Shown piece after piece: positions 1 to 64,000 of a stretch of 64,000 bases of DNA. Within the stretch, counting starts at the first letter, position 1, and each line of letters opens with the position of its first letter. The notes beneath the pieces are model-generated. The model worked only from the letters and a program-made list of their open reading frames with translations. It searched no databases and was not told the DNA's origin. The DNA is from Candidatus Sulfotelmatobacter sp. (GTDB lineage: Bacteria > Vulcanimicrobiota > Vulcanimicrobiia > Vulcanimicrobiales > Vulcanimicrobiaceae). Location of the stretch: the NCBI GenBank assembly GCA_035504415.1, contig DATJRY010000003.1, forward strand, positions 1 through 64,000. The letters are read 5' to 3'. A program made the position numbers and the translations under genes.

Positions 1-1
1 T

Positions 2-631
2 CAGCTGGTCGTCGCCGACGTGGTCGACAACGACGCCTGGCGCGTGTGGCCGCAAGGGCGTGAAGAGCTCATGCTCGACAAGCAGATGTACCGCAATCTC
101 CCGGAGGTGAAGCCCGAAGATCTGGCGGTGATCAAGGCCAATTACGAACACGTCGCGGAGATCGTCGGCACGTTTCCGCAGATGCGGCCGGGGATGGTCG
201 CGCTCCTCGCCGACGGCCCCGAGCACGTCGCGCTCGTCGAGGCGGCTGGCCGCGCGCTCGCGGCGTACGGATTGCCGGTGGTGCGCCACGTCGTCTCGGT
301 CGCCCGGACGCCGGGTTTCGTGCTGCAGCTCCTCGCGCAGCTCGACGCGACGTTCGCGCGGCTGGTCCTGGTCGCGATCGGCGCGGCGGGCGGCGCGCTG
401 CCGGGGATGGCCGGAAACGCGACGGCGAGCCCGGTCCTGGCCGTCGACGCCGCCGATCCGCGCCTCGATCAGGTCGCGCTGGCGTGCGCGAAAGCGTTCG
501 CGCTCGAGGATTCCGTCGTCTTCGGACGCGTCTTGCTGCTGCAGGCCAACGCGCGCAGCGAAGTCCTCGCCGCCGACGCGAAGCTGAACGCGCCGCAGCC
601 CGCTCCGCCGCCCGGCGTCGCGCGAGCGTAG
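2..631 (+). CDS. PAICS-like fusion: SAICAR synthetase C-terminus + degenerate PurE-like domain (5' truncated by window)
   Basis: The reading frame is open from the window edge, so only the 3' part is present. Its first ~50 residues match the C-terminal end of animal-type SAICAR synthetase (DNDAWRVWP, then LDKQMYRNL), the enzyme joining CAIR and aspartate. About 130 further residues follow the PurE (AIR carboxylase) pattern: VSVARTP, a Gly/Ala-rich loop with LPGM, and GNATASPVLAV. This is the domain order of vertebrate PAICS. The PurE part looks degraded: the GSxSD phosphate loop is ADGPE (nt 209-223), and SAHRTP is SVARTP (nt 296-313), so the catalytic His is Ala. It may be structural or regulatory rather than an active carboxylase. 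The stop abuts the purL ATG, so it heads, or is early in, the purine operon. Confidence 0.8.
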   Translation, partial: QLVVADVVDNDAWRVWPQGREELMLDKQMYRNLPEVKPEDLAVIKANYEHVAEIVGTFPQMRPGMVALLADGPEHVALVEAAGRALAAYGLPVVRHVVSVARTPGFVLQLLAQLDATFARLVLVAIGAAGGALPGMAGNATASPVLAVDAADPRLDQVALACAKAFALEDSVVFGRVLLLQANARSEVLAADAKLNAPQPAPPPGVARA

Positions 632-2932
632 ATGACCGCCGTCCTCGACGACGCCGTCGAGCTGGGGCGGCGCGCCGGAGTCGCCCTCTCCGACGACGAG
701 CTGCGGAGCATCGCCGAGCACCTGGGCCGCGTCCCGACCGTGACCGAGCTGTTCGCCTTCGACGCGCAGTGGAGCGAGCATTGCTCGTACAAGTCCTCGC
801 GCGGCTTCTTGCGCAAGCTGCCGACGGACGGTCCGACCGTGCTGCTCGGCGTCGGCGAGGACGCCGGCATCGTCCGGCTCGGCGAGTGGCAAGGCGAGAC
901 CTACGGCATCGTGATGGCGCACGAATCGCACAACCACCCCTCGCAGGTCGTCCCGTTCGAAGGCGCCGCGACCGGCATCGGCGGGATCGTGCGGGACGTG
1001 CTGTGCATGGGCGCCGAGGTGATCGGCCTCGCGGATCCGCTGCGGTTCGGCCGGCTCGAGAACGCGCACTGCCGCTACGTCGCGCAGTCCGTCGTCGACG
1101 GGATCGCCGCCTACGGCAACGCGATCGGCGTCCCCAACCTCGGCGGCGACGTCTTCTTCGACGCTTCGTTCGACGACAACGTGCTGGTCAACGTCGTCGC
1201 GCTCGGACTGGTGAAGGAAAACGACGTCATCCACTCGCGCGCGCCGGAAGGCAGCGTCGGGTGGGACATCGTGCTGGTCGGGAAAGCGACGGACCGCAGC
1301 GGCTTCGGCGGCGCGTCGTTCTCCTCGCTGACGCTCGACGAAGAGGATGCGCAGGCCAACAAGGGGGCGGTGCAAGTCCCCGACCCGTTCCTCAAGAACG
1401 TGCTGATGCGCGCCTCGTACGCGGTCTTCGCGCAGCTGCGCGCGCAGGCGGTCACGGCCGGCTTCAAGGATTTGGGCGCCGGCGGTTTGGCGGGCTGCAG
1501 CGCGGAGCTGTGCGCGGCGGGCGGCGTCGGGGCCGAAATCGAGCTCGAGCGCGTCGTGACGGCCCAGCGCGATCTGCCGCCCGAAGTGATCGCGATCGGC
1601 GAGACGCAGGAGCGGCTGTGCTGGATCGTACCGCCGTCCTTCACGCCCACGCTGCTCGAGATCTACAACGACGTCTTCGCGCTGCCGCGCATCGCGCGCG
1701 GCGCCTGCGCGGCCGTGATCGGCAAGGTGACTGAGACGAACCGGTACGTCGCCCGCTATCGCGGTGAGACGGTGATGGACGTCGATTTGCCGTTTCTCAC
1801 CGGCGGCATCCGCTGCGAGCGGCCTCACACGCCCCCGCACGTTCCGCACGAGACGGAAGAAGAGCGCGAGCGCACCGCCGCGGCGGCGATCCACGCGCAC
1901 CCGGCGACGCTCGGCGAGCGGCTGCGCGCGGTGCTCGCGCACCGCGACGTCTGCGCGCGCACGTCGATCTATCAGCGCTACGACGGCGTCGTGCGCGGCT
2001 GCACGGCGATCCCGCCGGGCTACGCCGACGCCGGCGTGTTGGTGCCGGTTCCCGGCGCGCCGCTGGGGCTCGCGCTGGCGGTGGGCGGCAACCCGCGCTA
2101 CGGCGCGATCGATCCCAAGCGCGCGGCGGAGCTGGCGGTCGCCGAGGCGATCGGCCATTGCGCCGCGGTCGGCGCGCGGGCGGCGGGCTTGAGCGACTGC
2201 CTGAACTTCGGCGATCCGACCGTGCCCGAGCAGATGGGGCAGTTCGTGGCCGCCGTCGACGGTCTCGCCGACGCGGCGCGCGCGCTGGGCGTCCCGTTCG
2301 TGACCGGCAACGTCTCGCTCTACAACCGTTCCGCCAACGGCAATGCGGTCGCGCCTTCGCCGATCGTCGGCTGCGTCGGCACGTTCGACGACGTCTCGGT
2401 CAGCGCGACGATGGGGCTCAAGCGGGCCGGCGCCGCGCTCGTCGTCACCGCACCGCTCGAGATCGCGCTCGCCGGTACGGTGATCGCCGAGCTGCTGCAG
2501 CTGCGCTCGACGACGCTGCCCTCGTTCCACGCGCACGCCTTCGGCAAGCAGTGCGATCTGGTGATCGAGGCGCTCGAGACGAACCTGATCTCGGCGGCGC
2601 ACCTGGTGACGGACGGCGGCGTGCTGGCGGCGATCGCGAAGATGGCGTTCGCCTCGCACGACCGGCTCGGGTTCGCGGTCGATCCGACACCGGTCGGCGA
2701 GTGGGTCGCGCACGACGTCGCGTACTTCAGCGAGACGCCCGCGTTCATCGTCGAGGTCGACGACGCCGAGGCGTTCGCGCTGTTGGCCGCGCGGTTGGGG
2801 GTCTCGACGTACGACGCCGGCACGGTGATCCAAGAGCCCGAGGCGCGCTTGGGTGACGAGCGCATTCCGTTGGCTGAGCTGCGCGAAGCGTGGGAAGCAC
2901 CGTTGCGCGACTTCTACGGAAGCGCTGCGTGA
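632..2932 (+). CDS. purL: Phosphoribosylformylglycinamidine synthase, large (synthetase) subunit PurL
   Basis: 766 aa, the length of the small bacterial/archaeal PurL that works with separate PurQ and PurS. It converts FGAR to FGAM using ATP and ammonia delivered by PurQ. Visible motifs are SEHCSYKSSRGF near residue 45, ESHNHPSQVVPFEGAATG near 97, the GGNPRYGA region near 485 and DGGVLAAIAKMAF near 665. The start is the ATG directly after the TAG of the upstream PAICS-like gene (TAGATG), and its TGA overlaps the purQ GTG, so the genes are translationally coupled. Nothing unusual was seen in the protein. Confidence 0.96.
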   Translation: MTAVLDDAVELGRRAGVALSDDELRSIAEHLGRVPTVTELFAFDAQWSEHCSYKSSRGFLRKLPTDGPTVLLGVGEDAGIVRLGEWQGETYGIVMAHESHNHPSQVVPFEGAATGIGGIVRDVLCMGAEVIGLADPLRFGRLENAHCRYVAQSVVDGIAAYGNAIGVPNLGGDVFFDASFDDNVLVNVVALGLVKENDVIHSRAPEGSVGWDIVLVGKATDRSGFGGASFSSLTLDEEDAQANKGAVQVPDPFLKNVLMRASYAVFAQLRAQAVTAGFKDLGAGGLAGCSAELCAAGGVGAEIELERVVTAQRDLPPEVIAIGETQERLCWIVPPSFTPTLLEIYNDVFALPRIARGACAAVIGKVTETNRYVARYRGETVMDVDLPFLTGGIRCERPHTPPHVPHETEEERERTAAAAIHAHPATLGERLRAVLAHRDVCARTSIYQRYDGVVRGCTAIPPGYADAGVLVPVPGAPLGLALAVGGNPRYGAIDPKRAAELAVAEAIGHCAAVGARAAGLSDCLNFGDPTVPEQMGQFVAAVDGLADAARALGVPFVTGNVSLYNRSANGNAVAPSPIVGCVGTFDDVSVSATMGLKRAGAALVVTAPLEIALAGTVIAELLQLRSTTLPSFHAHAFGKQCDLVIEALETNLISAAHLVTDGGVLAAIAKMAFASHDRLGFAVDPTPVGEWVAHDVAYFSETPAFIVEVDDAEAFALLAARLGVSTYDAGTVIQEPEARLGDERIPLAELREAWEAPLRDFYGSAA

Positions 2933-3717
2933 GCGCGCGCGTCGCGGTGCCGGTCTTCCCCGGTACCAACAGCGAGGACGAGACGGTGCGCGCGCTGCAC
3001 GCCGTCGGGCTGGACGCCGCGCTCGTGCATTGGAGCCGGCCCGAGGAGCTGGAGCGCTTCGACGCCTTCGTGCTGCCGGGTGGCTTCGCGTACGAGGATC
3101 GCGTGCGCGCCGGCGCGGTCGCCGCGCACGATGCGCTGATGCGGCCTGTGATCGCGGCGGCGCAGGCCGGACGGTTCGTGCTCGGGATCTGCAACGGCGC
3201 GCAGATCCTGGCCGAGGCGGGTCTGGTGCCCGGCGACGGCCCGGTCGGCCGGCCGACCGCGGCGTTCGCGCCCAATGCCGGCGGCCGGTTCCGAAGCGTC
3301 CACGTCCACGTCCGCCTGACCGTCCCGCCCGCGCGGCTGCCGATCCTGGGCGGCCTGACCGCGGGCGCGCTTTTCCCGGCCTGGGCCGCGCACGGCGACG
3401 GCCGGCTCGCCGCGCCGCCCGAGGAGCTGGACCGCATCCGCCAGGGCGGCCACCTGGCGTTCGTCTACGCCGACCGCGAGGGGCGGCCGGTCGCGGCCCC
3501 CAACGGCTCCGCGCTCGACGCGGCCGCGCTGTGCAACGCGACCGGGACGGTGCTGGCGATCATGCCGCACCCCGAGCGCGACGCGTGGACCTTCCAGCAC
3601 CTGGGCGCGGAGCGCGCCGCGGTCCACGGCGACACGGCCGCGATCTTGGCGCCGTCGGGCGGGATCGCGTTCTTCGCGGCCTTTGCCCGCGCGCTCGGCG
3701 CCGGAGTGGCGGCGTGA
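2929..3717 (+). CDS. purQ: Phosphoribosylformylglycinamidine synthase glutaminase subunit PurQ
   Basis: 262 aa, class I glutamine amidotransferase that supplies ammonia to PurL. Visible signs are VPVFPGTNSEDET at the N-terminus, the nucleophile elbow GICNGAQIL (Cys near residue 87) and the His/Glu pair in MPHPERDAW near residue 210. I choose the GTG at 2929 because it overlaps the purL stop as GTGA and puts the conserved VAVPVFPG strand at the N-terminus. A start at 2890 would add 13 residues encoded inside purL. It is slightly longer than a typical ~230-aa PurQ. It ends in GTGA, overlapping the next gene. Confidence 0.95.
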   Translation: MSARVAVPVFPGTNSEDETVRALHAVGLDAALVHWSRPEELERFDAFVLPGGFAYEDRVRAGAVAAHDALMRPVIAAAQAGRFVLGICNGAQILAEAGLVPGDGPVGRPTAAFAPNAGGRFRSVHVHVRLTVPPARLPILGGLTAGALFPAWAAHGDGRLAAPPEELDRIRQGGHLAFVYADREGRPVAAPNGSALDAAALCNATGTVLAIMPHPERDAWTFQHLGAERAAVHGDTAAILAPSGGIAFFAAFARALGAGVAA

Positions 3718-4154
3718 GCGCGGTCCGCACCTTCGCCGTCACCCTGACCATCCCGGACAACGAGGCATTCACGGCCTACGAGACGTTGGCGCGACTCGGG
3801 ATCCCCGTCGGCCGGCTGGTACGGGCGGACGTGTGGCAGTTCGAGACCGACGGCGGCGTCGAGGACCTCGCGACCACGGTCGGCTCGTTCGAGACGATCT
3901 TCAACCCGAACAAGCACCGCTTGGTCGAGCGGCCCTCCGATCGTCCCGAGCCCGGCGAGGTATGGATCGCCTCGCGCGACGAAGCCCCGGCGACCCGCGT
4001 CGCGGGACGGCCGATCCCCGGCGTCCGCGCGATCCGCCGCCGCACCTCGTGGCGGTTGCTCGACGAATCGGGCGCCGACGTCCCGCCGGACGTACGCGCC
4101 CGGGCAGTCGAGACGTTCCTCTGCAATCCCGCGTTCCAGGTAGCAATCTTATGA
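3714..4154 (+). CDS. PurS-like protein with a C-terminal extension
   Basis: 146 aa, GTG start overlapping the purQ stop (GTGA); its own stop overlaps the next ATG (ATGA). In residues 1-75 an N-terminal strand (RTFAVTLTIPDNEAF), a helix ending in LGIPVGRLVRADVWQFET and a second helix followed by NKHRLVE follow the strand-helix-strand layout of PurS, the ~80-aa bridge between PurL and PurQ. Identity is low, and a further ~70 residues rich in Arg and Asp have no PurS counterpart. No other purS candidate is in the operon, and small PurL enzymes need PurS. Function is inferred mainly from position and secondary-structure pattern. Confidence 0.55.
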   Translation: MSAVRTFAVTLTIPDNEAFTAYETLARLGIPVGRLVRADVWQFETDGGVEDLATTVGSFETIFNPNKHRLVERPSDRPEPGEVWIASRDEAPATRVAGRPIPGVRAIRRRTSWRLLDESGADVPPDVRARAVETFLCNPAFQVAIL

Positions 4155-5236
4155 CGATGATGGTCGAGTCGCTGGCTCAGCGTTCCGCTTCGCGCGATGG
4201 CGTCGGAGAAATGTACACCGTCGCCACGCTCGGGTCGCACTCGGCGCTGCAGATCCTCAAGGGGGCGCACGACGAGGGCTTCAAGACGCTCGCGATCGCG
4301 AACCCGGACACGACGCGGCTGTACGAGTCGTTCGCGTTCATCGACGAGGTGATCAAGATCGAGCAATACAGCGACTTCATGTCGCTGGTGCCCGAGCTCG
4401 AGAAGCGCAAGATCATCATCGTCCCGCACGGCTCGTTCGTGGCCTACCTCTCGCTCGACGAGCACAAGAAGATGAACATCCCGTACTTCGGGAACAAGGC
4501 CGTGCTCGACTGGGAAGCGAGCCGGGAGCTGCAGCGCGATTGGCTGTTGCGCGCCGGGCTCAAGCTGCCGCGCCAGTTCAAGACCGGCGCCGAGATCGAC
4601 CGCCCGGTCATCGTCAAGCTGTACGGTGCGCAGGGCGGCAAGGGCTACATGTTCTTGCGCGACACCCGTGACTTCGAGGAGCGCGCCTCGCTGCTCGCGC
4701 GGCAGAACTACATCCTGCAAGAGTACATCATCGGCGTTCCGCTCTACATCCACTACTTCTACTCGCCGCTGACCGGCAAGCTCGAGATCATGTCGATGGA
4801 CCGTCGCTACGAGACGAACGTCGATTCGCTCGGGCGCATCCCGTCGGCTGCGCAGGTCGGCATGGACATCGATCCCTCGTACGTGGTGGTCGGCAACCAG
4901 CCGCTCTCGCTGCGCGAGTCGATGTTGGCCGAGGCCTACCGCATGGGCGAGGACGTCGTGCGGGTCAGTCAGGAAATCTGCGGACCGAAGGGTCTTTTCG
5001 GCGCGTTCTGTATCGAGACGATCATCACGCCCGACGCGCAGTTCTACATCATGGAGATCTCGGCTCGCATCGTTGCGGGTACGAACCTGTTCATCGATGG
5101 CTCACCGTACTCATACCTCAACTACAGCGAACCCATGTCCACCGGACGCCGGATCGCTCGCGAGATCAAGAACGCGCTGCTCTCGAATTCGTTGGATGCG
5201 GTTCTGGACGACGGTACGTACGAAACGCCCGCGTGA
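4151..5236 (+). CDS. purP: PurP: formate-dependent AICAR formyltransferase (FAICAR synthetase), ATP-grasp
   Basis: 361 aa, the same size as archaeal PurP. That enzyme makes FAICAR from AICAR, formate and ATP, the step most bacteria carry out with PurH and 10-formyl-THF. Family features are LGSHSALQILKGAHDEGFKT near residue 26, the ATP-grasp segment VIVKLYGAQGGKGYMF near 152, and the C-terminal metal/ATP-binding stretch FYIMEISARIVAGTNLF. The ATG at 4151 overlaps the upstream TGA (ATGA); ATGs at 4157 and 4160 are alternatives. It sits in the main purine operon, so a biosynthetic role is likely. PurP is characteristic of archaea and unusual in bacteria. Confidence 0.9.
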   Translation: MTMMVESLAQRSASRDGVGEMYTVATLGSHSALQILKGAHDEGFKTLAIANPDTTRLYESFAFIDEVIKIEQYSDFMSLVPELEKRKIIIVPHGSFVAYLSLDEHKKMNIPYFGNKAVLDWEASRELQRDWLLRAGLKLPRQFKTGAEIDRPVIVKLYGAQGGKGYMFLRDTRDFEERASLLARQNYILQEYIIGVPLYIHYFYSPLTGKLEIMSMDRRYETNVDSLGRIPSAAQVGMDIDPSYVVVGNQPLSLRESMLAEAYRMGEDVVRVSQEICGPKGLFGAFCIETIITPDAQFYIMEISARIVAGTNLFIDGSPYSYLNYSEPMSTGRRIAREIKNALLSNSLDAVLDDGTYETPA

Positions 5237-6323
5237 GCTGGCGGCCGCCCTGACCGCGGCCGTCCTCGCGCTGCTGCCGCTGGTTCCGGCTCGAGCCGCG
5301 CTCGAGGTCGATCCGCAGGTGCTCTACCGCCAGATGACAGCGGCCTACACGAAAGGCGCCGCCGGCGGTTGGCACCTGGCCGACGAGCTCGACTACTGCT
5401 CGACCGTGCTCGACGCCGGGCGGGCCTACGAGCTGCGCCGCCGCGACGATCCGGAGAACCGCGCGCTCAAAGGCGTCACCGTCGACCTGGCGACGCTGCT
5501 GCACTACGATCCGCTGATCAACACCGACGCGGCCGAGTGGTACGTGCGCCTTTCGGCGCAGGCGTTCGTCGACGACCCGCAACGCGGGCCCGCGGCGCAG
5601 GCGTTGCTGGCGAAGCTCACCGCCGAGGACGACGATCCCAAGCGGCTCGCTTCCGATGCGGACGCCGACGCGCAGGCGCTGGTGAAAGCGTATCCCGGCG
5701 ACGTCCAGGCGCTGCTCGGCGCGGTCGAGGCGGACCTGCGCGCGTACAACCTGACCGGCGACGTCGCCTGGCGCGCGCTGGCGCTGCAGCGCACCGCGCA
5801 GGCCGATTTCCCGATCGCCTCGGTGCCGCCCGATCTGGGCAAGGTGCTCTTCCCGATGGTCGATGCGGCACGCAACGCCGGGCCCGGCTACAGTCAGGCC
5901 GAGCGCGACGCCGCGCGCGTTATCGCTTCGCACCGCGCGTCGGCGCACGGTCTGCCCGTCATCGGCCACGTCCTCTCGCACCAAGCCTACCTGGTCATCA
6001 CGGCGCCGGCCGACGAATACTTCGGCCACACCAAGCTCTCGCCGATCGGGGTCGAGAACGAGATCACGCGCATCGGCAAATACCTCGATGCGGGCTGGGG
6101 CGGCCGGATGACCAAGGAGACGCTGTGGGTCGTCGACTCGCTCGACGACTGGCAGCACCAGTACCCGCGCGACTACGAGCTGCCGCGGCTCTACAAGCTC
6201 GTCTACGATACGCTCGGGCGTGAAGACACGGCCGAGGCGAAGGCCGAGCGCGTGCAGGTCCGCCGCACGCTCTTGATCGCCTATCCGAACTCGAGCGAGG
6301 CCAGGAGCTTCCTCGCCTCCTAG
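5196..6323 (+). CDS. Secreted protein of unknown function inside the purine operon
   Basis: If translated from the ATG at 5196, which lies 41 bases inside purP, it is 375 aa. The N-terminus then reads as a signal peptide: basic MRFWTTVRTKRPREL, a hydrophobic Ala/Leu core, then VPARA before ALEVD. No later ATG, GTG or TTG gives a complete signal peptide, so this overlap is preferred. The mature part is acidic and mostly helical, without Cys pairs, repeats or motifs I recognise. A secreted protein between two cytoplasmic purine enzymes is odd. Spacing to the next GTG is 13 bases, so it is probably cotranscribed. I cannot assign a function. Confidence 0.7.
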   Translation: MRFWTTVRTKRPRELAAALTAAVLALLPLVPARAALEVDPQVLYRQMTAAYTKGAAGGWHLADELDYCSTVLDAGRAYELRRRDDPENRALKGVTVDLATLLHYDPLINTDAAEWYVRLSAQAFVDDPQRGPAAQALLAKLTAEDDDPKRLASDADADAQALVKAYPGDVQALLGAVEADLRAYNLTGDVAWRALALQRTAQADFPIASVPPDLGKVLFPMVDAARNAGPGYSQAERDAARVIASHRASAHGLPVIGHVLSHQAYLVITAPADEYFGHTKLSPIGVENEITRIGKYLDAGWGGRMTKETLWVVDSLDDWQHQYPRDYELPRLYKLVYDTLGREDTAEAKAERVQVRRTLLIAYPNSSEARSFLAS

Positions 6324-6336
6324 CGGAAATCGCGGC

Positions 6337-7473
6337 GTGGCCTTCGATCTGCGCGCGACGCTCGCCAGCTACGACCCCGACCGGCTGACGCTCTGCTCGA
6401 TCGGCAGCCACTCGGCGCTCGACGTCGCGGCCGGAGCGCGCGCGCAGGGGCTGCGCAACCTGATCGTCACCGAGCGCGGGCGCAACGCGACCTACGACCG
6501 CTACTTCGCGCGCCGCCCCGACGGGCCGCCGCGGGGCTGCGTCGACGCGACGCTGGAGTTGGCGAAGTTCGTCGACGTCCTGGACGCGGACGTGCAGACG
6601 CGACTGCGGTCGGAGAACGTCGTCTTTCTACCCAACCGCTCGTTCGAGGTCTACCTGCACCAGCGCTACTCGTACGCCGAGATCGAGGAGCGGATGGCGG
6701 TCCCGTTCTTCGGCAACCGGCGCCTGCTGCGCGCCGAAGAACGCGACGAGCCCGAGAACCAGTACGCGTTGATGGACCGGGCGGGGATCCGCTATCCGCG
6801 CCGCATCGCGTCACCCGACGCGATCGACTCCTTGGTGATGGTGAAGGCGCCGCACGCGCGCGTCTCGTTCGAGCGCGCGTTCTTCCTGGCCCGCAGCGAA
6901 CGCGAGTACACGGAGACGGTCGAGCGGCTCACGCGCGAGGGGATCGTCGACGCCGACGGCTTGCGCGGCGCGGTGATCGAGGAGTTCGCGCTCGGTCCGA
7001 CGGTCAACCTCAATTTCTTCTGGTCGCCGGTGCTCGGCGAGCTGGAGCTGATGGGTACCGACACGCGTCGCCAGACGAACAAGGACGGCTTCATCGGGCT
7101 GCCCTACCGCCAGGCGCGCGATTTGGCCGACGAGCCGATGCGGATGGAAGAAGCCGGCCACATCGCGACGACGCTGACCGAGTCGATGCTGGAGAAGGCG
7201 TTCGATCTGGGCGAACGCTTCGTGCGGGCCGCCAAGGCCGTCGACGGAATCGGCGTCATCGGCCCGTTCGCGCTGCAGTGCGTGATCGTCAGCGGTCCGC
7301 CCAAGGACTTCGTCGTCTACGACGTCTCGCTGCGCATCCCGGGCTCGCCCGGCACGCGCTACACCCCGTATTCCGCCTACCGCTGGGGCCGCGACGTCTC
7401 CGTGGGCGAACGCATCGCGATGGAGCTGGTCTGGGCCCGCGAGCAGAACCGCCTCCCCGAGGTGCTGACGTGA
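6337..7473 (+). CDS. PurP-family ATP-grasp paralogue
   Basis: 378 aa, GTG start 13 bases after the upstream stop; its TGA overlaps the next GTG. It is a divergent homologue of the PurP encoded at 4151: IGSHSALDVAAGARAQGL matches the PurP N-terminal signature, VPFFGNRRLLRAEE matches the PurP YFGNKAVL region, and VYDVSLRIPGSPGT replaces the EISARIVAGTN block. The glycine-rich stretch GAQGGKGY becomes APHARVSFERA, so the ATP loop differs. Some archaea carry two PurP homologues and this may be an analogous pair. It could act on AICAR, on another carboxamide, or as a partner subunit. Confidence 0.8.
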   Translation: MAFDLRATLASYDPDRLTLCSIGSHSALDVAAGARAQGLRNLIVTERGRNATYDRYFARRPDGPPRGCVDATLELAKFVDVLDADVQTRLRSENVVFLPNRSFEVYLHQRYSYAEIEERMAVPFFGNRRLLRAEERDEPENQYALMDRAGIRYPRRIASPDAIDSLVMVKAPHARVSFERAFFLARSEREYTETVERLTREGIVDADGLRGAVIEEFALGPTVNLNFFWSPVLGELELMGTDTRRQTNKDGFIGLPYRQARDLADEPMRMEEAGHIATTLTESMLEKAFDLGERFVRAAKAVDGIGVIGPFALQCVIVSGPPKDFVVYDVSLRIPGSPGTRYTPYSAYRWGRDVSVGERIAMELVWAREQNRLPEVLT

Positions 7474-7742
7474 TCGACGAGGAGTTGCACGGCTGGGTCA
7501 ATCCGCGCAAGTTGGGTTGGGTACTCGACTCGAACGGCGGCACGCGATACAAGGACGGCGATATGCGAGCGGCGGACGTGGACAAGGGCGTGGCCGTCGG
7601 CGTCTACGTCGATCCCAAAAAGCATCGAGTCGAGCTCCACCGTCGGGGGACGGAGCCGGTCACGCTGGGCGACGACGTGTTCGAGGTTCCGGACATCCTG
7701 CCCGGATTCTCGTTTCCGGTCAGCGAACTCTGGCCCGAATGA
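7470..7742 (+). CDS. Minimal Uma2-like protein lacking the nuclease core
   Basis: 90 aa. GTG start overlaps the purP-paralogue stop and its TGA overlaps the guaA ATG (ATGA), so it is tightly coupled. The C-terminal half (VGVYVDPKKHRVELHRRG, then FEVPDILPGFSFPVSELWP) reads like the end of Uma2 (DUF820) proteins, and GGTRYKDGDMRAADV resembles their conserved G-F-R-x-G-x-x-x-x-P-D-V strand. The central stretch that normally carries the PD-(D/E)xK residues and the N-terminal domain are missing. It may be a structural remnant that kept a role in the operon, or a new small protein. Homology is by eye only. Confidence 0.6.
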   Translation: MIDEELHGWVNPRKLGWVLDSNGGTRYKDGDMRAADVDKGVAVGVYVDPKKHRVELHRRGTEPVTLGDDVFEVPDILPGFSFPVSELWPE

Positions 7743-9310
7743 GCGTCGTCGAAGTCCGTCCCGCTACTGTCGTCATCCTCGACTTCGGCTCGCAAGTCAG
7801 CCAGCTGATCGCGCGCCGCGCGCGCGAGGCCAACGTGTACTCGGAGCTGCTGCCGTACGACACGCCGTGGGAGCGGATCGCGGAACGTAGCCCGGCGGCC
7901 ATCGTGCTCAGCGGCGGCCCGGAGTCGACGCTCGGCGACGACGCGCTGACCTGCGACCCGCGGGTGTTCACCAGCGGCATCCCGCTGCTGGGCATCTGCT
8001 ACGGGATGCAGCTCGTCGCCAAGGAGCTGGGCGGCGACCTCGTCCCGCTCGAGCACGCCGAGTTCGGCCCGGCCAAGCTGACGCTGGAACGGCCCGACGC
8101 GCCGATCTTCCTGGGCGTTCCGCTCGAGTCGCGGGTCTGGATGTCGCACGGCGACTCGGTGATCGGCGTTCCGCCCGGCTTCACGGCGCTGGCGCACACC
8201 GAGCGGTGCGCGATCGCGGCGATGGGCGACGCGGCGCGGCGCGTCTACGGCGTGCAGTTCCACCCCGAAGTCGTGCACACCGAAGCCGGCACCGCCATCC
8301 TCGAGAACTTCTTGCACGCCGTCGCGGGGATCGAACCGTCCTGGCGGATGGACTCGTGGGTCGACGATGCGATCGGCACGATTCGCGCGCAAGTCGGCGA
8401 TGCCAACGTGCTGTGCGCGCTCAGCGGCGGCGTCGACTCCGCCGTCGCGGCGACCCTCGTCTCGCGCGTGATCGGCAAGCAGTTGACCTGCATCTACGTC
8501 GACACCGGGCTGATGCGCAAGGACGAGTCGGCCGGCGTGATGCGCGCCTTCCGCGACGTGCTCCACCTCAACGTCGTCCACGTGAACGCCGAAGAGCGGT
8601 TCCTCGCGCGGCTGGCCGGCATCGAGGATCCGGAAGAGAAGCGCATCCGCATCGGGCACGAGTTCATCGCCATCTTCGAGGAAGAAGCGAAGAAGATCCC
8701 CGACGTGCGCTACCTCGTGCAAGGGACGCTCTATCCCGACGTCATCGAGTCCAAGACACCCGGCTCGAAAGCCGGCCACAAGATCAAATCGCACCACAAC
8801 GTCGGCGGGCTCCCCGAGCGCATGGCGCTGGGTCTGGTCGAACCGCTGCGCGCGCTGTTCAAGGACGAGGTGCGCGAGGTCGGTCGGGTGCTGGGACTGC
8901 CGCACGCAATCGTCGAGCGCCAACCGTTCCCGGGTCCGGGCTTGGCGGTGCGCATCATCGGCGAGGTCAACCGGGAGTCGCTGGCGACCGTGCGCGCGGC
9001 CGACGACGTCGTCACGACGGAGATCGACGCGGCCATCGCGGCCGGTCAGCTCTCGCCACGGCCTTGGCAGTACTTCGCCGTGCTCACCCCGGTGCGCAGC
9101 GTCGGCGTGATGGGCGACGGCCGCACCTACGCCAACCTGGTCGGCGTGCGCGCCATCACCAGCGAAGACGGCATGACCGCCGACTGGGCGCGCCTGCCGC
9201 ACGCGCTGCTCGAACGTATCTCGACCCGCATCGTCAACGAGGTCCCCGGCGTCAACCGCGTCGCCTACGACATCACTTCCAAGCCGCCGGCGACCGTCGA
9301 GTGGGAGTGA
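7739..9310 (+). CDS. guaA: GMP synthase (glutamine-hydrolysing)
   Basis: 523 aa, full length. It converts XMP to GMP with ATP and glutamine. The N-terminal amidotransferase domain (about 1-195) shows VILDFGSQVSQLIAR, the Cys elbow LGICYGMQLVAKELGG and FHPEVVHTE. The ATP-pyrophosphatase domain has the P-loop-like ALSGGVDSAVAATL near residue 223 and IKSHHNVGGLPE. The C-terminal dimerisation domain ends in VNRVAYDITSKPPATVEWE, typical of GuaA. The ATG at 7739 overlaps the upstream stop (ATGA). It is the last gene of the 5' purine operon and converges on the next gene, overlapping it by 38 bases. Confidence 0.97.
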   Translation: MSVVEVRPATVVILDFGSQVSQLIARRAREANVYSELLPYDTPWERIAERSPAAIVLSGGPESTLGDDALTCDPRVFTSGIPLLGICYGMQLVAKELGGDLVPLEHAEFGPAKLTLERPDAPIFLGVPLESRVWMSHGDSVIGVPPGFTALAHTERCAIAAMGDAARRVYGVQFHPEVVHTEAGTAILENFLHAVAGIEPSWRMDSWVDDAIGTIRAQVGDANVLCALSGGVDSAVAATLVSRVIGKQLTCIYVDTGLMRKDESAGVMRAFRDVLHLNVVHVNAEERFLARLAGIEDPEEKRIRIGHEFIAIFEEEAKKIPDVRYLVQGTLYPDVIESKTPGSKAGHKIKSHHNVGGLPERMALGLVEPLRALFKDEVREVGRVLGLPHAIVERQPFPGPGLAVRIIGEVNRESLATVRAADDVVTTEIDAAIAAGQLSPRPWQYFAVLTPVRSVGVMGDGRTYANLVGVRAITSEDGMTADWARLPHALLERISTRIVNEVPGVNRVAYDITSKPPATVEWE

Positions 9311-10352
9311 CGCGCGTGTAGCGCGTCTTCCAGTTCACTTCCCACGTCTTGCCGCCGTCGGGGGAGAAAGCTTGCTCGGAACGTGCGTGGTTCGCGTCGA
9401 CGTCCCAGATCGAGAAGCGCACCCAAATCCGGCGGCCGTCGTACGGTTCCTGATCGTAGAAGTCGATGCGGCCGTGATGGAACGTCCCGAAACCCGGGAT
9501 GCCGAGCGTGCCGACGGACGGTGTCGCGAAGTCGAGGTTCCACTGGCGCGCCTTCGGGTTGTACCAACGCAGCGCGACCAGTTGCTCGGTGCCGGTGGGA
9601 CCCGTACCGTTCAGCTCGACCAGGTTGGCGCGACCGCCCCACACCTTCGAGATGACGACGTTGCTCGCCAGCGGGACCCACCTCGTCGAACCGGTGAGCG
9701 GGCGCAGCAGGCGCGTCGAGCGCGCCGTCCAGGTGCCCAGGTCGAAGTCGAAATCGCGCTGTCGATCGGCGGCGTCGGGGAGCGGCTTGGGCTTCCATGC
9801 CAGGCGCGTGAGCTTGGCGATGAAGGCGGCCTTCCACGTCGCGCCGCCGTCGCGCGAGTACGAGATGATATACGAGTGCGAGGTCGGCGTGATGTCGGAC
9901 CATTCGCCGCGGACGAGGATCGACGCGTCGCCGTCGGTGTCTTGCGCGTAGAGATCGCCGCGGCCGTTCGCGAACGAGCCGACCGTCGGCGTCTCGAGCT
10001 CGCCCGACGCGCTGTCGATGTACGACTGGCTCCATTGGTGCGCCCGCGGGTCGTAGAGGAACAGGGTCAGCCCCTCCCAGTGACCGCGCGGCCCGTCGGC
10101 TTCGATCTCCTCGAGCGACGCGCGCCCGCACCACACCGGTCGCACGGTCACCGTGCCGTCGAGCGTCATGCGCGGCGAGTTCGCGGCGAACGGCTGCAGG
10201 ATGCGCGTGATGTGCGTGTGCCACACGCCGATGTTGAAGTCGAAGTCGTGCGACCCGTCGCGGGCCGGCGGCGCGGCCGCCCGCGCGCCCGCGGGGAGTG
10301 CGCCGGCGAGGGTGGTGGCGAGAGCGAGTAGGGCGGCGAGGAACGATCGCAT
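9273..10352 (-). CDS. Secreted protein with two copies of a DUF1579-like domain
   Basis: 359 aa, ATG at 10352. The N-terminus MRSFLAALLALATTLAG, with ARAAA after it, is a signal peptide. Two related segments follow. One begins with FDFNIGVWHTHITRILQPF, with a VWCGRASLEEIE strand. The other begins with FDFDLGTWTARSTRLLRPL, with a VWGGRANLVELN strand. Each then has a y/w-rich strand and a SRDGGATWK or SPDGGKTWE turn. The two look like an internal duplication of a lipocalin-like DUF1579 barrel of ~165 residues. Ligand and role are unknown. Its 3' end overlaps the end of guaA. It is divergent from the MocR gene at 10422, sharing a 69-base promoter space. Confidence 0.8.
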   Translation of the reverse strand: MRSFLAALLALATTLAGALPAGARAAAPPARDGSHDFDFNIGVWHTHITRILQPFAANSPRMTLDGTVTVRPVWCGRASLEEIEADGPRGHWEGLTLFLYDPRAHQWSQSYIDSASGELETPTVGSFANGRGDLYAQDTDGDASILVRGEWSDITPTSHSYIISYSRDGGATWKAAFIAKLTRLAWKPKPLPDAADRQRDFDFDLGTWTARSTRLLRPLTGSTRWVPLASNVVISKVWGGRANLVELNGTGPTGTEQLVALRWYNPKARQWNLDFATPSVGTLGIPGFGTFHHGRIDFYDQEPYDGRRIWVRFSIWDVDANHARSEQAFSPDGGKTWEVNWKTRYTRVTPTRRSPAAWK

Positions 10353-10369
10353 GGGCCGATGATGCCGGC

Positions 10370-10421
10370 CCAGGTGGTTCCGGGAAAAGGGCCACCCGGT
10401 CGAAAAAGAACTGGTCCACCT
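10370..10421. promoter_or_regulatory. Possible MocR-type operator/divergent promoter
   Basis: The space between divergent starts at 10352 and 10422 carries CCAGGTGGTTCC (10370-10381) and AACTGGTCCACC (10409-10420). They contain inverted GGTGG/CCACC arms about 40 bases apart, separated by an A-rich stretch (GAAAAAGAA). MocR regulators often bind paired CTGG-type half sites beside their own genes. No convincing -35/-10 pair is visible, so this is a weak assignment. Confidence 0.3.
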
Positions 10422-11936
10422 ATGGCGTCCACGGGCCAGCACGACCGGACCTTCTTCGAGATCGAGCTCGACCGCGCGACCGCCGGGTCGCGCGACGCCG
10501 GCCGCGGCCTGCACCGTCAGTTGCGGGCTGCGATCGCCGACGGGCGGCTCAAGGCCGGTACGAAGCTGCCGCCGACGCGCAAGGCGGCGGCGTACTTCGG
10601 TGTCTCGCGCAACACCGCGGTCGACGTCTACGAGCGCCTCCTCAACGAGGGATACCTGGTCGCGCGCCACGGCTCGGGCACCTACGTCGCCGAGACGCTG
10701 CCGCTGGCCCCGCCGCCGGCCGTTTCGGGCGAGGGTGCTGCGCCCGAGGGTCGGCTGAACGCGTTCTGGCTGCGCGGGGACGTCAGTGACGCGATGGGCT
10801 TTTGGCGCGACCGCGACGAGCCCGCCGGGCGAGCACGGCCCGCGAGCGGCATCGACTTCCGGCCGGCGCTGATCGACGCGCGGCTGTTCCCGCTCGACGA
10901 GCTGCGGCGCACCATGGCCCAGCAGCTGCGGCGGCTGGAGCGGAAACCGGCGCGGTTCACCAGCCCGCAGGGCAACCCCGGCAACTACCGCCTGCGCGAG
11001 GCGATCACCAGCCACATCGCGCTGACGCGCGCGGTCGTCTGCCGGCCCGACGAGATCGTCGTCACCTCGGGCGCGCAACAGGCGTTCGACCTGCTGGCGC
11101 GGATCGTGGTGACGCCGGGCGAGACGGTCGTCGCCGTCGAGGATCCGGGCTACCCGCCGATGCGCGTCGCGTTCGCGGCCGCCGGCGCGCGTATCGTCCC
11201 CGTGCCGGTCGACGCGGACGGGCTGATCGTCGAGCAGCTGCCGGCGAACGCCGGCGTCGTGTGCGTCTCGCCCTCGCACCACTTCCCGCTCGGCGTGACG
11301 ATGTCGGCGCGCCGGCGCCGCGAGCTGATCGCGTTCGCGCGCGCGCACCGGGCGGTGATCGTCGAAGACGACTACGACGGCGAGTTCCGCTACGAGGGCA
11401 ACCCGCTGCAGGCGCTGCGCAGCGCCGACGCCGCCGAGGTCGTGTTCTACGTCGGCACGTTCTCGAAGTGCATGCTGCCCTCGCTGCGGCTCGGTTTCGT
11501 GGTCGCGCCGGCCTGGGCGATGCGCACGCTGGTCGCCGCGAAGAACGCGCTCGACTGGCACTCCTCGACCCCGATCCAGCTGGGCGTCGCCGGCTTCATC
11601 GCCGGCGGTCACCTCGCCCGACACGTGCGCAAGATGCGGCGACTGTACCGTGCGCGGCGGGAACGGCTGCTGGCCGGGCTGCGCGCCGACCTTGCCGCCT
11701 GGCTCGACCCGCTGCCGTCGTTCTACGGCATGCACGTCGCGGCGCTGGCGCGCACCCCGTGCGACCTCGAGATGGCGACGCACACGTTGGCGCAGGCCGG
11801 CGTCCACGTCCACACGCTCCAGCGCTACTACCTCGGCGGGCCCGCCGCGCAGGGTCTGGTGTTCGGCTACGGTGCCGCCGACGTCGACGAGATCGAGCGC
11901 GGCTTGACGTCGCTGCGCGCGGCGCTAGGTTCCTGA
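10422..11936 (+). CDS. MocR-family (GntR/aminotransferase) PLP-dependent transcriptional regulator
   Basis: 504 aa. The N-terminal winged helix-turn-helix (about 25-95) shows LHRQLRAAIADGRLKAGTKL and FGVSRNTAVDVYERL. It is followed by a linker and a fold-type I aminotransferase domain with TSGAQQAFDLLARI, EDPGYPPMR, EDDYDGEFRY and the PLP lysine in GTFSKCMLPSLRLGF. The family includes PdxR (vitamin B6), GabR and TauR, usually acting on neighbouring genes. Here the divergent neighbour is the tandem-domain secreted protein and the convergent neighbour a DAAO-like oxidase. The effector may be an amino compound handled by that oxidase, but this is only contextual. The 3' end overlaps the next gene by 12 bases. 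Confidence 0.9.
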   Translation: MASTGQHDRTFFEIELDRATAGSRDAGRGLHRQLRAAIADGRLKAGTKLPPTRKAAAYFGVSRNTAVDVYERLLNEGYLVARHGSGTYVAETLPLAPPPAVSGEGAAPEGRLNAFWLRGDVSDAMGFWRDRDEPAGRARPASGIDFRPALIDARLFPLDELRRTMAQQLRRLERKPARFTSPQGNPGNYRLREAITSHIALTRAVVCRPDEIVVTSGAQQAFDLLARIVVTPGETVVAVEDPGYPPMRVAFAAAGARIVPVPVDADGLIVEQLPANAGVVCVSPSHHFPLGVTMSARRRRELIAFARAHRAVIVEDDYDGEFRYEGNPLQALRSADAAEVVFYVGTFSKCMLPSLRLGFVVAPAWAMRTLVAAKNALDWHSSTPIQLGVAGFIAGGHLARHVRKMRRLYRARRERLLAGLRADLAAWLDPLPSFYGMHVAALARTPCDLEMATHTLAQAGVHVHTLQRYYLGGPAAQGLVFGYGAADVDEIERGLTSLRAALGS

Positions 11937-13040
11937 CCCGCGCGTCATCGCGGCGAAGAACGCGGCGTGGTCGGCGACGATCGTTTTCTCGATCACCGGG
12001 TCGACGGTCAGGTCGGCGTCCCCGTGCTGAAACGTGCCGCCCAGCACGATGCCGTCGCTGCGCGGGAACATGTAGCGGTTCTCGTGCAGCGTGATGTAGT
12101 CGACGGCCGGCTGCGGCGCCAGCACCGAGAGCTGTCCGCGAATCGGTTCGAGCTGGGAGTCGCCGGTCAACGCTTTCGCGCCCAGGCCCGTGCAGTTCAT
12201 GATCAACGGCTCGTCGAGCGCCATCAGGTCGGCGGCGGAGCCGAACGATCGCACGACGATGCGGCCGCCGCGCAGCATCACGTCGCGCAGCAGCGCGCGC
12301 AGGTACCGGTTCGGTTCGATAAGCATCGTGAGCAGGCGCGTCGCGTAGCGGGTCGGAAACGGATGTTCGCCGGGGCCGTAGGTCTGGATTTCAGGATACA
12401 GGTCAGGCAACAAGCGCGGGCCCGTCGCGGCGAGGAACCCGCCGTCGGGCGTGTCGCGGCAGTCGTAGTTCTCGATCCAGCGCACGCCGTAGTCCTCACC
12501 GAGCAGCGTCTGGTAGCGCGCGTACGCAAGGCGCGCGGCCTGGAAGAACTGCTCGCGGAAGGCGTCGTCGATGCGGTCGGGGTCGAAGAGCGAGGTCGGC
12601 GTCCATTGCGCGCCGGACAGGTTCGAGGTGGTCAGCGGCGGCAGCTCGCGGGCGTAGACGGTGACCTCGAAGCCGGCGTCCTGCAGCACGCGCGCGGTCG
12701 AGAGACCGATCACGCCGCAGCCGATCACCGCGGCGCGCCGCTTCTCCGTCTGCAGCGCGAGCTCGCGCGCGAGCAGCGCCGTCCCCCACGAGAGCGACAT
12801 GCCGCCGCCGCCGTGCCCGTAATCGTGCACGATGGTCTTGCCGTCGCTGCCCTCCGCCCGCAGGACGAAGCCGCCGGCGCGGTAGGGCCGCAGTCCGACG
12901 GTGGTGCGGGTGACGCGATCGAGCGACACCTCGACCGGGACGAGCCGGCGCGCGCTCAGCGCGAGCGCGCGGCGCGGCGTCGCGAGCGCGGTCGCCGCGA
13001 AGGCGGCACCGGTCGCGAGGAAACGGCGCCGCGTCACCAT
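11925..13040 (-). CDS. Tat-exported D-amino-acid-oxidase-like flavoprotein with permuted domain order
   Basis: 371 aa, ATG at 13040. The N-terminus MVTRRRFLATGAAFAATAL is a twin-arginine signal. Residues 47-91 contain VGLRP and then IVHDYGHGGGGMSLSWGTA, the DAAO/DASPO signature that normally lies at the very C-terminus. Only after it comes the Rossmann dinucleotide motif VIGCGVIGLSTARVLQ (about 105-120), normally at the N-terminus. The protein ends with IVLGGTFQHGD and a helix, the segment that precedes the signature in usual DAAOs. The order is therefore C-terminal block, then FAD domain, then substrate domain. Likely role: FAD-dependent oxidation of a D-amino acid or similar amine in the envelope. 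It overlaps the upstream gene by 7 bases. Confidence 0.85.
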   Translation of the reverse strand: MVTRRRFLATGAAFAATALATPRRALALSARRLVPVEVSLDRVTRTTVGLRPYRAGGFVLRAEGSDGKTIVHDYGHGGGGMSLSWGTALLARELALQTEKRRAAVIGCGVIGLSTARVLQDAGFEVTVYARELPPLTTSNLSGAQWTPTSLFDPDRIDDAFREQFFQAARLAYARYQTLLGEDYGVRWIENYDCRDTPDGGFLAATGPRLLPDLYPEIQTYGPGEHPFPTRYATRLLTMLIEPNRYLRALLRDVMLRGGRIVVRSFGSAADLMALDEPLIMNCTGLGAKALTGDSQLEPIRGQLSVLAPQPAVDYITLHENRYMFPRSDGIVLGGTFQHGDADLTVDPVIEKTIVADHAAFFAAMTRGSGT

Positions 13041-13351
13041 CCGGAACAGTTGTAGTCGAGCGTGGTGCTGCAGGCGACGAAATCGTGCGTCTGGTTCGCG
13101 GCCTTGCCGACCACGAGATCGTACGTGCGCGGCGGGACGTCGTCGGACTGCAAGGTGACGCGGTAGTGGCCGGCCGGGACGCCGCGCAGCGTGTACGCGC
13201 CGTCCGCGTCGGTCACCGCGTGCAGCGTCTTGGCGCCGACGGCGGTCACCTTCACGTGCGGGAGAGGCTGGCCGGTGGTCTGGTCGGTGACGTGACCGGC
13301 GACCAGCGCCAAGCCCAGCGCTAGGGTCGGGAGGGAACGGAGCGCATGCAT
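13034..13351 (-). CDS. Small secreted protein with a carboxypeptidase-regulatory (CNA-B-like) domain
   Basis: 105 aa, ATG at 13351. It has a signal peptide (MHALRSLPTLALGLALVAG), then one beta-sandwich repeat of the carboxypeptidase regulatory-like type: VTDQTTGQPLPHVKVTAVG, TDADGAYTLRGVPAGHYRVTLQ, and a short tail with two Cys (FVACSTTLDYNCSGW) that may form a disulfide. Its TGA overlaps the ATG of the Tat oxidase gene by 7 bases, so the two are an operon. It may be an envelope partner of the oxidase. It diverges from purD with only 19 bases between start codons. Confidence 0.8.
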   Translation of the reverse strand: MHALRSLPTLALGLALVAGHVTDQTTGQPLPHVKVTAVGAKTLHAVTDADGAYTLRGVPAGHYRVTLQSDDVPPRTYDLVVGKAANQTHDFVACSTTLDYNCSGW

Positions 13352-13370
13352 CGCTACTGAGTGTACCGCA

Positions 13371-14645
13371 ATGCAGATCCTCGTCGTCGGCGGCGGGGCG
13401 CGTGAAGACGCGCTCTCGTGGCGCCTGGCCGCGTCGCCGTCGTGCGAGGCCCTCTTCCACGCCCCCGGGAACGCCGGGACGGCCGGCCGCGGGACGAATT
13501 GGCCGGACTTGGCACCGACCGATGCGCGCGGGATCGTGCGCCGCGCGCGCGAGGCCGGGATCGATCTGGTCGTGCTCGGGCCCGAGACGGCGATCGCGGC
13601 GGGGGTCGGCGACGCGTGCCGCGACGCCGGACTGAAGGTCTTCGGGCCCAACCGCAGCGGCGGCCGGCTCGAGAGCAGCAAGGTGTTCGCGAAGCGGTTC
13701 CTCGAGCGGCACAACATCCCGACGGCCCGCTTCGCCGCGGTGCACACGTTGGCGCAGGCCAAACGCGCGCTGGCGAATTGGGAGGGCGGCGCGGTCGTCA
13801 AGGCCGACGGTCTGGCGGCCGGCAAAGGCGTCGTAGTCTGCGACGACGCGGCGGCGGCGCTCACGCTGCTGACCGACTGGTACGGCCAGGCCGGCATTCC
13901 GGGCGGCGGCAACGACGTCGTGATCGAGCAGAAGCTGGTCGGGCGCGAGCTGAGCGTGTTCGCGATCGCCGACGGCCGCGCGATGGTGCCGGTCGTCGCC
14001 GCCTGCGACTACAAACGGGCCGGGGACGACGACAAGGGCCCCAACACCGGCGGAATGGGCGCGTACTCGCCGCCGGCGGGCTTCCCGCCCGACATCCTCG
14101 ACGTCGTGCGCGAGCAGATCGTCGGGCCGACGCTGCGCGGTCTGCTCGCCGAAGGCGAGGACTACCGCGGCGTGCTCTACTGCGGACTGATGCAGACGGC
14201 GGCCGGTCCGTACGTCATCGAGTTCAACGCGCGCTTCGGCGACCCCGAGACGCAGGTGCTCATGCCGCGCGTCAACGGCGACTTCGCGCGCTACCTCGCG
14301 TCGGCCGCGGACGGCGTGCTCGAGATCGACGCGGCGACCTGGTCGAGCGACGCCTGCGTCGGCGTCGTCCTCGCGACCTCGCGATACCCGTACGAGAATA
14401 CGGCCGTCAGCAACTTGCCGGCAGATCTGGCGCTGCCGGACGAGGTCGTCGGCTTCTGGGGCCCCTCGACGCGCGAGGGCGCCACCGTCAGCTCGCCCGG
14501 CGGCCGCGTGCTCACCGTCGCCGCGCGCGGCAGCGGCGTCGACGAAGCGCGACGACGTGCGTACGACGCCATCGCCGGCCTGCGCGAACGCTTTCCCCCT
14601 GGCACGCCGCTGGCGTATCGCTCGGACATCGCGCGCTTAGGCTAG
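13371..14645 (+). CDS. purD: Phosphoribosylamine-glycine ligase (GAR synthetase)
   Basis: 424 aa, full-length PurD. It joins phosphoribosylamine and glycine with ATP. Features are the N-terminal MQILVVGGGAREDALSWRLA, the ATP-grasp loop VVKADGLAAGKGVVVC near residue 142, GPNTGGMGAYSP near 224 and EFNARFGDPETQVLMPR near 284. In the N-terminal motif the usual GREHA is GAREDA, a mild change. The gene stands alone between a divergent secreted-protein gene and a convergent radical SAM gene. Its stop overlaps the radical SAM stop region by 9 bases. Confidence 0.96.
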   Translation: MQILVVGGGAREDALSWRLAASPSCEALFHAPGNAGTAGRGTNWPDLAPTDARGIVRRAREAGIDLVVLGPETAIAAGVGDACRDAGLKVFGPNRSGGRLESSKVFAKRFLERHNIPTARFAAVHTLAQAKRALANWEGGAVVKADGLAAGKGVVVCDDAAAALTLLTDWYGQAGIPGGGNDVVIEQKLVGRELSVFAIADGRAMVPVVAACDYKRAGDDDKGPNTGGMGAYSPPAGFPPDILDVVREQIVGPTLRGLLAEGEDYRGVLYCGLMQTAAGPYVIEFNARFGDPETQVLMPRVNGDFARYLASAADGVLEIDAATWSSDACVGVVLATSRYPYENTAVSNLPADLALPDEVVGFWGPSTREGATVSSPGGRVLTVAARGSGVDEARRRAYDAIAGLRERFPPGTPLAYRSDIARLG

Positions 14646-15557
14646 CAGCGTCAGCTGCTCGCCGCTCGGATCGGGCGCGAGGCGTCGCGGCGCGCGAAAC
14701 CGGACGCCTTGGCGCGCGACGCGCATGCGCTCGGCGATCATGCGCGGGTAGCTGGCCTCGGCGTACCGCCCGTGCCGGTAGAGTCGGCGATAGCGCTCGA
14801 CCAAGTCGGGCCGCTGCTCTTCGAGGAAGGCGAAGTACGCATCGCGAGTGACCTCACCGAGGTTGAGCGCGTTGTGCCAGACCTGGTGCGCGCCCGCCGC
14901 GGCCGCGGCGCGCACGACCGCGCGCAGCGAGTCGAGCTCGTCGGTGAGGTCGGGCAGCACCGGTGCGACGGCGACGTTGACGCGAATCCCGGCGTCGGCC
15001 AGCGCCGCGACGGCGCGCAGGCGCTGCGCCGGCGGCGCGACCGTCGGCTCGATGCGCTTGGCCAACGCGACGTCGAGCGTGGCGATGCTGACGTTGACGC
15101 CGACGTCGGCGCGCCGCGCGCAGGCGACCAGCAAGTCGAGGTCGCGCACGATCAGCGGCGAGCGGGTGATGATGTGGAACGGACAGCGCGCGTCGCGCAG
15201 CGCCGCCAAGACGCCGCGCATCAGCCGGTAGCGGCCCTCGTGCGCTTGGTACGGGTCGGTCGCCGAGCCGATCGCGATGTGCTCGTTGCGCCAGCTCGGG
15301 CGCGCTAAATCGGCGCGCAGCGCGCGCGCCAGATTGACTTTGGCGACGATCCGCGCGCCCCACTCGTGAACGCCGTCGAGCTCGCGGTACGCGTGCGTCG
15401 CGCGGGCGTAACAGAAGACGCACTGGTGCGCGCAGCCCTGGTAGGGGTTGAGCGACCAGCGGAACCCCATCCCACGCACCCGGTTGAGCGCGTGCTTCGC
15501 GGCGACTTCGGCGACCCGCACCTCGCTCGGCCGCCGGGCGATCGACGGACCCGGCAT
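14637..15557 (-). CDS. Radical SAM protein of the SplB-like/Rv2578c group
   Basis: 306 aa, ATG at 15557. The 4Fe-4S ligand motif is CAHQCVFCYAR (CxxxCxxC) near residue 42, preceded by RWSLNPYQGC, and followed by IGSATDPYQAHEGRY and ITRSPLIVRDLDLL. These are the hallmarks of the SPL-family radical SAM group often named Rv2578c-like. Characterised relatives include spore photoproduct lyase, but most members, including this one by my reading, have unknown substrates. There is no signal peptide. The gene is convergent with purD and stands upstream of a membrane-protein gene on the same strand, 38 bases away. Confidence 0.85.
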   Translation of the reverse strand: MPGPSIARRPSEVRVAEVAAKHALNRVRGMGFRWSLNPYQGCAHQCVFCYARATHAYRELDGVHEWGARIVAKVNLARALRADLARPSWRNEHIAIGSATDPYQAHEGRYRLMRGVLAALRDARCPFHIITRSPLIVRDLDLLVACARRADVGVNVSIATLDVALAKRIEPTVAPPAQRLRAVAALADAGIRVNVAVAPVLPDLTDELDSLRAVVRAAAAAGAHQVWHNALNLGEVTRDAYFAFLEEQRPDLVERYRRLYRHGRYAEASYPRMIAERMRVARQGVRFRAPRRLAPDPSGEQLTLLA

Positions 15558-15595
15558 CGAACATATGTTCGATTACCGCCGGGAGGCCCCTGCGA

Positions 15596-16828
15596 TCAGC
15601 CGCCGGTGCGGACGAACACGTTCCAGTACCAGACGCCCCAGGCGCCGACGATCGCCGAGTAGATGATCAGCGCGATGCCCCAGCGCGGCAGGCGGTCCTT
15701 GACCGCGATCGCCATCAGCGCGAACAGGTACGGCAAGAAATCCAGCATGTGGCGCATCCCGAACTGCACCCAGCCGTTGAGGTAGTACAAGAACGAGGGG
15801 AGCGCGACCAGACCGGTCGTGATCCACAGCGCGACGACGAGCCGGCGCGGTTGGCGCGCGAGGAGCGTCAGCACGAGCGCGGGACTGGTGAACGTCAGCG
15901 CGAGTCCTTGCGTGGCCGGCTTCACGTACGGCCACTGCACGTGCTGCAGCCACTCGACCAGTTCCGGGCCGCGGAAGAAGAACGAGTAGATCTGGTAGGG
16001 CATGTACGAGATTTGGAACGGCGAGCCGGTCGGCGCGCCCCAGCCGTCCTGGTGGTAGTAGAGCGTGTGGCCGATGTCGTCGATCGTCCCCCACATCAAT
16101 TCGTCGTAGCCGATGAACGCGACCGCCGCGCAGGCCAGCACGATGCCGAACGAGCGCAGCTGCGCGAAGCGCTGTTCGCGCGTCGGCGTGACGTCGGCGA
16201 AGGCGCCGGTCCACAGGCCCCACGCGAACAGCGGAAACGCCGCGACTTCGGGAAAGCGCGCGCCGGCCGCGAGGACGGCGCACAGGCCGACCAGCCAGCC
16301 GCGGCGCTTCCCGCACAGCTCGAGCAGCGCGCCCAGCGCGAACGCGAGCGCGGTGAGGTGCGCGAGGAACCACACGTCGCCGAGCTCGGCGCACCACCAC
16401 ACGTCGGTCCCCGCGACCAGGAACAGCGCGAGATAGACCTGCGTCGCGAGATCGCGCACGCCGAGCTTCTCGGCCAGCATCCACGCCAGCGCGACCGAGG
16501 CCGCGGCGAACAGGATCGCGACGGTCGTCTGATTCGCGTTGGGTCCCCACACCAGCACCGCGGGGATCATGAAGATCGCCGGGACCGGACCGTCGACCCC
16601 GTAGTGGTGACCGTGATAGGCCACCGCGTCCATCCAGCGGCCCGGCCAGTCGATCCACATCCGCCCGTGCAACCATGCATCGGCCACCCGGACATAATTG
16701 TTTTGCTGCGTGGAACGGAAGTGCGAGCTCAGCAGGATGACGACGAAGCTGACCGCGGCCGCGACGTAGGCACCGGGCACGCGGCGCACACCAAGCGCCA
16801 CGGTCTTCAAGCGGGACGCGAGGACCAT
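15596..16828 (-). CDS. Polytopic membrane protein, glycosyltransferase-like (ArnT/PMT-type architecture)
   Basis: 410 aa, ATG at 16828. About ten hydrophobic segments are visible, starting with VAAAVSFVVILLSS. After the first there is a short loop with RVADAWLHGRMWIDWPGR, reminiscent of the first periplasmic loop of GT-C enzymes, though a catalytic acidic pair is not certain. Later segments include VYLALFLVAGTDVWW, VALWITTGLVALPSFLYYL and IALIIYSAIVGAWGVWYW. A GT-C glycosyltransferase using a lipid-linked sugar donor is the best guess; plain hypothetical membrane protein is the safe call. Upstream lies the divergent Bax-inhibitor-like gene. Confidence 0.65.
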   Translation of the reverse strand: MVLASRLKTVALGVRRVPGAYVAAAVSFVVILLSSHFRSTQQNNYVRVADAWLHGRMWIDWPGRWMDAVAYHGHHYGVDGPVPAIFMIPAVLVWGPNANQTTVAILFAAASVALAWMLAEKLGVRDLATQVYLALFLVAGTDVWWCAELGDVWFLAHLTALAFALGALLELCGKRRGWLVGLCAVLAAGARFPEVAAFPLFAWGLWTGAFADVTPTREQRFAQLRSFGIVLACAAVAFIGYDELMWGTIDDIGHTLYYHQDGWGAPTGSPFQISYMPYQIYSFFFRGPELVEWLQHVQWPYVKPATQGLALTFTSPALVLTLLARQPRRLVVALWITTGLVALPSFLYYLNGWVQFGMRHMLDFLPYLFALMAIAVKDRLPRWGIALIIYSAIVGAWGVWYWNVFVRTGG

Positions 16829-16886
16829 CGGGGCCTGGAGATTCGAGCGTAACCGGCGACCCGCCTGGCGGGTAGTGGAGGATGTC

Positions 16887-17549
16887 ATGTACCAAACGCA
16901 GCCGCGTTTTCGCACGCTGGGACCGCAGGTCAATACGGCCGGCCTGCTGGGCCAGGTCTTCGGGATCACGGGCGTCGGCTTCCTGATCACCGCGATCGCC
17001 GCGTATCTGTTCCGCGGCATCTCGCCCGGGGCCGGCCTGATCGCGTTCATCGCGGCCTTCGCCCTGATCTTCGTGATCTCGGCGGTGCGCCGCAACCCGC
17101 AGGCGGCGCTGCTCTGGTTCTACGCCTTCACCTTCCTCGAGGGCGTCGGGCTGGCGCCGACCATCCAGCGCTACGTGCTGGCCTTCGGCCCCGACGTGGT
17201 GGTCAACGCGGCGGCGACGACGGGTGCGGGCATGCTGGCCCTGGGCTGCGTCGCGTACGCCTTCTCGGTCGACTGGCGGCGGTTCCAGGGGCTCGCGTTC
17301 GGATTGCTGCTGGCGCTGATCCTGGTCGGGATCATCTCGGTGTTCACCCACTGGGTCCACCCGACGTTCTACGCCTGGGCGACGCTGGGCGTGTTCACGC
17401 TCTACACGCTGATCGACTTCAGTCGCATCCGCGCCGGCGGCGACGGGCTGACCGCGGTCGACCTGGCGGTGTCGATCTATCTCGACGCGCTCAACATCTT
17501 CATCGCGCTGCTGCAGATCTTCGGCTCGCGCTCTTCTTCGCGCGACTGA
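16887..17549 (+). CDS. Bax inhibitor-1/YccA-family membrane protein
   Basis: 220 aa with seven predicted membrane segments. The start ATG at 16887 is preceded by GTGGAGG (16875-16881), a good Shine-Dalgarno site, so the ATG-like codons further upstream are ignored. Family marks are the FGITGVGFLITAIAAYLF segment, LLWFYAFTFLEGVGLAPTI in the middle and the C-terminal SIYLDALNIFIALLQIFG. BI-1/TMBIM proteins are pH- and calcium-sensitive channels or modulators of membrane proteases (YccA/FtsH). Which applies here cannot be told. A GC hairpin follows, then purF. Confidence 0.9.
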   Translation: MYQTQPRFRTLGPQVNTAGLLGQVFGITGVGFLITAIAAYLFRGISPGAGLIAFIAAFALIFVISAVRRNPQAALLWFYAFTFLEGVGLAPTIQRYVLAFGPDVVVNAAATTGAGMLALGCVAYAFSVDWRRFQGLAFGLLLALILVGIISVFTHWVHPTFYAWATLGVFTLYTLIDFSRIRAGGDGLTAVDLAVSIYLDALNIFIALLQIFGSRSSSRD

Positions 17550-17572
17550 AACCGGGACCGGGGGGCCCGGTT
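17550..17572. terminator. GC-rich hairpin between the BI-1 gene and purF
   Basis: AACCGGG (17550-17556) pairs with CCCGGTT (17566-17572) around a nine-base loop, directly after the TGA of the BI-1-like gene. There is no T run, so it is either a weak terminator or a processing/stabilising hairpin in the purF leader. Confidence 0.4.
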
Positions 17573-17587
17573 CGTGAACAGTAATAC

Positions 17588-19036
17588 ATGGCGCGCGCGT
17601 ACGACGAGGAAGCGGCCCAACCGGCCGGCGACGTCCTCCACGAAGCGTGCGGCATCGCCGGGGTTTACGCGCCCGGAGACGACGTCGCTCGGTTGACCTA
17701 CTTTGGCCTCTACGCCCTGCAGCACCGCGGGCAGGAGAGCGCCGGCCTGGCCGTGGGCGACGGCACGCAGATCGACGGCCACCGCGAGATGGGCCTGATC
17801 ACCGGCGTGTTCAACGAAGAGGTGCTCGGGCGGCTGCGCGGCGACGTCGCGATCGGCCATACCCGTTACTCGACCACCGGCAGCTCGGTGGTCGTCAACG
17901 CGCAGCCGTTCGTCGACGAATCGGACCTGGGGCCGTTCGCGTTCGCGCACAACGGGAACCTGACCAACGCCGACGAGCTGGCGCTGTTGCTCCCCGACGA
18001 GGCGCGGCTCGAGGCGACCTCCGACTCCGAGATCTTGGCGAAGACGATCGCCTTCGCGCCCGGACAGACCTGGACCGAGAAGATCAAGGCCGCGATGCGG
18101 CTGGCCGAAGGCGCGTACTCGGTCGTCCTGTGCACCCGCGACGCCCTGTACGGCTTCCGCGATCCGTGGGGCGTGCGGCCGCTGTGCATCGGGACCTACG
18201 GCGAAGCCGGCTACATGCTGGCCTCGGAGTCGTGCGCGCTGGCGACCGTCGGCGCGCACTACTTGCGCGAGATCGCGGCCGGTGAGGTCGTGCTGATCGA
18301 CGAGGACGGGATTCGCACCGAGCACACCGAGATCGTCAAGCCGCCGGCGCTGTGCATGTTCGAGTACATCTACTTCGCGCGGCCGGACTCGGTGCTCAGC
18401 GGCCGTTCGATCTACATGGCGCGCTACGAGATGGGACGCGCGCTGGCGCGCGAGCATCCCGTCGACGCCGACGTGGTGATGGCCGTGCCGGACAGCGCGA
18501 TCCCGGGCGGGATCGGCTTCGCCGCCGAGAGCGGTCTGCCGTACGTCGAAGGGCTGATCAAGAACCGTTACATCGGCCGCACCTTCATCAGCCCCGACCA
18601 GAAGATGCGCAGCCAGGGCGTGCAGCTCAAGTTCAACCCGATCGTCGAGAACCTGCGCGGCCAGCGGGTCGTCGTCGTCGACGACTCGATCGTGCGCGGC
18701 ACGACGACGCCGCGCATCGTCTCGCTGCTGCGCGACGCCGGCGCGCGCGAGGTGCATTTGCGCATCACCTCGCCGCCGATCGTGCACCCGTGTTACCTCG
18801 GCGTCGACATGGCGACGTACGCCGAGCTGATCGCCGCCAACCTGAGCGTCGAACAGATCTGCGAACGCGTCGGCGCCGATTCGCTGGGCTACCTGAGCAT
18901 CGAGCATCTGGTCAGTGCGACCGGGCGCGATCGCAGCGATTTCTGCCTGGGTTGCCTGACGGGGCGCTACCCGAGCGTCCCGGCCGTCTCGTTGGGCGGC
19001 GTTCAGGCCGATCGCCAACCCGCGCTCAAAGCATAA
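17588..19036 (+). CDS. purF: Amidophosphoribosyltransferase (glutamine PRPP amidotransferase)
   Basis: 482 aa, committed first step of purine synthesis (PRPP + Gln to phosphoribosylamine). It starts with a 20-residue stretch before CGIAGVY; in the Bacillus-type enzyme such a propeptide is removed so that Cys becomes the N-terminal nucleophile. The phosphoribosyl-binding motif is VVVVDDSIVRGTT near residue 360. Cys residues in ALCMFEYIYF, in VHPCYLG and in FCLGCLTGRYP match the ligands of the 4Fe-4S cluster of Bacillus PurF, implying oxygen sensitivity. It is monocistronic by appearance, with a hairpin upstream and a convergent gene downstream. Confidence 0.97.
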   Translation: MARAYDEEAAQPAGDVLHEACGIAGVYAPGDDVARLTYFGLYALQHRGQESAGLAVGDGTQIDGHREMGLITGVFNEEVLGRLRGDVAIGHTRYSTTGSSVVVNAQPFVDESDLGPFAFAHNGNLTNADELALLLPDEARLEATSDSEILAKTIAFAPGQTWTEKIKAAMRLAEGAYSVVLCTRDALYGFRDPWGVRPLCIGTYGEAGYMLASESCALATVGAHYLREIAAGEVVLIDEDGIRTEHTEIVKPPALCMFEYIYFARPDSVLSGRSIYMARYEMGRALAREHPVDADVVMAVPDSAIPGGIGFAAESGLPYVEGLIKNRYIGRTFISPDQKMRSQGVQLKFNPIVENLRGQRVVVVDDSIVRGTTTPRIVSLLRDAGAREVHLRITSPPIVHPCYLGVDMATYAELIAANLSVEQICERVGADSLGYLSIEHLVSATGRDRSDFCLGCLTGRYPSVPAVSLGGVQADRQPALKA

Positions 19037-19049
19037 GGGAAAGCGTCAG

Positions 19050-19859
19050 TCACGTTCGGGGCAAGTTCGCGATGATCGTGTCCGTGAATTTTTGATCGGG
19101 CAGCTGCGTACCGGTTTGGACCGGTTGCCCGTTCTGCTTGATCATGCGCTTCTGGAGGTCGTAGGGGAAGGTGTAGAGCATCACGCCGCCTTTCGGCTCG
19201 TACTTGGCAAACGTCGCGACGTCGCCGATCGGCGTGAACTTGGAGTTGGCCGGATTCATGCAGCACACGCCGATGACAAGCTTCGACCATCCCCCAATCA
19301 GGGCCGCGTACTGCTTGCACCGTGCGATCGTCTGGTCGTATCCCGGATAAGGCGAGTAGTCCATCGTCGTCACATAATCGAGGTACGGCGCGACTTGCTT
19401 CAACAGGTCTTGGCATCCGAATAGCCACGCGTCGTAGACGGGAAGCGTGAGGATCGCACTGGGCAGGGCGCTGCGCAGTCGTTGGACGACGAGCCCGAAC
19501 GAGCTGTCGGCGGACGGCGGTTCGTAGTCGAGATCGACGCCGTCGACCTTCCAGTTCTGGACGGCGTCGACGATCGCGCCGACGAGCGTATCGACCTGGT
19601 CGGCGGGAACAGTCCCGAGCCGCGAGCCGAGGACCGAGAGCAAGACCTTCGTCCCGCGCGCGCGCAACTCGTCGATCCATTGCTGGAGCTGCGCTTGCGG
19701 GTACACTGCCGTCACGTCGCCGAAGCCCAGCGTGTAGTCGGGCTGGATCCCGATGAACGCGAAGGGGACGATCGTCGCCCGCGCCGGGATCGTATTGGGA
19801 GTCGGCAGCGGCGACTGATACTCGCCGATCCAGTAGCAGACGAAAACCTCGTTCGCCAT
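19050..19859 (-). CDS. Glycoside hydrolase family 18-like protein (chitinase-like)
   Basis: 269 aa, start ATG at 19859 (MANEVFVCYWIGEY). The catalytic signature DGVDLDYEPP gives the DxxDxDxE acid of GH18, and VTTMDYSPY later in the chain fits the MDY strand of the TIM barrel. No signal peptide is visible with this start, and the alternative upstream ATG at 19904 adds only a charged stretch, so secretion is uncertain. Substrate could be chitin or another GlcNAc polymer. An inverted repeat overlaps the ribosome-binding site. The gene converges on purF with 13 bases between stop codons. Confidence 0.8.
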   Translation of the reverse strand: MANEVFVCYWIGEYQSPLPTPNTIPARATIVPFAFIGIQPDYTLGFGDVTAVYPQAQLQQWIDELRARGTKVLLSVLGSRLGTVPADQVDTLVGAIVDAVQNWKVDGVDLDYEPPSADSSFGLVVQRLRSALPSAILTLPVYDAWLFGCQDLLKQVAPYLDYVTTMDYSPYPGYDQTIARCKQYAALIGGWSKLVIGVCCMNPANSKFTPIGDVATFAKYEPKGGVMLYTFPYDLQKRMIKQNGQPVQTGTQLPDQKFTDTIIANLPRT

Positions 19860-19865
19860 GTCCAC

Positions 19866-19898
19866 ACCCTCCGACGGCGGCGATTCGCGCCGTCGGAG
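19866..19898 (-). promoter_or_regulatory. Hairpin overlapping the GH18 Shine-Dalgarno site
   Basis: CTCCGACGGCG (19869-19879) and CGCCGTCGGAG (19888-19898) form a perfect 11-bp stem with an 8-base loop. On the minus strand its 3' arm ends in CGGAG followed by GG, so the likely ribosome site GGAGG sits half inside the stem, about 7 bases before the ATG at 19859. This could hold translation off until melted or bound; alternatively it is an operator for a dimeric repressor. Confidence 0.5.
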
Positions 19899-19926
19899 CC
19901 GCATCCTGCGGAAGGCGAATTAAGCC

Positions 19927-20487
19927 CTAACCGGCGCGGTCGATCGCGCCGAGCAGCTCGGCGGTGGTCGCGGTTTCGCCCAAGCGCGGGAAGATGCGCT
20001 CGACGCTGTTGGCGTGTGCGTCGGGGTTGAGGTCGGTCATCGCGTCGGTCGCCAGCACGACGTGATAGCCGTGCGCGTACGCTTCACGCGCGGTCGACTC
20101 GACGCCGATGCTGGTCGCGACGCCGGCCAGGACGATCTGCGTCGCGCCGAGCTTGCGCAGCTCCGCGTCGAGCGCCGTGCCGTGAAAGGCGCCCCAGCTC
20201 CGCTTCGTGACCAGCACGTCTTTCGGCTGCGCGTCCAGCTCGGGGACGAGCTCGGCCCAGTCGGGTGCCGGTGCCGCGCTCAAGCGCTGCGCTTGCGTGC
20301 GCCCTGACGGTACGGCGGTGACGTTGACGAGCACGACCGGCCAGCCGCGCCGGCGGAACGCGCGCGCCAGCTCGGCGGCGTTGTGGACGACCGGCTCGAT
20401 CGGGTGCACGGTGGGGTAGGAGACGATCCCTTTTTGCAGGTCGATCACGACCAGTGCGGGCGTCCGGTCGAGCGCGCTGAGCGGCAT
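19927..20487 (-). CDS. Isochorismatase-like hydrolase fold protein lacking the catalytic Cys (YecD-like)
   Basis: 186 aa, ATG at 20487. The fold is recognisable from ALVVIDLQKGI (catalytic-Asp position), TKRSWGAFHGTALDAEL (Lys position) and LAGVATSIGVESTAREA. In active cysteine hydrolases the last motif has a nucleophilic Cys (TNVCVE-type). Here the position is Gly, as in E. coli YecD. It is therefore probably a non-hydrolytic or unknown-chemistry member. It lies 3 bases downstream of the DHA2 transporter and is the last gene of the MarR-controlled operon. Confidence 0.85.
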   Translation of the reverse strand: MPLSALDRTPALVVIDLQKGIVSYPTVHPIEPVVHNAAELARAFRRRGWPVVLVNVTAVPSGRTQAQRLSAAPAPDWAELVPELDAQPKDVLVTKRSWGAFHGTALDAELRKLGATQIVLAGVATSIGVESTAREAYAHGYHVVLATDAMTDLNPDAHANSVERIFPRLGETATTAELLGAIDRAG

Positions 20488-20490
20488 GTT

Positions 20491-22179
20491 CTAGATTCCT
20501 TCCTCTGCGAATGCGGGGGCGACGTAGCGGCCGCCGCGCAACAACGAGGCGACGGCGGCGAGGACCGACAGCGCGGCGGCGAAGCCGAACGCGATCAGCA
20601 AGCCCTGATGGAACGGTGCGGTGATCAGGTGGGGGAAAAACGTCTTGCCGGTCACGATGCGGACGTGCGCGGACGAGAGCGTGCGCAGCGTTCCGCTCGG
20701 CGCGAGCAGTTGCTCGACCGGATTGACGCCCAACAGCGCCGCGAACAGCGAGGAGACCGGCGGCAGCGCGGCGACGTGCTGCGCGACCGCGGCCGGCACG
20801 CCTTCGCTCTCCAGCCCGTGCGCGAACGCCGTCGGCAGGCTGCCGGCGAGCCCGACGATCATCAGCGAGAAGAAGATGCCGATCGAGAGCAAGCGGCCGG
20901 CGTTCATGAACGTCGCGCGCATGCCGGAGGCGACGCCGCGCTCGTCGGCGGGGACGCTGCTCATGATCGCGGCGGTGTTGGGCGCCGCGAACATGCCCAT
21001 CCCGATGCCGTTCAGCGTGATCAGCAGCGCGAACGCCCAGTACGGGAAGTCGATCGGCAGCCACAGCAGGCCGACGAAGCTCGCGGCCGACACCAGCGCG
21101 CCTGCCGTCGCGAACGTGCGCGCGCCGAAGCGATCGGAGAGCATTCCCGAGAGCGGTCCGGCAATCAGGAAGCCGACCGTCAAGGGAAGCAGGTAGATGC
21201 CGCCCCACAGCGGCGTCTGGGCGTAGTCGTAGCCGTGCTGCGGCAGCCAAATGCCCTGCAGCCAGATCACCAGCATGAACTGGATGCCGCCGCGCGCGAT
21301 CGACGCGGCGAGCAGCGCGACGTTGCCGGCCGTGAAGGCGCGGATGCGGAACAGGTCGAGCCGGAACATCGGCTCGGCGACGCTGCGCTCGATGAACGCG
21401 AAGGCGATCAGCAGCAACGTGCCGCCGGCGAGCAGCGCCAGCGTCAGCGGACTGGTCCACCCCATGGGATGATCCTTGTACGGATGGATACCGTCGGTGA
21501 TCCCGATCAGCAGCGCGCTCAAGCCGACGCCGAAGGTGAGGTTTCCCCACCAGTCGATGCGCTCGCGTTGCCGCACGCCGGTGTCGCGCAGCTTGAGATA
21601 GGCCCAGATCGTTCCCCAGATGCCGACCGGAACGTTGATCCAGAAGATCGCGCGCCAATCGAACTCGGCCAGCACGCCGCCGAGCACCAGGCCGATGAAC
21701 ATACCGGCGAGTCCGGCGACCTGGTTGATCCCGAGCGCGAAGCCACGACGGTTGGCGGGAAACGCGTCGGTCAGGATCGCGGCGGAGTTCGCGGTCAGCA
21801 TCGAACCGCCCAGCGCTTGCAGCATGCGCCAGCCGATCAGCCAGTCGGCGCCGCTCGCGCCGCGAAACGGGTCGAACGAGAGCATGATCGACCCGAAGGT
21901 GAAGATCACGAACCCCGCGTTGTACATGCGCACGCGGCCGTACATGTCGCCGAGCCGCCCGAGCGTGACGACCAGCACCGACTGCACGAGCAGATAGCCC
22001 ATGATCATCCACAGCAGGTAGCCGATGTTGCCCGGCGCGAGCGGGTCGAGCTGGATGCCGCGAAAGATCGCCGGCAGCGAGATGATGACGATCGACCCGT
22101 CGAGCGCCGACATGAAGACCGCCAGCGTGGTGTTCGACAGCGCCACCCACGCGTAGCGGTCGGTCTTCGTCTCGCTCAC
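20491..22179 (-). CDS. DHA2-type major facilitator drug exporter (EmrB/QacA-like, 14 TM)
   Basis: 562 aa, ATG at 22179, overlapping the MarR stop by 4 bases. It begins with WVALSNTTLAVFMSALDGSIVIISLP, the motif D1 region of 14-TM DHA2 exporters, followed by LGRLGDMYGRVRMYNAG (motif A) and about 14 hydrophobic segments in total. DHA2 members use the proton gradient to expel drugs, dyes or bile-salt-like compounds. Being cotranscribed with a MarR repressor suggests substrate-induced expression. No periplasmic adaptor gene is adjacent, so it probably works alone in the inner membrane. Confidence 0.92.
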   Translation of the reverse strand: MSETKTDRYAWVALSNTTLAVFMSALDGSIVIISLPAIFRGIQLDPLAPGNIGYLLWMIMGYLLVQSVLVVTLGRLGDMYGRVRMYNAGFVIFTFGSIMLSFDPFRGASGADWLIGWRMLQALGGSMLTANSAAILTDAFPANRRGFALGINQVAGLAGMFIGLVLGGVLAEFDWRAIFWINVPVGIWGTIWAYLKLRDTGVRQRERIDWWGNLTFGVGLSALLIGITDGIHPYKDHPMGWTSPLTLALLAGGTLLLIAFAFIERSVAEPMFRLDLFRIRAFTAGNVALLAASIARGGIQFMLVIWLQGIWLPQHGYDYAQTPLWGGIYLLPLTVGFLIAGPLSGMLSDRFGARTFATAGALVSAASFVGLLWLPIDFPYWAFALLITLNGIGMGMFAAPNTAAIMSSVPADERGVASGMRATFMNAGRLLSIGIFFSLMIVGLAGSLPTAFAHGLESEGVPAAVAQHVAALPPVSSLFAALLGVNPVEQLLAPSGTLRTLSSAHVRIVTGKTFFPHLITAPFHQGLLIAFGFAAALSVLAAVASLLRGGRYVAPAFAEEGI

Positions 22180-22613
22180 AGGTGTTGCGCCAACCGTTCC
22201 AGCAGCGGCGCCGCGTCGGCGAGCGTCCGCAACTCGGCGGGCGTGAAGCCGTCCTCTAGTGCGCGCGCCAGTAGAGACACGCGTTCCGAGCGTCGATTGC
22301 GCACGACGTCCCGCCCGGCGCCGGTGATGGAGACGACGACGCGCCGGCCGTCGTCCGGGTCCGGCTTGCGAGCGACCAGGCCGCGCGCCTCGAGCGCCGC
22401 GAGCGTCGCGCCCATCGACTGGGAGCTGATCTGCTCGAGCTTGGCCAGCTCGGTCACCGTCGTCGGGCCGCAGCGCTCGAGGCGCGAGAGGGCGGAGGTT
22501 TCGGGCAGCGTCAGCTCCTCGCTGGCCTGTGCCTGCCGAAGCCGCCGCACGAGCACGCCGAGCCCGACCCGCAGCGCCGCCGCGACATCGCCTGCACTCG
22601 GGGGAGATTTCAC
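22176..22613 (-). CDS. MarR-family transcriptional regulator
   Basis: 145 aa, GTG start at 22613 overlapping the upstream TGA (GTGA). It has a winged helix-turn-helix: ETSALSRLERCGPTTVTELAK, ISSQSMGATLAALEARGLV as the recognition helix, then KPDPDDGRRVVVSITGAG as the wing, and a C-terminal dimerisation helix. It probably represses its own operon (small Cys-motif protein, MarR, DHA2 exporter, isochorismatase-like) and is released by a phenolic or drug ligand. No operator was recognised upstream of the first gene. Confidence 0.9.
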   Translation of the reverse strand: MKSPPSAGDVAAALRVGLGVLVRRLRQAQASEELTLPETSALSRLERCGPTTVTELAKLEQISSQSMGATLAALEARGLVARKPDPDDGRRVVVSITGAGRDVVRNRRSERVSLLARALEDGFTPAELRTLADAAPLLERLAQHL

Positions 22614-22996
22614 GATGCTAAGTCTAAACTACGAAGGTCAGACTTTGCAACTGCCTTGAATTGCAGCCGGGGTGACCGGAAGCCCCAAGACTGGCGCTGC
22701 ACCGACGAGTCGGCGATCAGACGTCCGACGAACGGGAATTGACCGCTGTACAGAGCGAGACCGGTGGAACCGTCGACCAGGTACATCGTCGTCTCAATCG
22801 CCTTGGAGACGTCGATCCCAATCGTCTCGCAAGCGACGAGCACGTCGCGCTCGAGCCATTTCGACTCGAATGCCGCAGCGTAGTTCCTGCAACCGCGACA
22901 CCTGCAACCGTCCCCGGCGAAGTCGAGGTATGCGACCGCTGTCGCAGCGGGGTCATACGCGACGATCTCGCCGTTTGGACCGGTCAGGCGCTGCAT
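22610..22996 (-). CDS. Conserved small protein with a CxCxxC motif, first gene of the MarR operon
   Basis: 128 aa, ATG at 22996. The distinctive part is DGCRCRGCRNYAAA near residue 30, followed by LGIDVSKAIE-type text (here IGIDVSKAIETT) and YSGQFPFVGRL. I recall a family of uncharacterised bacterial proteins with a C-C-x-C-R-N-W motif and a G-x-F-x-F-V-G strand, but no function. The three clustered Cys could bind zinc or iron. The stop is fused to the marR start (GTGA), so synthesis of the two is coupled. The codons in the last third are less GC-rich than the neighbours. Confidence 0.7.
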   Translation of the reverse strand: MQRLTGPNGEIVAYDPAATAVAYLDFAGDGCRCRGCRNYAAAFESKWLERDVLVACETIGIDVSKAIETTMYLVDGSTGLALYSGQFPFVGRLIADSSVQRQSWGFRSPRLQFKAVAKSDLRSLDLAS

Positions 22997-23065
22997 GTGC
23001 GGACCTCCGGCGCTCTTGGTCCGCTCATCCTGCCGGTCCGTCGTTCGCGTCCTCGAGAAGGCAGG

Positions 23066-24589
23066 CTAGACCGTGGCCATCTCCTTGGTCACGCCGTTGG
23101 TCGAGAAACCGTGGGCGGCGAGATCTTCGGCGAGGGTGACGAAGGCGCGCACCGGCGTGCCGGTCGGGCCTTTGGCCAGGTACGACGACTCGCTGTCGAG
23201 ATAGGCGGTGCCGGCGATGTCGAGGTGGATCCACGGCCTCTCGGCGACGAACGCCTTGAGGAAGGCGCCGGCGGTTTCCGCGCCGCCGGGACGTCCACCG
23301 GTGTTCTTGAGGTCGGCGATGTCGCTCTTGATCTGCTGGTCGAAGTCGGGGAAGAGCGGCAGACGCCAGTAGCGCTCGCCGACGTCGCCGACGAGGCCCA
23401 AGAACCGCGCGACGAAACCTTCGTCGTTCGACATCACGCCGCTGGCGGCGTGGCCGAGCGCGACGACGCACGCGCCGGTCAGGGTCGCCGCGTCGACGAT
23501 CTTGGTCGCGCCCAGCTCGACCGCGTACGCGAGCGCGTCGGCGAGGATCAGGCGACCCTCGGCGTCGGTGTTGAGGACCTCGATCGTCTTGCCGTTCATC
23601 GCGCGCAGGATGTCGCCCGGTTTCATCGCGCGCGGACCGGGCAGGTTCTCCGACGACGGAACCACGCCGATGACGTTGATCTTCGGACGCAGCTTCCCGA
23701 TCGCCCACAGCGCGGCAATGACGCCGGCGCCGCCCGACATGTCGTACTTCATCTCGTGCATGTTCTCGGGCGGCTTGAGCGAGATGCCGCCGGAGTCGAA
23801 CGTCAATCCCTTGCCGACCAGCGCCAGGGTCTCGTTCGAGGACGGATCGCCTCGGTAGCGCAGGACTGTCAGCGTCGCGGGCTCGTCCGAGCCGCGCGAG
23901 ACGCCCAGCAGCGCGCCCATCCCCTTCTGGGTCATCCACGCTTCGTCGTAGACGGTGACCTCGAGACCGGCGTCGGCGGCCAGCTCCTTGGCGCGATTGG
24001 CCAGGTGCGTGGGCGTCATGTCGTTGCCGGGCGTGAGCGCCATGCGTCGCGCCGCGTTGACGGCTTCGCCGACGATCGAGCCGCGCTCCGCGCCGCGTTT
24101 CACCGCGTCGCGTTCGTAGCCGCCGCTCAGGATCGTCACCTCGGTCGTGACGACCGGTTTGTCGGGCTCGGTGCGGTAGAGCGTGCCGTCCAGCGTCCCG
24201 GCTTGCGCGCCTTCGGCGACCGCCGAGGCGGCTTGCGCCGCGTCGAGCCCGTTCTCCGGCAGCGCGATCGCGATGCGATCGACGCCGCGCTTGCCCAGAT
24301 AGCGCACCGCGGTGCCGGCGTACTTGGCCAACGCGCCCGCGGTCAGCTTCGCCTTCTCACCCAGCCCGACCACCAGCACGCGCCCGAACGGCGATCCCTT
24401 GGCGTGGATCAGCGACGTTTCGTTCGCTTTGCCGGTGATCTCGCCGGTCAGCACGTCGCTGATCGCGCCACCGAGTGCGCGATCGACCTCGGCCGCAGCG
24501 CCGTCGAGCGGGCTGCCCGAGAAGACCGGGACGACGAGCGCGCCGGTCGCGACCGACGCGGCCGCGTCGTGCGAGACGTGGACCTGCAT
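23066..24589 (-). CDS. pepA: Leucyl aminopeptidase (M17)
   Basis: 507 aa. The ATG at 24589 follows GGAGGAACTCC, an ideal ribosome site, so the longer frame from 24637 is rejected. The C-terminal catalytic domain shows LVGKGLTFDSGGISLKPPENM, MKYDMSGGAGVIAAL and the M17 signature NTDAEGRLILADAL, with the Lys, Asp and Glu ligands of the two-metal centre. It removes N-terminal residues during peptide turnover; some PepA proteins also bind DNA, but nothing here shows that. It is divergent from purM with 95 bases between starts. Confidence 0.95.
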   Translation of the reverse strand: MQVHVSHDAAASVATGALVVPVFSGSPLDGAAAEVDRALGGAISDVLTGEITGKANETSLIHAKGSPFGRVLVVGLGEKAKLTAGALAKYAGTAVRYLGKRGVDRIAIALPENGLDAAQAASAVAEGAQAGTLDGTLYRTEPDKPVVTTEVTILSGGYERDAVKRGAERGSIVGEAVNAARRMALTPGNDMTPTHLANRAKELAADAGLEVTVYDEAWMTQKGMGALLGVSRGSDEPATLTVLRYRGDPSSNETLALVGKGLTFDSGGISLKPPENMHEMKYDMSGGAGVIAALWAIGKLRPKINVIGVVPSSENLPGPRAMKPGDILRAMNGKTIEVLNTDAEGRLILADALAYAVELGATKIVDAATLTGACVVALGHAASGVMSNDEGFVARFLGLVGDVGERYWRLPLFPDFDQQIKSDIADLKNTGGRPGGAETAGAFLKAFVAERPWIHLDIAGTAYLDSESSYLAKGPTGTPVRAFVTLAEDLAAHGFSTNGVTKEMATV

Positions 24590-24639
24590 GGAGTTCCTCC
24601 AGGGGGACAGAAACGGCCAAACGACCGTGATGGACAACC

Positions 24640-24668
24640 TGTTTTCGTTTACGCGAATCTTCGTTTTG
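24640..24668. promoter_or_regulatory. AT-rich island with tandem TTCGTTT in the pepA/purM promoter space
   Basis: The 24590-24684 spacer between divergent pepA and purM contains GTTTTCGTTTACG and TCTTCGTTTTGG, with TTCGTTT at 24644-24650 and 24660-24666, 16 bases apart. On the minus strand these read AAACGAA, close to the central CGAA of Bacillus PurBox half-sites, but they are direct rather than inverted. Promoter or regulator site for one or both genes; weak evidence. Confidence 0.35.
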
Positions 24669-24684
24669 GCCCTTTGGTTCGACG

Positions 24685-25722
24685 GTGCTTCTGCGCAGGC
24701 TCGACGTGCGTGATGCGTACGCCCGGGCGGGCGTCGACATCGATGCGGGCAACCTGGCGGTACAACGGTACCGCGAGGTGACGTCCGGCTGGAGTCATCC
24801 CGACCAGCTTGGGTCGCTCGGCGGATTCAACGGGCTGTTCCGGCTGCCAGGCGACGCCAAGCGCGCGTTGGTCGGATCGACCGACGGCGTCGGCACGAAG
24901 CTCTTGATCGCCGCGTCGTTGCGGCGCTACGACACGGTCGGCGCCGATTTGGTCAACCACTGCGTCAACGACATCCTGGTCACGGGCGCCGATCCGCTGT
25001 TCTTCCTCGATTACCTGGCCGTCGGCAAGCTCGATCCCGACTTGGCCGCCCTCGTCGTCGCGGGCGTTCACCGCGCGTGCCGCGAGAACGGTTGTGCGTT
25101 GCTCGGCGGCGAGACGGCCGAGATGCCCGGCGTCTACCGGCCGGAGCACTTCGATCTGGCCGGCACGATCGTCGGTATCGTCGAGCTGGACGCGATCCCC
25201 GATCCCAACCGGGTGGGCGAGGGCGACGCGATCCTCGGCTTGCCCGCCGTCGGGCTGCACACCAACGGCTACAGCTTGGCGCGCTCGCTGATCGGCGAAG
25301 ACGAATACGGCCAGCCGCTCGGGTCGACGACGTACGGCGACGCGCTGCTCGCGCCGCACCCCTCGTACCTGCACGCGGTGCGCGCGATTCGCGCCGTCGC
25401 CGACGTCAAGGCGATGGCGCACGTCACCGGCGGCGGACTGATCGACAACGTGCCGCGCACGCTGCCCGAGCACGTGAAGGCAGTCTTCGAGCAGACGCGA
25501 TGGGACGTGCCGCCGATCATGGCCGAGCTGGTGCGTCGCGGCGATCTGGGCAGCGAGGAGCGCTATCGCACGCTGAACATGGGTGTGGGCTATACGCTCA
25601 TCGTGCCGTTCACCGACGTGGACGCGGCGCTGGCGGCCGTACCGGGGACGCGCGTCGTCGGCTTCGTGCAGCCGCGCCGCGACGACGAGCCGCGCGTCGT
25701 CGTGCGCCCGGCGCGCAGCTGA
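24685..25722 (+). CDS. purM: Phosphoribosylformylglycinamidine cyclo-ligase (AIR synthetase)
   Basis: 345 aa from the GTG at 24685; GTG at 24706 is an equally good start that gives the usual short N-terminus before YARAGVDIDAGN. It converts FGAM to AIR with ATP. Motifs are VGSTDGVGTKLLIA near residue 63, ALLGGETAEMPGVY near 139, GLHTNGYSLAR near 190 and AHVTGGGLIDNVPRTLP near 246. It is the first gene of an operon with the GNAT-PurN fusion (16 bases downstream) and a DsbA-like gene. It is divergent from pepA. Confidence 0.95.
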   Translation: MLLRRLDVRDAYARAGVDIDAGNLAVQRYREVTSGWSHPDQLGSLGGFNGLFRLPGDAKRALVGSTDGVGTKLLIAASLRRYDTVGADLVNHCVNDILVTGADPLFFLDYLAVGKLDPDLAALVVAGVHRACRENGCALLGGETAEMPGVYRPEHFDLAGTIVGIVELDAIPDPNRVGEGDAILGLPAVGLHTNGYSLARSLIGEDEYGQPLGSTTYGDALLAPHPSYLHAVRAIRAVADVKAMAHVTGGGLIDNVPRTLPEHVKAVFEQTRWDVPPIMAELVRRGDLGSEERYRTLNMGVGYTLIVPFTDVDAALAAVPGTRVVGFVQPRRDDEPRVVVRPARS

Positions 25723-25738
25723 GCGAGCCGGAGCCGCG

Positions 25739-26884
25739 ATGCCGGTTACGCTGCTCGCGTCCCTCGACGACGACCGCTTCGGTGCCGACGTGCTGGCGCA
25801 GGTGCACGCACGCGCGCAGCGTGCCGGCTTCACGCTGCGGCTCGAGGACGGTCCCGACGAGCGGCTCGCGGCCTGGATCGACGCGGAGTTCCCCGGCACC
25901 TGGTGGTCGACCGAGGCGGCAGGCTCGAGCACGTTCATCGCCGAGCGCGGCGAGGAGATCCTCGGCTTCGTCGCGTTCGCCGGGGAGATGGACGCGCACT
26001 GTCGCTGGCTGCGCGCCTGGCGGGGGCGCCGCGAGCTCGGCATGGTCGGGCCGGTCGGGATAAGCGCCAGCGAGCGCGGCAGCGGTGCCGGCGCGCTGCT
26101 GATCACCGCGGCGCTCGCCGAGCTGCGCGCGCGCGGGTACGAACAGGCGCTCTTCCCCGCCGCCGAGGGCGAACGATTCGTCACCGCCGTCACCCGCTTG
26201 ACCGACGCGCGCATCGTCGACTCGTTCGCGCGCGGCGACTTCCGCCACCGGTATCGCGCGACGATTCTCGCCTCGGGCGCCGGGACCAACGCGCGCAACG
26301 TGCTGCAGCGCGTCGCGGCCGGCGGCTTGCCGCTCGACGTCGACGCGGTGATCTCGGCCCAGCCCGGCGCCGGGTCGCTCGACGCGGCGCGCGAGCACGG
26401 CGTGCCGCCGATCGTCGTCGCGTGGGACCGTGCGGCGGAGTCGCGCGCCGCCTACGACGCGCGGCTGGCCGACACCGTCGCGGCGACCGAACCCGACGTC
26501 GTGCTCCTACTGGGCTGGATGCACTTGCTGGCGCCCGCGTTCCTCGCGCGTTTCCCCGATACCATCAACGTTCATCCCGCGTTCCTGCCGCTCGATCCGC
26601 GGGCCGACGCGCTGGTCGCGCCGGACGGCTCGACGATCCCGGCGCTGCGCGGCGCGCATGCGCTGCGTGACGCGCTCGCGCAAGGCGTGCGCTGGGTCGG
26701 AGCGACGTCTCACCGCGTCACCGAGCATACGGATCGCGGCGAGGTGCTGGTCCGCATCCCGGTCGCGGTCGGTGAGACGACCAGCGAACCGGCGCTGCGC
26801 GATAAAGTGCGCCCGGCCGAGTTCGTCGCGGTCGAGAGCGGAATTCGCCGCTGGGCCGGCCAGCGGGAAGGAGATGCCGCATGA
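25739..26884 (+). CDS. purN: GNAT acetyltransferase-like domain fused to PurN (GAR formyltransferase)
   Basis: 381 aa, ATG at 25739. Residues ~1-170 form a GNAT-like domain: FIAERGEEILGFVAFAGEMD, then VGISASERGSGAGALLITAA as the acetyl-CoA loop. Residues ~178-375 are PurN-like: RATILASGAGTNARNVL, AREHGVPP, LLLGWMHLLAPAFLARFPD, INVHPAFLP (Asn/His of the active site, NVHP at 26567-26578) and TDRGEVLV, where Asp matches the catalytic Asp of PurN. The usual phosphate-binding SGNGSN is SGAGTN. It probably formylates GAR with 10-formyl-THF, since the operon otherwise lacks that step. A role for the GNAT part is unknown. The TGA overlaps the next ATG (ATGA). Confidence 0.85.
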   Translation: MPVTLLASLDDDRFGADVLAQVHARAQRAGFTLRLEDGPDERLAAWIDAEFPGTWWSTEAAGSSTFIAERGEEILGFVAFAGEMDAHCRWLRAWRGRRELGMVGPVGISASERGSGAGALLITAALAELRARGYEQALFPAAEGERFVTAVTRLTDARIVDSFARGDFRHRYRATILASGAGTNARNVLQRVAAGGLPLDVDAVISAQPGAGSLDAAREHGVPPIVVAWDRAAESRAAYDARLADTVAATEPDVVLLLGWMHLLAPAFLARFPDTINVHPAFLPLDPRADALVAPDGSTIPALRGAHALRDALAQGVRWVGATSHRVTEHTDRGEVLVRIPVAVGETTSEPALRDKVRPAEFVAVESGIRRWAGQREGDAA

Positions 26885-27426
26885 GCGACGACCAGGCTCA
26901 TCTCGCCGTCCCGGTCGGTCCCGACGATCACGCGCGCGGTCCCGCCGACGCGCCGGTGACGCTGGTCGAGTACGGCGACTTCGAGTGTCCCTACTGCGGG
27001 CGCGCCGAATCGACCGTCCAGGCGCTCGCGCGGCGGTACCCGACCCAGCTGCGGATCGTCTTTCGGAGCTTTCCGCTGCTCCAGCACCGGCACGCCGAGA
27101 AAGCCGCCGAGGCCGCCGAGTTCGCGGCCGACCACGGCAAGTTCTGGGAGCTGCACGATCTGCTCTACCAGCACCAGGACGCGCTCGACGAGCCGCACCT
27201 GCTCGGCTACGCGCGCGAGCTCGGGCTGGACGCGGACGCGCTGGCGACCGCGCTGCGCGAAGGAACGTACGCGCCGGTCATCGCCGAGGTGAAAGAAGGC
27301 GGCGAAGAGAGCGGGATTCCCGGCACGCCGGCGTTCTTCCTCAACGGCCTGCTGTTCGAGGACGATCCCACCGAAGCCAATCTCGCCGGCGCGATCGACT
27401 GGCTGCTCGAGCACGGCAGCGCGTAG
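26881..27426 (+). CDS. Cytoplasmic DsbA/FrnE-like thioredoxin-fold protein
   Basis: 181 aa. A thioredoxin-fold active site CPYC lies in VEYGDFECPYCGRAEST near residue 37, and the cis-Pro loop is GIPGTPAFFLNG. Between them is a helical insertion (DHGKFWELHDLLYQHQDAL), as in DsbA/NhaA-associated thioredoxins. No signal peptide is present, so it probably works in the cytoplasm, perhaps as a thiol oxidoreductase or disulfide isomerase. It is translationally coupled to the GNAT-PurN gene. Whether it protects redox-sensitive purine enzymes (PurF carries an Fe-S cluster) is speculation. Confidence 0.85.
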   Translation: MSDDQAHLAVPVGPDDHARGPADAPVTLVEYGDFECPYCGRAESTVQALARRYPTQLRIVFRSFPLLQHRHAEKAAEAAEFAADHGKFWELHDLLYQHQDALDEPHLLGYARELGLDADALATALREGTYAPVIAEVKEGGEESGIPGTPAFFLNGLLFEDDPTEANLAGAIDWLLEHGSA

Positions 27427-27430
27427 CGCG

Positions 27431-28432
27431 CTACGCGAACGCCAAGTTGGGGTCGGCGACGAGCGTCGCCGCGTCGGCGCGCGCATCGACCGCGCGGTGC
27501 TCGGCGGCAGCGGCGATCATCGCCGCGTTGTCGGTGCAGAAGCGCCGCTCGGGAATGAACGTCGGGATCCCGCGGCGCGCGCCGAGCGCCGCGAACGCCG
27601 CTTGCAGCGCGCCGTTGGCGGCGACGCCGCCGCTGAGCACGAGCGCGCGGTAGTCGCGCTCGTCGAGCGCGCGCGCGACCCGATCGATCAGAACGTCGAC
27701 GACCGCGGCCTGGAACGAGGCGGCGACGTCGGCGCGCGAGGCGCCGCGGCCGCGCTCGGAGTCCAGGAAGTAGCGCACCGAGGTCTTGAGCCCCGAGAAG
27801 CTCATGTCGAGCGTTCCGGGATCGGGTCGGTGACGCGGAAACGCGTACGCCCGCGGATCGCCGGCGCGCGCCAAGGCCTCGAGCGCCGGGCCGCCGGGAA
27901 ACGGAAGGTCGAGCAGTCGCGCGGTCTTGTCGAAGGCTTCGCCAGCGGCGTCGTCGCGCGTCTTGCCCAGCACGCGCATGGTGGTGGGCCCTTCGACGGC
28001 GACGAGCTGCGAGTGACCGCCGGAGACGAGCAGCGCGAGAAACGGGTACGCCGGCGGCTCGTCGCGCTCGAGAAACGCCGCGAAGATGTGGCCGTGCAAA
28101 TGGTTGACGGCGTACAGCGGTAGACCGGTCGCGAACGCGAGCGCTTTGGCCGAAGCGACGCCGACGACCAGGCTCCCGATCAGCCCCGGGCCGGCGGTCA
28201 CGGCGATGCCGTCGAGATCGCCCAGGTCGACGCCGGCGCGGCCGAGCGCGTCGTCGACCGCCGCCGAAAGCAGCGCCGTGTGACGGCGTGAGGCGATCTC
28301 GGGGACGATCCCGCCGTACTTGGCGTGAAAGGCGTCCTGGTTGGTCGAGACGTTCGAGAGGACGCGCACGCCGTCGCGGACGACGGCGGTCGCCGTGTCG
28401 TCGCAGGACGTCTCGATCCCCAGCAGCAGCAC
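27431..28432 (-). CDS. tsaD: tRNA N6-adenosine threonylcarbamoyltransferase
   Basis: 333 aa, GTG start at 28432. It forms t6A37 on ANN-decoding tRNAs together with TsaB/TsaE/TsaC, which are not in this window. Family motifs are LLLGIETSCDDTATAVV at the N-terminus, YGGIVPEIASRRH, the metal-binding VNHLHGHIFAAFLE (HxxxH), VSGGHSQLV, and GGVAANG near residue 265. Nothing unusual. Its start faces the divergent MFS gene. Confidence 0.96.
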   Translation of the reverse strand: MLLLGIETSCDDTATAVVRDGVRVLSNVSTNQDAFHAKYGGIVPEIASRRHTALLSAAVDDALGRAGVDLGDLDGIAVTAGPGLIGSLVVGVASAKALAFATGLPLYAVNHLHGHIFAAFLERDEPPAYPFLALLVSGGHSQLVAVEGPTTMRVLGKTRDDAAGEAFDKTARLLDLPFPGGPALEALARAGDPRAYAFPRHRPDPGTLDMSFSGLKTSVRYFLDSERGRGASRADVAASFQAAVVDVLIDRVARALDERDYRALVLSGGVAANGALQAAFAALGARRGIPTFIPERRFCTDNAAMIAAAAEHRAVDARADAATLVADPNLAFA

Positions 28433-28449
28433 CTCCGAGAAAACCCGTC

Positions 28450-29661
28450 GTGGCCCGGCACCGGTTGCGCTACCATGCGCAGGTGCGGCTCGACCCCCGA
28501 TATCTGGCGCTGAGCGTCTGCGGCGGAACGGCGTTTCTCGACATGTACGCGACGCAACCGCTGTTGCCGAGCCTGCGCCAGACGTTCGGCGCCGACGAAG
28601 CAGCGGTCGGCGCGACGATCTCGGCGCTGACCTTCGCCTGCGCGCTGGCGGCGCCGTTCGTCGGGCCGCTGGCCGACGCGCTGGGCCGCAAGCGCGTCAT
28701 CGTGGGCGCGATCTTCGTCCTGGCGCTGGTCACCTTCGCGGCCGCCGGCGCGCGCTCGCTGCACGCGCTGGTCCTGTGGCGTTTCGCGCAAGGGCTGTGC
28801 ATGCCGGCGGTCTTCGCCGTCACGCTCGCCTACATCGCCGAGGAGTTCCCGCCGCAGGTCGGCGGGCGCGCCATCGGCGCGTACATCGCCGGCAACGTGC
28901 TGGGCGGCTTCCTGGGCCGGTGGATCGCGGCGCTCGTGACGGCGCGCTGGGACTGGCAGGCCGCGTTCGTGGTGCTGGGCGCCCTCAACGTCGGCGGCGG
29001 CGTGCTGGTGCTGCTCGCGCTGCCCGGCGCGCGTCACTTTCGCCGCCAGTCGTCGGCGATCGACGCGGTGCGCGCGATGGGGCGCTTCGCGCGTCACCCC
29101 ACGCTGCTGGCGACCTATGTCGTCGGCGGCAGCGTGCTGTTCACGCTGACGGCGGCATTCACGTTCGCGACCTTCTATCTGGCCGCGCCGCCGTTCGCGC
29201 TGCCGACCTTCGCGCTCGGGAACGTCTTCGCCGTCTACCTGCTGGGCGTCGTCGCGACGCCGTTCGCCGGCCGGCTGATCGACCGGCTCGGCCACCGTGC
29301 GACGCTGTTGATCGCGCTGGCAACCAGCGCCGCCGGGATCGTGCTCACGCTGATTCCGCGCCTGCCGGTGGTCGTGCTCGGTCTCGGGCTGGTCTCGACC
29401 GGCGTCTTCGCCGCGCAGGCGGCCTCGCAGGGCTACATCGGCGTGGTGGCGCGCGAGCGCCGCTCGACGGCGGCCGCCCTCTACCTGACCGTCTACTACA
29501 CGGCCGGCGCCTTGGGCGCCCTGGTCCCGGCGCTGTTCTGGGCGCGCGGGGGCTGGCCGGCGACGGTGGCGCTGATCGTGGCGGTGCAGCTGGTCACGGC
29601 CGTGGTCGCCGCGCTGGGCTGGCGCGGGGGCGGGGGAGCGGACGCCGAAGCGTTCGGGTGA
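28450..29661 (+). CDS. Major facilitator superfamily transporter (12 TM)
   Basis: 403 aa from GTG 28450; a GTG at 28483 gives a start closer to the first membrane segment. Both lack a clear ribosome site. Motifs are FLDMYATQPLLPSLRQTFG, the loop GPLADALGRKRVIVG (motif A) and a repeat-like FAGRLIDRLGHRATLL in the second half. The pattern is that of YnfM/AraJ-type sugar or drug exporters. About 12 hydrophobic segments. The end overlaps the GGDEF gene by one base (TGATG). Confidence 0.87.
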   Translation: MARHRLRYHAQVRLDPRYLALSVCGGTAFLDMYATQPLLPSLRQTFGADEAAVGATISALTFACALAAPFVGPLADALGRKRVIVGAIFVLALVTFAAAGARSLHALVLWRFAQGLCMPAVFAVTLAYIAEEFPPQVGGRAIGAYIAGNVLGGFLGRWIAALVTARWDWQAAFVVLGALNVGGGVLVLLALPGARHFRRQSSAIDAVRAMGRFARHPTLLATYVVGGSVLFTLTAAFTFATFYLAAPPFALPTFALGNVFAVYLLGVVATPFAGRLIDRLGHRATLLIALATSAAGIVLTLIPRLPVVVLGLGLVSTGVFAAQAASQGYIGVVARERRSTAAALYLTVYYTAGALGALVPALFWARGGWPATVALIVAVQLVTAVVAALGWRGGGGADAEAFG

Positions 29662-31019
29662 TGCTGAGCATCGCGAGCGAACCCGTCGACGGACGGCAGC
29701 GCGTCGTCGCGATCGCGGTGATCTTCGGGCTCGCCGCGATCAGCATCGTCGCGCTCCCGTACGCCGCCGTGCCGGCGCCGCGCGCGCCCGGCTTGCAGCC
29801 GGCGCTGCTGGGGATCGCGTTCTTCGGCTACTTCATCACCGGCTATCTGCTGCTCAGCCAGTTCCAGGCCAGCCGGCTGGTCGGGACCGCGATCCTGGGC
29901 TGCGCGTACTTGGGGGCGGGGCTGATCGCGTGCTCGTACGTGCTCACCTTCCCCGGCCTCTTCCCGTTCACGATTCAGCCGGGTGCGTCGTACTGGTTAT
30001 GGGCCGTCTGGCACGTCGAGTTCGCGCTGGCGGTGCTGGCGGCGCTGATCGCCGATCGCGCCAAGTGGAGCGTCCCGGATCGCGCAACCGCCGCGCGCTG
30101 GACGCTGCCGATGCTGCTGGTAACGCTGGCGATCGTCGCGTTCCTGGTCGGCATCGTCGTCGCCAACGCCGGACCGCTCTCGAGCAACGTGCAGGGCGAG
30201 GTCTACCGCACGCTCGCGCGCGCCGCGGCCGGCGAAGTGATCGTGCTGACGAACGTCGTCGTGCTGGCGCTGGCCGTCGCCTGGACGCAAGGGCGCACGG
30301 TCTTGCAGACCTGGCTGATCGTCGCGCTCGCCGCCGCGGTGCTCGACGTGCAGGTCACGCTGACCGCCGGCGAGCGCTACACCGTCGGCTGGTATCTCGC
30401 GCGCTTGCTGGTGATCGTCTCGTCGACGGCGGTCCTCTCGGCGTACTTGCGGCAGATGCACGTACTGTTCGCGAAGCTGAGCGATCTCTCGATGGTCGAC
30501 GGGTTGACCGGCTTGCCGAACCGGCGCTTCTTCGAAGAGCGGCTCGACGCCGCGATCCGCAGCGCGCACCGCACGCACCGGCCGCTGGCGCTGCTGCTCG
30601 CCGACGTGGACGGCTTCAAGCAGTTCAACGACACCTACGGGCACCTGGCCGGCGATGAGGCGCTCAAAGCGGTGGCGTCGGCCATGCGCGCGGCGACGCT
30701 GCGGCCCGGCGACGTGGTCGCGCGCTGGGGCGGTGAGGAGTTCGTCGCGGTCCTGCCGGAGACCGATCGCGACGGTGCCTGCATGGTGGCCGAACGCTTG
30801 CGCTCGTCGGTCGAGTCGCTGTTGATCGCCCACCGCCGCGCGCCGACGCCGCACGGCGTCGTCACGCTGTGCGTCGGGGTCGCGATGCTCGGAGAGAGCG
30901 ACGCCGGCGTCGACGCGCTGACGGCGCGTGCCGACGCCGCGCTCTACCGGGCCAAGCGCGACGGCCGCAACGCGGTGGCCGTCGAGCTCGCCCCGGACGA
31001 CGCGTCGCTTCCCGTCTAG
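29661..31019 (+). CDS. Membrane diguanylate cyclase (MASE-type sensor + GGDEF)
   Basis: 452 aa, ATG at 29661. About eight hydrophobic segments occupy residues 20-265, resembling a MASE4-type sensor. The GGDEF domain (about 275-440) starts with LSMVDGLTGLPNRRFFEERL and has the active-site loop RWGGEEF. An RPGD motif five residues before the loop fits an inhibitory I-site, so the enzyme is probably product-inhibited. It makes c-di-GMP from GTP in response to an unknown membrane signal. It is convergent with thrS; the two stop codons share CTAG at 31016-31019. Confidence 0.9.
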   Translation: MLSIASEPVDGRQRVVAIAVIFGLAAISIVALPYAAVPAPRAPGLQPALLGIAFFGYFITGYLLLSQFQASRLVGTAILGCAYLGAGLIACSYVLTFPGLFPFTIQPGASYWLWAVWHVEFALAVLAALIADRAKWSVPDRATAARWTLPMLLVTLAIVAFLVGIVVANAGPLSSNVQGEVYRTLARAAAGEVIVLTNVVVLALAVAWTQGRTVLQTWLIVALAAAVLDVQVTLTAGERYTVGWYLARLLVIVSSTAVLSAYLRQMHVLFAKLSDLSMVDGLTGLPNRRFFEERLDAAIRSAHRTHRPLALLLADVDGFKQFNDTYGHLAGDEALKAVASAMRAATLRPGDVVARWGGEEFVAVLPETDRDGACMVAERLRSSVESLLIAHRRAPTPHGVVTLCVGVAMLGESDAGVDALTARADAALYRAKRDGRNAVAVELAPDDASLPV

Positions 31020-32734
31020 CGGCGGGAGTCGACGCGCGCGGCCAACTCGTCGGCGAAGGCGTCGACGGTGACCGTGCGCTTCTCTTCGGTGCCGCGCTCG
31101 TTGACGTTGACGGTGCCCTCGGCGAGCTCGCTCTTGCCGACGACCAGGATGTAGGGCACCTTCTGCGTCTTCCAATGGCGGATCTTGTAGCCGAGCTTCT
31201 CGTTCGAGGCGTCGGCGTCGGCGCGGAAGCCGCGCGCGCGCAGCCGGTCGCGCACGTCGTACGCGTAGTCGAGCTGGTGCTCGGAGATCGGAACGACGAC
31301 GGCCTGCGTCGGCGCGATCCAGGCCGGAAAGGCGCCCGCGAAGTGCTCGATCAGCACGCCGAAGAAGCGCTCCATCGAGCCGGCCAGCGCGCGGTGGATC
31401 ATCACCGGCCGGTGGTCGGCGCCGTCCGAGCCGCGGTACTTGAGGTCGAAGCGCTCGGGCAGGACGAAGTCGACCTGCACCGTGCCCAGCTGCCATTTGC
31501 GGCCGATCGCGTCGTGCAGGTTGATGTCGAGCTTGGGCCCGTAGAACGCGCCGCCGCCCTCGTCGATCCCGTAGGGCAGGTTGTGCGACTCGAGCGCGTT
31601 GCGGATCGCTGCCTCGGCGAGCGGGTCGGTCGGTCCGCGGTCCGCGCGCGTGCTCAGGAAATACTCGAAGTCGGTGAACTGGAACGCTTCCATCAGCCGC
31701 AGCGCCTCGTCGAGCGTCTGCTCGAACTCGCCTTGCAGCTGCTCGGGCGTGCAGAAGAGGTGCGCATCGTCCTGGGTGAAGCCGCGTACGCGGGTCAGGC
31801 CGTGCAGCGTTCCGCTGCGCTCGAAGCGGTAGACGGTGCCGAACTCGCTGTAGCGCAGCGGCAGATCGCGGTACGAGCGACCTTCGCTGCGATAGATCAG
31901 GATGTGGCCCGGACAGTTCATCGGTTTGAGCCGGAAACGCTGGCCCTCGACTTCGATCGGCCCGAACATGCCGTCCGCGAAGTGCTCGAGGTGTCCGGAG
32001 GTCGCGTAGAGGTTCTCGTGCACGATGTGCGGCGTCACCACCGGCAAGTAGCCGCGCTCGCGTAGGCCGTCGCGGATGAACTGCTCGACGATGCCGCGCA
32101 TCAGCGCGCCCTTGGGGTGCCAGAACACCAGGCCCCCACCGGCCAGCTCGTCGACGTGGTACAGATCGAGCTCGGCCCCCAGCTTGCGATGATCGCGCTT
32201 CGCCGCTTCTTCGAGGAACACCAAATAGTCGTCGAGCTCTTGCTGCGTCGTGAACGCGGTGCCGTAGATGCGCTGCAGCATCGGGTTGTGCTCGTCGCCG
32301 CGCCAATAGGCGCCGGCGACCGACATCAGCTTGAGCGCACCGATCGCACCGGTGCTCTCGGCATGTCCGCCGCGGCACAGGTCGGTGAAGCCGCCGATCG
32401 TGTAGAGCGTGATCGGCTCGTCGGCCGGAATCTCGCTGGCGATCTCGACCTTGTAAGGGTTGTCGCGGAACGCCGCGATCGCTTCCTCACGCGTGACCCG
32501 CCGCCCGGTCATCGGGTAGTCGGCCGCGACGATCTCGCGCATGCGCCCTTCGAGCTTCTCCAGGTCCTCCGGCGTGAACGGCGTGCCGCGGTCGAAATCG
32601 TAGTAGAAGCCGTTTTCGATCGCGGGGCCGATGGTCGGCTTGGCCTCGGGAAACAGGTCCTGCACGGCGTACGCCAGCACGTGCGCGGCGGTGTGGCGGA
32701 GATGCGCGATGTCGACGGTACTGGTTGTGGTCAC
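31016..32734 (-). CDS. thrS: Threonine-tRNA ligase without TGS domain
   Basis: 572 aa; typical bacterial ThrRS is about 640. It starts directly in the editing domain: LRHTAAHVLAYAVQDLFPEA is followed by the zinc-like RGGHAEST stretch. The class II catalytic core follows, with KPMNCPGHILIYRS, the motif 2 region YRFERSGTLHGLTRVRGFTQDD and HRALAGSMERFFGVLIEH. The C-terminal anticodon-binding domain ends in VNVNERGTEEKRTVTVDAF. The N-terminal TGS domain is missing, as in some other bacteria. The start is GTG at 32734 with AAGGAA upstream. No T-box was seen in the 86-base upstream gap. Confidence 0.95.
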   Translation of the reverse strand: MTTTSTVDIAHLRHTAAHVLAYAVQDLFPEAKPTIGPAIENGFYYDFDRGTPFTPEDLEKLEGRMREIVAADYPMTGRRVTREEAIAAFRDNPYKVEIASEIPADEPITLYTIGGFTDLCRGGHAESTGAIGALKLMSVAGAYWRGDEHNPMLQRIYGTAFTTQQELDDYLVFLEEAAKRDHRKLGAELDLYHVDELAGGGLVFWHPKGALMRGIVEQFIRDGLRERGYLPVVTPHIVHENLYATSGHLEHFADGMFGPIEVEGQRFRLKPMNCPGHILIYRSEGRSYRDLPLRYSEFGTVYRFERSGTLHGLTRVRGFTQDDAHLFCTPEQLQGEFEQTLDEALRLMEAFQFTDFEYFLSTRADRGPTDPLAEAAIRNALESHNLPYGIDEGGGAFYGPKLDINLHDAIGRKWQLGTVQVDFVLPERFDLKYRGSDGADHRPVMIHRALAGSMERFFGVLIEHFAGAFPAWIAPTQAVVVPISEHQLDYAYDVRDRLRARGFRADADASNEKLGYKIRHWKTQKVPYILVVGKSELAEGTVNVNERGTEEKRTVTVDAFADELAARVDSRR

Positions 32735-32820
32735 GCGCGTTCCTTCGCCGCGCGCCTTCGGCGTGCCTCACGGCACGGTGTGGCGTGACGAAACGAGCAG
32801 GAGCCGCTAGACTCCTGGCG

Positions 32821-33531
32821 ATGAGCGCCGCGATCGATCCACATCCCGAGAGCCACGGCGACGAGGTCCAAGCCCAGACGCTGCGCGACCTGGTGCTGGG
32901 GATGGCCGACGGGCTGACCGTCCCGTTCGCGCTGGCGGCCGGAGTGACCGGCGCGGTCGCCGCGAGCGGGATCGTGCTGACCGCGGGCCTGGCCGAGATC
33001 GTGGCCGGGGCGATCTCGATGGGACTGGGCGGCTACCTGGCCGCGCGTACCGACGCGCAGCATTACGCGCGCGAGTACCAGCGCGAGGTCACCGAGACGA
33101 TCGAGATCCCCGGCGAGGAGCGGGCCGAGGTCGCCGCGATCCTGCACGGCTACGGCTTACGCGAACCGGTGCTCTCGCGAGCGGTCGACCAGATCGCGCA
33201 GGACCAGCGGCGCTGGGTCGATTTCATGATGCGCAACGAGCTCGGGCTCGAACGGCCCGACGAGCGCGCGGCGCCGCGCAGCGCGGTGCTGGTCGGCGGC
33301 GGCTACGTGCTGGGCGGCATCTTCCCGTTGGCGCCGTACGCGCTCGTCGTCGACGCGCACCAGGCGCTGTTGTGGTCGATCGGCTGCACGTCGATCGCGC
33401 TGCTCGTGTTCGGTGCGGTGCGCGCGCGGATCCTCAACGCCCGCGTGCTGCTCGGCGCGCTGCAGACCTGGGCCATCGGCGCGCTCGCCGCGGGTGCCGC
33501 GTACGGGTTGGCGCGCGCCGTCATGCGTTAG
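32821..33531 (+). CDS. VIT1/CCC1-family iron/manganese transporter
   Basis: 236 aa, ATG at 32821. The first part matches the family signature: LRDLVLGMADGLTVPFALAAG, then GLAEIVAGAISMGLGGYLAARTDAQHY, then EYQREVTE. About five hydrophobic helices, with a soluble helical hairpin (residues ~85-145) that in the plant homologue binds the metal ions. The ferritin-like extension found in some bacterial homologues is missing. Probably exports or stores Fe2+/Mn2+ from the cytoplasm. Monocistronic, divergent from thrS. Confidence 0.9.
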   Translation: MSAAIDPHPESHGDEVQAQTLRDLVLGMADGLTVPFALAAGVTGAVAASGIVLTAGLAEIVAGAISMGLGGYLAARTDAQHYAREYQREVTETIEIPGEERAEVAAILHGYGLREPVLSRAVDQIAQDQRRWVDFMMRNELGLERPDERAAPRSAVLVGGGYVLGGIFPLAPYALVVDAHQALLWSIGCTSIALLVFGAVRARILNARVLLGALQTWAIGALAAGAAYGLARAVMR

Positions 33532-33560
33532 GGCGCGCGCCGACCACGTTCGCGTCCCGC

Positions 33561-34349
33561 CTATCGGCGGAAGAGTCCGGCGCTCAGGCCGCGCGCGCTG
33601 CCGGGGAAGGCCTGCCGGTTCAAGCCCAGCAGGGACTTCACGGTGTCGAACATCGTGAGCCCCTCGAGCTTGCGCGCGATGCTGGTCTGGCCGATCGACG
33701 CGTACGTCGCGGTCGAGACCAGGGTGAAGCTCTCGTTCGGCCCGGTCCAGCCGGTGATGCCGCAGCCGGGGACGTACGAGACCGCGATTTCGAGGTTCGA
33801 GTAGGCGTACTGCACGACGGCACCGGTCGCCGGCGTCGGGCAAACGCTCGCGCCCGGGACGGTGCCGACCGAGGTGACCGTCGCGGTGACGCCGGCGTAC
33901 GGCGACCACGTCTGGCCGGCGGTCAGCGTCGTGGGAACCAGCAGCGGATTGCCGGGAACGACGTAGGTGCCGCCGGCCGACGCCTCGATGCCGACGTTGT
34001 AGCCGCTCGCGCTGGACGTCACGCCCATATCGGCCGCCGAGTAGTCGTAGAAGTTGGCCTCGCTCGTGAGCAGCGTGGCTTCGGTGCCGGAGCTGACCCC
34101 GAGGACGAAGGCCTCGTAGCCGTCGATCAGATCCGGCTCGGCGTAGAGCGTGAGCGTGTCGGCCTCGCCACTGGCTTCGCCCTGATAGTTCCAGCCGCGC
34201 GAAGGCGCGTAGGCCAGCATGTCGCCGGTCACGCTGGCCGGAGTCGGCGTCGCGGTGGGTGGGGGCGCCGTACCGCCACCTCCCCCGCCGCCGCCGCTGC
34301 ACGCAGCGAGGCCGACGACGAGACAAAATCCAACAAGGAGCCGCTTCAT
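33561..34349 (-). CDS. Lipoprotein of unknown function with a poly-Gly N-terminus
   Basis: 262 aa, ATG at 34349. Lipobox LAAC after VGFCLVVG gives a lipid-modified Cys, followed by eight consecutive Gly residues after Ser, then a Pro/Thr linker. The remainder is beta-rich, with many Tyr/Thr/Ser and two Cys-containing strands, VCPTP and VPGCGITGW. No catalytic motif seen. Envelope localisation is supported; function is unknown. It lies downstream of tRNA-Val(GAC) on the same strand but is separated from it by a strong terminator. Confidence 0.78.
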   Translation of the reverse strand: MKRLLVGFCLVVGLAACSGGGGGGGGTAPPPTATPTPASVTGDMLAYAPSRGWNYQGEASGEADTLTLYAEPDLIDGYEAFVLGVSSGTEATLLTSEANFYDYSAADMGVTSSASGYNVGIEASAGGTYVVPGNPLLVPTTLTAGQTWSPYAGVTATVTSVGTVPGASVCPTPATGAVVQYAYSNLEIAVSYVPGCGITGWTGPNESFTLVSTATYASIGQTSIARKLEGLTMFDTVKSLLGLNRQAFPGSARGLSAGLFRR

Positions 34350-34449
34350 CCTAATGCGTCCCTTTCCAAGGTGGCTCAGTTGTGCTACAGACGTACCAGC
34401 ACCAACTCAGGATTCCTTGGCAGCGGCCTCCACGTTTTTTTGACCTATG

Positions 34450-34481
34450 AAGAAGACCTCACAATATTGTGAGGTCTTCTT
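34450..34481 (-). terminator. Rho-independent terminator of tRNA-Val(GAC)
   Basis: A perfect 32-base palindrome: arm AAGAAGACCTCACAAT (34450-34465) and its exact complement (34466-34481). It starts 5 bases past the tRNA 3' end, reading on the minus strand, and ends in TCTTCTT. The symmetry allows it to work in both directions. Confidence 0.8.
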
Positions 34482-34486
34482 GGTCG

Positions 34487-34561
34487 TGGTGGGCGGCAGA
34501 AGGATTGAACTTCTGACCTCCACAGTGTCAATGTGGCGCTCTCCCACTGAGCTAGCCGCCC
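34487..34561 (-). tRNA. tRNA-Val(GAC), CCA encoded
   Basis: On the minus strand the cloverleaf is complete: acceptor GGGCGGC/GCCGCCC, D-arm AGCTCAGTGGGAGAGC, anticodon stem CCACA/TGTGG with loop TTGACAC (anticodon GAC), T-arm with GTTCAATCC, then ACCA. GAC decodes Val GUC/GUU codons. A 32-base palindromic terminator follows. Confidence 0.95.
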
Positions 34562-34688
34562 GTTCGAAACGACAGTCTACCGGAACAGACGCGGTGCGTC
34601 AAACCGCGCGGCGATTCCTCGCGTGACCCCGCGCACCATGTATCGGAACGGTTAAGGGACGCCATCCCCGGCGCCGACCAGAGGAGCA

Positions 34689-34713
34689 GGCGGGTGGTGA
34701 ACCCCGCCCTTTT
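34689..34713 (+). terminator. Hairpin + T run in the leader of a lipoprotein gene
   Basis: GGCGGG (34689-34694) pairs with CCCGCC (34703-34708) across an 8-base loop and is followed by CTTTT. It resembles a short intrinsic terminator 40 bases before the ATG at 34748, so it may act as an attenuator or end an upstream transcript. The rest of 34562-34747 shows no gene. Confidence 0.4.
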
Positions 34714-34747
34714 CGCCCCTTCTGCTGGACAAGCCGGGAGTCTTCAG

Positions 34748-35476
34748 ATGTTCGAACGCACCCCCGCCACGCGCGCGCTGGCGGCGGCCGTGGCCGCTGC
34801 GGCGGTGCTGGCCGCCTGCTCCGGAGGCGGCGGCAGCGCGCCGATCTCGACGATCACGCCGGCCGGGCCGCAATCGGCCGTCCGCGCGGCGGCCGACGCC
34901 GACTGGAAGGGCGGCGGCGGCGCCTCGCCCGCCCCGAGCGTCATCAGCGCGAGCCCGAGCAGCCTCGAGTTCACCGCGCCGGAGGCGGCGGCCGGAACCG
35001 CGCAGACGGTGACGGTCACCGTCAACGACTCCGTCATCGACTCGGTCACCGCGTCGATCGCCGGCACCGGCAACTGCCCGACCGTCTCGCCCGCCACGCT
35101 CACCCCGCCGGCCAGCGCGCACCACAAGCACCACTCGCTGTTGTGGACGCTGATCTGGGACGTCTTCTGGTGGATCGACTGGCACAAGGACAATAGCGGT
35201 CACGACGAAGGGCCGTGGACGGCGAACCTGACGGTGACGCCTGCCGGCGCCGGCCCCGCCTCGTGCACGATCACGTTGACGGGCACGAACAGCGACGCCA
35301 AGGAGCATGCCTGCGATCCGACGCTGACGATCCCGGTTACCGTCGACGCGCCGGCCAGCCCCAGCCCCAGCCCGACGCCGAGTCCGACGCCGAGCCCCAC
35401 CCCGACGCCGACGGCTACGCCGACCGCGGCCGCGACGCCGACGCCGACGCCCACCCCGATCTCCCGCGGCGGCTGA
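34748..35476 (+). CDS. Lipoprotein with a C-terminal (S/T)P-repeat tail
   Basis: 242 aa, ATG at 34748 with GGGAG upstream. Signal with lipobox LAAC near residue 23. A beta-rich domain follows (PSSLEFTAPEAAAGTAQTVT, then TANLTVTPAGAGPASCTITL), reminiscent of Ig-like/BACON folds. A His-rich and aromatic stretch (SAHHKHHSLLWTLIWDVFWW) sits in between. The last ~40 residues are SP/TP/AT repeats, a low-complexity wall-spanning or glycosylation-prone tail. Function unknown. Confidence 0.75.
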   Translation: MFERTPATRALAAAVAAAAVLAACSGGGGSAPISTITPAGPQSAVRAAADADWKGGGGASPAPSVISASPSSLEFTAPEAAAGTAQTVTVTVNDSVIDSVTASIAGTGNCPTVSPATLTPPASAHHKHHSLLWTLIWDVFWWIDWHKDNSGHDEGPWTANLTVTPAGAGPASCTITLTGTNSDAKEHACDPTLTIPVTVDAPASPSPSPTPSPTPSPTPTPTATPTAAATPTPTPTPISRGG

Positions 35477-35520
35477 CGCCGTCCGGCAGGGTCTGACGGG
35501 CGCGTAGCGCAGCGAATCGG

Positions 35521-35937
35521 ATGACCTCGCTGCGCTACGAGTCCGTCGCCCCGGTGCTGATCGTCGAAACGGTCGAGCCGACGCGCGACTTCTTCCGCGA
35601 TCGGCTCGGCTTCTCGCAAGTCGCCGAGGTGCCGCACGAGGGACACCTCGGCTTCGCGATGCTCGAAAAAGACGGCGTCACCGTGATGGTGCAGTCGCAC
35701 GCCAGCGTGATCGCCGACGTCGGCCACGACGCGGCCCGCGCCGTCAACGCGACGATGTCGGGCCGTGGTGCGGCGACGTTGTTCGTGACCGTCAACGAGA
35801 TCGAGCTGCTCGTCCCCGCCGTCGCCGACGCGGACGTGCTCGTACCGTTGCGCAAGACGTTCTACGGCATGCACGAGATCACGATCCGCGAACCGGGCGG
35901 GCACGCGATCACGTTCGCCTCACGGTTGGCGACGTGA
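35521..35937 (+). CDS. VOC-superfamily protein (glyoxalase/dioxygenase fold)
   Basis: 138 aa, ATG at 35521. One vicinal-oxygen-chelate unit: APVLIVETVEPTRDFFRDRLGF at the start, GHLGFAMLEKDGVTVMVQ in the middle and FYGMHEITIREPGGHAITFA at the end. The final block is the usual Glu-containing metal strand. Without partners in context it could be a glyoxalase, resistance or dioxygenase-like protein. 44 bases follow the previous stop; no operon link to the next gene, which faces it. Confidence 0.82.
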   Translation: MTSLRYESVAPVLIVETVEPTRDFFRDRLGFSQVAEVPHEGHLGFAMLEKDGVTVMVQSHASVIADVGHDAARAVNATMSGRGAATLFVTVNEIELLVPAVADADVLVPLRKTFYGMHEITIREPGGHAITFASRLAT

Positions 35938-35953
35938 TCGCGCGCGGGTCGAA

Positions 35954-36319
35954 TCAGCCCTTTTGCTGCTTGACCATCATCTGGTGGCGGTTGAGGACCT
36001 CGATCCGGTCAGCGTGCCGCTGGCCTAGGAACTTCTGGTCGTAGTAGACCTTGATGAGCTGGTCGCGATGCAGCGCGCTCATCTGGTACGTGGTCTTGCC
36101 GTCTTCGGAGAAGATCTGGTCGAAGTGCGGCACCAGCAGGAAGCTCAGCTCCTTGCCGGTTTTGTCGTCGATGACCTTGACGTTGGTCGTCGAGATGTGG
36201 ACGAGGCTGCCCTCGACCCAGGCTGAGCCGACAGGGCCCGCGATCGCGGGGGCCGGCATCGAGAAGCTTGCGACGAGTGGGAGTGCCGCGAGACCTGCGG
36301 CGAGCAGAAAAGTACGCAT
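35954..36319 (-). CDS. Small secreted protein of unknown function
   Basis: 121 aa, ATG at 36319. Signal peptide MRTFLLAAGLAALPLVASF with a cleavage-like PAIAGP. The mature part has VEGSLVHISTTNVKVIDD and a basic C-terminus (VEVLNRHQM-like text, ending VKQQKG), with no Cys. It starts 17 bases after the topoisomerase IB stop on the same strand and may be cotranscribed with it. No function can be proposed. Confidence 0.7.
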   Translation of the reverse strand: MRTFLLAAGLAALPLVASFSMPAPAIAGPVGSAWVEGSLVHISTTNVKVIDDKTGKELSFLLVPHFDQIFSEDGKTTYQMSALHRDQLIKVYYDQKFLGQRHADRIEVLNRHQMMVKQQKG

Positions 36320-36336
36320 GGCGCCGTTGTACCCGG

Positions 36337-37470
36337 CTAGGCTGCTTTCTTTGCACCGGTCCGGCGCTTCTTTTTCCGGACCGCCTTGACGGAAGCGGTC
36401 AGGGCCTCGGCGAGGGGCCGGGCCTCGTCGGCGATGATCCGCTCGACCAGGCCGACGACGGCGCACTCCTCGTCGTGCAGGTCGTGCGCCGCGGCCTTGG
36501 CGACGGCGCGCGCCGCCAGCTCCAGGGCACCGTTCGCGACGAAGCGGTCGATGATACCGGGAAAGATGTAGGACTTGCGGCAGACGGCCGGCGTGTTCCC
36601 CAAGCGCTCGGCGACGGCCGCCACCACCTCGGCGACCTGCTTTTTGCGGCCGGTCGCGCTGGCTTCGGGCTCGTGGATCGCCGCCAGCTGCAGTGCGCAG
36701 GAGAGCGTCGCCTGCCACGTGCGATAGTCTTTGGCGGTGAAATCCTCGCCCGAGGCCGCGCGCAGATAGGCGTTGACGTCCTCCGAGCGGACCTCGTGCG
36801 GCGCGCCGTCTTCGCCGACGTACTCGAAAAGGTGTTGGCCGGGCAGGTCCTGCACGGCGGCGACGATGCGCGCGACGCGCCGATCGTGCACCGTCACGTC
36901 GTGCATCTTGCCGCTCTTGCCGCGGAAGTGGAAGCGGATCATCGCACCGTGCACGCGCACGTGCTCTTCGTGCAGCGTCGTCAGCCCGAACGAGTCGTTT
37001 TCCCGCTCGTACTCTTCGTTGCCGACGCGGATCGAGGTCTCTTCGAGCAGCCGCACCAGCGTCGCGAGGACCCGCTCGCGCGGCAAACCGCGCAGCGCGA
37101 GATCGCGTGCGACCGCGGCACGGATCGTCGGCAACGCCTTGGCGAAAGCCAGCATGCGGTCGAACTTCGTCTCGTCGCGCACCGCGCGCCAGCGCTTGTG
37201 GTAGCGGTATTGCTTGCGTCCGCGCGCGTCGCGACCGGTCGCCTGGAGGTGGCCGTCGGCCAGCGGGGAGATCCAGACGTCTTGGTAGGCGGGCGGGATC
37301 GCCAGGGCGCGGATCCGCGCCAGCGTGGCGGCGTCGCGCACGGGGCGCCCCTGCGGATCGACGTACCGGAAGGCGCGGCCCTGCCGCACGCGCCGAATGC
37401 CCGGCTGAGCGTCCGTCGTGTAGCGGAGCCCGGCTGCCTTGGCCGCCTGCGGGCCGTCGGTCGCTTCCAT
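36337..37470 (-). CDS. DNA topoisomerase IB
   Basis: 377 aa, ATG at 37470. Type IB (poxvirus/eukaryote-like) topoisomerase: VWISPLADGHLQATGRDARGRKQYRYH near residue 65, VRLLEETSIRVGNEEYERENDSFGLTT near 145, and the catalytic Tyr in CRKSYIFPGI near 320. The C-terminus is Lys/Arg-rich. It relaxes supercoils through a 3'-phosphotyrosine intermediate; occurs sporadically in bacteria, usually as an accessory enzyme. It faces tRNA-Val(CAC). Confidence 0.92.
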   Translation of the reverse strand: MEATDGPQAAKAAGLRYTTDAQPGIRRVRQGRAFRYVDPQGRPVRDAATLARIRALAIPPAYQDVWISPLADGHLQATGRDARGRKQYRYHKRWRAVRDETKFDRMLAFAKALPTIRAAVARDLALRGLPRERVLATLVRLLEETSIRVGNEEYERENDSFGLTTLHEEHVRVHGAMIRFHFRGKSGKMHDVTVHDRRVARIVAAVQDLPGQHLFEYVGEDGAPHEVRSEDVNAYLRAASGEDFTAKDYRTWQATLSCALQLAAIHEPEASATGRKKQVAEVVAAVAERLGNTPAVCRKSYIFPGIIDRFVANGALELAARAVAKAAAHDLHDEECAVVGLVERIIADEARPLAEALTASVKAVRKKKRRTGAKKAA

Positions 37471-37549
37471 GACGCGATTCTACCCCAACGACCCTGGACA
37501 GGAATCGCCCACCCCGCTACAATAACCCGGTTCGTCCGTCGAGCGCCGT

Positions 37550-37624
37550 GGGCGCGTAGCTCAGTGGGAGAGCATCCGCTTCACACGCGGGGGGTCGTTG
37601 GTTCAATCCCAACCGTGCCCACCA
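37550..37624 (+). tRNA. tRNA-Val(CAC), CCA encoded
   Basis: Acceptor GGGCGCG pairs with CGTGCCC (one G-T), D-arm GTAGCTCAGTGGGAGAGC, anticodon stem TCCGC/GCGGG with loop TTCACAC (anticodon CAC), T-arm GTTGGTTCAATCCCAAC, then ACCA. Decodes GUG. It precedes tRNA-Asp by 12 bases and both share the terminator at 37718. Confidence 0.94.
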
Positions 37625-37636
37625 TGACCACTCGAT

Positions 37637-37710
37637 GGCGTTGTAGCTCAGTTGGTTAGAGCGCCGCCCTGTCACGGCGGAGGTCGTGGGTTCGAGCCCC
37701 ATCAACGTCG
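37637..37710 (+). tRNA. tRNA-Asp(GTC), CCA not encoded
   Basis: Acceptor GGCGTTG/CAACGTC (one G-T), D-arm AGCTCAGTTGGTTAGAGC, anticodon stem CCGCC/GGCGG with loop CTGTCAC (anticodon GTC), T-arm GTGGGTTCGAGCCCCAT, discriminator G. The 3' end reads GATT, so unlike the other three tRNAs here it needs CCA addition. Confidence 0.95.
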
Positions 37711-37717
37711 ATTCTGG

Positions 37718-37746
37718 AAAAAGCCCCGTGAACCACGGGGCTTTTT
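37718..37746 (+). terminator. Rho-independent terminator of the Val-Asp tRNA operon
   Basis: AAAAAGCCCCGTG (37718-37730) pairs with CACGGGGCTTTTT (37734-37746) with loop AAC. A strong stem followed by a T run, 8 bases after the tRNA. Confidence 0.92.
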
Positions 37747-37821
37747 CTTTGCCCGTCGTGCGAGATGCGCCGCCAGAAGGTCCCGGCTGCGGCCAAGCTC
37801 ACCATAATTGGCCCCTTGGGG

Positions 37822-38165
37822 CTAACGCGGCTTTGCTTCGCGGTTAGAGACGAACATGCCGACTGCCATTAAGGTCGCGATGCCCAATAAGTCCGGCCAC
37901 TTCCCAGCGCGTAACCAGCCTGTAAGCTCCCCCACGACTCCCGCCATAGCAGCGGCGACGAGCCCGCGACAACAGCGACGACTACCCGAACACGACGCGT
38001 GCGTGGCGGCTGCGTCATGGCCACCCAGACGGCAGACCATACGGACTGGGGTTTGGATATAGGCTGAAGATCCGGCATTCCGAGCTACTGTGCGACGACG
38101 GTTATGCTGACGGTATCGCTAACTGCGTCAAAGTCGCCGGACAGGCAATAGCCGTCGCTGTTCAG
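37822..38165 (-). pseudogene. Decayed duplicate copy of a small membrane-protein gene and the lipoprotein 3' end
   Basis: This stretch copies the segment 38193-38485. The block 38057-38165 matches 38377-38485 with six mismatches by my count, at an offset of exactly 320 bases. It contains the last ~25 codons of the neighbouring lipoprotein (LNSDGYCLSGDFDAV, ending VVAQ and stop) with no gene body upstream. The small-protein copy is out of frame: MTQPPRTRRVRVVVAVVAG runs in one frame, while VAAAMAGVVGELTGWLRAG and the rest continue in another. A short open frame (37822-38040) survives but is unlikely to be functional. Confidence 0.55.
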
Positions 38166-38188
38166 TCTCCTGCGTGTGCTGCGGCGTA

Positions 38189-38398
38189 TCAGTCACGCCG
38201 CGATCCCCCCCTCTCGCGGTAAAAGAGGAAAAAACCAATCGCCATTCCGATTCCCATACTTGAGGCTCCCGACCACCGTCCATTGAACCAGCCTAATAGT
38301 CCTCCCGCGATCCCCGCGACGGCAGCGACGACTAGCCGACCACGAAGCGTACGTGGCGGACGCGTCATGGCCGACCATATAGGCTGAAGATTCGGCAT
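38189..38398 (-). CDS. Small single- or two-helix membrane protein
   Basis: 69 aa from ATG 38398, or 59 aa from the internal ATG at 38368 (MTRPPRTLRGRL). A hydrophobic span VVAAVAGIAGGLLGWF is followed by a second shorter one (SMGIGMAIGFFLFYRERG), so one or two membrane helices with a basic tail. It follows the lipoprotein stop by 6 bases. A related, frameshifted copy lies just downstream, which supports this being the original gene. Base composition is less GC-rich than neighbours. Unknown function. Confidence 0.45.
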   Translation of the reverse strand: MPNLQPIWSAMTRPPRTLRGRLVVAAVAGIAGGLLGWFNGRWSGASSMGIGMAIGFFLFYRERGGSRRD

Positions 38399-38404
38399 TC
38401 CGAA

Positions 38405-39166
38405 CTACTGTGCGATGACGGTTATGGTGACGGTATCGCTAACTGCGTCAAAGTCGCCGGATAGGTAATAGCCGTCGCTGTTCAGTTCGCTTCCTGTACT
38501 TACCGTAACGTCAACGCTATTCCAGGCGCCAGTACCGTCATTCGCGTCCGAGTTCCAAAAACTGAAAGTTGCACCCACCGCTCCGCCGAATATTTGCTGC
38601 CCCCACCCTTCGCCGATTGTAGCAGCGACGACTACTCCGATCGGATTGGCGGTTAAGGCTCCTCCGATGGCGGTACCGACAACGGTGCCCACCGTTCCGC
38701 CCCACCAACTCCAAAATCCGCTGCCGGGCTGTGCGGGAACGTACGTCGGGGGCTTCACGAGAAACGGAGGTGGCGTGGCGCCGGACACCGCTCGCACGAT
38801 GGCGGCGAGCCACGCCGAAGCCTGCGCTCCGTGGAAAGAGGTAACCTGTGACGAGGTGAACGCAGCAAGCTGTGTCGGCGTCACCGTTCCGATTTGCGCC
38901 GGCGTCAAGCCATAGATTTCTGCGGCGGTGAGCGCCTGTATCTCCGCGATTGTGAGCCCCGCGAGGCTGCCACCTACGCCACCGCCGGTGCCGCAATCGC
39001 CGGGCGCGCAAACAATGTCAGCGCCGGAAGTGTGAAGGCGGCTAGCGGGCAGACGATTGGATGGGACAAACTGCGCACCACCGGCGCCGCACCCCGCTAA
39101 GGCCACGGTGCCTAGTCCGATGAGGAAGCTCTTCCGCGAGTCCACGTGATGAGCGGTCTTGTTCAT
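38405..39166 (-). CDS. Lipoprotein with LTxxEI/LTxxQI repeats and a Gly-zipper-like segment
   Basis: 253 aa, ATG at 39166. Lipobox ALAGC near residue 26 is preceded by RKSFLIG. Residues ~70-110 hold a periodic motif: LTIAEIQA, LTAAEIYG, LTPAQIGT, VTPTQLAA, FTSSQVTS, one unit about every 8 residues. A Gly/Ala-rich hydrophobic stretch (TVGTVVGTAIGGAL, then VVVAATIGEGWG) could insert in a membrane. The end is a beta-rich SDGYYLSGDFDA segment. The T/S-x-x-Q/E-I periodicity resembles repeats in large surface proteins, perhaps as a short module. Codon use is more AT-rich than neighbours, suggesting a transferred or fast-evolving gene. Confidence 0.72.
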   Translation of the reverse strand: MNKTAHHVDSRKSFLIGLGTVALAGCGAGGAQFVPSNRLPASRLHTSGADIVCAPGDCGTGGGVGGSLAGLTIAEIQALTAAEIYGLTPAQIGTVTPTQLAAFTSSQVTSFHGAQASAWLAAIVRAVSGATPPPFLVKPPTYVPAQPGSGFWSWWGGTVGTVVGTAIGGALTANPIGVVVAATIGEGWGQQIFGGAVGATFSFWNSDANDGTGAWNSVDVTVSTGSELNSDGYYLSGDFDAVSDTVTITVIAQ

Positions 39167-39313
39167 GGCAAATACACCCCTATTCAGCCTTGAAAGACGA
39201 GGAGGCGCCGCGCTTAGCTGTCGTTCAGAAAGAGTCCTTCTTTTGCTCCACAGCGACCCGAAGACGCACGCGGCGAACGCGTCGATCAGCAAAGCGGGCG
39301 CCGCTCCAAGGGG

Positions 39314-39337
39314 CGGCGTTCGCTTTTCCGAACGCCG
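39314..39337 (+). promoter_or_regulatory. Hairpin just upstream of the ABC-transporter ATPase start
   Basis: CGGCGTTCG (39314-39322) and CGAACGCCG (39329-39337) form a perfect 9-bp stem with loop CTTTTC, ending 7 bases before the GTG at 39345. It could be an operator for a dimeric repressor or an mRNA hairpin limiting translation. The rest of 39167-39344 holds no gene I can support. Confidence 0.45.
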
Positions 39338-39344
39338 AACTGCC

Positions 39345-40088
39345 GTGGCATCCATCGCGATCGAGCACCTCACGAAACGGTATCCCAACGGCACCCTCGC
39401 GTTGGACGACGTCAACCTCAGCATCGCGGAGCACGAGTTCGTCGCCATCGTCGGACCCAGCGGCTGCGGCAAGAGCACTTTGCTGCGCATCCTGGCCGGC
39501 CTGGACGCGGCCAGCGAGGGACACGTCCGCGTCGCCGGCCCGCCGCCGCGCGCCGACCAGCTGCCCAGCGCGACCGTCTTCCAAGAGCAATCGCTCTTCC
39601 CGTGGATGCGGGTGGGCGAGAACGTCGCGTTCGCGTTCGACGCGCTGCCGGTGCCCCGCGCGCAGGTGCAGGCGCGCGTGCGCGAAGTCTTGGAACTCGT
39701 CGGCCTGGCGGACTACGAGCGCGCGTGGCCATATCAGCTCTCCGGCGGGATGAAGCAGCGCGCGGCGGTGGCGCGCGCGTTCGCCGTCCAGGCGCCGGTG
39801 CTGTTCATGGACGAACCGTTCGGTGCGCTCGACGAGCAGACGCGGGTCGGGATGGCCGATCAGCTGATGCGCCTGTGGGAGCGCGCGCCGAGAACCGTCG
39901 TCTTCGTGACCCACGGCATTGAAGAAGCGGTGACGCTGGCCGACCGCGTCGTCGTGCTCAGCACGCGTCCGGGCCGCGTCAAGGCCGTGCTGCCGATCGA
40001 CTTTCCTCGACCGCGCGACGCGGTGGCGCTGCGCGCCGCGCCGGGCTTCGGCGAGCTGGTCGTGCGCATCTGGGAGCTGTTGCGGTGA
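39345..40088 (+). CDS. ABC transporter ATP-binding protein (SsuB/TauB/NrtD-type)
   Basis: 247 aa, GTG at 39345 (VASIAIEHLTKRYPNGTL). The frame is open further upstream to 39159, but that part has no ABC homology and is rejected. Walker A GPSGCGKST, Q-loop FQEQSLFPWM, signature LSGGMKQR, Walker B VLFMDEPFGALDE and His switch FVTHGIEEA are all present. The family energises import of sulfonates, taurine, nitrate, thiamine precursors and similar. Its stop overlaps the permease GTG (GTGA). Confidence 0.92.
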   Translation: MASIAIEHLTKRYPNGTLALDDVNLSIAEHEFVAIVGPSGCGKSTLLRILAGLDAASEGHVRVAGPPPRADQLPSATVFQEQSLFPWMRVGENVAFAFDALPVPRAQVQARVREVLELVGLADYERAWPYQLSGGMKQRAAVARAFAVQAPVLFMDEPFGALDEQTRVGMADQLMRLWERAPRTVVFVTHGIEEAVTLADRVVVLSTRPGRVKAVLPIDFPRPRDAVALRAAPGFGELVVRIWELLR

Positions 40089-40843
40089 ACGCGCTCGAAC
40101 GCGCGCTGCGGATCGCGGCGCCGCTCTCGCTGGTCGCGCTCTGGCAGCTGCTGGTCTCGACGCGCGTGCTCAATCCGGGCCTGTTTCCGCCGCCCAGCGC
40201 GATCTTCGCCAGCTTCGTGGCCTATGCGGCCGGCGGCGAGCTGTGGACCAACGCGGCCTGGACGCTCTCGCGCGTGCTGATCGGCCTGGTCCTGGGCGGC
40301 GTGCCAGGGACGCTGATCGGTTTGTGGATGGGGACGAACCGGTGGGCGCGCGCGTACTTCGGGCCGGTCATCGCGCTGCTCTACCCGGTGCCGAAGATCG
40401 CGATTCTGCCGCTGCTCTACTTCGTCTTCGGTGCCGGCGAAGGCGCGCGCTGGGCGGCGGTGGCCATCGGCGTCTTCTTTCTGATGGCGATCAACACCGA
40501 AGCCGGCGTGCGGCAGATCGAGACCATCTACCTGGACGTCGCTCGCGCCTACCGCACGCGTCGCCGGACGGTGTTCTTGCGCATCTTGTTGCCCGGCGCG
40601 CTGCCGAACATCTACGCCGGCCTCAAGCTGAGCGTGGGCATCGCGATCGTGCTGACGGTGGCGGCCGAGTTTCAGCTCACGCAGACGGGCCTCGGCTTCG
40701 CGATCTTCAACGCCGGACAGCTGCTGCTGGTCGACCGTCTCTACGCGGCGCTGGTCGCGGTTTCACTGCTCGGTTTTGGGCTCTCGGTGCTGGTCGATGG
40801 CTGCGAACGGCTCGCTTTGCCATGGCGCCGGCGGCGGACCTAA
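40085..40843 (+). CDS. ABC transporter permease (SsuC/TauC-type)
   Basis: 252 aa, GTG start at 40085. Six hydrophobic segments and the binding-protein-dependent permease loop IETIYLDVARAYRTRRRTVFLRILLPGALPNI (split here by the EAA-like region) are visible, typical of the BPD_transp_1 group. It pairs with the upstream ATPase. No substrate-binding protein gene is next to it, so the substrate cannot be told; the adjacent lipoprotein at 38405 is not a known binding-protein type. Confidence 0.9.
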   Translation: MNALERALRIAAPLSLVALWQLLVSTRVLNPGLFPPPSAIFASFVAYAAGGELWTNAAWTLSRVLIGLVLGGVPGTLIGLWMGTNRWARAYFGPVIALLYPVPKIAILPLLYFVFGAGEGARWAAVAIGVFFLMAINTEAGVRQIETIYLDVARAYRTRRRTVFLRILLPGALPNIYAGLKLSVGIAIVLTVAAEFQLTQTGLGFAIFNAGQLLLVDRLYAALVAVSLLGFGLSVLVDGCERLALPWRRRRT

Positions 40844-40913
40844 ATCACGATCGCTTGACCTGCTAGGAGTCCTTCAAGGCGAAGGGTTGTTCGCTTGGCG
40901 AAGGCTCACGCCC

Positions 40914-42926
40914 GTGGAACCGGACGGTAGAACGACTGCCCGCAAGCATCTGCGTGCCGTCATCGTCGCTGCCGCGCCGGAGGAGTCGGCTCGCTGGGCG
41001 GATGCAGCGCGCGAAGACGTCTCTTTGAGCGCTCACCACGCCCTCGGTTTACACGAGGCGCTGCGTATCGTCGCGGAGCGCGAGCTCGACGTCGCGATCA
41101 TCGCGCCGCACGTCGCCGACGGCTCGTACCGCGACCTCTTGCGGCGGCTGCAAGTCGCGCGCGAAGACCTTCCGGTCGTCCTGGTGGGCGACCTCGAACC
41201 CGACGCGATGCACGACGCGTTCGCGCTCGGCGCGGCGGACATCGTGGCGCAACCCGAGCTGCTGCGGCTGGGCCAAGCGTTGGTGCGCGCGGTGCGCGAC
41301 GGCACCTTGTCGGCGCAGTTGCGCAACGCGCGCGCGCAGAACGCGTTGCTCGACGAGACGCTGCGGCGCACGCGCGAGGACGTCGTCGTCGTCGGCATCG
41401 AGGGCGGCGAGTCGACGGTCGTCTACGCGACCCGCCACGACTTGATCGGACGCCCCATCACCGAGCTGCCGTTCGTGCGCGACGGCGAAGAAGCCGAGGA
41501 GCTTTCGGCGGCCGTCGCCGGCTGCCGTTCGACGCGCTTGACCTTCGCCTCGGGCGCGATCGCGGTCGAACCGCTGGCGGCGCCGCCGCACGACCGCCAC
41601 TACGTCGCGATCGTCCACGAGCGCGGCGGCCGGGTCGCGCTCGAGGAACGCGACCCCGTCACCGGGTTGCCGCAGCGTTCGACCTTCGAGCGCCTCGCGC
41701 AGCGCGTCTTGGCGGAAGCGGATCGCGAAGGCGTCTCGGTCGCGGTGCTGTTCCTCGACGTCGACCGCTTCCACGTCGTCAACGAGCTGGCCGGCCACCG
41801 GACCGGCGATCGCGTCCTGCGCGAGATCGCGACCCGCTTGCGCGAGGCGCTGCCCGCCGCGCACGTCGCTCGCTTCGGCGGAGACGAGTTCGTCGTGCTG
41901 CGGCTCGAGGACGAGCCCGGCATCGCGCGTTCCGCCACGCAGGCGGCGGCCGGCGCGTTCGCCGCGCCGTTCATCGTCGCCGACAAGCCGGTCTATCTGA
42001 CGGCCAGCATCGGCGTCGCGCTGGCGCCCGACGACGCCACCGACGTCGCCGGTTTGATCGGCACCGCCGAGGCCGCGGTCTTCGAGGCCAAGCGGCTCGG
42101 CCGCAACACGGTGCGCTGGTACCGTTCCAGCGGCGGCTCGGCATCGCTCGAGCGGGTTGCCATGCGGCGCGACTTGCAAGGCGCGATCGAACGCGGCGAG
42201 TTCGACGTCTACTATCAGCCGATCTACGACATCGGCACGCACGTCATCCAAGGCGTCGAGGCGCTGGTGCGCTGGCGCCACCCGCTGCACGGGATGATCC
42301 AGCCCGACCGGTTCATCCCGGTCGCCGAAGAGTGCGGTTTGATCGAGGAGCTCGGAGCCTGGGTGCTCGAGCAGTCGATTGCGCAGGTGCGAACGTGGGC
42401 CGATGCGGGCATTCCCGGGATCCGGGTGAGCGTCAACGTCTCCGCGCGGCAGCTCGAGAGCAACGCGTTTCCCGGTCTGGTGCGCATTCTGCTCGAACGC
42501 TATCAAGTCGCCGCGCAGTACCTGGAGATCGAGATCACCGAGTCGTCGATCATGCGCGACGTCGGTGCGGCGGCGCGTTTGCTGCGCCGGCTGCGCGAGC
42601 TGGGCGTTCGCGTCGCGATCGACGACTTCGGCACCGGCTACACCTCGCTCGCGTTCCTCAAGCGCTTTCCGATCGATCAGCTCAAGATCGACCGCTCGTT
42701 CGTCGTCGACGTCACCGCGGGCGCGTTCGACGGCGCGGTCATCCGCGCGGTGACGACGCTGGCGCGTGCGCTGGGCGTGCAGACCGTCGCCGAGGGCGTC
42801 GAGCTGCCCGAACAGGTCGAGCGGTTACGCGCGCTCGACTGCGATTTCGTGCAGGGCTTTCTGTTCAGCGAGCCGATGCCGGCCGCCGCCTGTACCGTGC
42901 TGCTCGCGGCGGGGCGCGCCGGCTAG
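40914..42926 (+). CDS. Receiver-like + GGDEF + EAL c-di-GMP protein
   Basis: 670 aa, GTG at 40914. The N-terminus (about 15-125) looks like a response-regulator fold: LRAVIVAAAPEESARWADAA, DVAIIAPHVADGSYRDLLRRL in the usual phospho-Asp region, and VVLVGDLEPDAM. A PAS-like segment may follow (EGGESTVVYATRHDLIG). GGDEF (about 245-400) has RFGGDEF, no RxxD I-site. EAL (about 420-665) has QGVEALVRW, DDFGTGYTSL and VAEGVEL, all catalytic ligands, so phosphodiesterase activity is likely; the GGDEF part may be active or regulatory. Convergent with the next gene through a shared CTAG. Confidence 0.9.
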   Translation: MEPDGRTTARKHLRAVIVAAAPEESARWADAAREDVSLSAHHALGLHEALRIVAERELDVAIIAPHVADGSYRDLLRRLQVAREDLPVVLVGDLEPDAMHDAFALGAADIVAQPELLRLGQALVRAVRDGTLSAQLRNARAQNALLDETLRRTREDVVVVGIEGGESTVVYATRHDLIGRPITELPFVRDGEEAEELSAAVAGCRSTRLTFASGAIAVEPLAAPPHDRHYVAIVHERGGRVALEERDPVTGLPQRSTFERLAQRVLAEADREGVSVAVLFLDVDRFHVVNELAGHRTGDRVLREIATRLREALPAAHVARFGGDEFVVLRLEDEPGIARSATQAAAGAFAAPFIVADKPVYLTASIGVALAPDDATDVAGLIGTAEAAVFEAKRLGRNTVRWYRSSGGSASLERVAMRRDLQGAIERGEFDVYYQPIYDIGTHVIQGVEALVRWRHPLHGMIQPDRFIPVAEECGLIEELGAWVLEQSIAQVRTWADAGIPGIRVSVNVSARQLESNAFPGLVRILLERYQVAAQYLEIEITESSIMRDVGAAARLLRRLRELGVRVAIDDFGTGYTSLAFLKRFPIDQLKIDRSFVVDVTAGAFDGAVIRAVTTLARALGVQTVAEGVELPEQVERLRALDCDFVQGFLFSEPMPAAACTVLLAAGRAG

Positions 42927-43297
42927 AGCGTCGCGCGGCGCACGATCGCCGCGCTCCAGAGCGAGAGCAACAGCACCAGCGCGCCGAGCGCGACCGAGAC
43001 GGGGTGGTGCGTCGGAATACCGTTGGCCCACAGCGGCGCACACAGCAGCCACAGTCCCAGGGCCGCGCCGAACAGCTCGGCGCGCACGCTGCTCGGGCGC
43101 GACATCGCCCACAGCGTGCTGGAGAGGATCAGCGCGCCGACGATCCAGGCGTTGACGGTGCTGCTCAGGCTGGCGGCGTCGCCGTCGTACCAGGGGATGA
43201 CGATGACGGCGATCGCGACGACGAGCTTGCAGACGTCCTGCAGGCGTGCCTCGTCAGGCTCCCGCCGCACCGACGCGCTTTGAAACCCGTGAATCAT
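42923..43297 (-). CDS. SPW-repeat membrane protein
   Basis: 124 aa. The ATG at 43297 has GGAGG at proper spacing, so it is preferred over the GTG at 43303. Four hydrophobic spans. The layout VIPWYDG, then VNAWIVGALILSSTLWAMSR, then FGAALGLWLLCAPLWANG, repeats a W-centred half unit as in SPW-repeat (PF03779-like) proteins. Function unknown; commonly found as small stress- or envelope-linked membrane proteins. Confidence 0.7.
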   Translation of the reverse strand: MIHGFQSASVRREPDEARLQDVCKLVVAIAVIVIPWYDGDAASLSSTVNAWIVGALILSSTLWAMSRPSSVRAELFGAALGLWLLCAPLWANGIPTHHPVSVALGALVLLLSLWSAAIVRRATL

Positions 43298-43414
43298 CGC
43301 CACCTCCGGTCGCTCGGCGACCTGCCTTATCCCGAGTGTACCTCAGGAAATTGCCAGAATCCAGTCCGCCGGCCGGAAACGGCTGCCAAGCTCGCCCGAA
43401 TAGGCCAAGGCAAG

Positions 43415-43428
43415 CGTTCGATCGAACG
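43415..43428. promoter_or_regulatory. 14-base palindrome CGTTCGATCGAACG upstream of a small secreted-protein gene
   Basis: Perfect self-complementary CGTTCGATCGAACG ending 7 bases before the ATG at 43436, with no T run after it. It lies over or beside the ribosome site; operator or simple chance in GC-rich DNA. Confidence 0.4.
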
Positions 43429-43435
43429 TGCCGGT

Positions 43436-43693
43436 ATGAAGAAGAGCGTGGTGCTTCTCATGGTCCTCGCGGCGGAGCTTCCCGTCGCCGCGGCCGCCGC
43501 CACCAACGGCGCGGTCGCGATCACGATCCCTCTCCCCGTCCAGGCGCAGCTGACCTTCGGTCAGCGTCCGGTGGCGTTCTTCCGCTCGCCCACGACGCTG
43601 TGCTTCGCGAAAGGGGTGCAGCGCTCACTCACCTTGGCGACCGCGATCCAACCGAAGCAACTCACCGGGGTTCCGGTCTGCCCGCCGCGCTGA
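43436..43693 (+). CDS. Small secreted protein, unknown function
   Basis: 85 aa, ATG at 43436. Signal MKKSVVLLMVLAAELPVAAAA, then a short beta-rich mature part (AVAITIPLPVQAQLTFGQ), with two Cys in FFRSPTTLCF and VPVCPPR that could form a disulfide. A 117-aa protein at 45633 has a similar plan (short signal, beta strands, Cys, and ending VPKCPRR); the two may be related. Located just before tRNA-Phe. Confidence 0.6.
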   Translation: MKKSVVLLMVLAAELPVAAAAATNGAVAITIPLPVQAQLTFGQRPVAFFRSPTTLCFAKGVQRSLTLATAIQPKQLTGVPVCPPR

Positions 43694-43748
43694 CGCGCGA
43701 ACGGAGGGGATGCAACTGGGGCGGTTGAATCGTGGTCGGTCGCCCCAG

Positions 43749-43824
43749 GCCGAGATAGCTCAGTTGGTAGAGCACGGGTCTGAAAAACCCGGTGTCGCCA
43801 GTTCGATTCTGGCTCTCGGCACCA
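43749..43824 (+). tRNA. tRNA-Phe(GAA), CCA encoded
   Basis: Acceptor GCCGAGA/TCTCGGC, D-arm TAGCTCAGTTGGTAGAGCA, anticodon stem CGGGT/ACCCG with loop CTGAAAA (anticodon GAA), T-arm GCCAGTTCGATTCTGGC, then ACCA. Complete cloverleaf with an intrinsic terminator following. Confidence 0.96.
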
Positions 43825-43831
43825 TGTGAAG

Positions 43832-43864
43832 AAGCCCGGAACCGTGACGGTGTCCGGGCTTTTC
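43832..43864 (+). terminator. Rho-independent terminator of tRNA-Phe
   Basis: AAGCCCGGA (43832-43840) pairs with TCCGGGCTT (43853-43861); an inner ACCG/CGGT extends the stem, and TTTT follows. 7 bases after the tRNA. Confidence 0.85.
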
Positions 43865-43882
43865 GTCATTCGTCGGAGCGGC

Positions 43883-44284
43883 TCAGATGTGCGTCGAGGG
43901 TCCGGCGGACGTGAAGTAGGTGATGTCGATGCCCGGGCGCAGGACCGTCGCCTTGATGACGCCGTCGCGGAACGTGCCGGTGATCTCCTCGGTGCGCGCG
44001 GCGCCGCCGATGTCGAGCCAGAGCTTGTCGCCTTGCACGGAACCGCTGACGGCCTGGATGTTGCCCTCGTCGGCGAGTCGGTAGGTCCCCTGGATGATGC
44101 CGTTCGGGAAGACCGTCATCGAGAGGACGCCGTCGAACTCACCGGCGTGGTTCTCGATCGTCTCGCGCGTCCGTAAGAGGTAGTGCGTGGCCGCGCCCGG
44201 CTGGGCCGACACGGCCAGCGGCAGGGCGAGCGACGCCAGCAGCGCGGCGGCGAGGGCGACGGGGCGGCGGAAGCGTGCGATCAT
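43883..44284 (-). CDS. Secreted small protein of unknown function
   Basis: 133 aa, ATG at 44284 with GGAGA upstream; the open frame reaches further upstream (to 44419) but the signal peptide MIARFRRPVALAAALLAS starts here. Cleavage-like AVSAQ. The mature part is a beta-rich single domain: YLLRTRETIENHAGEFDG, SMTVFPNGIIQGTYRLAD, and KLWLDIGGAARTEEITGTF. This looks like a small lipocalin- or DUF-type barrel. No function assigned. It converges on the tRNA-Phe terminator. Confidence 0.72.
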   Translation of the reverse strand: MIARFRRPVALAAALLASLALPLAVSAQPGAATHYLLRTRETIENHAGEFDGVLSMTVFPNGIIQGTYRLADEGNIQAVSGSVQGDKLWLDIGGAARTEEITGTFRDGVIKATVLRPGIDITYFTSAGPSTHI

Positions 44285-44412
44285 GGTGTTCTCCGATCTC
44301 TTCCTTTCCGGTACCGCACCACGCTCAACGTACGCTGGGATTGCTTCGTCTCCGAGGCGCCTGGCGAGCCTCGGCTGTGGGTAAGCCTGCGAGCAAAGGA
44401 GGGCATGTGCCG

Positions 44413-44787
44413 ATGGCAACCCGCAAGAAGACCACCCGCAAGAAGACCTCCGCTCGAAAGAAGACGGCGTCGCGCAAGACGACGGCGTCGCGCAAGAAGA
44501 CGACGACCCGCAAGAAAACGACGACCCGCAAGAAGACGACCGGCCGCAAGAAGACCTCGGCGCGCAAGAAGAGCACCAGTCGCCGCAAGTACAGTCCGGC
44601 GTCGGGCGAGTACGTGCGTAAAGAGATGGACGAGTACAAGAAAGGCTCCGCGCGCAGCGGCCGCGGCGGGAAGGGCGGCAAGGTGCGCAGCCGCAAACAG
44701 GCGATCGCGATCGGGCTCTCCGAAGCGCGCCGGGCCGGCAAGAAAGTCCCCTCGCGCGCCGGCGCGCGCAAGCGCAAGAAGAGCTAG
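44413..44787 (+). CDS. Lys/Arg-rich histone-like protein with a DUF6496-like C-terminus
   Basis: 124 aa. ATG 44413 is 10 bases after GGAGG; GTG 44407 (4 bases) is an alternative. Residues 1-60 are KKTTRKK/TASRKK-type repeats, like H1-type or AlgP proteins that coat DNA. The second half, EYVRKEMDEYKKGSARSG then SRKQAIAIGLSEARRAGKK, matches the DUF6496 pattern of small basic bacterial proteins. Probably a nucleoid-associated protein. It converges on exonuclease III with a shared CTAG stop. Confidence 0.8.
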   Translation: MATRKKTTRKKTSARKKTASRKTTASRKKTTTRKKTTTRKKTTGRKKTSARKKSTSRRKYSPASGEYVRKEMDEYKKGSARSGRGGKGGKVRSRKQAIAIGLSEARRAGKKVPSRAGARKRKKS

Positions 44788-45560
44788 CCCAACTCGTATT
44801 CGATCGTCACCGGCGCGTGGTCGGAGAACCGCTCGTCGCGGTAGATCCCGGCCGCGCGCACGCCGGCGGCGACGTCGGGGGTGACCAGCTGGTAGTCGAT
44901 GCGCCAGCCCAGATTGTTCTCCCAGGCGCCTTTCCAGCCCGACCACCAGGTGAACTGACGCTTCTCTTTGTTGACGACGCGGAACGCGTCGACCCAACCG
45001 ACGCGATCGATCACGTCGTCCATCCAGGCGCGCTCTTGCGGGAGAAAGCCGGTCGTGTTCGCGCAGCGCGCGGGATTGAACACGTCGATGTCTTGGTGCG
45101 CAATGTTGTAGTCGCCGCAGATCAGGAACGGACGGCCCTCGTTCTTCATCTGCGCGAGGTTGGCGATGAAGCGGTCGAGGAAGTACTCTTTCACCGCTTG
45201 GCGCGCGGGTCCGGTCGTCCCCGACGGGACGTAGAGCGAGGCGATCGAGAACTCGGCGAAGTCCATCCGCACGAAACGGCCCTCGGCGTCCATGTCGGGC
45301 ATGCCCAAGCCGCGCACGATGCGTTCCGGTTTGCGCTTGGCGTAGAGCGCGACGCCGCTGTAGCCTTTCTTCTCGGCGTCCACGAACGCCGAGTTGTACG
45401 CGGTCAGGTCCATCGCTTCGGGCGGCAGCTGGTGCTCCTGCGCCTTGGTCTCCTGGAGGCAGACCACGTCGGGATCCTGGGCGGCCATCCAGCGGAAGAA
45501 GCCCTTGCGGGCGGCGGCACGGATGCCGTTCAGATTGCAGGTGATGACCTTCAGGCGCAC
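44784..45560 (-). CDS. xthA: Exodeoxyribonuclease III (AP endonuclease)
   Basis: 258 aa, GTG at 45560. Base-excision repair enzyme that cleaves AP sites and removes 3' blocks. Motifs: ITCNLNGIRAAARKGFFRW, VCLQETKAQ (metal Glu), LICGDYNIAHQDIDVFNP, and RIDYQLVTPD plus RFSDHAPVTIEYEL (catalytic Asp/His). Complete. Its stop shares CTAG with the basic DNA-binding protein, a pair of DNA-associated genes facing each other. Confidence 0.95.
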   Translation of the reverse strand: MRLKVITCNLNGIRAAARKGFFRWMAAQDPDVVCLQETKAQEHQLPPEAMDLTAYNSAFVDAEKKGYSGVALYAKRKPERIVRGLGMPDMDAEGRFVRMDFAEFSIASLYVPSGTTGPARQAVKEYFLDRFIANLAQMKNEGRPFLICGDYNIAHQDIDVFNPARCANTTGFLPQERAWMDDVIDRVGWVDAFRVVNKEKRQFTWWSGWKGAWENNLGWRIDYQLVTPDVAAGVRAAGIYRDERFSDHAPVTIEYELG

Positions 45561-45632
45561 CGGCGGAGCCTTCGCGGGCCGCTTCGAACCTCCGGCGGCG
45601 GGTGAAGCGAGCGCTCAATAGAACGCTACTAC

Positions 45633-45986
45633 ATGAAGCGAATCGGAACGCCGCTCGCCGCACTCGCCGCTGCGCTCGCATCGTGTCCGCCGGCGCTTGC
45701 CGCCACGCACATGACCGTCAACCTGACGCTCATGGCGCCGACGCAGGCGATGTTCGTGTTCCGCGGCTCCCCGACCACCGTGCCGAACGAGGGCGGGCTG
45801 AACGTGACCGTGAGCGGCAACGTCGTGACGGTGTCGGCGCCCGGCGGCGGCCGCCTGCCGCCGTTCTTCACCGTCGGGATTCAGCCGAACGGCTGTCTCC
45901 TGAGCGCCACCCAAAGCTCGGCGGGCCGCACCGTGCCGCTGCCGCTGTCCGATATCGCGCGCGTCCCGAAGTGTCCGCGGCGGTAG
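45633..45986 (+). CDS. Small secreted protein, unknown function
   Basis: 117 aa, ATG at 45633. Signal MKRIGTPLAALAAALASCPPALA, then beta-rich text (MTVNLTLMAPTQAMFVFRGS, LNVTVSGNVVTVSAPGGG) and a short C-terminal stretch with two Cys (PNGCLLSATQ and VPKCPRR). Similar plan to the 85-aa protein at 43436. No function known. Lies 25 bases before the LigD polymerase gene and in the same direction, so cotranscription is possible. Confidence 0.6.
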   Translation: MKRIGTPLAALAAALASCPPALAATHMTVNLTLMAPTQAMFVFRGSPTTVPNEGGLNVTVSGNVVTVSAPGGGRLPPFFTVGIQPNGCLLSATQSSAGRTVPLPLSDIARVPKCPRR

Positions 45987-46011
45987 ACCCGTTGTGCGGT
46001 AAGCTTCCCGT

Positions 46012-47004
46012 GTGAGTGCGCCCCGCTTCGATCCCGGCCGCATCGCGATCCCGCGGGATCGCGACGGTGCCCTGCTGCGCTTCGAGGGGCGTGAGGTCGC
46101 GCTGAGCAACCTGCGCAAGCCCTTCTGGCCGGAGCTGGGGATCACCAAGGGCGATCTCTTGCAGTACTATGCCGACGTCGCGCCGTTCTTGGTGCCGTAC
46201 TTGAACGACCGGGCCGAGGTGATGAAGCGCTACCCCGACGGCGCCGGCGGCGACTACTTCTACATGAAGCGTACGCCGCCGGGTGCCCCGCCGTGGCTGC
46301 GCACCTGCGCGATCGAGCACGGCTCGGGCAGCGTGATCGCGTTCCCCGTCGTCGAGGACGTCGCCGGGCTGTTGTGGCTGGTGAACTTGGGCTGCATCGA
46401 CCTCAACGAGTGGTACGCGCGCTGCGACGACATCGACCGCCCGGACTACCTGCACTTCGACCTCGATCCGGTCGAAGGCACGCCCTTCGCGACGGTGCGC
46501 GAGGTCGCGCTGCACGTGCACGCGGCGCTCGGCGAGCTCGGCATCCCGTGCTACGCGAAGACCTCGGGCTCCTCGGGTATGCACGTCTACGTGCCGATCG
46601 TGCGCGGCCCCGTGCAAAAGGAAGTCTGGACGTTCGCCAAGGCCTTCGCGCAGACGTTGGAGCGGATGCACCCGGACGTCGTGACGGCCGAGTACCGCAT
46701 CGCGCGCCGTCCCGCCGGTCGCGTGCTGGTCGACTACAACCAGAACGCGTGGGGCAAGACGTTGGCGTCGGTCTACTCGGTGCGGCCCACGCCGGTCGCC
46801 TCGATCTCGACGCCGGTCGGCTGGGACGAGGTCGCGGCCGGCATCGAGATCGCCGACTTCACGCTGGCGACGATCCGCGCGCGGCTGGCGAGCGTCGGCG
46901 ACCTGTGGGCGCCGGTCGGAGCAGCCGAGGGTCGCGTCGATCTCGGCCGCTTTCTCGACCCCGGCGCGAAGCCGCGCGCGAAACGCAAAGCGAGCGCGCG
47001 ATGA
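46012..47004 (+). CDS. LigD-type polymerase/primase domain protein (stand-alone PolDom)
   Basis: 330 aa, GTG at 46012. Matches the archaeo-eukaryotic-primase fold polymerase domain of LigD: VALSNLRKPFWPELGITKGDLLQYY, then DYFYMKRTPPGAP, then HFDLDP (two catalytic Asp) and KTSGSSGMHVYVPI. In mycobacterial NHEJ this domain fills gaps with ribonucleotides. Here it is an independent protein coupled to the next gene by an ATGA overlap. The nuclease domain is not attached and no ku gene is in the window, though it may be elsewhere. Confidence 0.9.
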   Translation: MSAPRFDPGRIAIPRDRDGALLRFEGREVALSNLRKPFWPELGITKGDLLQYYADVAPFLVPYLNDRAEVMKRYPDGAGGDYFYMKRTPPGAPPWLRTCAIEHGSGSVIAFPVVEDVAGLLWLVNLGCIDLNEWYARCDDIDRPDYLHFDLDPVEGTPFATVREVALHVHAALGELGIPCYAKTSGSSGMHVYVPIVRGPVQKEVWTFAKAFAQTLERMHPDVVTAEYRIARRPAGRVLVDYNQNAWGKTLASVYSVRPTPVASISTPVGWDEVAAGIEIADFTLATIRARLASVGDLWAPVGAAEGRVDLGRFLDPGAKPRAKRKASAR

Positions 47005-48029
47005 TCGCCGTCGACTACCCGCCGATGGAGATGCGCGCCGTGGAGCGCCTGCCGGACGGAGACGGTTGGCTCTACGAGCCGAAGTGGGACGGCTTTCGTT
47101 GCGTCGCGCACCGCGACGGACGCGAGGTCGCGCTGACCTCGAAGGCGGGGCAGCCGCTGGCGCGCTACTTTCCCGAGATCGTCGACGCGCTGCGCGCGCT
47201 CGACGCCGATCGTTTCTCGCTCGACGGCGAGCTGGTCGTGTGGGCCGGCGGCGGGTTGTCGTTCGACGCGCTACAGCAGCGCATCCACCCCGCCGCGAGC
47301 CGCGTCGCGATGCTGGCGGAGGCGACGCCGGCGATCTATCTCGCCTTCGACCTGTTGCGTCTGGACGGCACGGACTGGAACGACCAGCCGATCGAGCGCC
47401 GGCGCCCGGCGCTCGAAGCGCTGGCCGAGCAGTTCCGCGCGCCGCGGCTGCGCTTGAGTCCGGCGACCCGTTCGCGCGCGGTCGCGGACGGATGGCTCTC
47501 GGGTGCCGGCGGCGCGATCGACGGCGTGGTCGCCAAACGACTCGGCGTTCCGTACGCCAGCGGCCGGCGTGACGCCGCGGTCAAGGTGAAGAAGATGCGC
47601 ACCGCCGACTGCGTCATCGGCGGGTACCGCTATGCGAAGGGATCGACGACGCGCGTCGGGTCGCTGTTGCTCGGGCTGTACGACGACGACGGTCTGCTCG
47701 ACTACGTCGGGTTTTGCAGCGCGTTTTCGAACGCCGAACGCGAAGCGCTGGTGGCGCGGCTGCGCCCGCACGTAGGCGAGCCGGGCTTCACCGGCGGCGC
47801 GCCCGACACCGCGCCGAGCCGCTGGGACCGTGGCGAGGATCGCGACAAGTCGTACGTCAAGCTCAAGCCCGAGCTCGTCCTCGAGGTCGAGTTCGACCTG
47901 GTGACGGGCGGCCGGATTCGGCACGGAACGCGCCCGGTGCGCTGGCGAACGGATAAATCGCCGGCGACGTGCACGCGTGAGCAGCTGGAGACCCTCGACA
48001 CGTTCAGCGCGTCGATCATCCAGGGTTGA
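47001..48029 (+). CDS. ATP-dependent DNA ligase (LigD ligase-domain type)
   Basis: 342 aa, ATG at 47001 in the ATGA overlap. The active-site Lys motif is EPKWDGFR near residue 28. Other nucleotidyltransferase motifs are SLDGELVV, IYLAFDLLRLDG, EGVVAK-like GVVAKRLGVPY and AVKVKKMRTADCVIGG. An OB domain follows, ending RPVRWRTDKSPATC. With the preceding polymerase it makes a split LigD, so a two-gene NHEJ-like repair system is likely, pending a Ku protein elsewhere. Confidence 0.9.
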   Translation: MIAVDYPPMEMRAVERLPDGDGWLYEPKWDGFRCVAHRDGREVALTSKAGQPLARYFPEIVDALRALDADRFSLDGELVVWAGGGLSFDALQQRIHPAASRVAMLAEATPAIYLAFDLLRLDGTDWNDQPIERRRPALEALAEQFRAPRLRLSPATRSRAVADGWLSGAGGAIDGVVAKRLGVPYASGRRDAAVKVKKMRTADCVIGGYRYAKGSTTRVGSLLLGLYDDDGLLDYVGFCSAFSNAEREALVARLRPHVGEPGFTGGAPDTAPSRWDRGEDRDKSYVKLKPELVLEVEFDLVTGGRIRHGTRPVRWRTDKSPATCTREQLETLDTFSASIIQG

Positions 48030-48083
48030 GCCAGCCACCCCGCGAGGGCGGCAGCGGGCCGGGCCGAGCCGACGGCGTTTCGA

Positions 48084-48239
48084 TCAGGCGGCGACCCGCG
48101 GGGCCGGCATCAGCTCCAGCTCTCGGGCGAGGTCGATCTCGATCTGGCAATCCAAGCAGCGCACCCGCAGCCCCAGCCCGGCTTCGGCCGGCTGGTCGTG
48201 ATCGGCGCCGCAGTCGGGGCATTCGAACCACACGTCCAT
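48084..48239 (-). CDS. 51-aa zinc-ribbon protein
   Basis: ATG at 48239, stop TGA at 48084-48086. MDVWFECPDCGADHDQ starts the chain, with CPDC near residue 7 and RCLDC near 27; the two CxxC pairs give one zinc ribbon. The C-terminus is short and acidic, then RVAA. No ribosome site is obvious. Too short for most gene callers. Role unknown; many such ribbons sit in RNA- or DNA-related proteins. Confidence 0.6.
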   Translation of the reverse strand: MDVWFECPDCGADHDQPAEAGLGLRVRCLDCQIEIDLARELELMPAPRVAA

Positions 48240-48315
48240 GTCGGCAGGTTACGCGCCCGGAATGCCACCAGGTTGGCAGAGTCAGCGAGGGACCGCGCCG
48301 TCTCACGCCGATACC

Positions 48316-50247
48316 ATGAACAAAATGTCGGTGGAGCGGCGCTTCGAACGCGTCCTCGAGATCACGCGGGACATCCTACGCCTGCGCGAGCTGGATCTTG
48401 CCTTGGAGTCGATCGCCCGCGGGGTGACCGACTTGTTCGGCTTTCGTTACGTCACCATCGTCATCGCCGACGGCACGCAGACCGGCGAGATGACCCGCCG
48501 CGTCATGCTCGGCTACCCCGACGGCGTCAAGCGCGAGCGCAAGAACGAACGGGTCTCCAAAGCCGACATCCTCTCGGCGCTGGCCCCGCACTTCGAGGTG
48601 TTCGAGAACGCGTTCTACATCCCGGCCGAGCGCGAGTTCCACTGGGACCGCGCCGTCTACGCCGGTGAGACCGACCGCGACTCGCCGCGCAGCGCCGCCG
48701 ACGCCTGGCACGAGCGCGACGCGATCTGCCTGGTGCTGCGCGACTCCGACGGCGAGATGATCGGATACCTGAGCCCGGACGGGCCGGCCGACGGCAAGGT
48801 GCCCAGCCGCGATACGCTGCGCGGCCTGCAGCTGTTCGTCAACCTGATGGGCCTGGCGCTGGCCAACGCGCAGGCGCACCGCGCCGAGGTCGAGCGGCGG
48901 CGGCTGCTCGAGGCGAACCAAGCGCGGCTGCGGCACGAGGCGACGCACGACCCGCTGACCGGTCTGCCCAACCGCACCTTCTTCCAAGAGCGCTTGGCGG
49001 CGACGCTCGAGCACGCGCGCGCCCGGCCCGACCGCGTCTACGCCGTGCTGTTCGTCGACCTCGACGAGTTCAAGTCGATCAACGACTCGCTCGGACACAT
49101 CGCCGGCGACGCGCTTCTGATGGCCGTCGCCGACCGCATGCGCGCCACGGTCGCGGCCGACGACTTCATCGCGCGCATCGGCGGCGACGAGTTCGCGCTC
49201 TTGCTCGCGCATCGCCACGACCTGGGACAGGTCGAGGACGCGGTCGAGACGATCCAGGACGCGCTGGTCGCCCCGATGCTGATCGAAGGCCGCGCCGTCT
49301 ACAACACGGCCTCGATCGGCATCGCGATCATCGAAGCGAGCGACGAGCGCATCGAGGGCGTGCTGCGCAACGCCGATACCGCGATGTACTACGCGAAGTC
49401 GCTGGGCCGCGGCCGCCACGCGTTCTTCGACCACCACATGCACTACGAGGCGACCCGCCGTCTCGCGCTCACCAGCGACCTGCGCGCGGCGATCGAAGCC
49501 GAGCAGTTCACCGTCGAGTACCAGCCGATCGTGCGGCTTTCCGACACGCGCCTGATGGGCTTCGAAGCGCTGGTGCGCTGGCACAACCCGGCGACCGGGG
49601 AGGTCATGCCCGGCGAGTTCATCCCGCTGGCGGAAGACGTCGGCCTGGTCGTCCCGATCGGGCGTTACGTCTTCGTCGACGCCTGCCGCCGGCTGGCCGA
49701 ATGGCGCCGGCGCGCACCGCTGCTCGACTTGCGCATGCACGTCAACCTCTCGGTGCAGGAAGTCCTCGAGCCGGACCTGGACGCGTTCGTCGCGCGCAAC
49801 CTGCGCCGCTTCGGCCTCTCCTCGGACGACCTGGTGCTCGAGATCACCGAGACGGCCGTCATCCGCTCGAACACGCTCTCGCTCGGCTCGATGGCGCGCT
49901 TGCGCGCGACCGGCGTGCACCTGTGCATCGACGACTTCGGCACCGGTTACTCCTCGCTGCGCTACCTGCACCAGCTGCCGTTCGACGCGATGAAGATCGA
50001 CCGTTCGTTCGTCGAGAGCACCGAGGGCGGCTTGGGCAGCGCGCCGATCGTGCGGATGCTGATCCAGTTGGCGAAGTCGTACGGAATCGACGTCGTCGCC
50101 GAAGGCGTCGAGACGGCGCGCCAAGCGGAAGAGCTGGTCGCGCTGGAGTGCGAGTTCGCGCAGGGGTTCCATTTCTACCGGCCGATGAGCGCGGATGCGG
50201 TCTGCGCGCTGCTCGACGCGACCCTGGCGGGCTCGATCGCCGGCTGA
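48316..50247 (+). CDS. GAF-like + GGDEF + EAL c-di-GMP protein
   Basis: 643 aa, ATG at 48316. N-terminal GAF-like domain (about 5-190, FERVLEITRDILRLREL, then ICLVLRDSDGEMIGYLSPDGP). GGDEF (about 215-370): DPLTGLPNRTFFQERL, RIGGDEF; no RxxD I-site. EAL (about 385-640): MGFEALVRWHNPATGEVMPGEF, LVLEITETAVI, DDFGTGYSSL and VAEGVET, so the phosphodiesterase residues are intact. Cytoplasmic, sensing an unknown small molecule. The 68-base upstream gap separates it from the zinc-ribbon gene, which faces away. Confidence 0.92.
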   Translation: MNKMSVERRFERVLEITRDILRLRELDLALESIARGVTDLFGFRYVTIVIADGTQTGEMTRRVMLGYPDGVKRERKNERVSKADILSALAPHFEVFENAFYIPAEREFHWDRAVYAGETDRDSPRSAADAWHERDAICLVLRDSDGEMIGYLSPDGPADGKVPSRDTLRGLQLFVNLMGLALANAQAHRAEVERRRLLEANQARLRHEATHDPLTGLPNRTFFQERLAATLEHARARPDRVYAVLFVDLDEFKSINDSLGHIAGDALLMAVADRMRATVAADDFIARIGGDEFALLLAHRHDLGQVEDAVETIQDALVAPMLIEGRAVYNTASIGIAIIEASDERIEGVLRNADTAMYYAKSLGRGRHAFFDHHMHYEATRRLALTSDLRAAIEAEQFTVEYQPIVRLSDTRLMGFEALVRWHNPATGEVMPGEFIPLAEDVGLVVPIGRYVFVDACRRLAEWRRRAPLLDLRMHVNLSVQEVLEPDLDAFVARNLRRFGLSSDDLVLEITETAVIRSNTLSLGSMARLRATGVHLCIDDFGTGYSSLRYLHQLPFDAMKIDRSFVESTEGGLGSAPIVRMLIQLAKSYGIDVVAEGVETARQAEELVALECEFAQGFHFYRPMSADAVCALLDATLAGSIAG

Positions 50248-50253
50248 GAGCAA

Positions 50254-50472
50254 GTGAGCGGCTCTGCGTTTTGGGGAATACGGTCGACGATGACCCCTAC
50301 GGAACGCGACGGCGATGCCGCTGAGGCCACCTTCGTAAGCGTCGATCAACGGTTGGCGGACCAACTGCGCGCGATTCAGCGCGCGTTGGACGAACGGCGC
50401 GACGCCGAAGGCAATTGGGGCGTCGACGACGCGGGGTGGCTGCGCGAGGCGGGTTTCCGCTCCCCACGCTAG
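50254..50472 (+). CDS. Small hypothetical protein
   Basis: 72 aa from GTG 50254, or 60 aa from ATG 50290 (MTPTERDGDAAEA). Mostly helical and acidic (DQRLADQLRAIQRALDERRD), no motif. It follows the GAF/GGDEF/EAL gene by 6 bases, perhaps cotranscribed. The stop TAG shares CTAG (50469-50472) with the convergent gene. Codon third positions are GC-rich as in real genes. Confidence 0.5.
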   Translation: MSGSAFWGIRSTMTPTERDGDAAEATFVSVDQRLADQLRAIQRALDERRDAEGNWGVDDAGWLREAGFRSPR

Positions 50473-50765
50473 GCCGGCGCTAAGTCCGCGTTCTCGCTCA
50501 GGAACCGTTCCAGCCGCATGAGCGCCGCGTTCTCCGCGCCGGCGGCGGCGTGTAGGACCACCGCCCGCACCGCGCGCCAGCAGCGGCCCCAGGCCGCGTC
50601 CTCGCGGTCGACCAGGGCCGCTCGGGCGGCCAGCGCGGCCCGGCGCAGGCGCCGCTCGCAGCAGGCACCGCGGCCGCTTCCCAAGGTCGCGATCAGGTCG
50701 CGCACCAGCGTCCGGTAGGCCCGTAGGCGCTCGGCGAGCTCGCCGAGCCGTGCTTCCTCGCTCAC
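50469..50765 (-). CDS. Small helical Arg/Ala-rich protein
   Basis: 98 aa from GTG 50765; the ATG at 50801 would add 12 residues encoded in an AT-rich promoter-like stretch, so the GTG is preferred. Helical throughout (LGELAERLRAYRTLVRDLIA, then RAVRAVVLHAAAGAENAALMRLERFL). Three Cys, two adjacent near residue 36. Unknown function; possibly a small regulator given the operator-like repeat upstream. Confidence 0.5.
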   Translation of the reverse strand: MSEEARLGELAERLRAYRTLVRDLIATLGSGRGACCERRLRRAALAARAALVDREDAAWGRCWRAVRAVVLHAAAGAENAALMRLERFLSENADLAPA

Positions 50766-50774
50766 GTGATTAAA

Positions 50775-50792
50775 GATATATCGAGATACATC
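50775..50792. promoter_or_regulatory. AT-rich GATATATC-GA-GATACATC repeat
   Basis: Two 8-mers GATATATC and GATACATC separated by GA, near-palindromic on the other strand (GATGTATCTCGATATATC). It stands out from the GC-rich surroundings and lies 10 bases upstream of the GTG at 50765, at the position expected for a core promoter with an operator. PadR-like repressors bind such ATGTAT/ATATAT arms; assignment is tentative. Confidence 0.45.
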
Positions 50793-50812
50793 AAGAGTCA
50801 ATCGCCCGGCCG

Positions 50813-50858
50813 AAAAAAAGAAGACGCCCCGTCCCCCGATATAGGGGCCGAGGCGTCT
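50813..50858 (-). terminator. Rho-independent terminator downstream of hppA
   Basis: Reading on the minus strand after the hppA stop, AGACGCC pairs with GGCGTCT (50852-50858 with 50822-50828), an inner CCCC/GGGG extends it, and a run of T (complement of 50813-50819) follows. A second, nearer hairpin GGCTTCGGCC/GGCCGAAGCC lies at 50910-50932. Confidence 0.8.
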
Positions 50859-50934
50859 CGCGGTTTCGCCCGCGGTTTCTCCGGCGGATCGGCCTCCGGC
50901 CGAACGCGACGGCTTCGGCCGAAGGCCGAAGCCA

Positions 50935-53049
<2,115 letters not shown>

Positions 53050-53194
53050 CGATCTGTCCTTTTACGACACAAAGAAAGGGCCCGACCGCGGTCAGGCGCT
53101 TCGAACAGACCTGCGTTTAGCGTTGCCGGGTAGGTGTCCTCCGAATAGAGTGCGGACGGGCATCCGGCGCCCGGGCGCGAACGAGGCCGAGCAG

Positions 53195-54394
53195 ATGGAG
53201 TCGACCGAGTTTCTCGTCGTCGGATGCGGGCCCGCGGGTGGGACCGCGGCACGGGAAGCGGCCCGGCGCGGCGTGGCCACGGTCGTGCTCGAACGGGACC
53301 CGGTCGTCGGCGCGAAGCGGGTCTGCGCGGCCGGCCTGCGGCCCGGATTTTGCGAGGAGTTCGACCTGCCGCGCTCGATCGTGCACCTCGACCCGGGGAC
53401 GATCACGCTCACGACGGCCCGGCGCACCTACGCGTTCGGGGTCGGTCCGGCGCACACGACGACCCGCGAGGAGCTCGACGGCACGATCGGCGAGCTGGCA
53501 CGCGCGGAGGGCGCGGAGATCCGTACCCGGGCGCTGTTTCGCGGCCTGCGCCGCGAACGCGAGGGGACGGTGGTCGAATACGCCGACACGGCCGCCGGCG
53601 AACGCCGGACGATCCGCGCCCGCAGCGTGTTCCTGGCCCAGGGCTCGAGCGCGCGGCTCGACGCCGTCGACGCCCGCTTCGGCTATCCGGGCTGGGCGGC
53701 CGGCTTGATCACCTGCCTGCAGTACCGCGTCTATCCCGTACGGCCGGCGGTCCCCGAGACCTACCAGACGCTCGAGATGCACTACTACGTCTCGCCGCGC
53801 TCCGGGCACAACGTGATCGCCTGGATGTTCCCCAAGCGCGATCACCTCTCGATCGGCCTGGGCATCCAGGCCAAGCTGCCCGGGACCGCCCTGCGGGCCG
53901 AGCTCGACGCGTTCCTGATGACCGTCGAGCAGCGGCTCTTCGCGGGCGTCCCCTACACGTTGCGCGAGGAAGGCAACCTCCTGTACGGAGGCGCGCCGCG
54001 GCCGGCGATCGGCGCCGAGGGCGTCATGGTCGGCGGGACCGCGGCCGGCCTGGTCGACGCCACGACCGGCGAGGGAATCTACGAGGCGGCTCAGACCGGG
54101 CGGCTGGCCGCCGAGGCGGCCGCCGGGGCGCGGGCGGGCCGGCCGGCCGATCCGGCGCGCTGGTACGAGCGATCCGTCCGGCGTGCCTTCTACCGCCGCC
54201 TTCGCCACCGCCACCGGCTGATGACGATGCTCGAGCGCAAGCCGGCTCGGTTCGATGTGCTGTTCGAGCAGCTCGCGTCAAATCCACGCTTCGCCGACCT
54301 GCTCCAGCGCGAACGCAGCGCTTTCGGGCCGATGGAATGGATGTATCTGTACGCACAGGCCGCGAAGTTCGGCCTGCGGGCGCTGCAGGTCTAG
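53195..54394 (+). CDS. Geranylgeranyl-reductase-family FAD oxidoreductase
   Basis: 399 aa, ATG at 53195. N-terminal dinucleotide fold FLVVGCGPAGGTAAREAARRG with VLERDPVVGAKRVCAAGLRP, then GITTTREEL-like region (TTTREELDGTIGELAR). PxxYxWxFP-like region MFPKRDHLSIGLGIQAKLPG near residue 220. Ends with a helical GGR-type tail (RLRHRHRLMTMLERK). Such proteins reduce isoprenoid double bonds in archaeal lipids, chlorophyll or quinones. Substrate here is unknown; a menaquinone or carotenoid side chain is possible. Confidence 0.85.
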   Translation: MESTEFLVVGCGPAGGTAAREAARRGVATVVLERDPVVGAKRVCAAGLRPGFCEEFDLPRSIVHLDPGTITLTTARRTYAFGVGPAHTTTREELDGTIGELARAEGAEIRTRALFRGLRREREGTVVEYADTAAGERRTIRARSVFLAQGSSARLDAVDARFGYPGWAAGLITCLQYRVYPVRPAVPETYQTLEMHYYVSPRSGHNVIAWMFPKRDHLSIGLGIQAKLPGTALRAELDAFLMTVEQRLFAGVPYTLREEGNLLYGGAPRPAIGAEGVMVGGTAAGLVDATTGEGIYEAAQTGRLAAEAAAGARAGRPADPARWYERSVRRAFYRRLRHRHRLMTMLERKPARFDVLFEQLASNPRFADLLQRERSAFGPMEWMYLYAQAAKFGLRALQV

Positions 54395-54439
54395 ACCCGA
54401 CGCCTTTCTATGCTGCGTTTCAGGTAGGACGACGCCCGC

Positions 54440-55270
54440 GTGCAGGACATCTCGGACCAGGAGTTCGTGGCGATTCGCGATTTGATTCGCGAGCGTTTCG
54501 GGCTGTGGTACGACGACCAAAAGCGGTTCTTGCTGCTCAGCCGGCTGCAGACGCGGCTGGCCAAGCGCGGCTTCCAAACCTACGGCCAATACGTCGACTT
54601 CCTGCGCTTCGACCTCAAACGCGAGGACGAGTGGAGAGACCTCGCGTCGGCGCTCTCGAACAACGAGACGTACTTCTTTCGCGAGGCCGCGCAGCTCAAG
54701 GCCCTGGCCGGCTCGATCCTCGACGAGTTCCTGACCCGCTCGCCGCGGGTGCGGCTGTGGTCGTCCGCCAGCTCCTCCGGTGAGGAGCCCTACTCGCTGG
54801 CGATGACGCTGCTGGGGACGGGCAAGATCGCGGATTCCAACCTCCAGATCCGGGCCACCGACATCTCGCCGCGCGTGCTCGACATGGCCGCGCGCGGCTT
54901 TTACCGCACCCTCTCGTTCCGCGCCACCGAGCCGTCCGTGATCCAGCGCTGGTTCCACCCCCAGGACGATGGGTTCGTGATCGACGAGCGAATCAAACGG
55001 ATCGTCTCGTTCGGACGGCTGAACCTGATGGAGGGCGCGGCGGTCGCGGCCGAAGGGCCCTTCGACGCGATCTTCTGCCGGAACGTGCTCATCTATTTCG
55101 ACAAGGCGACGCAGAAACGGGTCGTCGAGTCCTTCGCCAAAGCCCTGCGCCCCGGAGGCTATTTGTTCTTGGGTCACGCCGAGTCGCTCTTCCACCTGAC
55201 CGATCTGTACGAGCCGATCATCGGCCCGGAAGCGATCGTCTATCGCCTGCGCGCCGCGGTGCCGGCATGA
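54440..55270 (+). CDS. cheR: Chemoreceptor glutamate methyltransferase CheR
   Basis: 276 aa, GTG at 54440. N-terminal helical domain (ISDQEFVAIRDLIRERFGLW), then the SAM-binding domain with SNNETYFFREAAQLKALA, LWSSASSSGEEPYSLAM and IFCRNVLIYFDKATQKRVV. These are the hallmarks of CheR, which methylates glutamates of methyl-accepting chemotaxis proteins. Coupled to cheB by an ATGA overlap, so the adaptation pair is made together. No MCP gene in the window. Confidence 0.95.
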   Translation: MQDISDQEFVAIRDLIRERFGLWYDDQKRFLLLSRLQTRLAKRGFQTYGQYVDFLRFDLKREDEWRDLASALSNNETYFFREAAQLKALAGSILDEFLTRSPRVRLWSSASSSGEEPYSLAMTLLGTGKIADSNLQIRATDISPRVLDMAARGFYRTLSFRATEPSVIQRWFHPQDDGFVIDERIKRIVSFGRLNLMEGAAVAAEGPFDAIFCRNVLIYFDKATQKRVVESFAKALRPGGYLFLGHAESLFHLTDLYEPIIGPEAIVYRLRAAVPA

Positions 55271-56403
55271 GCCAGCGCATCATCACGGTCGTCATCACCG
55301 ACGACTCGGCGTTCATGCGCCGCGCGATCCAGAAGATGTTGGAGAAGGAATCCGACATCCAGGTCGTGGGGACCGCGGCCAGCGGCGAGGAGGGCATCGA
55401 GATGATCGAGCGCCTCAAGCCGGACGTGTGCACGATGGACGTCGAGATGCCCGGGATGGGCGGCCTCGAGGCGGCGCGCACGGTGATCGCGCGGCGCGGA
55501 CCGCCGATCATCATGGTCAGCGCGCTCACGCGCGAAGGCGCCGAGACGACCCTGCGCGCGCTCGAGATCGGCGCCGTCGACTTCATCCCCAAGCCCGATT
55601 CGGCGCTGATCGACATCGTCAACGTGCAGCGCGAGCTGGTGGAGAAAGTTCGCCTGTTCGGTTCGCGCGGCGCGTATCTGCGCGCGATGCAAGGACAGCG
55701 CCCGACGCCCGATCGCACGATCGAGCAGCGCCCCGAACCCAAGTCCGCGCCGGCGCGCGTCGTTCCCCCGCCGCCGGTCGTGCCGCCGCGCCCGCGTCCG
55801 GGCGGCCGCGCGGGCGGCTTCGCGTGCGTCGCCATCGGCACGTCGACCGGCGGCCCGGTCGCGCTCTCGCAGATCTTGCCGCGGCTGCCGGCGGATTTCC
55901 CCATCCCGATCGTCGTCGTGCAGCACATGCCGCCCGGCTTCACCAAGCCGCTCGCCGAGCGGCTCGACTCGGCCAGCAAGATCCACGTCGTCGAAGGCAC
56001 CAACGGGATGGCGCTCGGCGCCGGCACGGCGATCGTCGCGCCGGCCGGCAAGCAGCTGCGGTTGACGCGTTCGCTCGGCTCGGTGGTCGTGACGCTCTCC
56101 GACGACGCGAGCAAATCGTTGCACGTGCCGAGCGTGGACGTCATGGCGGCCTCCGTCGGCGAGACGTACGGGGCCGGCGCGCTGGGCGTGATCCTGACCG
56201 GGATGGGACACGACGGCGTCGAGGGGCTGCGCGTCATCAAGGAGCGCGGCGGGTTCGTCGTCGGTCAGGACGAGGCCAGCGCGGTCGTCTACGGGATGCC
56301 GCGCGCGGCGGCGGTCGCCGGCTTGGTGGACCGCGTCGTCCCGCTCGACGCGGTCGGTCGCACGCTCTGCGAGCTGACGGGCACTGCGTTTGCTCCGGCT
56401 TGA
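55267..56403 (+). CDS. cheB: Chemotaxis methylesterase/response regulator CheB
   Basis: 378 aa, ATG at 55267 in ATGA overlap. Receiver domain: VVITDDSAFMRRAIQKML, TMDVEMPGMGGLEA (phospho-Asp), SALTREGAETTLRALEIGAVDFI. Linker rich in Pro. C-terminal methylesterase with catalytic residues in GTSTGGPVALSQILPRL (Ser), QHMPPGFTKPLA (His) and TGMGHDGVEGL (Asp). Removes methyl groups from receptors when phosphorylated. 124 bases follow before the sigma gene. Confidence 0.96.
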   Translation: MSQRIITVVITDDSAFMRRAIQKMLEKESDIQVVGTAASGEEGIEMIERLKPDVCTMDVEMPGMGGLEAARTVIARRGPPIIMVSALTREGAETTLRALEIGAVDFIPKPDSALIDIVNVQRELVEKVRLFGSRGAYLRAMQGQRPTPDRTIEQRPEPKSAPARVVPPPPVVPPRPRPGGRAGGFACVAIGTSTGGPVALSQILPRLPADFPIPIVVVQHMPPGFTKPLAERLDSASKIHVVEGTNGMALGAGTAIVAPAGKQLRLTRSLGSVVVTLSDDASKSLHVPSVDVMAASVGETYGAGALGVILTGMGHDGVEGLRVIKERGGFVVGQDEASAVVYGMPRAAAVAGLVDRVVPLDAVGRTLCELTGTAFAPA

Positions 56404-56426
56404 CGGGAAGGCAACCATCATTTAAC

Positions 56427-56467
56427 CCGGCTCACACTTTCGCGGGAGGCCTGTACGGGGGAGCCGG
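56427..56467 (+). promoter_or_regulatory. Inverted repeat in the leader between cheB and the sigma-factor gene
   Basis: CCGGCTC (56427-56433) and GAGCCGG (56461-56467) pair around a 27-base loop containing GGGAGG. The 56404-56527 spacer has no gene; it probably holds a promoter or an RNA leader. No riboswitch class I know is recognised. Confidence 0.35.
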
Positions 56468-56527
56468 ACACTACCTGCGTGAACCGATGGAGACGATGGG
56501 AGTGGGTGCCCGACGTGGGAGCATGCC

Positions 56528-57373
56528 GTGAAAGCACTCCGTGATGGCTCGCGCTACGTGATCGGCGGAGTCGAGCTCAGTCGTGAGGAGATCGTCCACA
56601 AGTATTTACACCTGGTGAAGTATGTCGCCGGGCGTATCTCCATCAACTTGCCCCCCAACGTCGAGATCAACGACCTGATCAACGATGGCATCCTGGGCCT
56701 GATCGACGCGATCGAGAAGTACGACGACGAGCGCGGCGTCAAGTTCGAAACCTACGCCATCACCCGCATCAACGGCGCCATTCTGGACGCCTTGCGTGCC
56801 CTGGATTGGGTGCCCCGTGCCGTCCGCCAGCGGGCGCGCGAGCTCGAGCGCATCTATCAAGAGCTGGAAGTCCAGCTCGGCCGGGCCGCGACCGAGGAAG
56901 AAGTCGCCGACCGGATGGGGCTCTCGGTCAAAGAGCTCGACGTCCTGATGCAAAAGATTCGCGGGACCTCGGTCCTCTCGCTCGAGGAGTTCCTCCCCAA
57001 CGAGCGGGGCTACGAGATCCCGCTGCTCGACACGCTCCGCGACGACGGCACCGAGGTCACCAACGCCGTCGAGGCCCGCGAGATCAAGGCCGCGCTGATC
57101 CGGGCCGTCGACGAGCTGCCGCCGCAAGAGCGGACCGTCATCTCGCTCTACTATTTCGAAGGGCTGACCCTCAAGGAGATCAAGGGCGCCCTGAACGTCT
57201 CGGAGTCGCGGGTCTCGCAGATCCACGCCCAGGCCGTGATCCACCTGCGCACGAAGTTACGGGCACTGCGCGCCGACCTTGGTTACCGTGAGGGCGACCC
57301 GACGGTGAAGCAGAAGTACACGCGACGCAACGCCGCGCAGGCTTCGACCGGGGACGTCGGGGCCACCGGCTAA
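56528..57373 (+). CDS. fliA: Flagellar/chemotaxis sigma factor (FliA/WhiG type, sigma-28)
   Basis: 281 aa, GTG at 56528. Region 2 shows VEINDLINDGILGLIDAIEKYDDERG and FETYAITRINGAILDALRALDW; region 3 shows RQRARELERIYQELE; region 4 shows LPPQERTVISLYYFEGLTLKEIKGAL and SESRVSQIHAQAVIHLR. These fit sigma-28. Directs late flagellar and chemotaxis genes. It is followed at 19 bases by a small gene with a good ribosome site, then fliK and flhX. Confidence 0.92.
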   Translation: MKALRDGSRYVIGGVELSREEIVHKYLHLVKYVAGRISINLPPNVEINDLINDGILGLIDAIEKYDDERGVKFETYAITRINGAILDALRALDWVPRAVRQRARELERIYQELEVQLGRAATEEEVADRMGLSVKELDVLMQKIRGTSVLSLEEFLPNERGYEIPLLDTLRDDGTEVTNAVEAREIKAALIRAVDELPPQERTVISLYYFEGLTLKEIKGALNVSESRVSQIHAQAVIHLRTKLRALRADLGYREGDPTVKQKYTRRNAAQASTGDVGATG

Positions 57374-57392
57374 GACTCGGAGGCACACGCTC

Positions 57393-57713
57393 GTGGCGAT
57401 TCGTCCCACCGACCTGCAAGGGGCGATCTTCCAGGCGACGCAAACGGCGCCCATCACGCAGCGCGCCGAAGAAGCGCCGCGCCTGGCGCAGGCCGCCGCG
57501 CAGGCAGCCTTCGTCAACGAGACCGAAGTCCGCGAGGAGCGGGTCGCCGGCACGTCCGAGGCGCTGGGCAACAAGATCGACCCCAACGCGCACCATCGCC
57601 AGGACGCGGAATACGACCCGCAGGAGCGCCGTCACGCCGGCGCGTTCGAGGAGGTCGTCGACGAAGCTGCGGGCTTGGACGAACCGGCCCACCTCATCGA
57701 CTTCACCGCTTGA
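57393..57713 (+). CDS. Small flagellar-cluster protein of unknown function
   Basis: 106 aa, GTG at 57393 with GGAGG at 57379-57383. Acidic, Ala/Gln-rich and likely helical or disordered (IFQATQTAPITQRAEEAPRL, then PNAHHRQDAEYDPQERRHAG). Similar small proteins of unknown function follow sigma-28 genes in some Gram-positive flagellar clusters, but no sequence link is claimed. It lies 19 bases after fliA and 11 bases before fliK. Confidence 0.65.
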   Translation: MAIRPTDLQGAIFQATQTAPITQRAEEAPRLAQAAAQAAFVNETEVREERVAGTSEALGNKIDPNAHHRQDAEYDPQERRHAGAFEEVVDEAAGLDEPAHLIDFTA

Positions 57714-57724
57714 GGTAGGCGAAG

Positions 57725-59947
57725 GTGTCCGTCGACCCGCTCGGGGGTGCCGGCGCCGCGGAGCTCGCGGCGCTCGTCGACGCCGAGCTGGCGGCGTTGG
57801 CGGCCAACGGCGAAGCGCTGCAGGCCCTTGTCGCGCAGCACCAGGGTGCGGTCGTGCAGGCGCGCGTGCTGGCCTCGAACGGGCTGACCGATCTGCTCGA
57901 GATCGGCGGCCTGCGCGTGGCCGCCTCGTTGCCGCCGACCGTGCATCCCGGCGACCTGCTGCTGGTGCAGATCACGGGAAGCTCCGAGGACGGCGGGATC
58001 CAGCTGCAGATCGTCCAGAACGAAGGGCCCCTCGCCGCTCAGCCGCAGGCCCCGCCGGTGATTCAGAACCCGCTGCCGCCGATCATCCCGCCGGCGGCCA
58101 GCAGCACCGCGACGACGGCACCACCGGCACCGGCGACACCCGCGACGGTACCGACGGCGCCGTCGGCGAGTACGCCGGTATCGGTGAGCACGCCGACGGC
58201 GAACGCCGCGCCGGCCGGCGTTGCGTCGCCGCCGGTCGCGTTGCAGGCCGGCATGCAGGCGTCGGCGCGCATCGTCGGTACGCAAGGGCGCAGCGACGTC
58301 CTGATGGTCGGCGGGCAGCGCATCGTCGCCGCGCTGCCCCAACCGCAGCCGGTCGGCGCCAGCGTCACGGTGCGCATCCTGGCCGTCGAAGGCGATCGCG
58401 TGCAGCTGCTCGTCGTGCCGCCGGACGGCGACACCGCCAGCGCGCCGATGGTGAGCGGACGCGTCCTGCCGGCCAACGTGCTCGGTTCGCTGCTCTCGGA
58501 CACGCCGGCGCCGCGCAGCGGTGCGCCCGTCGTGCCGGCACCGCCGACGTCGCCGCCGGCGAGCGCGAATCGGCCGCCCCCGGTCGTCTCGGGCGAGACG
58601 CAGCCGCGCGTGACCGTGCAGGCGCCGACCGGGACCGCGGGCGTGCCCGTGCGCGGAGCCGCCGACGGCGCACCGGCGCCGACCTCGATCGAGGCGCGCC
58701 TGGCCGCCGCGCGCGCGACCGCACCGCCGCCCGAACCCGCCTCGGGCGCAACCGCGGCCAACGAGCCGGCCGCTCCACCACCGCGGGCGGTCCTGCCGCC
58801 GCTGCTCGGACGCGCGCCGATTCCTGCCGCGCCGTCCGGACGATACGCCGCGCCCTTGCCGGTCGCCGCACCGCTCGGCGTCACGCGTGCAGCCGGCTTG
58901 GCGGCGTACGCCGAGCCGGTCGCGTTGCTGCGCGCGCTGCGCCTGCCGGTCACGCCGAGCGGCGTGTCCGCCGCCACCATCGCGCTCGAGTCGCCCGAAC
59001 GTCTTCCGGCCGCGCTCGCATCGCTGGAGAACGCGCTGCCGCGCGCGTCGAGCGATCCGCACGTCGCCACGCTGCGCACGCTGCTGGCGTTCGTCGGCCG
59101 GATCGACCCGCGTTCGCCGACCCTGCCGGCGCAGATCGCCGCGTACGTCGATCACGTCGTGACCGGCGGCGAACCGAAGCTCGCGCTGCTGTTGGCCGCC
59201 TCCGAAGCGGCCGATCCGACCGCGGTCGACGCACCGTTCGCCGACGCAACGCCGCCGGCTGCACCCGCCAACGCGCCGGCCGCCGCGGCGCCCGCGCCGC
59301 CGACGGCGGCAGCGGCGCCGGCTGCGCCGGCAGTGAGCGACGCCGGCACCGACCCGGCGGCGATGCGTCCGCTGGCCGCCGCGATGGCGGTCGAGCGCGC
59401 GGCCGCGCTCGACGTCGATCTCAAGCAGACGATGCTCGCGGTCGCGGCCGAGGGCCCGACCCTCTCCGCGCCGCTGAACACCGCGTTGACGAGCGCGCTG
59501 ACCGCGCTGACCGCCGTGCAGACGAACGCCGCGCAAGCGTTGGCGGCGCGGCCCGACGGCTTCGCGTTCACGCTCCCGCTCGCGACGCCCAACGGGATCG
59601 CCAACGCGTCGATCGCGGTCAGCCGCGAGGGCGGCGGCTCGCAGCGGCAGCCACTCGACGCGAACAACTTCCACGTCGCGTTCGTGCTCGAGACCGCCAA
59701 CTACGGCACCGTCGCGATCGATCTGATCACCGTCGATCGCGAGGTCAGCGTCGACGTACGCGCCGAGGCCGCGCCGGCCGTGCGCGCGTTCCGCGACGCG
59801 CTCGGTCATTTGACCGCGCGCCTGGAAGCGCTGCACTACCGCGTCTCGTCGGCCGGTGCGACGCTGGCGTCGACCGCGACCATCGGCGTCGCCGCGCCAC
59901 CTTCACGGCCCGTCGATCCGAATGCGACGGTGGACCGCTCGGCATGA
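57725..59947 (+). CDS. Flagellar hook-length control protein, FliK-like
   Basis: 740 aa, GTG at 57725. Pro/Ala-rich, low-complexity middle (residues ~110-480), as expected of a molecular ruler. C-terminal domain (about 560-720) has HVAFVLETANYGTVAIDLITVDREVSVDV (quoted in part) and HLTARLEALHYRVSSAGATL, the FliK_C-like strand and helix pattern. Controls hook length and switches export specificity with FlhB. The end overlaps flhX by 4 bases (ATGA). N-terminus resembles a beta-barrel repeat (LEIGGLRVAASLPPTVHPGD). Assigned from context plus C-terminus. Confidence 0.7.
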   Translation: MSVDPLGGAGAAELAALVDAELAALAANGEALQALVAQHQGAVVQARVLASNGLTDLLEIGGLRVAASLPPTVHPGDLLLVQITGSSEDGGIQLQIVQNEGPLAAQPQAPPVIQNPLPPIIPPAASSTATTAPPAPATPATVPTAPSASTPVSVSTPTANAAPAGVASPPVALQAGMQASARIVGTQGRSDVLMVGGQRIVAALPQPQPVGASVTVRILAVEGDRVQLLVVPPDGDTASAPMVSGRVLPANVLGSLLSDTPAPRSGAPVVPAPPTSPPASANRPPPVVSGETQPRVTVQAPTGTAGVPVRGAADGAPAPTSIEARLAAARATAPPPEPASGATAANEPAAPPPRAVLPPLLGRAPIPAAPSGRYAAPLPVAAPLGVTRAAGLAAYAEPVALLRALRLPVTPSGVSAATIALESPERLPAALASLENALPRASSDPHVATLRTLLAFVGRIDPRSPTLPAQIAAYVDHVVTGGEPKLALLLAASEAADPTAVDAPFADATPPAAPANAPAAAAPAPPTAAAAPAAPAVSDAGTDPAAMRPLAAAMAVERAAALDVDLKQTMLAVAAEGPTLSAPLNTALTSALTALTAVQTNAAQALAARPDGFAFTLPLATPNGIANASIAVSREGGGSQRQPLDANNFHVAFVLETANYGTVAIDLITVDREVSVDVRAEAAPAVRAFRDALGHLTARLEALHYRVSSAGATLASTATIGVAAPPSRPVDPNATVDRSA

Positions 59948-60243
59948 GATCGCGCTATTTCGACGCGCGCCGCAACGCGCCGGAACGTCCCGCCGCGGCG
60001 GCGCTCAACTACGACCCCACCAAGCCGGGGCCGCCCGAGATCGTCGCGATCGGACGCGGGCTGACCGCCGAGGAGATCGTGCGGCTGGCCCGCGAGCACG
60101 AGGTTCCCGTCCACCAGGATGCCGGGCTGGTCGAAGCGCTGGCCAAGCTCGAAGTCGGACAGCGGCTGCCCCGCGAGCTGTACGCGATCGTCGCCGAGGT
60201 CTTGGCGTTCGTGTACGCGGTCGACGCGCAGGCCTCGGCGTAG
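59944..60243 (+). CDS. FlhB C-terminal homologue (FlhX-like)
   Basis: 99 aa, ATG at 59944. Matches the cytoplasmic domain of FlhB/YscU: AALNYDPTKPGPPEIVAIGRG, LTAEEIVRLAREHEVPVHQD, LAKLEVGQRLPRELYAIVAEVLAFVY. The autocleavage NPTH of full-length FlhB is absent, as usual for FlhX. Probably partners with FlhB in the flagellar export gate or FliK switch. It ends the flagellar block; an S10 peptidase gene follows after 20 bases. Confidence 0.85.
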   Translation: MRSRYFDARRNAPERPAAAALNYDPTKPGPPEIVAIGRGLTAEEIVRLAREHEVPVHQDAGLVEALAKLEVGQRLPRELYAIVAEVLAFVYAVDAQASA

Positions 60244-60263
60244 CGCGCGCGAAGCTCGTCTCC

Positions 60264-61799
60264 GTGATAATTAGGAGATACGTCGCCCTGGCGGCGGCGC
60301 TGTTGGCGTGTGCCCCGGGGGCGGGATTGGCGGCGGCGCCGGCCGCGTCGCCCGCGCCGGCACCCTCGCCGAGCGCGGCCCCGGCCTCGAACGAGGTCGT
60401 CACGCACCACACCGTCACCATCGACGGCCACCCGATCGCCTACACCGCGCACGCGGGCACGATTCCGCTGACCAACGCGGACGGCGAGGAGATCGCCCAG
60501 CAGTTCTACGTCGCCTACACGGCCGACGGTGCCGACCCGCGCACGCGGCCGGTCACGTTCTTGTGGAACGGCGGTCCCGGCTCGTCGACGATGTGGCTGC
60601 ACATGGCCTCGTTCGGACCGTTGCGCGTCGCGATCCCCGGCAACGCGACGCCCCCCGCGCCGGGCACGCCGCTCGGCCCCAATCCCGAGTCGCTGATCGA
60701 CACCACCGACTTGGTGTTCATCGACGCGATCGGCACCGGCTACAGCCGCATCACCGGCAAGGGGAAGCCGACCGACTTCTTCGGCGTCGACGAGGATGCC
60801 AAGGCGTTCGACCAGTTCATCCGCAGCTGGACGACGCGCAACGACCGCTGGGGCTCGCCGAAGTTCTTGTTCGGCGAGTCATACGGAACGACGCGCGCGG
60901 CCGACGTCGTCAACCGCCTGCAGGACGACGGGATGGCGATCGACGGCGTGGTGCTGCTCTCCTCGGCGCTCGACTTCAACTCGCTCGACAACAGCCAAGG
61001 CCCGGGCGAGGATCGCGGGTACATCGCGTTCCTGCCGACCGAGGCGGCGGTCGCGTGGTACCATCACGCGCTGCCGAATCAGCCCGCCGATCTGCCGGCG
61101 TTCCTCGATAGCGTGCGCGCGTTCGCGATCGGCCCGTACGCCGACGCGCTGATGCGCGGCGACACGCTCGACGCCGCCACGCGGGCGCGCATCGTCGCGA
61201 CCCTGCACGCCGACACCGGACTCGATCCCGCCTACATCGAGCGCGCGCACTTGCGCCTCGATCCCAGCCGCTTCGAGCACCAGCTGCTGCACGGCCAAGG
61301 GATCGTGACCGGTCGTCTGGACGGGCGCTACTCCGGCCCCGACCTCGACCGCACCAATGACACCTCGCAGTACGATCCGACCAGCGACGACGCGCTCGCC
61401 GACGCCATCGTCGGCGCGTTCAGCGCCTACGCGCGCGACGGTCTGGACTACAAGGTCGATCGGCCCTACCTGGGGACGAACTACCCGCTGGTCGGCGCGC
61501 ACTGGAACAACCGCACCGAGAACTCGATCGTCACCGCCAACGTCGCCGACGACTTGCGCCAAGCGATGGTCAAGAACCCGTACCTGCACGTCTTCTCCGC
61601 CAACGGCTGGTTCGATCTGGCGACGCCGTTCTTCGGCACGCAGTACACGCTCGACCATCTCGGGCTCGATGCGGCCGGGCGCGCCCGGATCGCCTACGGC
61701 TTCTATCCCTCCGGCCACATGGTCTACCTGAACGACGAGGCGCGTCGCGCCTTGAAGGCCGACCTGGTGCGCTTCTACCACGAATCGATGGCCCGCTGA
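60264..61799 (+). CDS. S10-family serine carboxypeptidase-like protein, copy 1
   Basis: 511 aa, GTG at 60264. Signal VIIRRYVALAAALLA, then a Pro/Ala/Ser-rich linker. Catalytic elements: FLWNGGPGSSTMWLH (oxyanion loop), FGESYGTTRAADVV (Ser in GESYG), and YPSGHMVYLND (His); the Asp lies in SANGWFDLATPFFG. S10 peptidases release C-terminal residues, best known from eukaryotic vacuoles, and are rare in bacteria. Its stop overlaps the next ATG (TGATG); the two are tandem paralogues. Confidence 0.9.
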   Translation: MIIRRYVALAAALLACAPGAGLAAAPAASPAPAPSPSAAPASNEVVTHHTVTIDGHPIAYTAHAGTIPLTNADGEEIAQQFYVAYTADGADPRTRPVTFLWNGGPGSSTMWLHMASFGPLRVAIPGNATPPAPGTPLGPNPESLIDTTDLVFIDAIGTGYSRITGKGKPTDFFGVDEDAKAFDQFIRSWTTRNDRWGSPKFLFGESYGTTRAADVVNRLQDDGMAIDGVVLLSSALDFNSLDNSQGPGEDRGYIAFLPTEAAVAWYHHALPNQPADLPAFLDSVRAFAIGPYADALMRGDTLDAATRARIVATLHADTGLDPAYIERAHLRLDPSRFEHQLLHGQGIVTGRLDGRYSGPDLDRTNDTSQYDPTSDDALADAIVGAFSAYARDGLDYKVDRPYLGTNYPLVGAHWNNRTENSIVTANVADDLRQAMVKNPYLHVFSANGWFDLATPFFGTQYTLDHLGLDAAGRARIAYGFYPSGHMVYLNDEARRALKADLVRFYHESMAR

Positions 61800-63334
61800 T
61801 GCGTCGCACGTTCCTCGCCCTCGCCTGCTGCGTGGTGGTCGCCGCGTTCGCGGCCGCACCGAGCGCGCTGCGCGCGCAAAGCGATCCGCCCGCCTCCCCC
61901 ACCCCGACGCCCAAACCAATCCCGCGCGTGCCCGACGCCGTCACGCACCACACGATCGTGCTCGACGGCAAACGCATCGCGTACACCGCGCGCGCGGGCA
62001 CGATCCTGCTGCGCGACGACGAAGGCCGTCCGACGGCCAGCGTGTTCGCGGTGTCGTACACCGCCGACGGTGCCGACGCGCGCACGCGACCGGTGACGTT
62101 CTTCTGGAACGGCGGCCCCGGCTCGTCGACGATTTGGCTGCACATGGGTTCGTTCGGCCCGGTGCGGGTCGCCGTGCCGAAGAACGCGGCCCAACCGGCC
62201 GCCGTCGGGACGCTGGTCGACAACGAGTCCTCGCTGCTCGACACCAGCGACCTGGTCTTCGTCGACGCGGTCGGTACCGGCTGGAGCGAGCTGGTCGGCA
62301 AGGCGACGACCAAGGACTTCTACGGCGTCGACGAAGACGCGAACGCGTTCAAGCAGTACGTCGAGCGCTGGCTGACCGCCAACGGGCGCTGGAGCTCGCC
62401 GAAGTTCCTGTTCGGCGAATCGTACGGCACGACGCGCGCGGCCAACGTGGTCAACAAGCTGCTCGACGACGGGGTCGCCTGCAACGGCGTGGTGCTGCTC
62501 TCCTCGGCGCTGGACTTCAACTTCTTGCCGCTGGGCCAAGGCGTCGGCGAGGACTACGCGTACATCGGCTACTTCCCGAGCGAGGCGGCGGTGGCGTGGT
62601 ACCACCACCGGGTGCCCGGCAAGCCGCCGGACCTGATCACCTTCGTCAATCGCGCGCGCGCCTTCGCCGGCGGCCCGTACGCCGCCGCCCTGCGGCGCGG
62701 CGATACGCTCGATCCGGCCACGCGCGCGCAGATCATCGCGCAGATCCACGACTTCACCGGGCTGAGCACGAGCTACATCGACGCGGCGAATCTGCGGCTC
62801 GACCCCAACCGCTTCCAGGCGCAGCTGCTGCGCGGCAGCGATCAGAACATCGGCCGCTTCGACGGCCGCTACATCGGCCGCGAGATCGACCCCAACACGA
62901 CCAATCCGAGCTTCGATCCGTCCGACACGATGACGTCGGCGGCGTACGTCTCGGCCTTCAATCACTACGCGCACGACGTGCTGGGCTACCGTTCGCAACG
63001 GCCGTACGACGTCGTCGACTTCACCGTCAACCAGGCGTGGAAGTACCAGCGCGGCGAGGACTCCAATGCCCCCAGCGTCGTCGGCGACCTGCAGGCGGCG
63101 ATCGCGAAAGACCCAACCTTGCACGTCCTCTCGGCCAACGGCTACTTCGACCTGGCCACCGGCTTCTACGGTACCGAGTACCTGCTGCAGCACATGAACC
63201 TCGACGCCGCGCAGCAGCGTCAGGTCCAGTTCGTCTACTTCCGTGCCGGCCACGAGGTGTACCTGAACCACGACGCGCTGGTCGAGTTCAAGCGCTACCT
63301 GGTCGGCTGGTACAAGAACGCGCTGGAGCGCTGA
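61799..63334 (+). CDS. S10-family serine carboxypeptidase-like protein, copy 2
   Basis: 511 aa, ATG at 61799, the same length as copy 1. Signal MRRTFLALACCVVVAAFAAA. Same catalytic motifs: FFWNGGPGSSTIWLH, FGESYGTTRAANVV, SANGYFDLATGFYG and FRAGHEVYLNH. It is a clear tandem duplicate, differing throughout yet collinear, so the pair has diverged in specificity rather than being recent. Both likely act outside the cytoplasm on peptides or cell-wall stem peptides. Confidence 0.92.
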   Translation: MRRTFLALACCVVVAAFAAAPSALRAQSDPPASPTPTPKPIPRVPDAVTHHTIVLDGKRIAYTARAGTILLRDDEGRPTASVFAVSYTADGADARTRPVTFFWNGGPGSSTIWLHMGSFGPVRVAVPKNAAQPAAVGTLVDNESSLLDTSDLVFVDAVGTGWSELVGKATTKDFYGVDEDANAFKQYVERWLTANGRWSSPKFLFGESYGTTRAANVVNKLLDDGVACNGVVLLSSALDFNFLPLGQGVGEDYAYIGYFPSEAAVAWYHHRVPGKPPDLITFVNRARAFAGGPYAAALRRGDTLDPATRAQIIAQIHDFTGLSTSYIDAANLRLDPNRFQAQLLRGSDQNIGRFDGRYIGREIDPNTTNPSFDPSDTMTSAAYVSAFNHYAHDVLGYRSQRPYDVVDFTVNQAWKYQRGEDSNAPSVVGDLQAAIAKDPTLHVLSANGYFDLATGFYGTEYLLQHMNLDAAQQRQVQFVYFRAGHEVYLNHDALVEFKRYLVGWYKNALER

Positions 63335-63362
63335 CCCGGCCCTCGCTGCCGGCGGCCGGCGT

Positions 63363-64000
63363 TTACATCGCCAGTTCCGACATCGGCGGGAAGCCGTGCT
63401 GCGCACGGCCCTCGTCGGCGTCGTTCTTCATCGAGGACTTGTAGAGCTCGAGGTGGCCGTCGGTCGCGCGGTCGTAGTACTTCTTGCGCAGCGCCTGCAG
63501 TTCGCTCTCCTCGAGCGGAGTGAAATCGTTCGCCACGCGCAGGTGGTGGTCGAGCACGGCTTGGCTGTCGATGCCGGTGATGGTGGTCAGCACGCCGGGC
63601 AGGGACATCGCGTAGCGCAGCGCGTCGTCGGGGTCCACGCCGCCGGCTTCGAGCATCCGCCCTTCGCTGAACGCCTTCATCCCGAGCACGGCGATGCCGC
63701 GCTCGCGCGCCGACGGGAGCACATGCCGCTCGAAGCTGCGGAAGTGCGGGTCGAGCACGTTCAGCGGCATCTGGACGGTGTCGAACGGGAAGCCGCGCTC
63801 GATCATCTCGCGATGGATGGCCGGGCGCTTGTGGCCGGTGAAGCCGACGAAGCGCACCTTGCCGGCGCGCTTCGCCTCGTCGAGCGCTTCGAGCACGCCG
63901 CCCTTGGCGTAGTGGCGCGCGGGATCGTCGTCGTAGACGCACTCGTGCACCTGCCACAGATCGAGGTGGTCGGTGCGCAAGCGCCGCAGCGACTCCTCGA
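63363..64000 (-). CDS. Aldo/keto reductase, C-terminal part (5' end outside window)
   Basis: The frame is open to the window edge; 212 codons are visible, ending at TAA/TGA side 63363. Motifs: LRTDHLDLWQVHECV (substrate and strand 4 of the barrel), KVRFVGFTGHKRPAIHREMI, FDTVQMPLNVLD and GMKAFSEGRMLEA. The catalytic Asp/Tyr/Lys lie upstream, outside the window. Class fits AKR of the YhdN/Tas-like or Fe-S free type. It is convergent with the S10 pair; 28 bases separate them. Confidence 0.88.
   Translation of the reverse strand, partial: EESLRRLRTDHLDLWQVHECVYDDDPARHYAKGGVLEALDEAKRAGKVRFVGFTGHKRPAIHREMIERGFPFDTVQMPLNVLDPHFRSFERHVLPSARERGIAVLGMKAFSEGRMLEAGGVDPDDALRYAMSLPGVLTTITGIDSQAVLDHHLRVANDFTPLEESELQALRKKYYDRATDGHLELYKSSMKNDADEGRAQHGFPPMSELAM

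Follow-up and report, generated by a model that had tools for sequence, protein, structure and literature searches.

A GNAT acetyltransferase-like domain fused to a PurN-type formyltransferase domain in one family of Vulcanimicrobiota

The 64,000-nucleotide stretch of Candidatus Sulfotelmatobacter sp. DNA analysed here (contig DATJRY010000003.1; the window) encodes a genuine two-domain protein of 381 aa, in which a GNAT domain is followed by a PurN-type formyltransferase domain. The fusion is found across the GTDB family Vulcanimicrobiaceae, a poorly known group of soil bacteria, and combines known kinds of domains in a new architecture. It is moderately probable that the protein is a GAR formyltransferase of the ordinary kind, carrying a docked GNAT module that was inherited and that is probably catalytic in most relatives and at most weakly so in the species of the window.

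The fusion gene occupies positions 25739-26884 of the forward strand, on which all the features described below are located. It starts with an ATG that has GGAG just 5' of it, is open throughout and ends with TGA (26882-26884). The GNAT domain comprises residues 1-163 approximately (25739-26227), a short junction corresponds to residues 164-172 (26228-26254), and the PurN-type domain extends over residues 173-377 (26255-26869). The Pfam matches, Acetyltransf_1 and then Formyl_trans_N within the same ORF, bear out the original prediction of an acetyltransferase-like domain ahead of a PurN domain in a single chain of about 381 aa, and the domain border that it placed near nt 26255 (residue 173) is correct. 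Located 16 nt upstream of the fusion is purM (24685-25722; AIRS and AIRS_C matches), the true start of which may be a few codons downstream of 24685. On the other side, the ATG of a DsbA-like thioredoxin gene (26881-27426) overlaps the stop codon of the fusion (ATGA, 26881), suggesting that these two genes are translationally coupled. The purD gene (13371-14633) lies ~11 kb upstream of the fusion, and the distance is similar in the genome G005. In four fusions (L015, L018, L024 and L028), no ATG, GTG or TTG was present at the conserved N-terminus.

Most of the sequences are metagenome-assembled, and a stop or frameshift missed at the domain border during sequencing or assembly might in principle join two genes into one. 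The border was checked for such an error, as had been advised, and none was found. In 85 of the 99 genomes of the family, as read from the match table for these genomes, one reading frame runs across the junction and is not interrupted by a stop; G005, which is a complete gap-free chromosome (a single contig of 3,508,363 bp), is among them. The recurrence of this open frame in 85 genomes from many genera, its presence in a complete chromosome, and dN/dS values well below 1 on either side of the junction make the chance of an artefact negligible. Flags of 'stops inside' attached to some fusion matches were rejected as a sign of interruption: these are terminal stop codons, and the profile matches over the same places contain none. 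Nor was there any close relative with two separate genes and a stop at the junction; in the one genome of the family with an unfused purN, G009, the whole GNAT part has been lost.

The other genomes of the family include three with fragments at contig ends, G009 with purM and purN without a GNAT, and ten without a convincing match. Loss of the fusion from these ten genomes was considered and rejected: purM was sought in nine of them (all except G088) and no convincing match was obtained either, the only trace being a weak match in G089 (2.5e-5), so that the locus appears to be missing from those nine assemblies. The survey of related genomes that had been proposed thus places the fusion across the family, with purN lacking a GNAT in the sister families, and the fusion is restricted to this one family within the phylum searched (Vulcanimicrobiota). 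Most records of the relatives bear the title Candidatus Eremiobacterota or Vulcanimicrobiota. Three public records titled Rhodospirillales or Proteobacteria (L105, L138 and L158) also carry the fusion locus. The title of L105 looks wrong, as this record corresponds to G024, a genome of the window's GTDB family, and L138 and L158 are probably misnamed too.

The C-terminal part matches Formyl_trans_N (PF00551) over residues 174-361 (E 8.5e-27; 94.5 bits against a cut-off of 26.1), a match shared by 64/64 homologues, and its best Foldseek hits are all PurN (E 8.8e-19). The SGAGTN sequence (S179-N184, 26273-26290), which we take to be the GAR-phosphate-binding motif as established for PurN, is almost completely conserved: S179, G180 and G182 are invariant in 64/64 homologues and N184 is found in 63/64. 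The catalytic residues N277 and H279 of the NVHP motif (26567-26578) and the catalytic Asp332 (26732-26734), equivalent to D144 of E. coli, are invariant in all 64 fused homologues; their retention had been read from the window's protein at the outset. Alignment with PurN of known structure revealed an insert of about 15 residues, LDPRADALVAPDGST (residues 285-299, 26591-26635), in the loop after HPxxLP. This insert is absent from E. coli-type PurN and is common to the unfused PurN of the phylum (L034-L053). Its Asp296, located in the PurN substrate loop, is invariant in the fusions. The NCBIfam equivalog model TIGR00639 matched in two stretches split by this insert and, at 114.2 bits, did not reach its cut-off of 150.1, while still being the best of all formyltransferase models. 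The domain is thus PurN-like by fold, residues and context and is not formally assigned to the TIGR00639 equivalog. Assignment to PurU was also considered and rejected: no ACT match was found, TIGR00655 gave 64.7 bits against a cut-off of 286, and the scores favour PurN (114 versus 65 bits).

A search for the alternative enzyme PurT in the window's genome gave a best score of 185 bits against a cut-off of 502, and this match is a PurK-like ATP-grasp gene. The other two formyltransferase genes of this genome are fmt, which adjoins def, and a truncated one. A short formyltransferase gene (L003 1225-1908, G000:C10:290971) matches only the C-terminal half of the Pfam model. With no PurT, and with fmt and a truncated gene as the remaining formyltransferase hits, the fusion is, judging by gene content, the only candidate GAR formyltransferase of this genome, which is 95.7% complete. 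Genes purD and purH are also present, the latter scoring slightly below its cut-off (506 versus 528 bits). According to the proposed mechanism, the PurN domain would catalyse the third step of purine synthesis, in which GAR is formylated with 10-formyl-THF, and would be the only enzyme of the cell to do so.

The N-terminal part was identified as a GNAT domain by both profile and fold, so the doubt whether residues 1-170 would match a GNAT profile at all is settled: Acetyltransf_1 (PF00583) matches residues 46-136 above its cut-off (E 1.6e-6; 28.8 versus 20.7 bits). The AlphaFold2 model of this domain (pLDDT 94.8) has GNAT acetyltransferases as its top Foldseek hits (E 2e-7 to 5e-7) and includes an additional beta-alpha unit at its N-terminus (residues 3-28). 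The acetyl-CoA pyrophosphate loop RGSGAG (R113-G118, 26075-26092) keeps the R-x-x-G-x-G pattern intact. Among the 64 fusions, R113 is present in 62, G116 in 36 and G118 in 63; L154 no longer has the loop, L150 has a degenerate form of it, and in L120 an in-frame insert breaks it up. Short in-frame insertions in the GNAT part were found in the N-terminal region of L099 (PFDRLRMTS), in the acetyl-CoA loop of L120 (PLRQAQGD) and in the N-terminal region of L031 (FDFACPERSELRERSRRAQ), and they seem to resemble translated interspersed repeats. L099 is the same genome region as L016.

The window's protein carries Val151 (26189-26191) at a position occupied by Tyr in 60/64 fusions and in all 14 stand-alone homologues, and the other seven members of the genus that were compared differ from it there. 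Position 151 aligns with Tyr297 of the glucosamine N-acetyltransferase of Clostridium acetobutylicum, a residue mutated in PDB entry 5kgh, and we assume from general knowledge of GNATs that the conserved Tyr is the general acid. Such a Tyr is not universal among GNATs, and in some of them the general acid is replaceable; Val151 is therefore no proof of an inactive domain. The domain is thus a member of the GNATs by fold, and its catalysis in this species appears doubtful. In the 40 closest pairs of fusions, which do not include the window's species, dN/dS was 0.06-0.36 for the GNAT part and 0.06-0.29 for the PurN part. Values so near those of the PurN part indicate that purifying selection acts on the GNAT part in those lineages and that the domain is kept there for some function.

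The origin of the fusion can be traced by comparison with two sister families (f2 and f3), in which purM is directly followed by purN without a GNAT, and a separate GNAT gene with roughly 25-38% identity to the fused GNAT is located elsewhere in the genome. The neighbours of the stand-alone gene in the flanks that were read, named by eye from translations, are unrelated to purines: aroA and an oligopeptide-binding protein gene in one sister family and an MFS transporter gene and nadA in another. A second, stand-alone copy of the GNAT was sought in the window's genome and in G005, and none was found. All fused GNATs group together in the GNAT tree (a clade with SH-aLRT 98) and are separate from the stand-alone GNATs of the sister families. 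On the PurN tree, two events are needed, a single gain of the fusion and its later loss in G009; the branch uniting the whole fused clade has a support of only 82/83, and G009 is nested in the window's genus with strong support. Given the two trees, the gene order in the sister families and the absence of a second GNAT copy, it is likely that a GNAT gene moved between purM and purN and was then fused, once, at the base of the family. In G009 (L030 57-2163, PMOG01000154.1), which belongs to the same genus as the window, purM is directly followed by purN, with no GNAT. This state is an apparent in-frame deletion of the GNAT domain, making the module dispensable at least in this genome (one MAG contig).

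The stand-alone homologues share the conserved residues of the fused GNAT, which suggests that the domain was inherited and is not specific to purines; it would represent an acyl-CoA-binding module docked on PurN and not an enzyme of the purine pathway. Because the stand-alone copies adjoin non-purine genes in the flanks that were read, the substrate that it acted on ancestrally was probably something other than a purine intermediate. One idea of the original prediction, acetylation of a purine intermediate by the GNAT, is therefore not supported: the same GNAT is a separate gene in the sister families, and the window's copy has Val151, which makes any acetylation by the window's protein less likely. 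The GNAT may sense acetyl-CoA or modify partner proteins, as the same prediction also suggested. The broader possibility that it acetylates either a purine intermediate or lysines of PurN or PurM would agree with its placement in the purM-purN operon and its fusion to PurN. This possibility is very improbable, because the stand-alone homologues, whose conserved residues are the same, occur away from purM-purN, beside unrelated genes (again in the flanks read), and Val151 is present in the window's protein.

The whole-chain AlphaFold2 model has a mean pLDDT of 95.5 and a pTM of 0.92. Such a pTM for two domains of similar size, together with a near-constant linker length (segment 158-172 has 13-16 residues in 64/64 homologues), suggests that the domains are docked in a fixed orientation and are not merely tethered. 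Simple tethering of two enzymes active on unrelated substrates, where the fusion couples only their expression, stability or location, would account for the conservation of R113, G118 and Tyr in most of the family, for the purifying selection acting on the GNAT part and for the existence of a free GNAT in the sister families. This explanation is rather unlikely, since the predicted arrangement and the linker point to a docked domain, the window's copy lacks the Tyr, L150 and L154 have kept degenerate loops, and the loop of L120 carries an insertion.

A docked arrangement, as modelled, would also suit a regulatory role, in which the GNAT binds acetyl-CoA (or CoA) and allosterically tunes GAR formylation, linking purines to carbon status. 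The window's species keeps the acetyl-CoA loop despite the loss of Tyr, and PurU, which is among the fold hits, provides a precedent for a formyltransferase that bears an additional domain at its N-terminus; the N-terminal ACT domain of PurU is thought to regulate it allosterically. The middle Gly of the loop is, however, present in only 36/64 fusions, the loop is lost in L154 and the whole domain is lost in G009, and a sensory role of this kind is unlikely. Quite unlikely, too, is the specific form of this idea, that a repurposed acetyltransferase serves as a built-in acetyl-CoA sensor, docked on the enzyme and setting the rate of GAR formylation, thus coupling purines to the acetyl-CoA supply. 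According to the preferred reading, that of a formyltransferase with an inherited module, the GNAT of most family members can probably still acetylate its ancestral, probably non-purine substrate, while in the window's species Val151 would leave at most weak catalysis, and the GNAT might serve the formyltransferase mainly as a structural element or by binding acetyl-CoA.

Comparison with known systems shows which features are shared. With PurN (PF00551, TIGR00639), the fusion has in common the fold, the catalytic Asn-His-Asp, the SGxGTN motif and the purM-purN gene order, and it differs by the N-terminal GNAT, the phylum-wide insert of ~15 residues after HPxxLP and the score below the TIGR00639 cut-off. 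The stand-alone GNATs of the sister families (e.g. L057 and L061) share with the fused domain the N-M-L-V-D-L strand, W-x2-E-x3-G, FGPxGV and the R-x-x-x-x-G loop, but they are encoded by separate genes away from purM-purN, and all keep the Tyr, in place of which the window's copy has Val. PurU, a 10-formyl-THF deformylase (ACT and Formyl_trans_N), likewise has an extra domain before the formyltransferase domain, although this is ACT and not GNAT. Among solved GNATs, the glucosamine N-acetyltransferase of C. acetobutylicum (5kf1/5kgh) and the mycothiol synthase MshD are the nearest by sequence profile, and the former is also the nearest by fold. Both are distant (16-18% identity, TM no higher than 0.68) and lack a formyltransferase, and Asp287 of the former aligns with Pro in the window's protein. 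Fusion of a GNAT to another domain is also known for class I beta bacterial lysine acetyltransferases (AAPatA and others), in which an N-terminal effector domain is followed by a C-terminal GNAT (PMC6456759). In the protein described here, the GNAT is N-terminal and its partner is a biosynthetic enzyme, so it falls outside this class.

No description of a GNAT-PurN fusion was found in the open-access literature, the part of the literature that was searched, which agrees with the initial impression that no standard architecture of this kind is known, and, within the phylum, one family alone carries the fusion. Phyla beyond Vulcanimicrobiota were surveyed with only two PurN-derived patterns, and the claim of uniqueness applies within the phylum. 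The fusion is family-wide, of single origin and located in a core pathway. It thus represents a clean case of an unrelated enzyme domain joining a core enzyme, in which several states coexist: pre-fusion in the sister families, fused and under selection, decayed, in copies with degraded acetyl-CoA loops or without the catalytic-position Tyr, and discarded, in one lineage. If the GNAT does sense acetyl-CoA, the fusion would provide these bacteria with a direct link from carbon status to purine synthesis.
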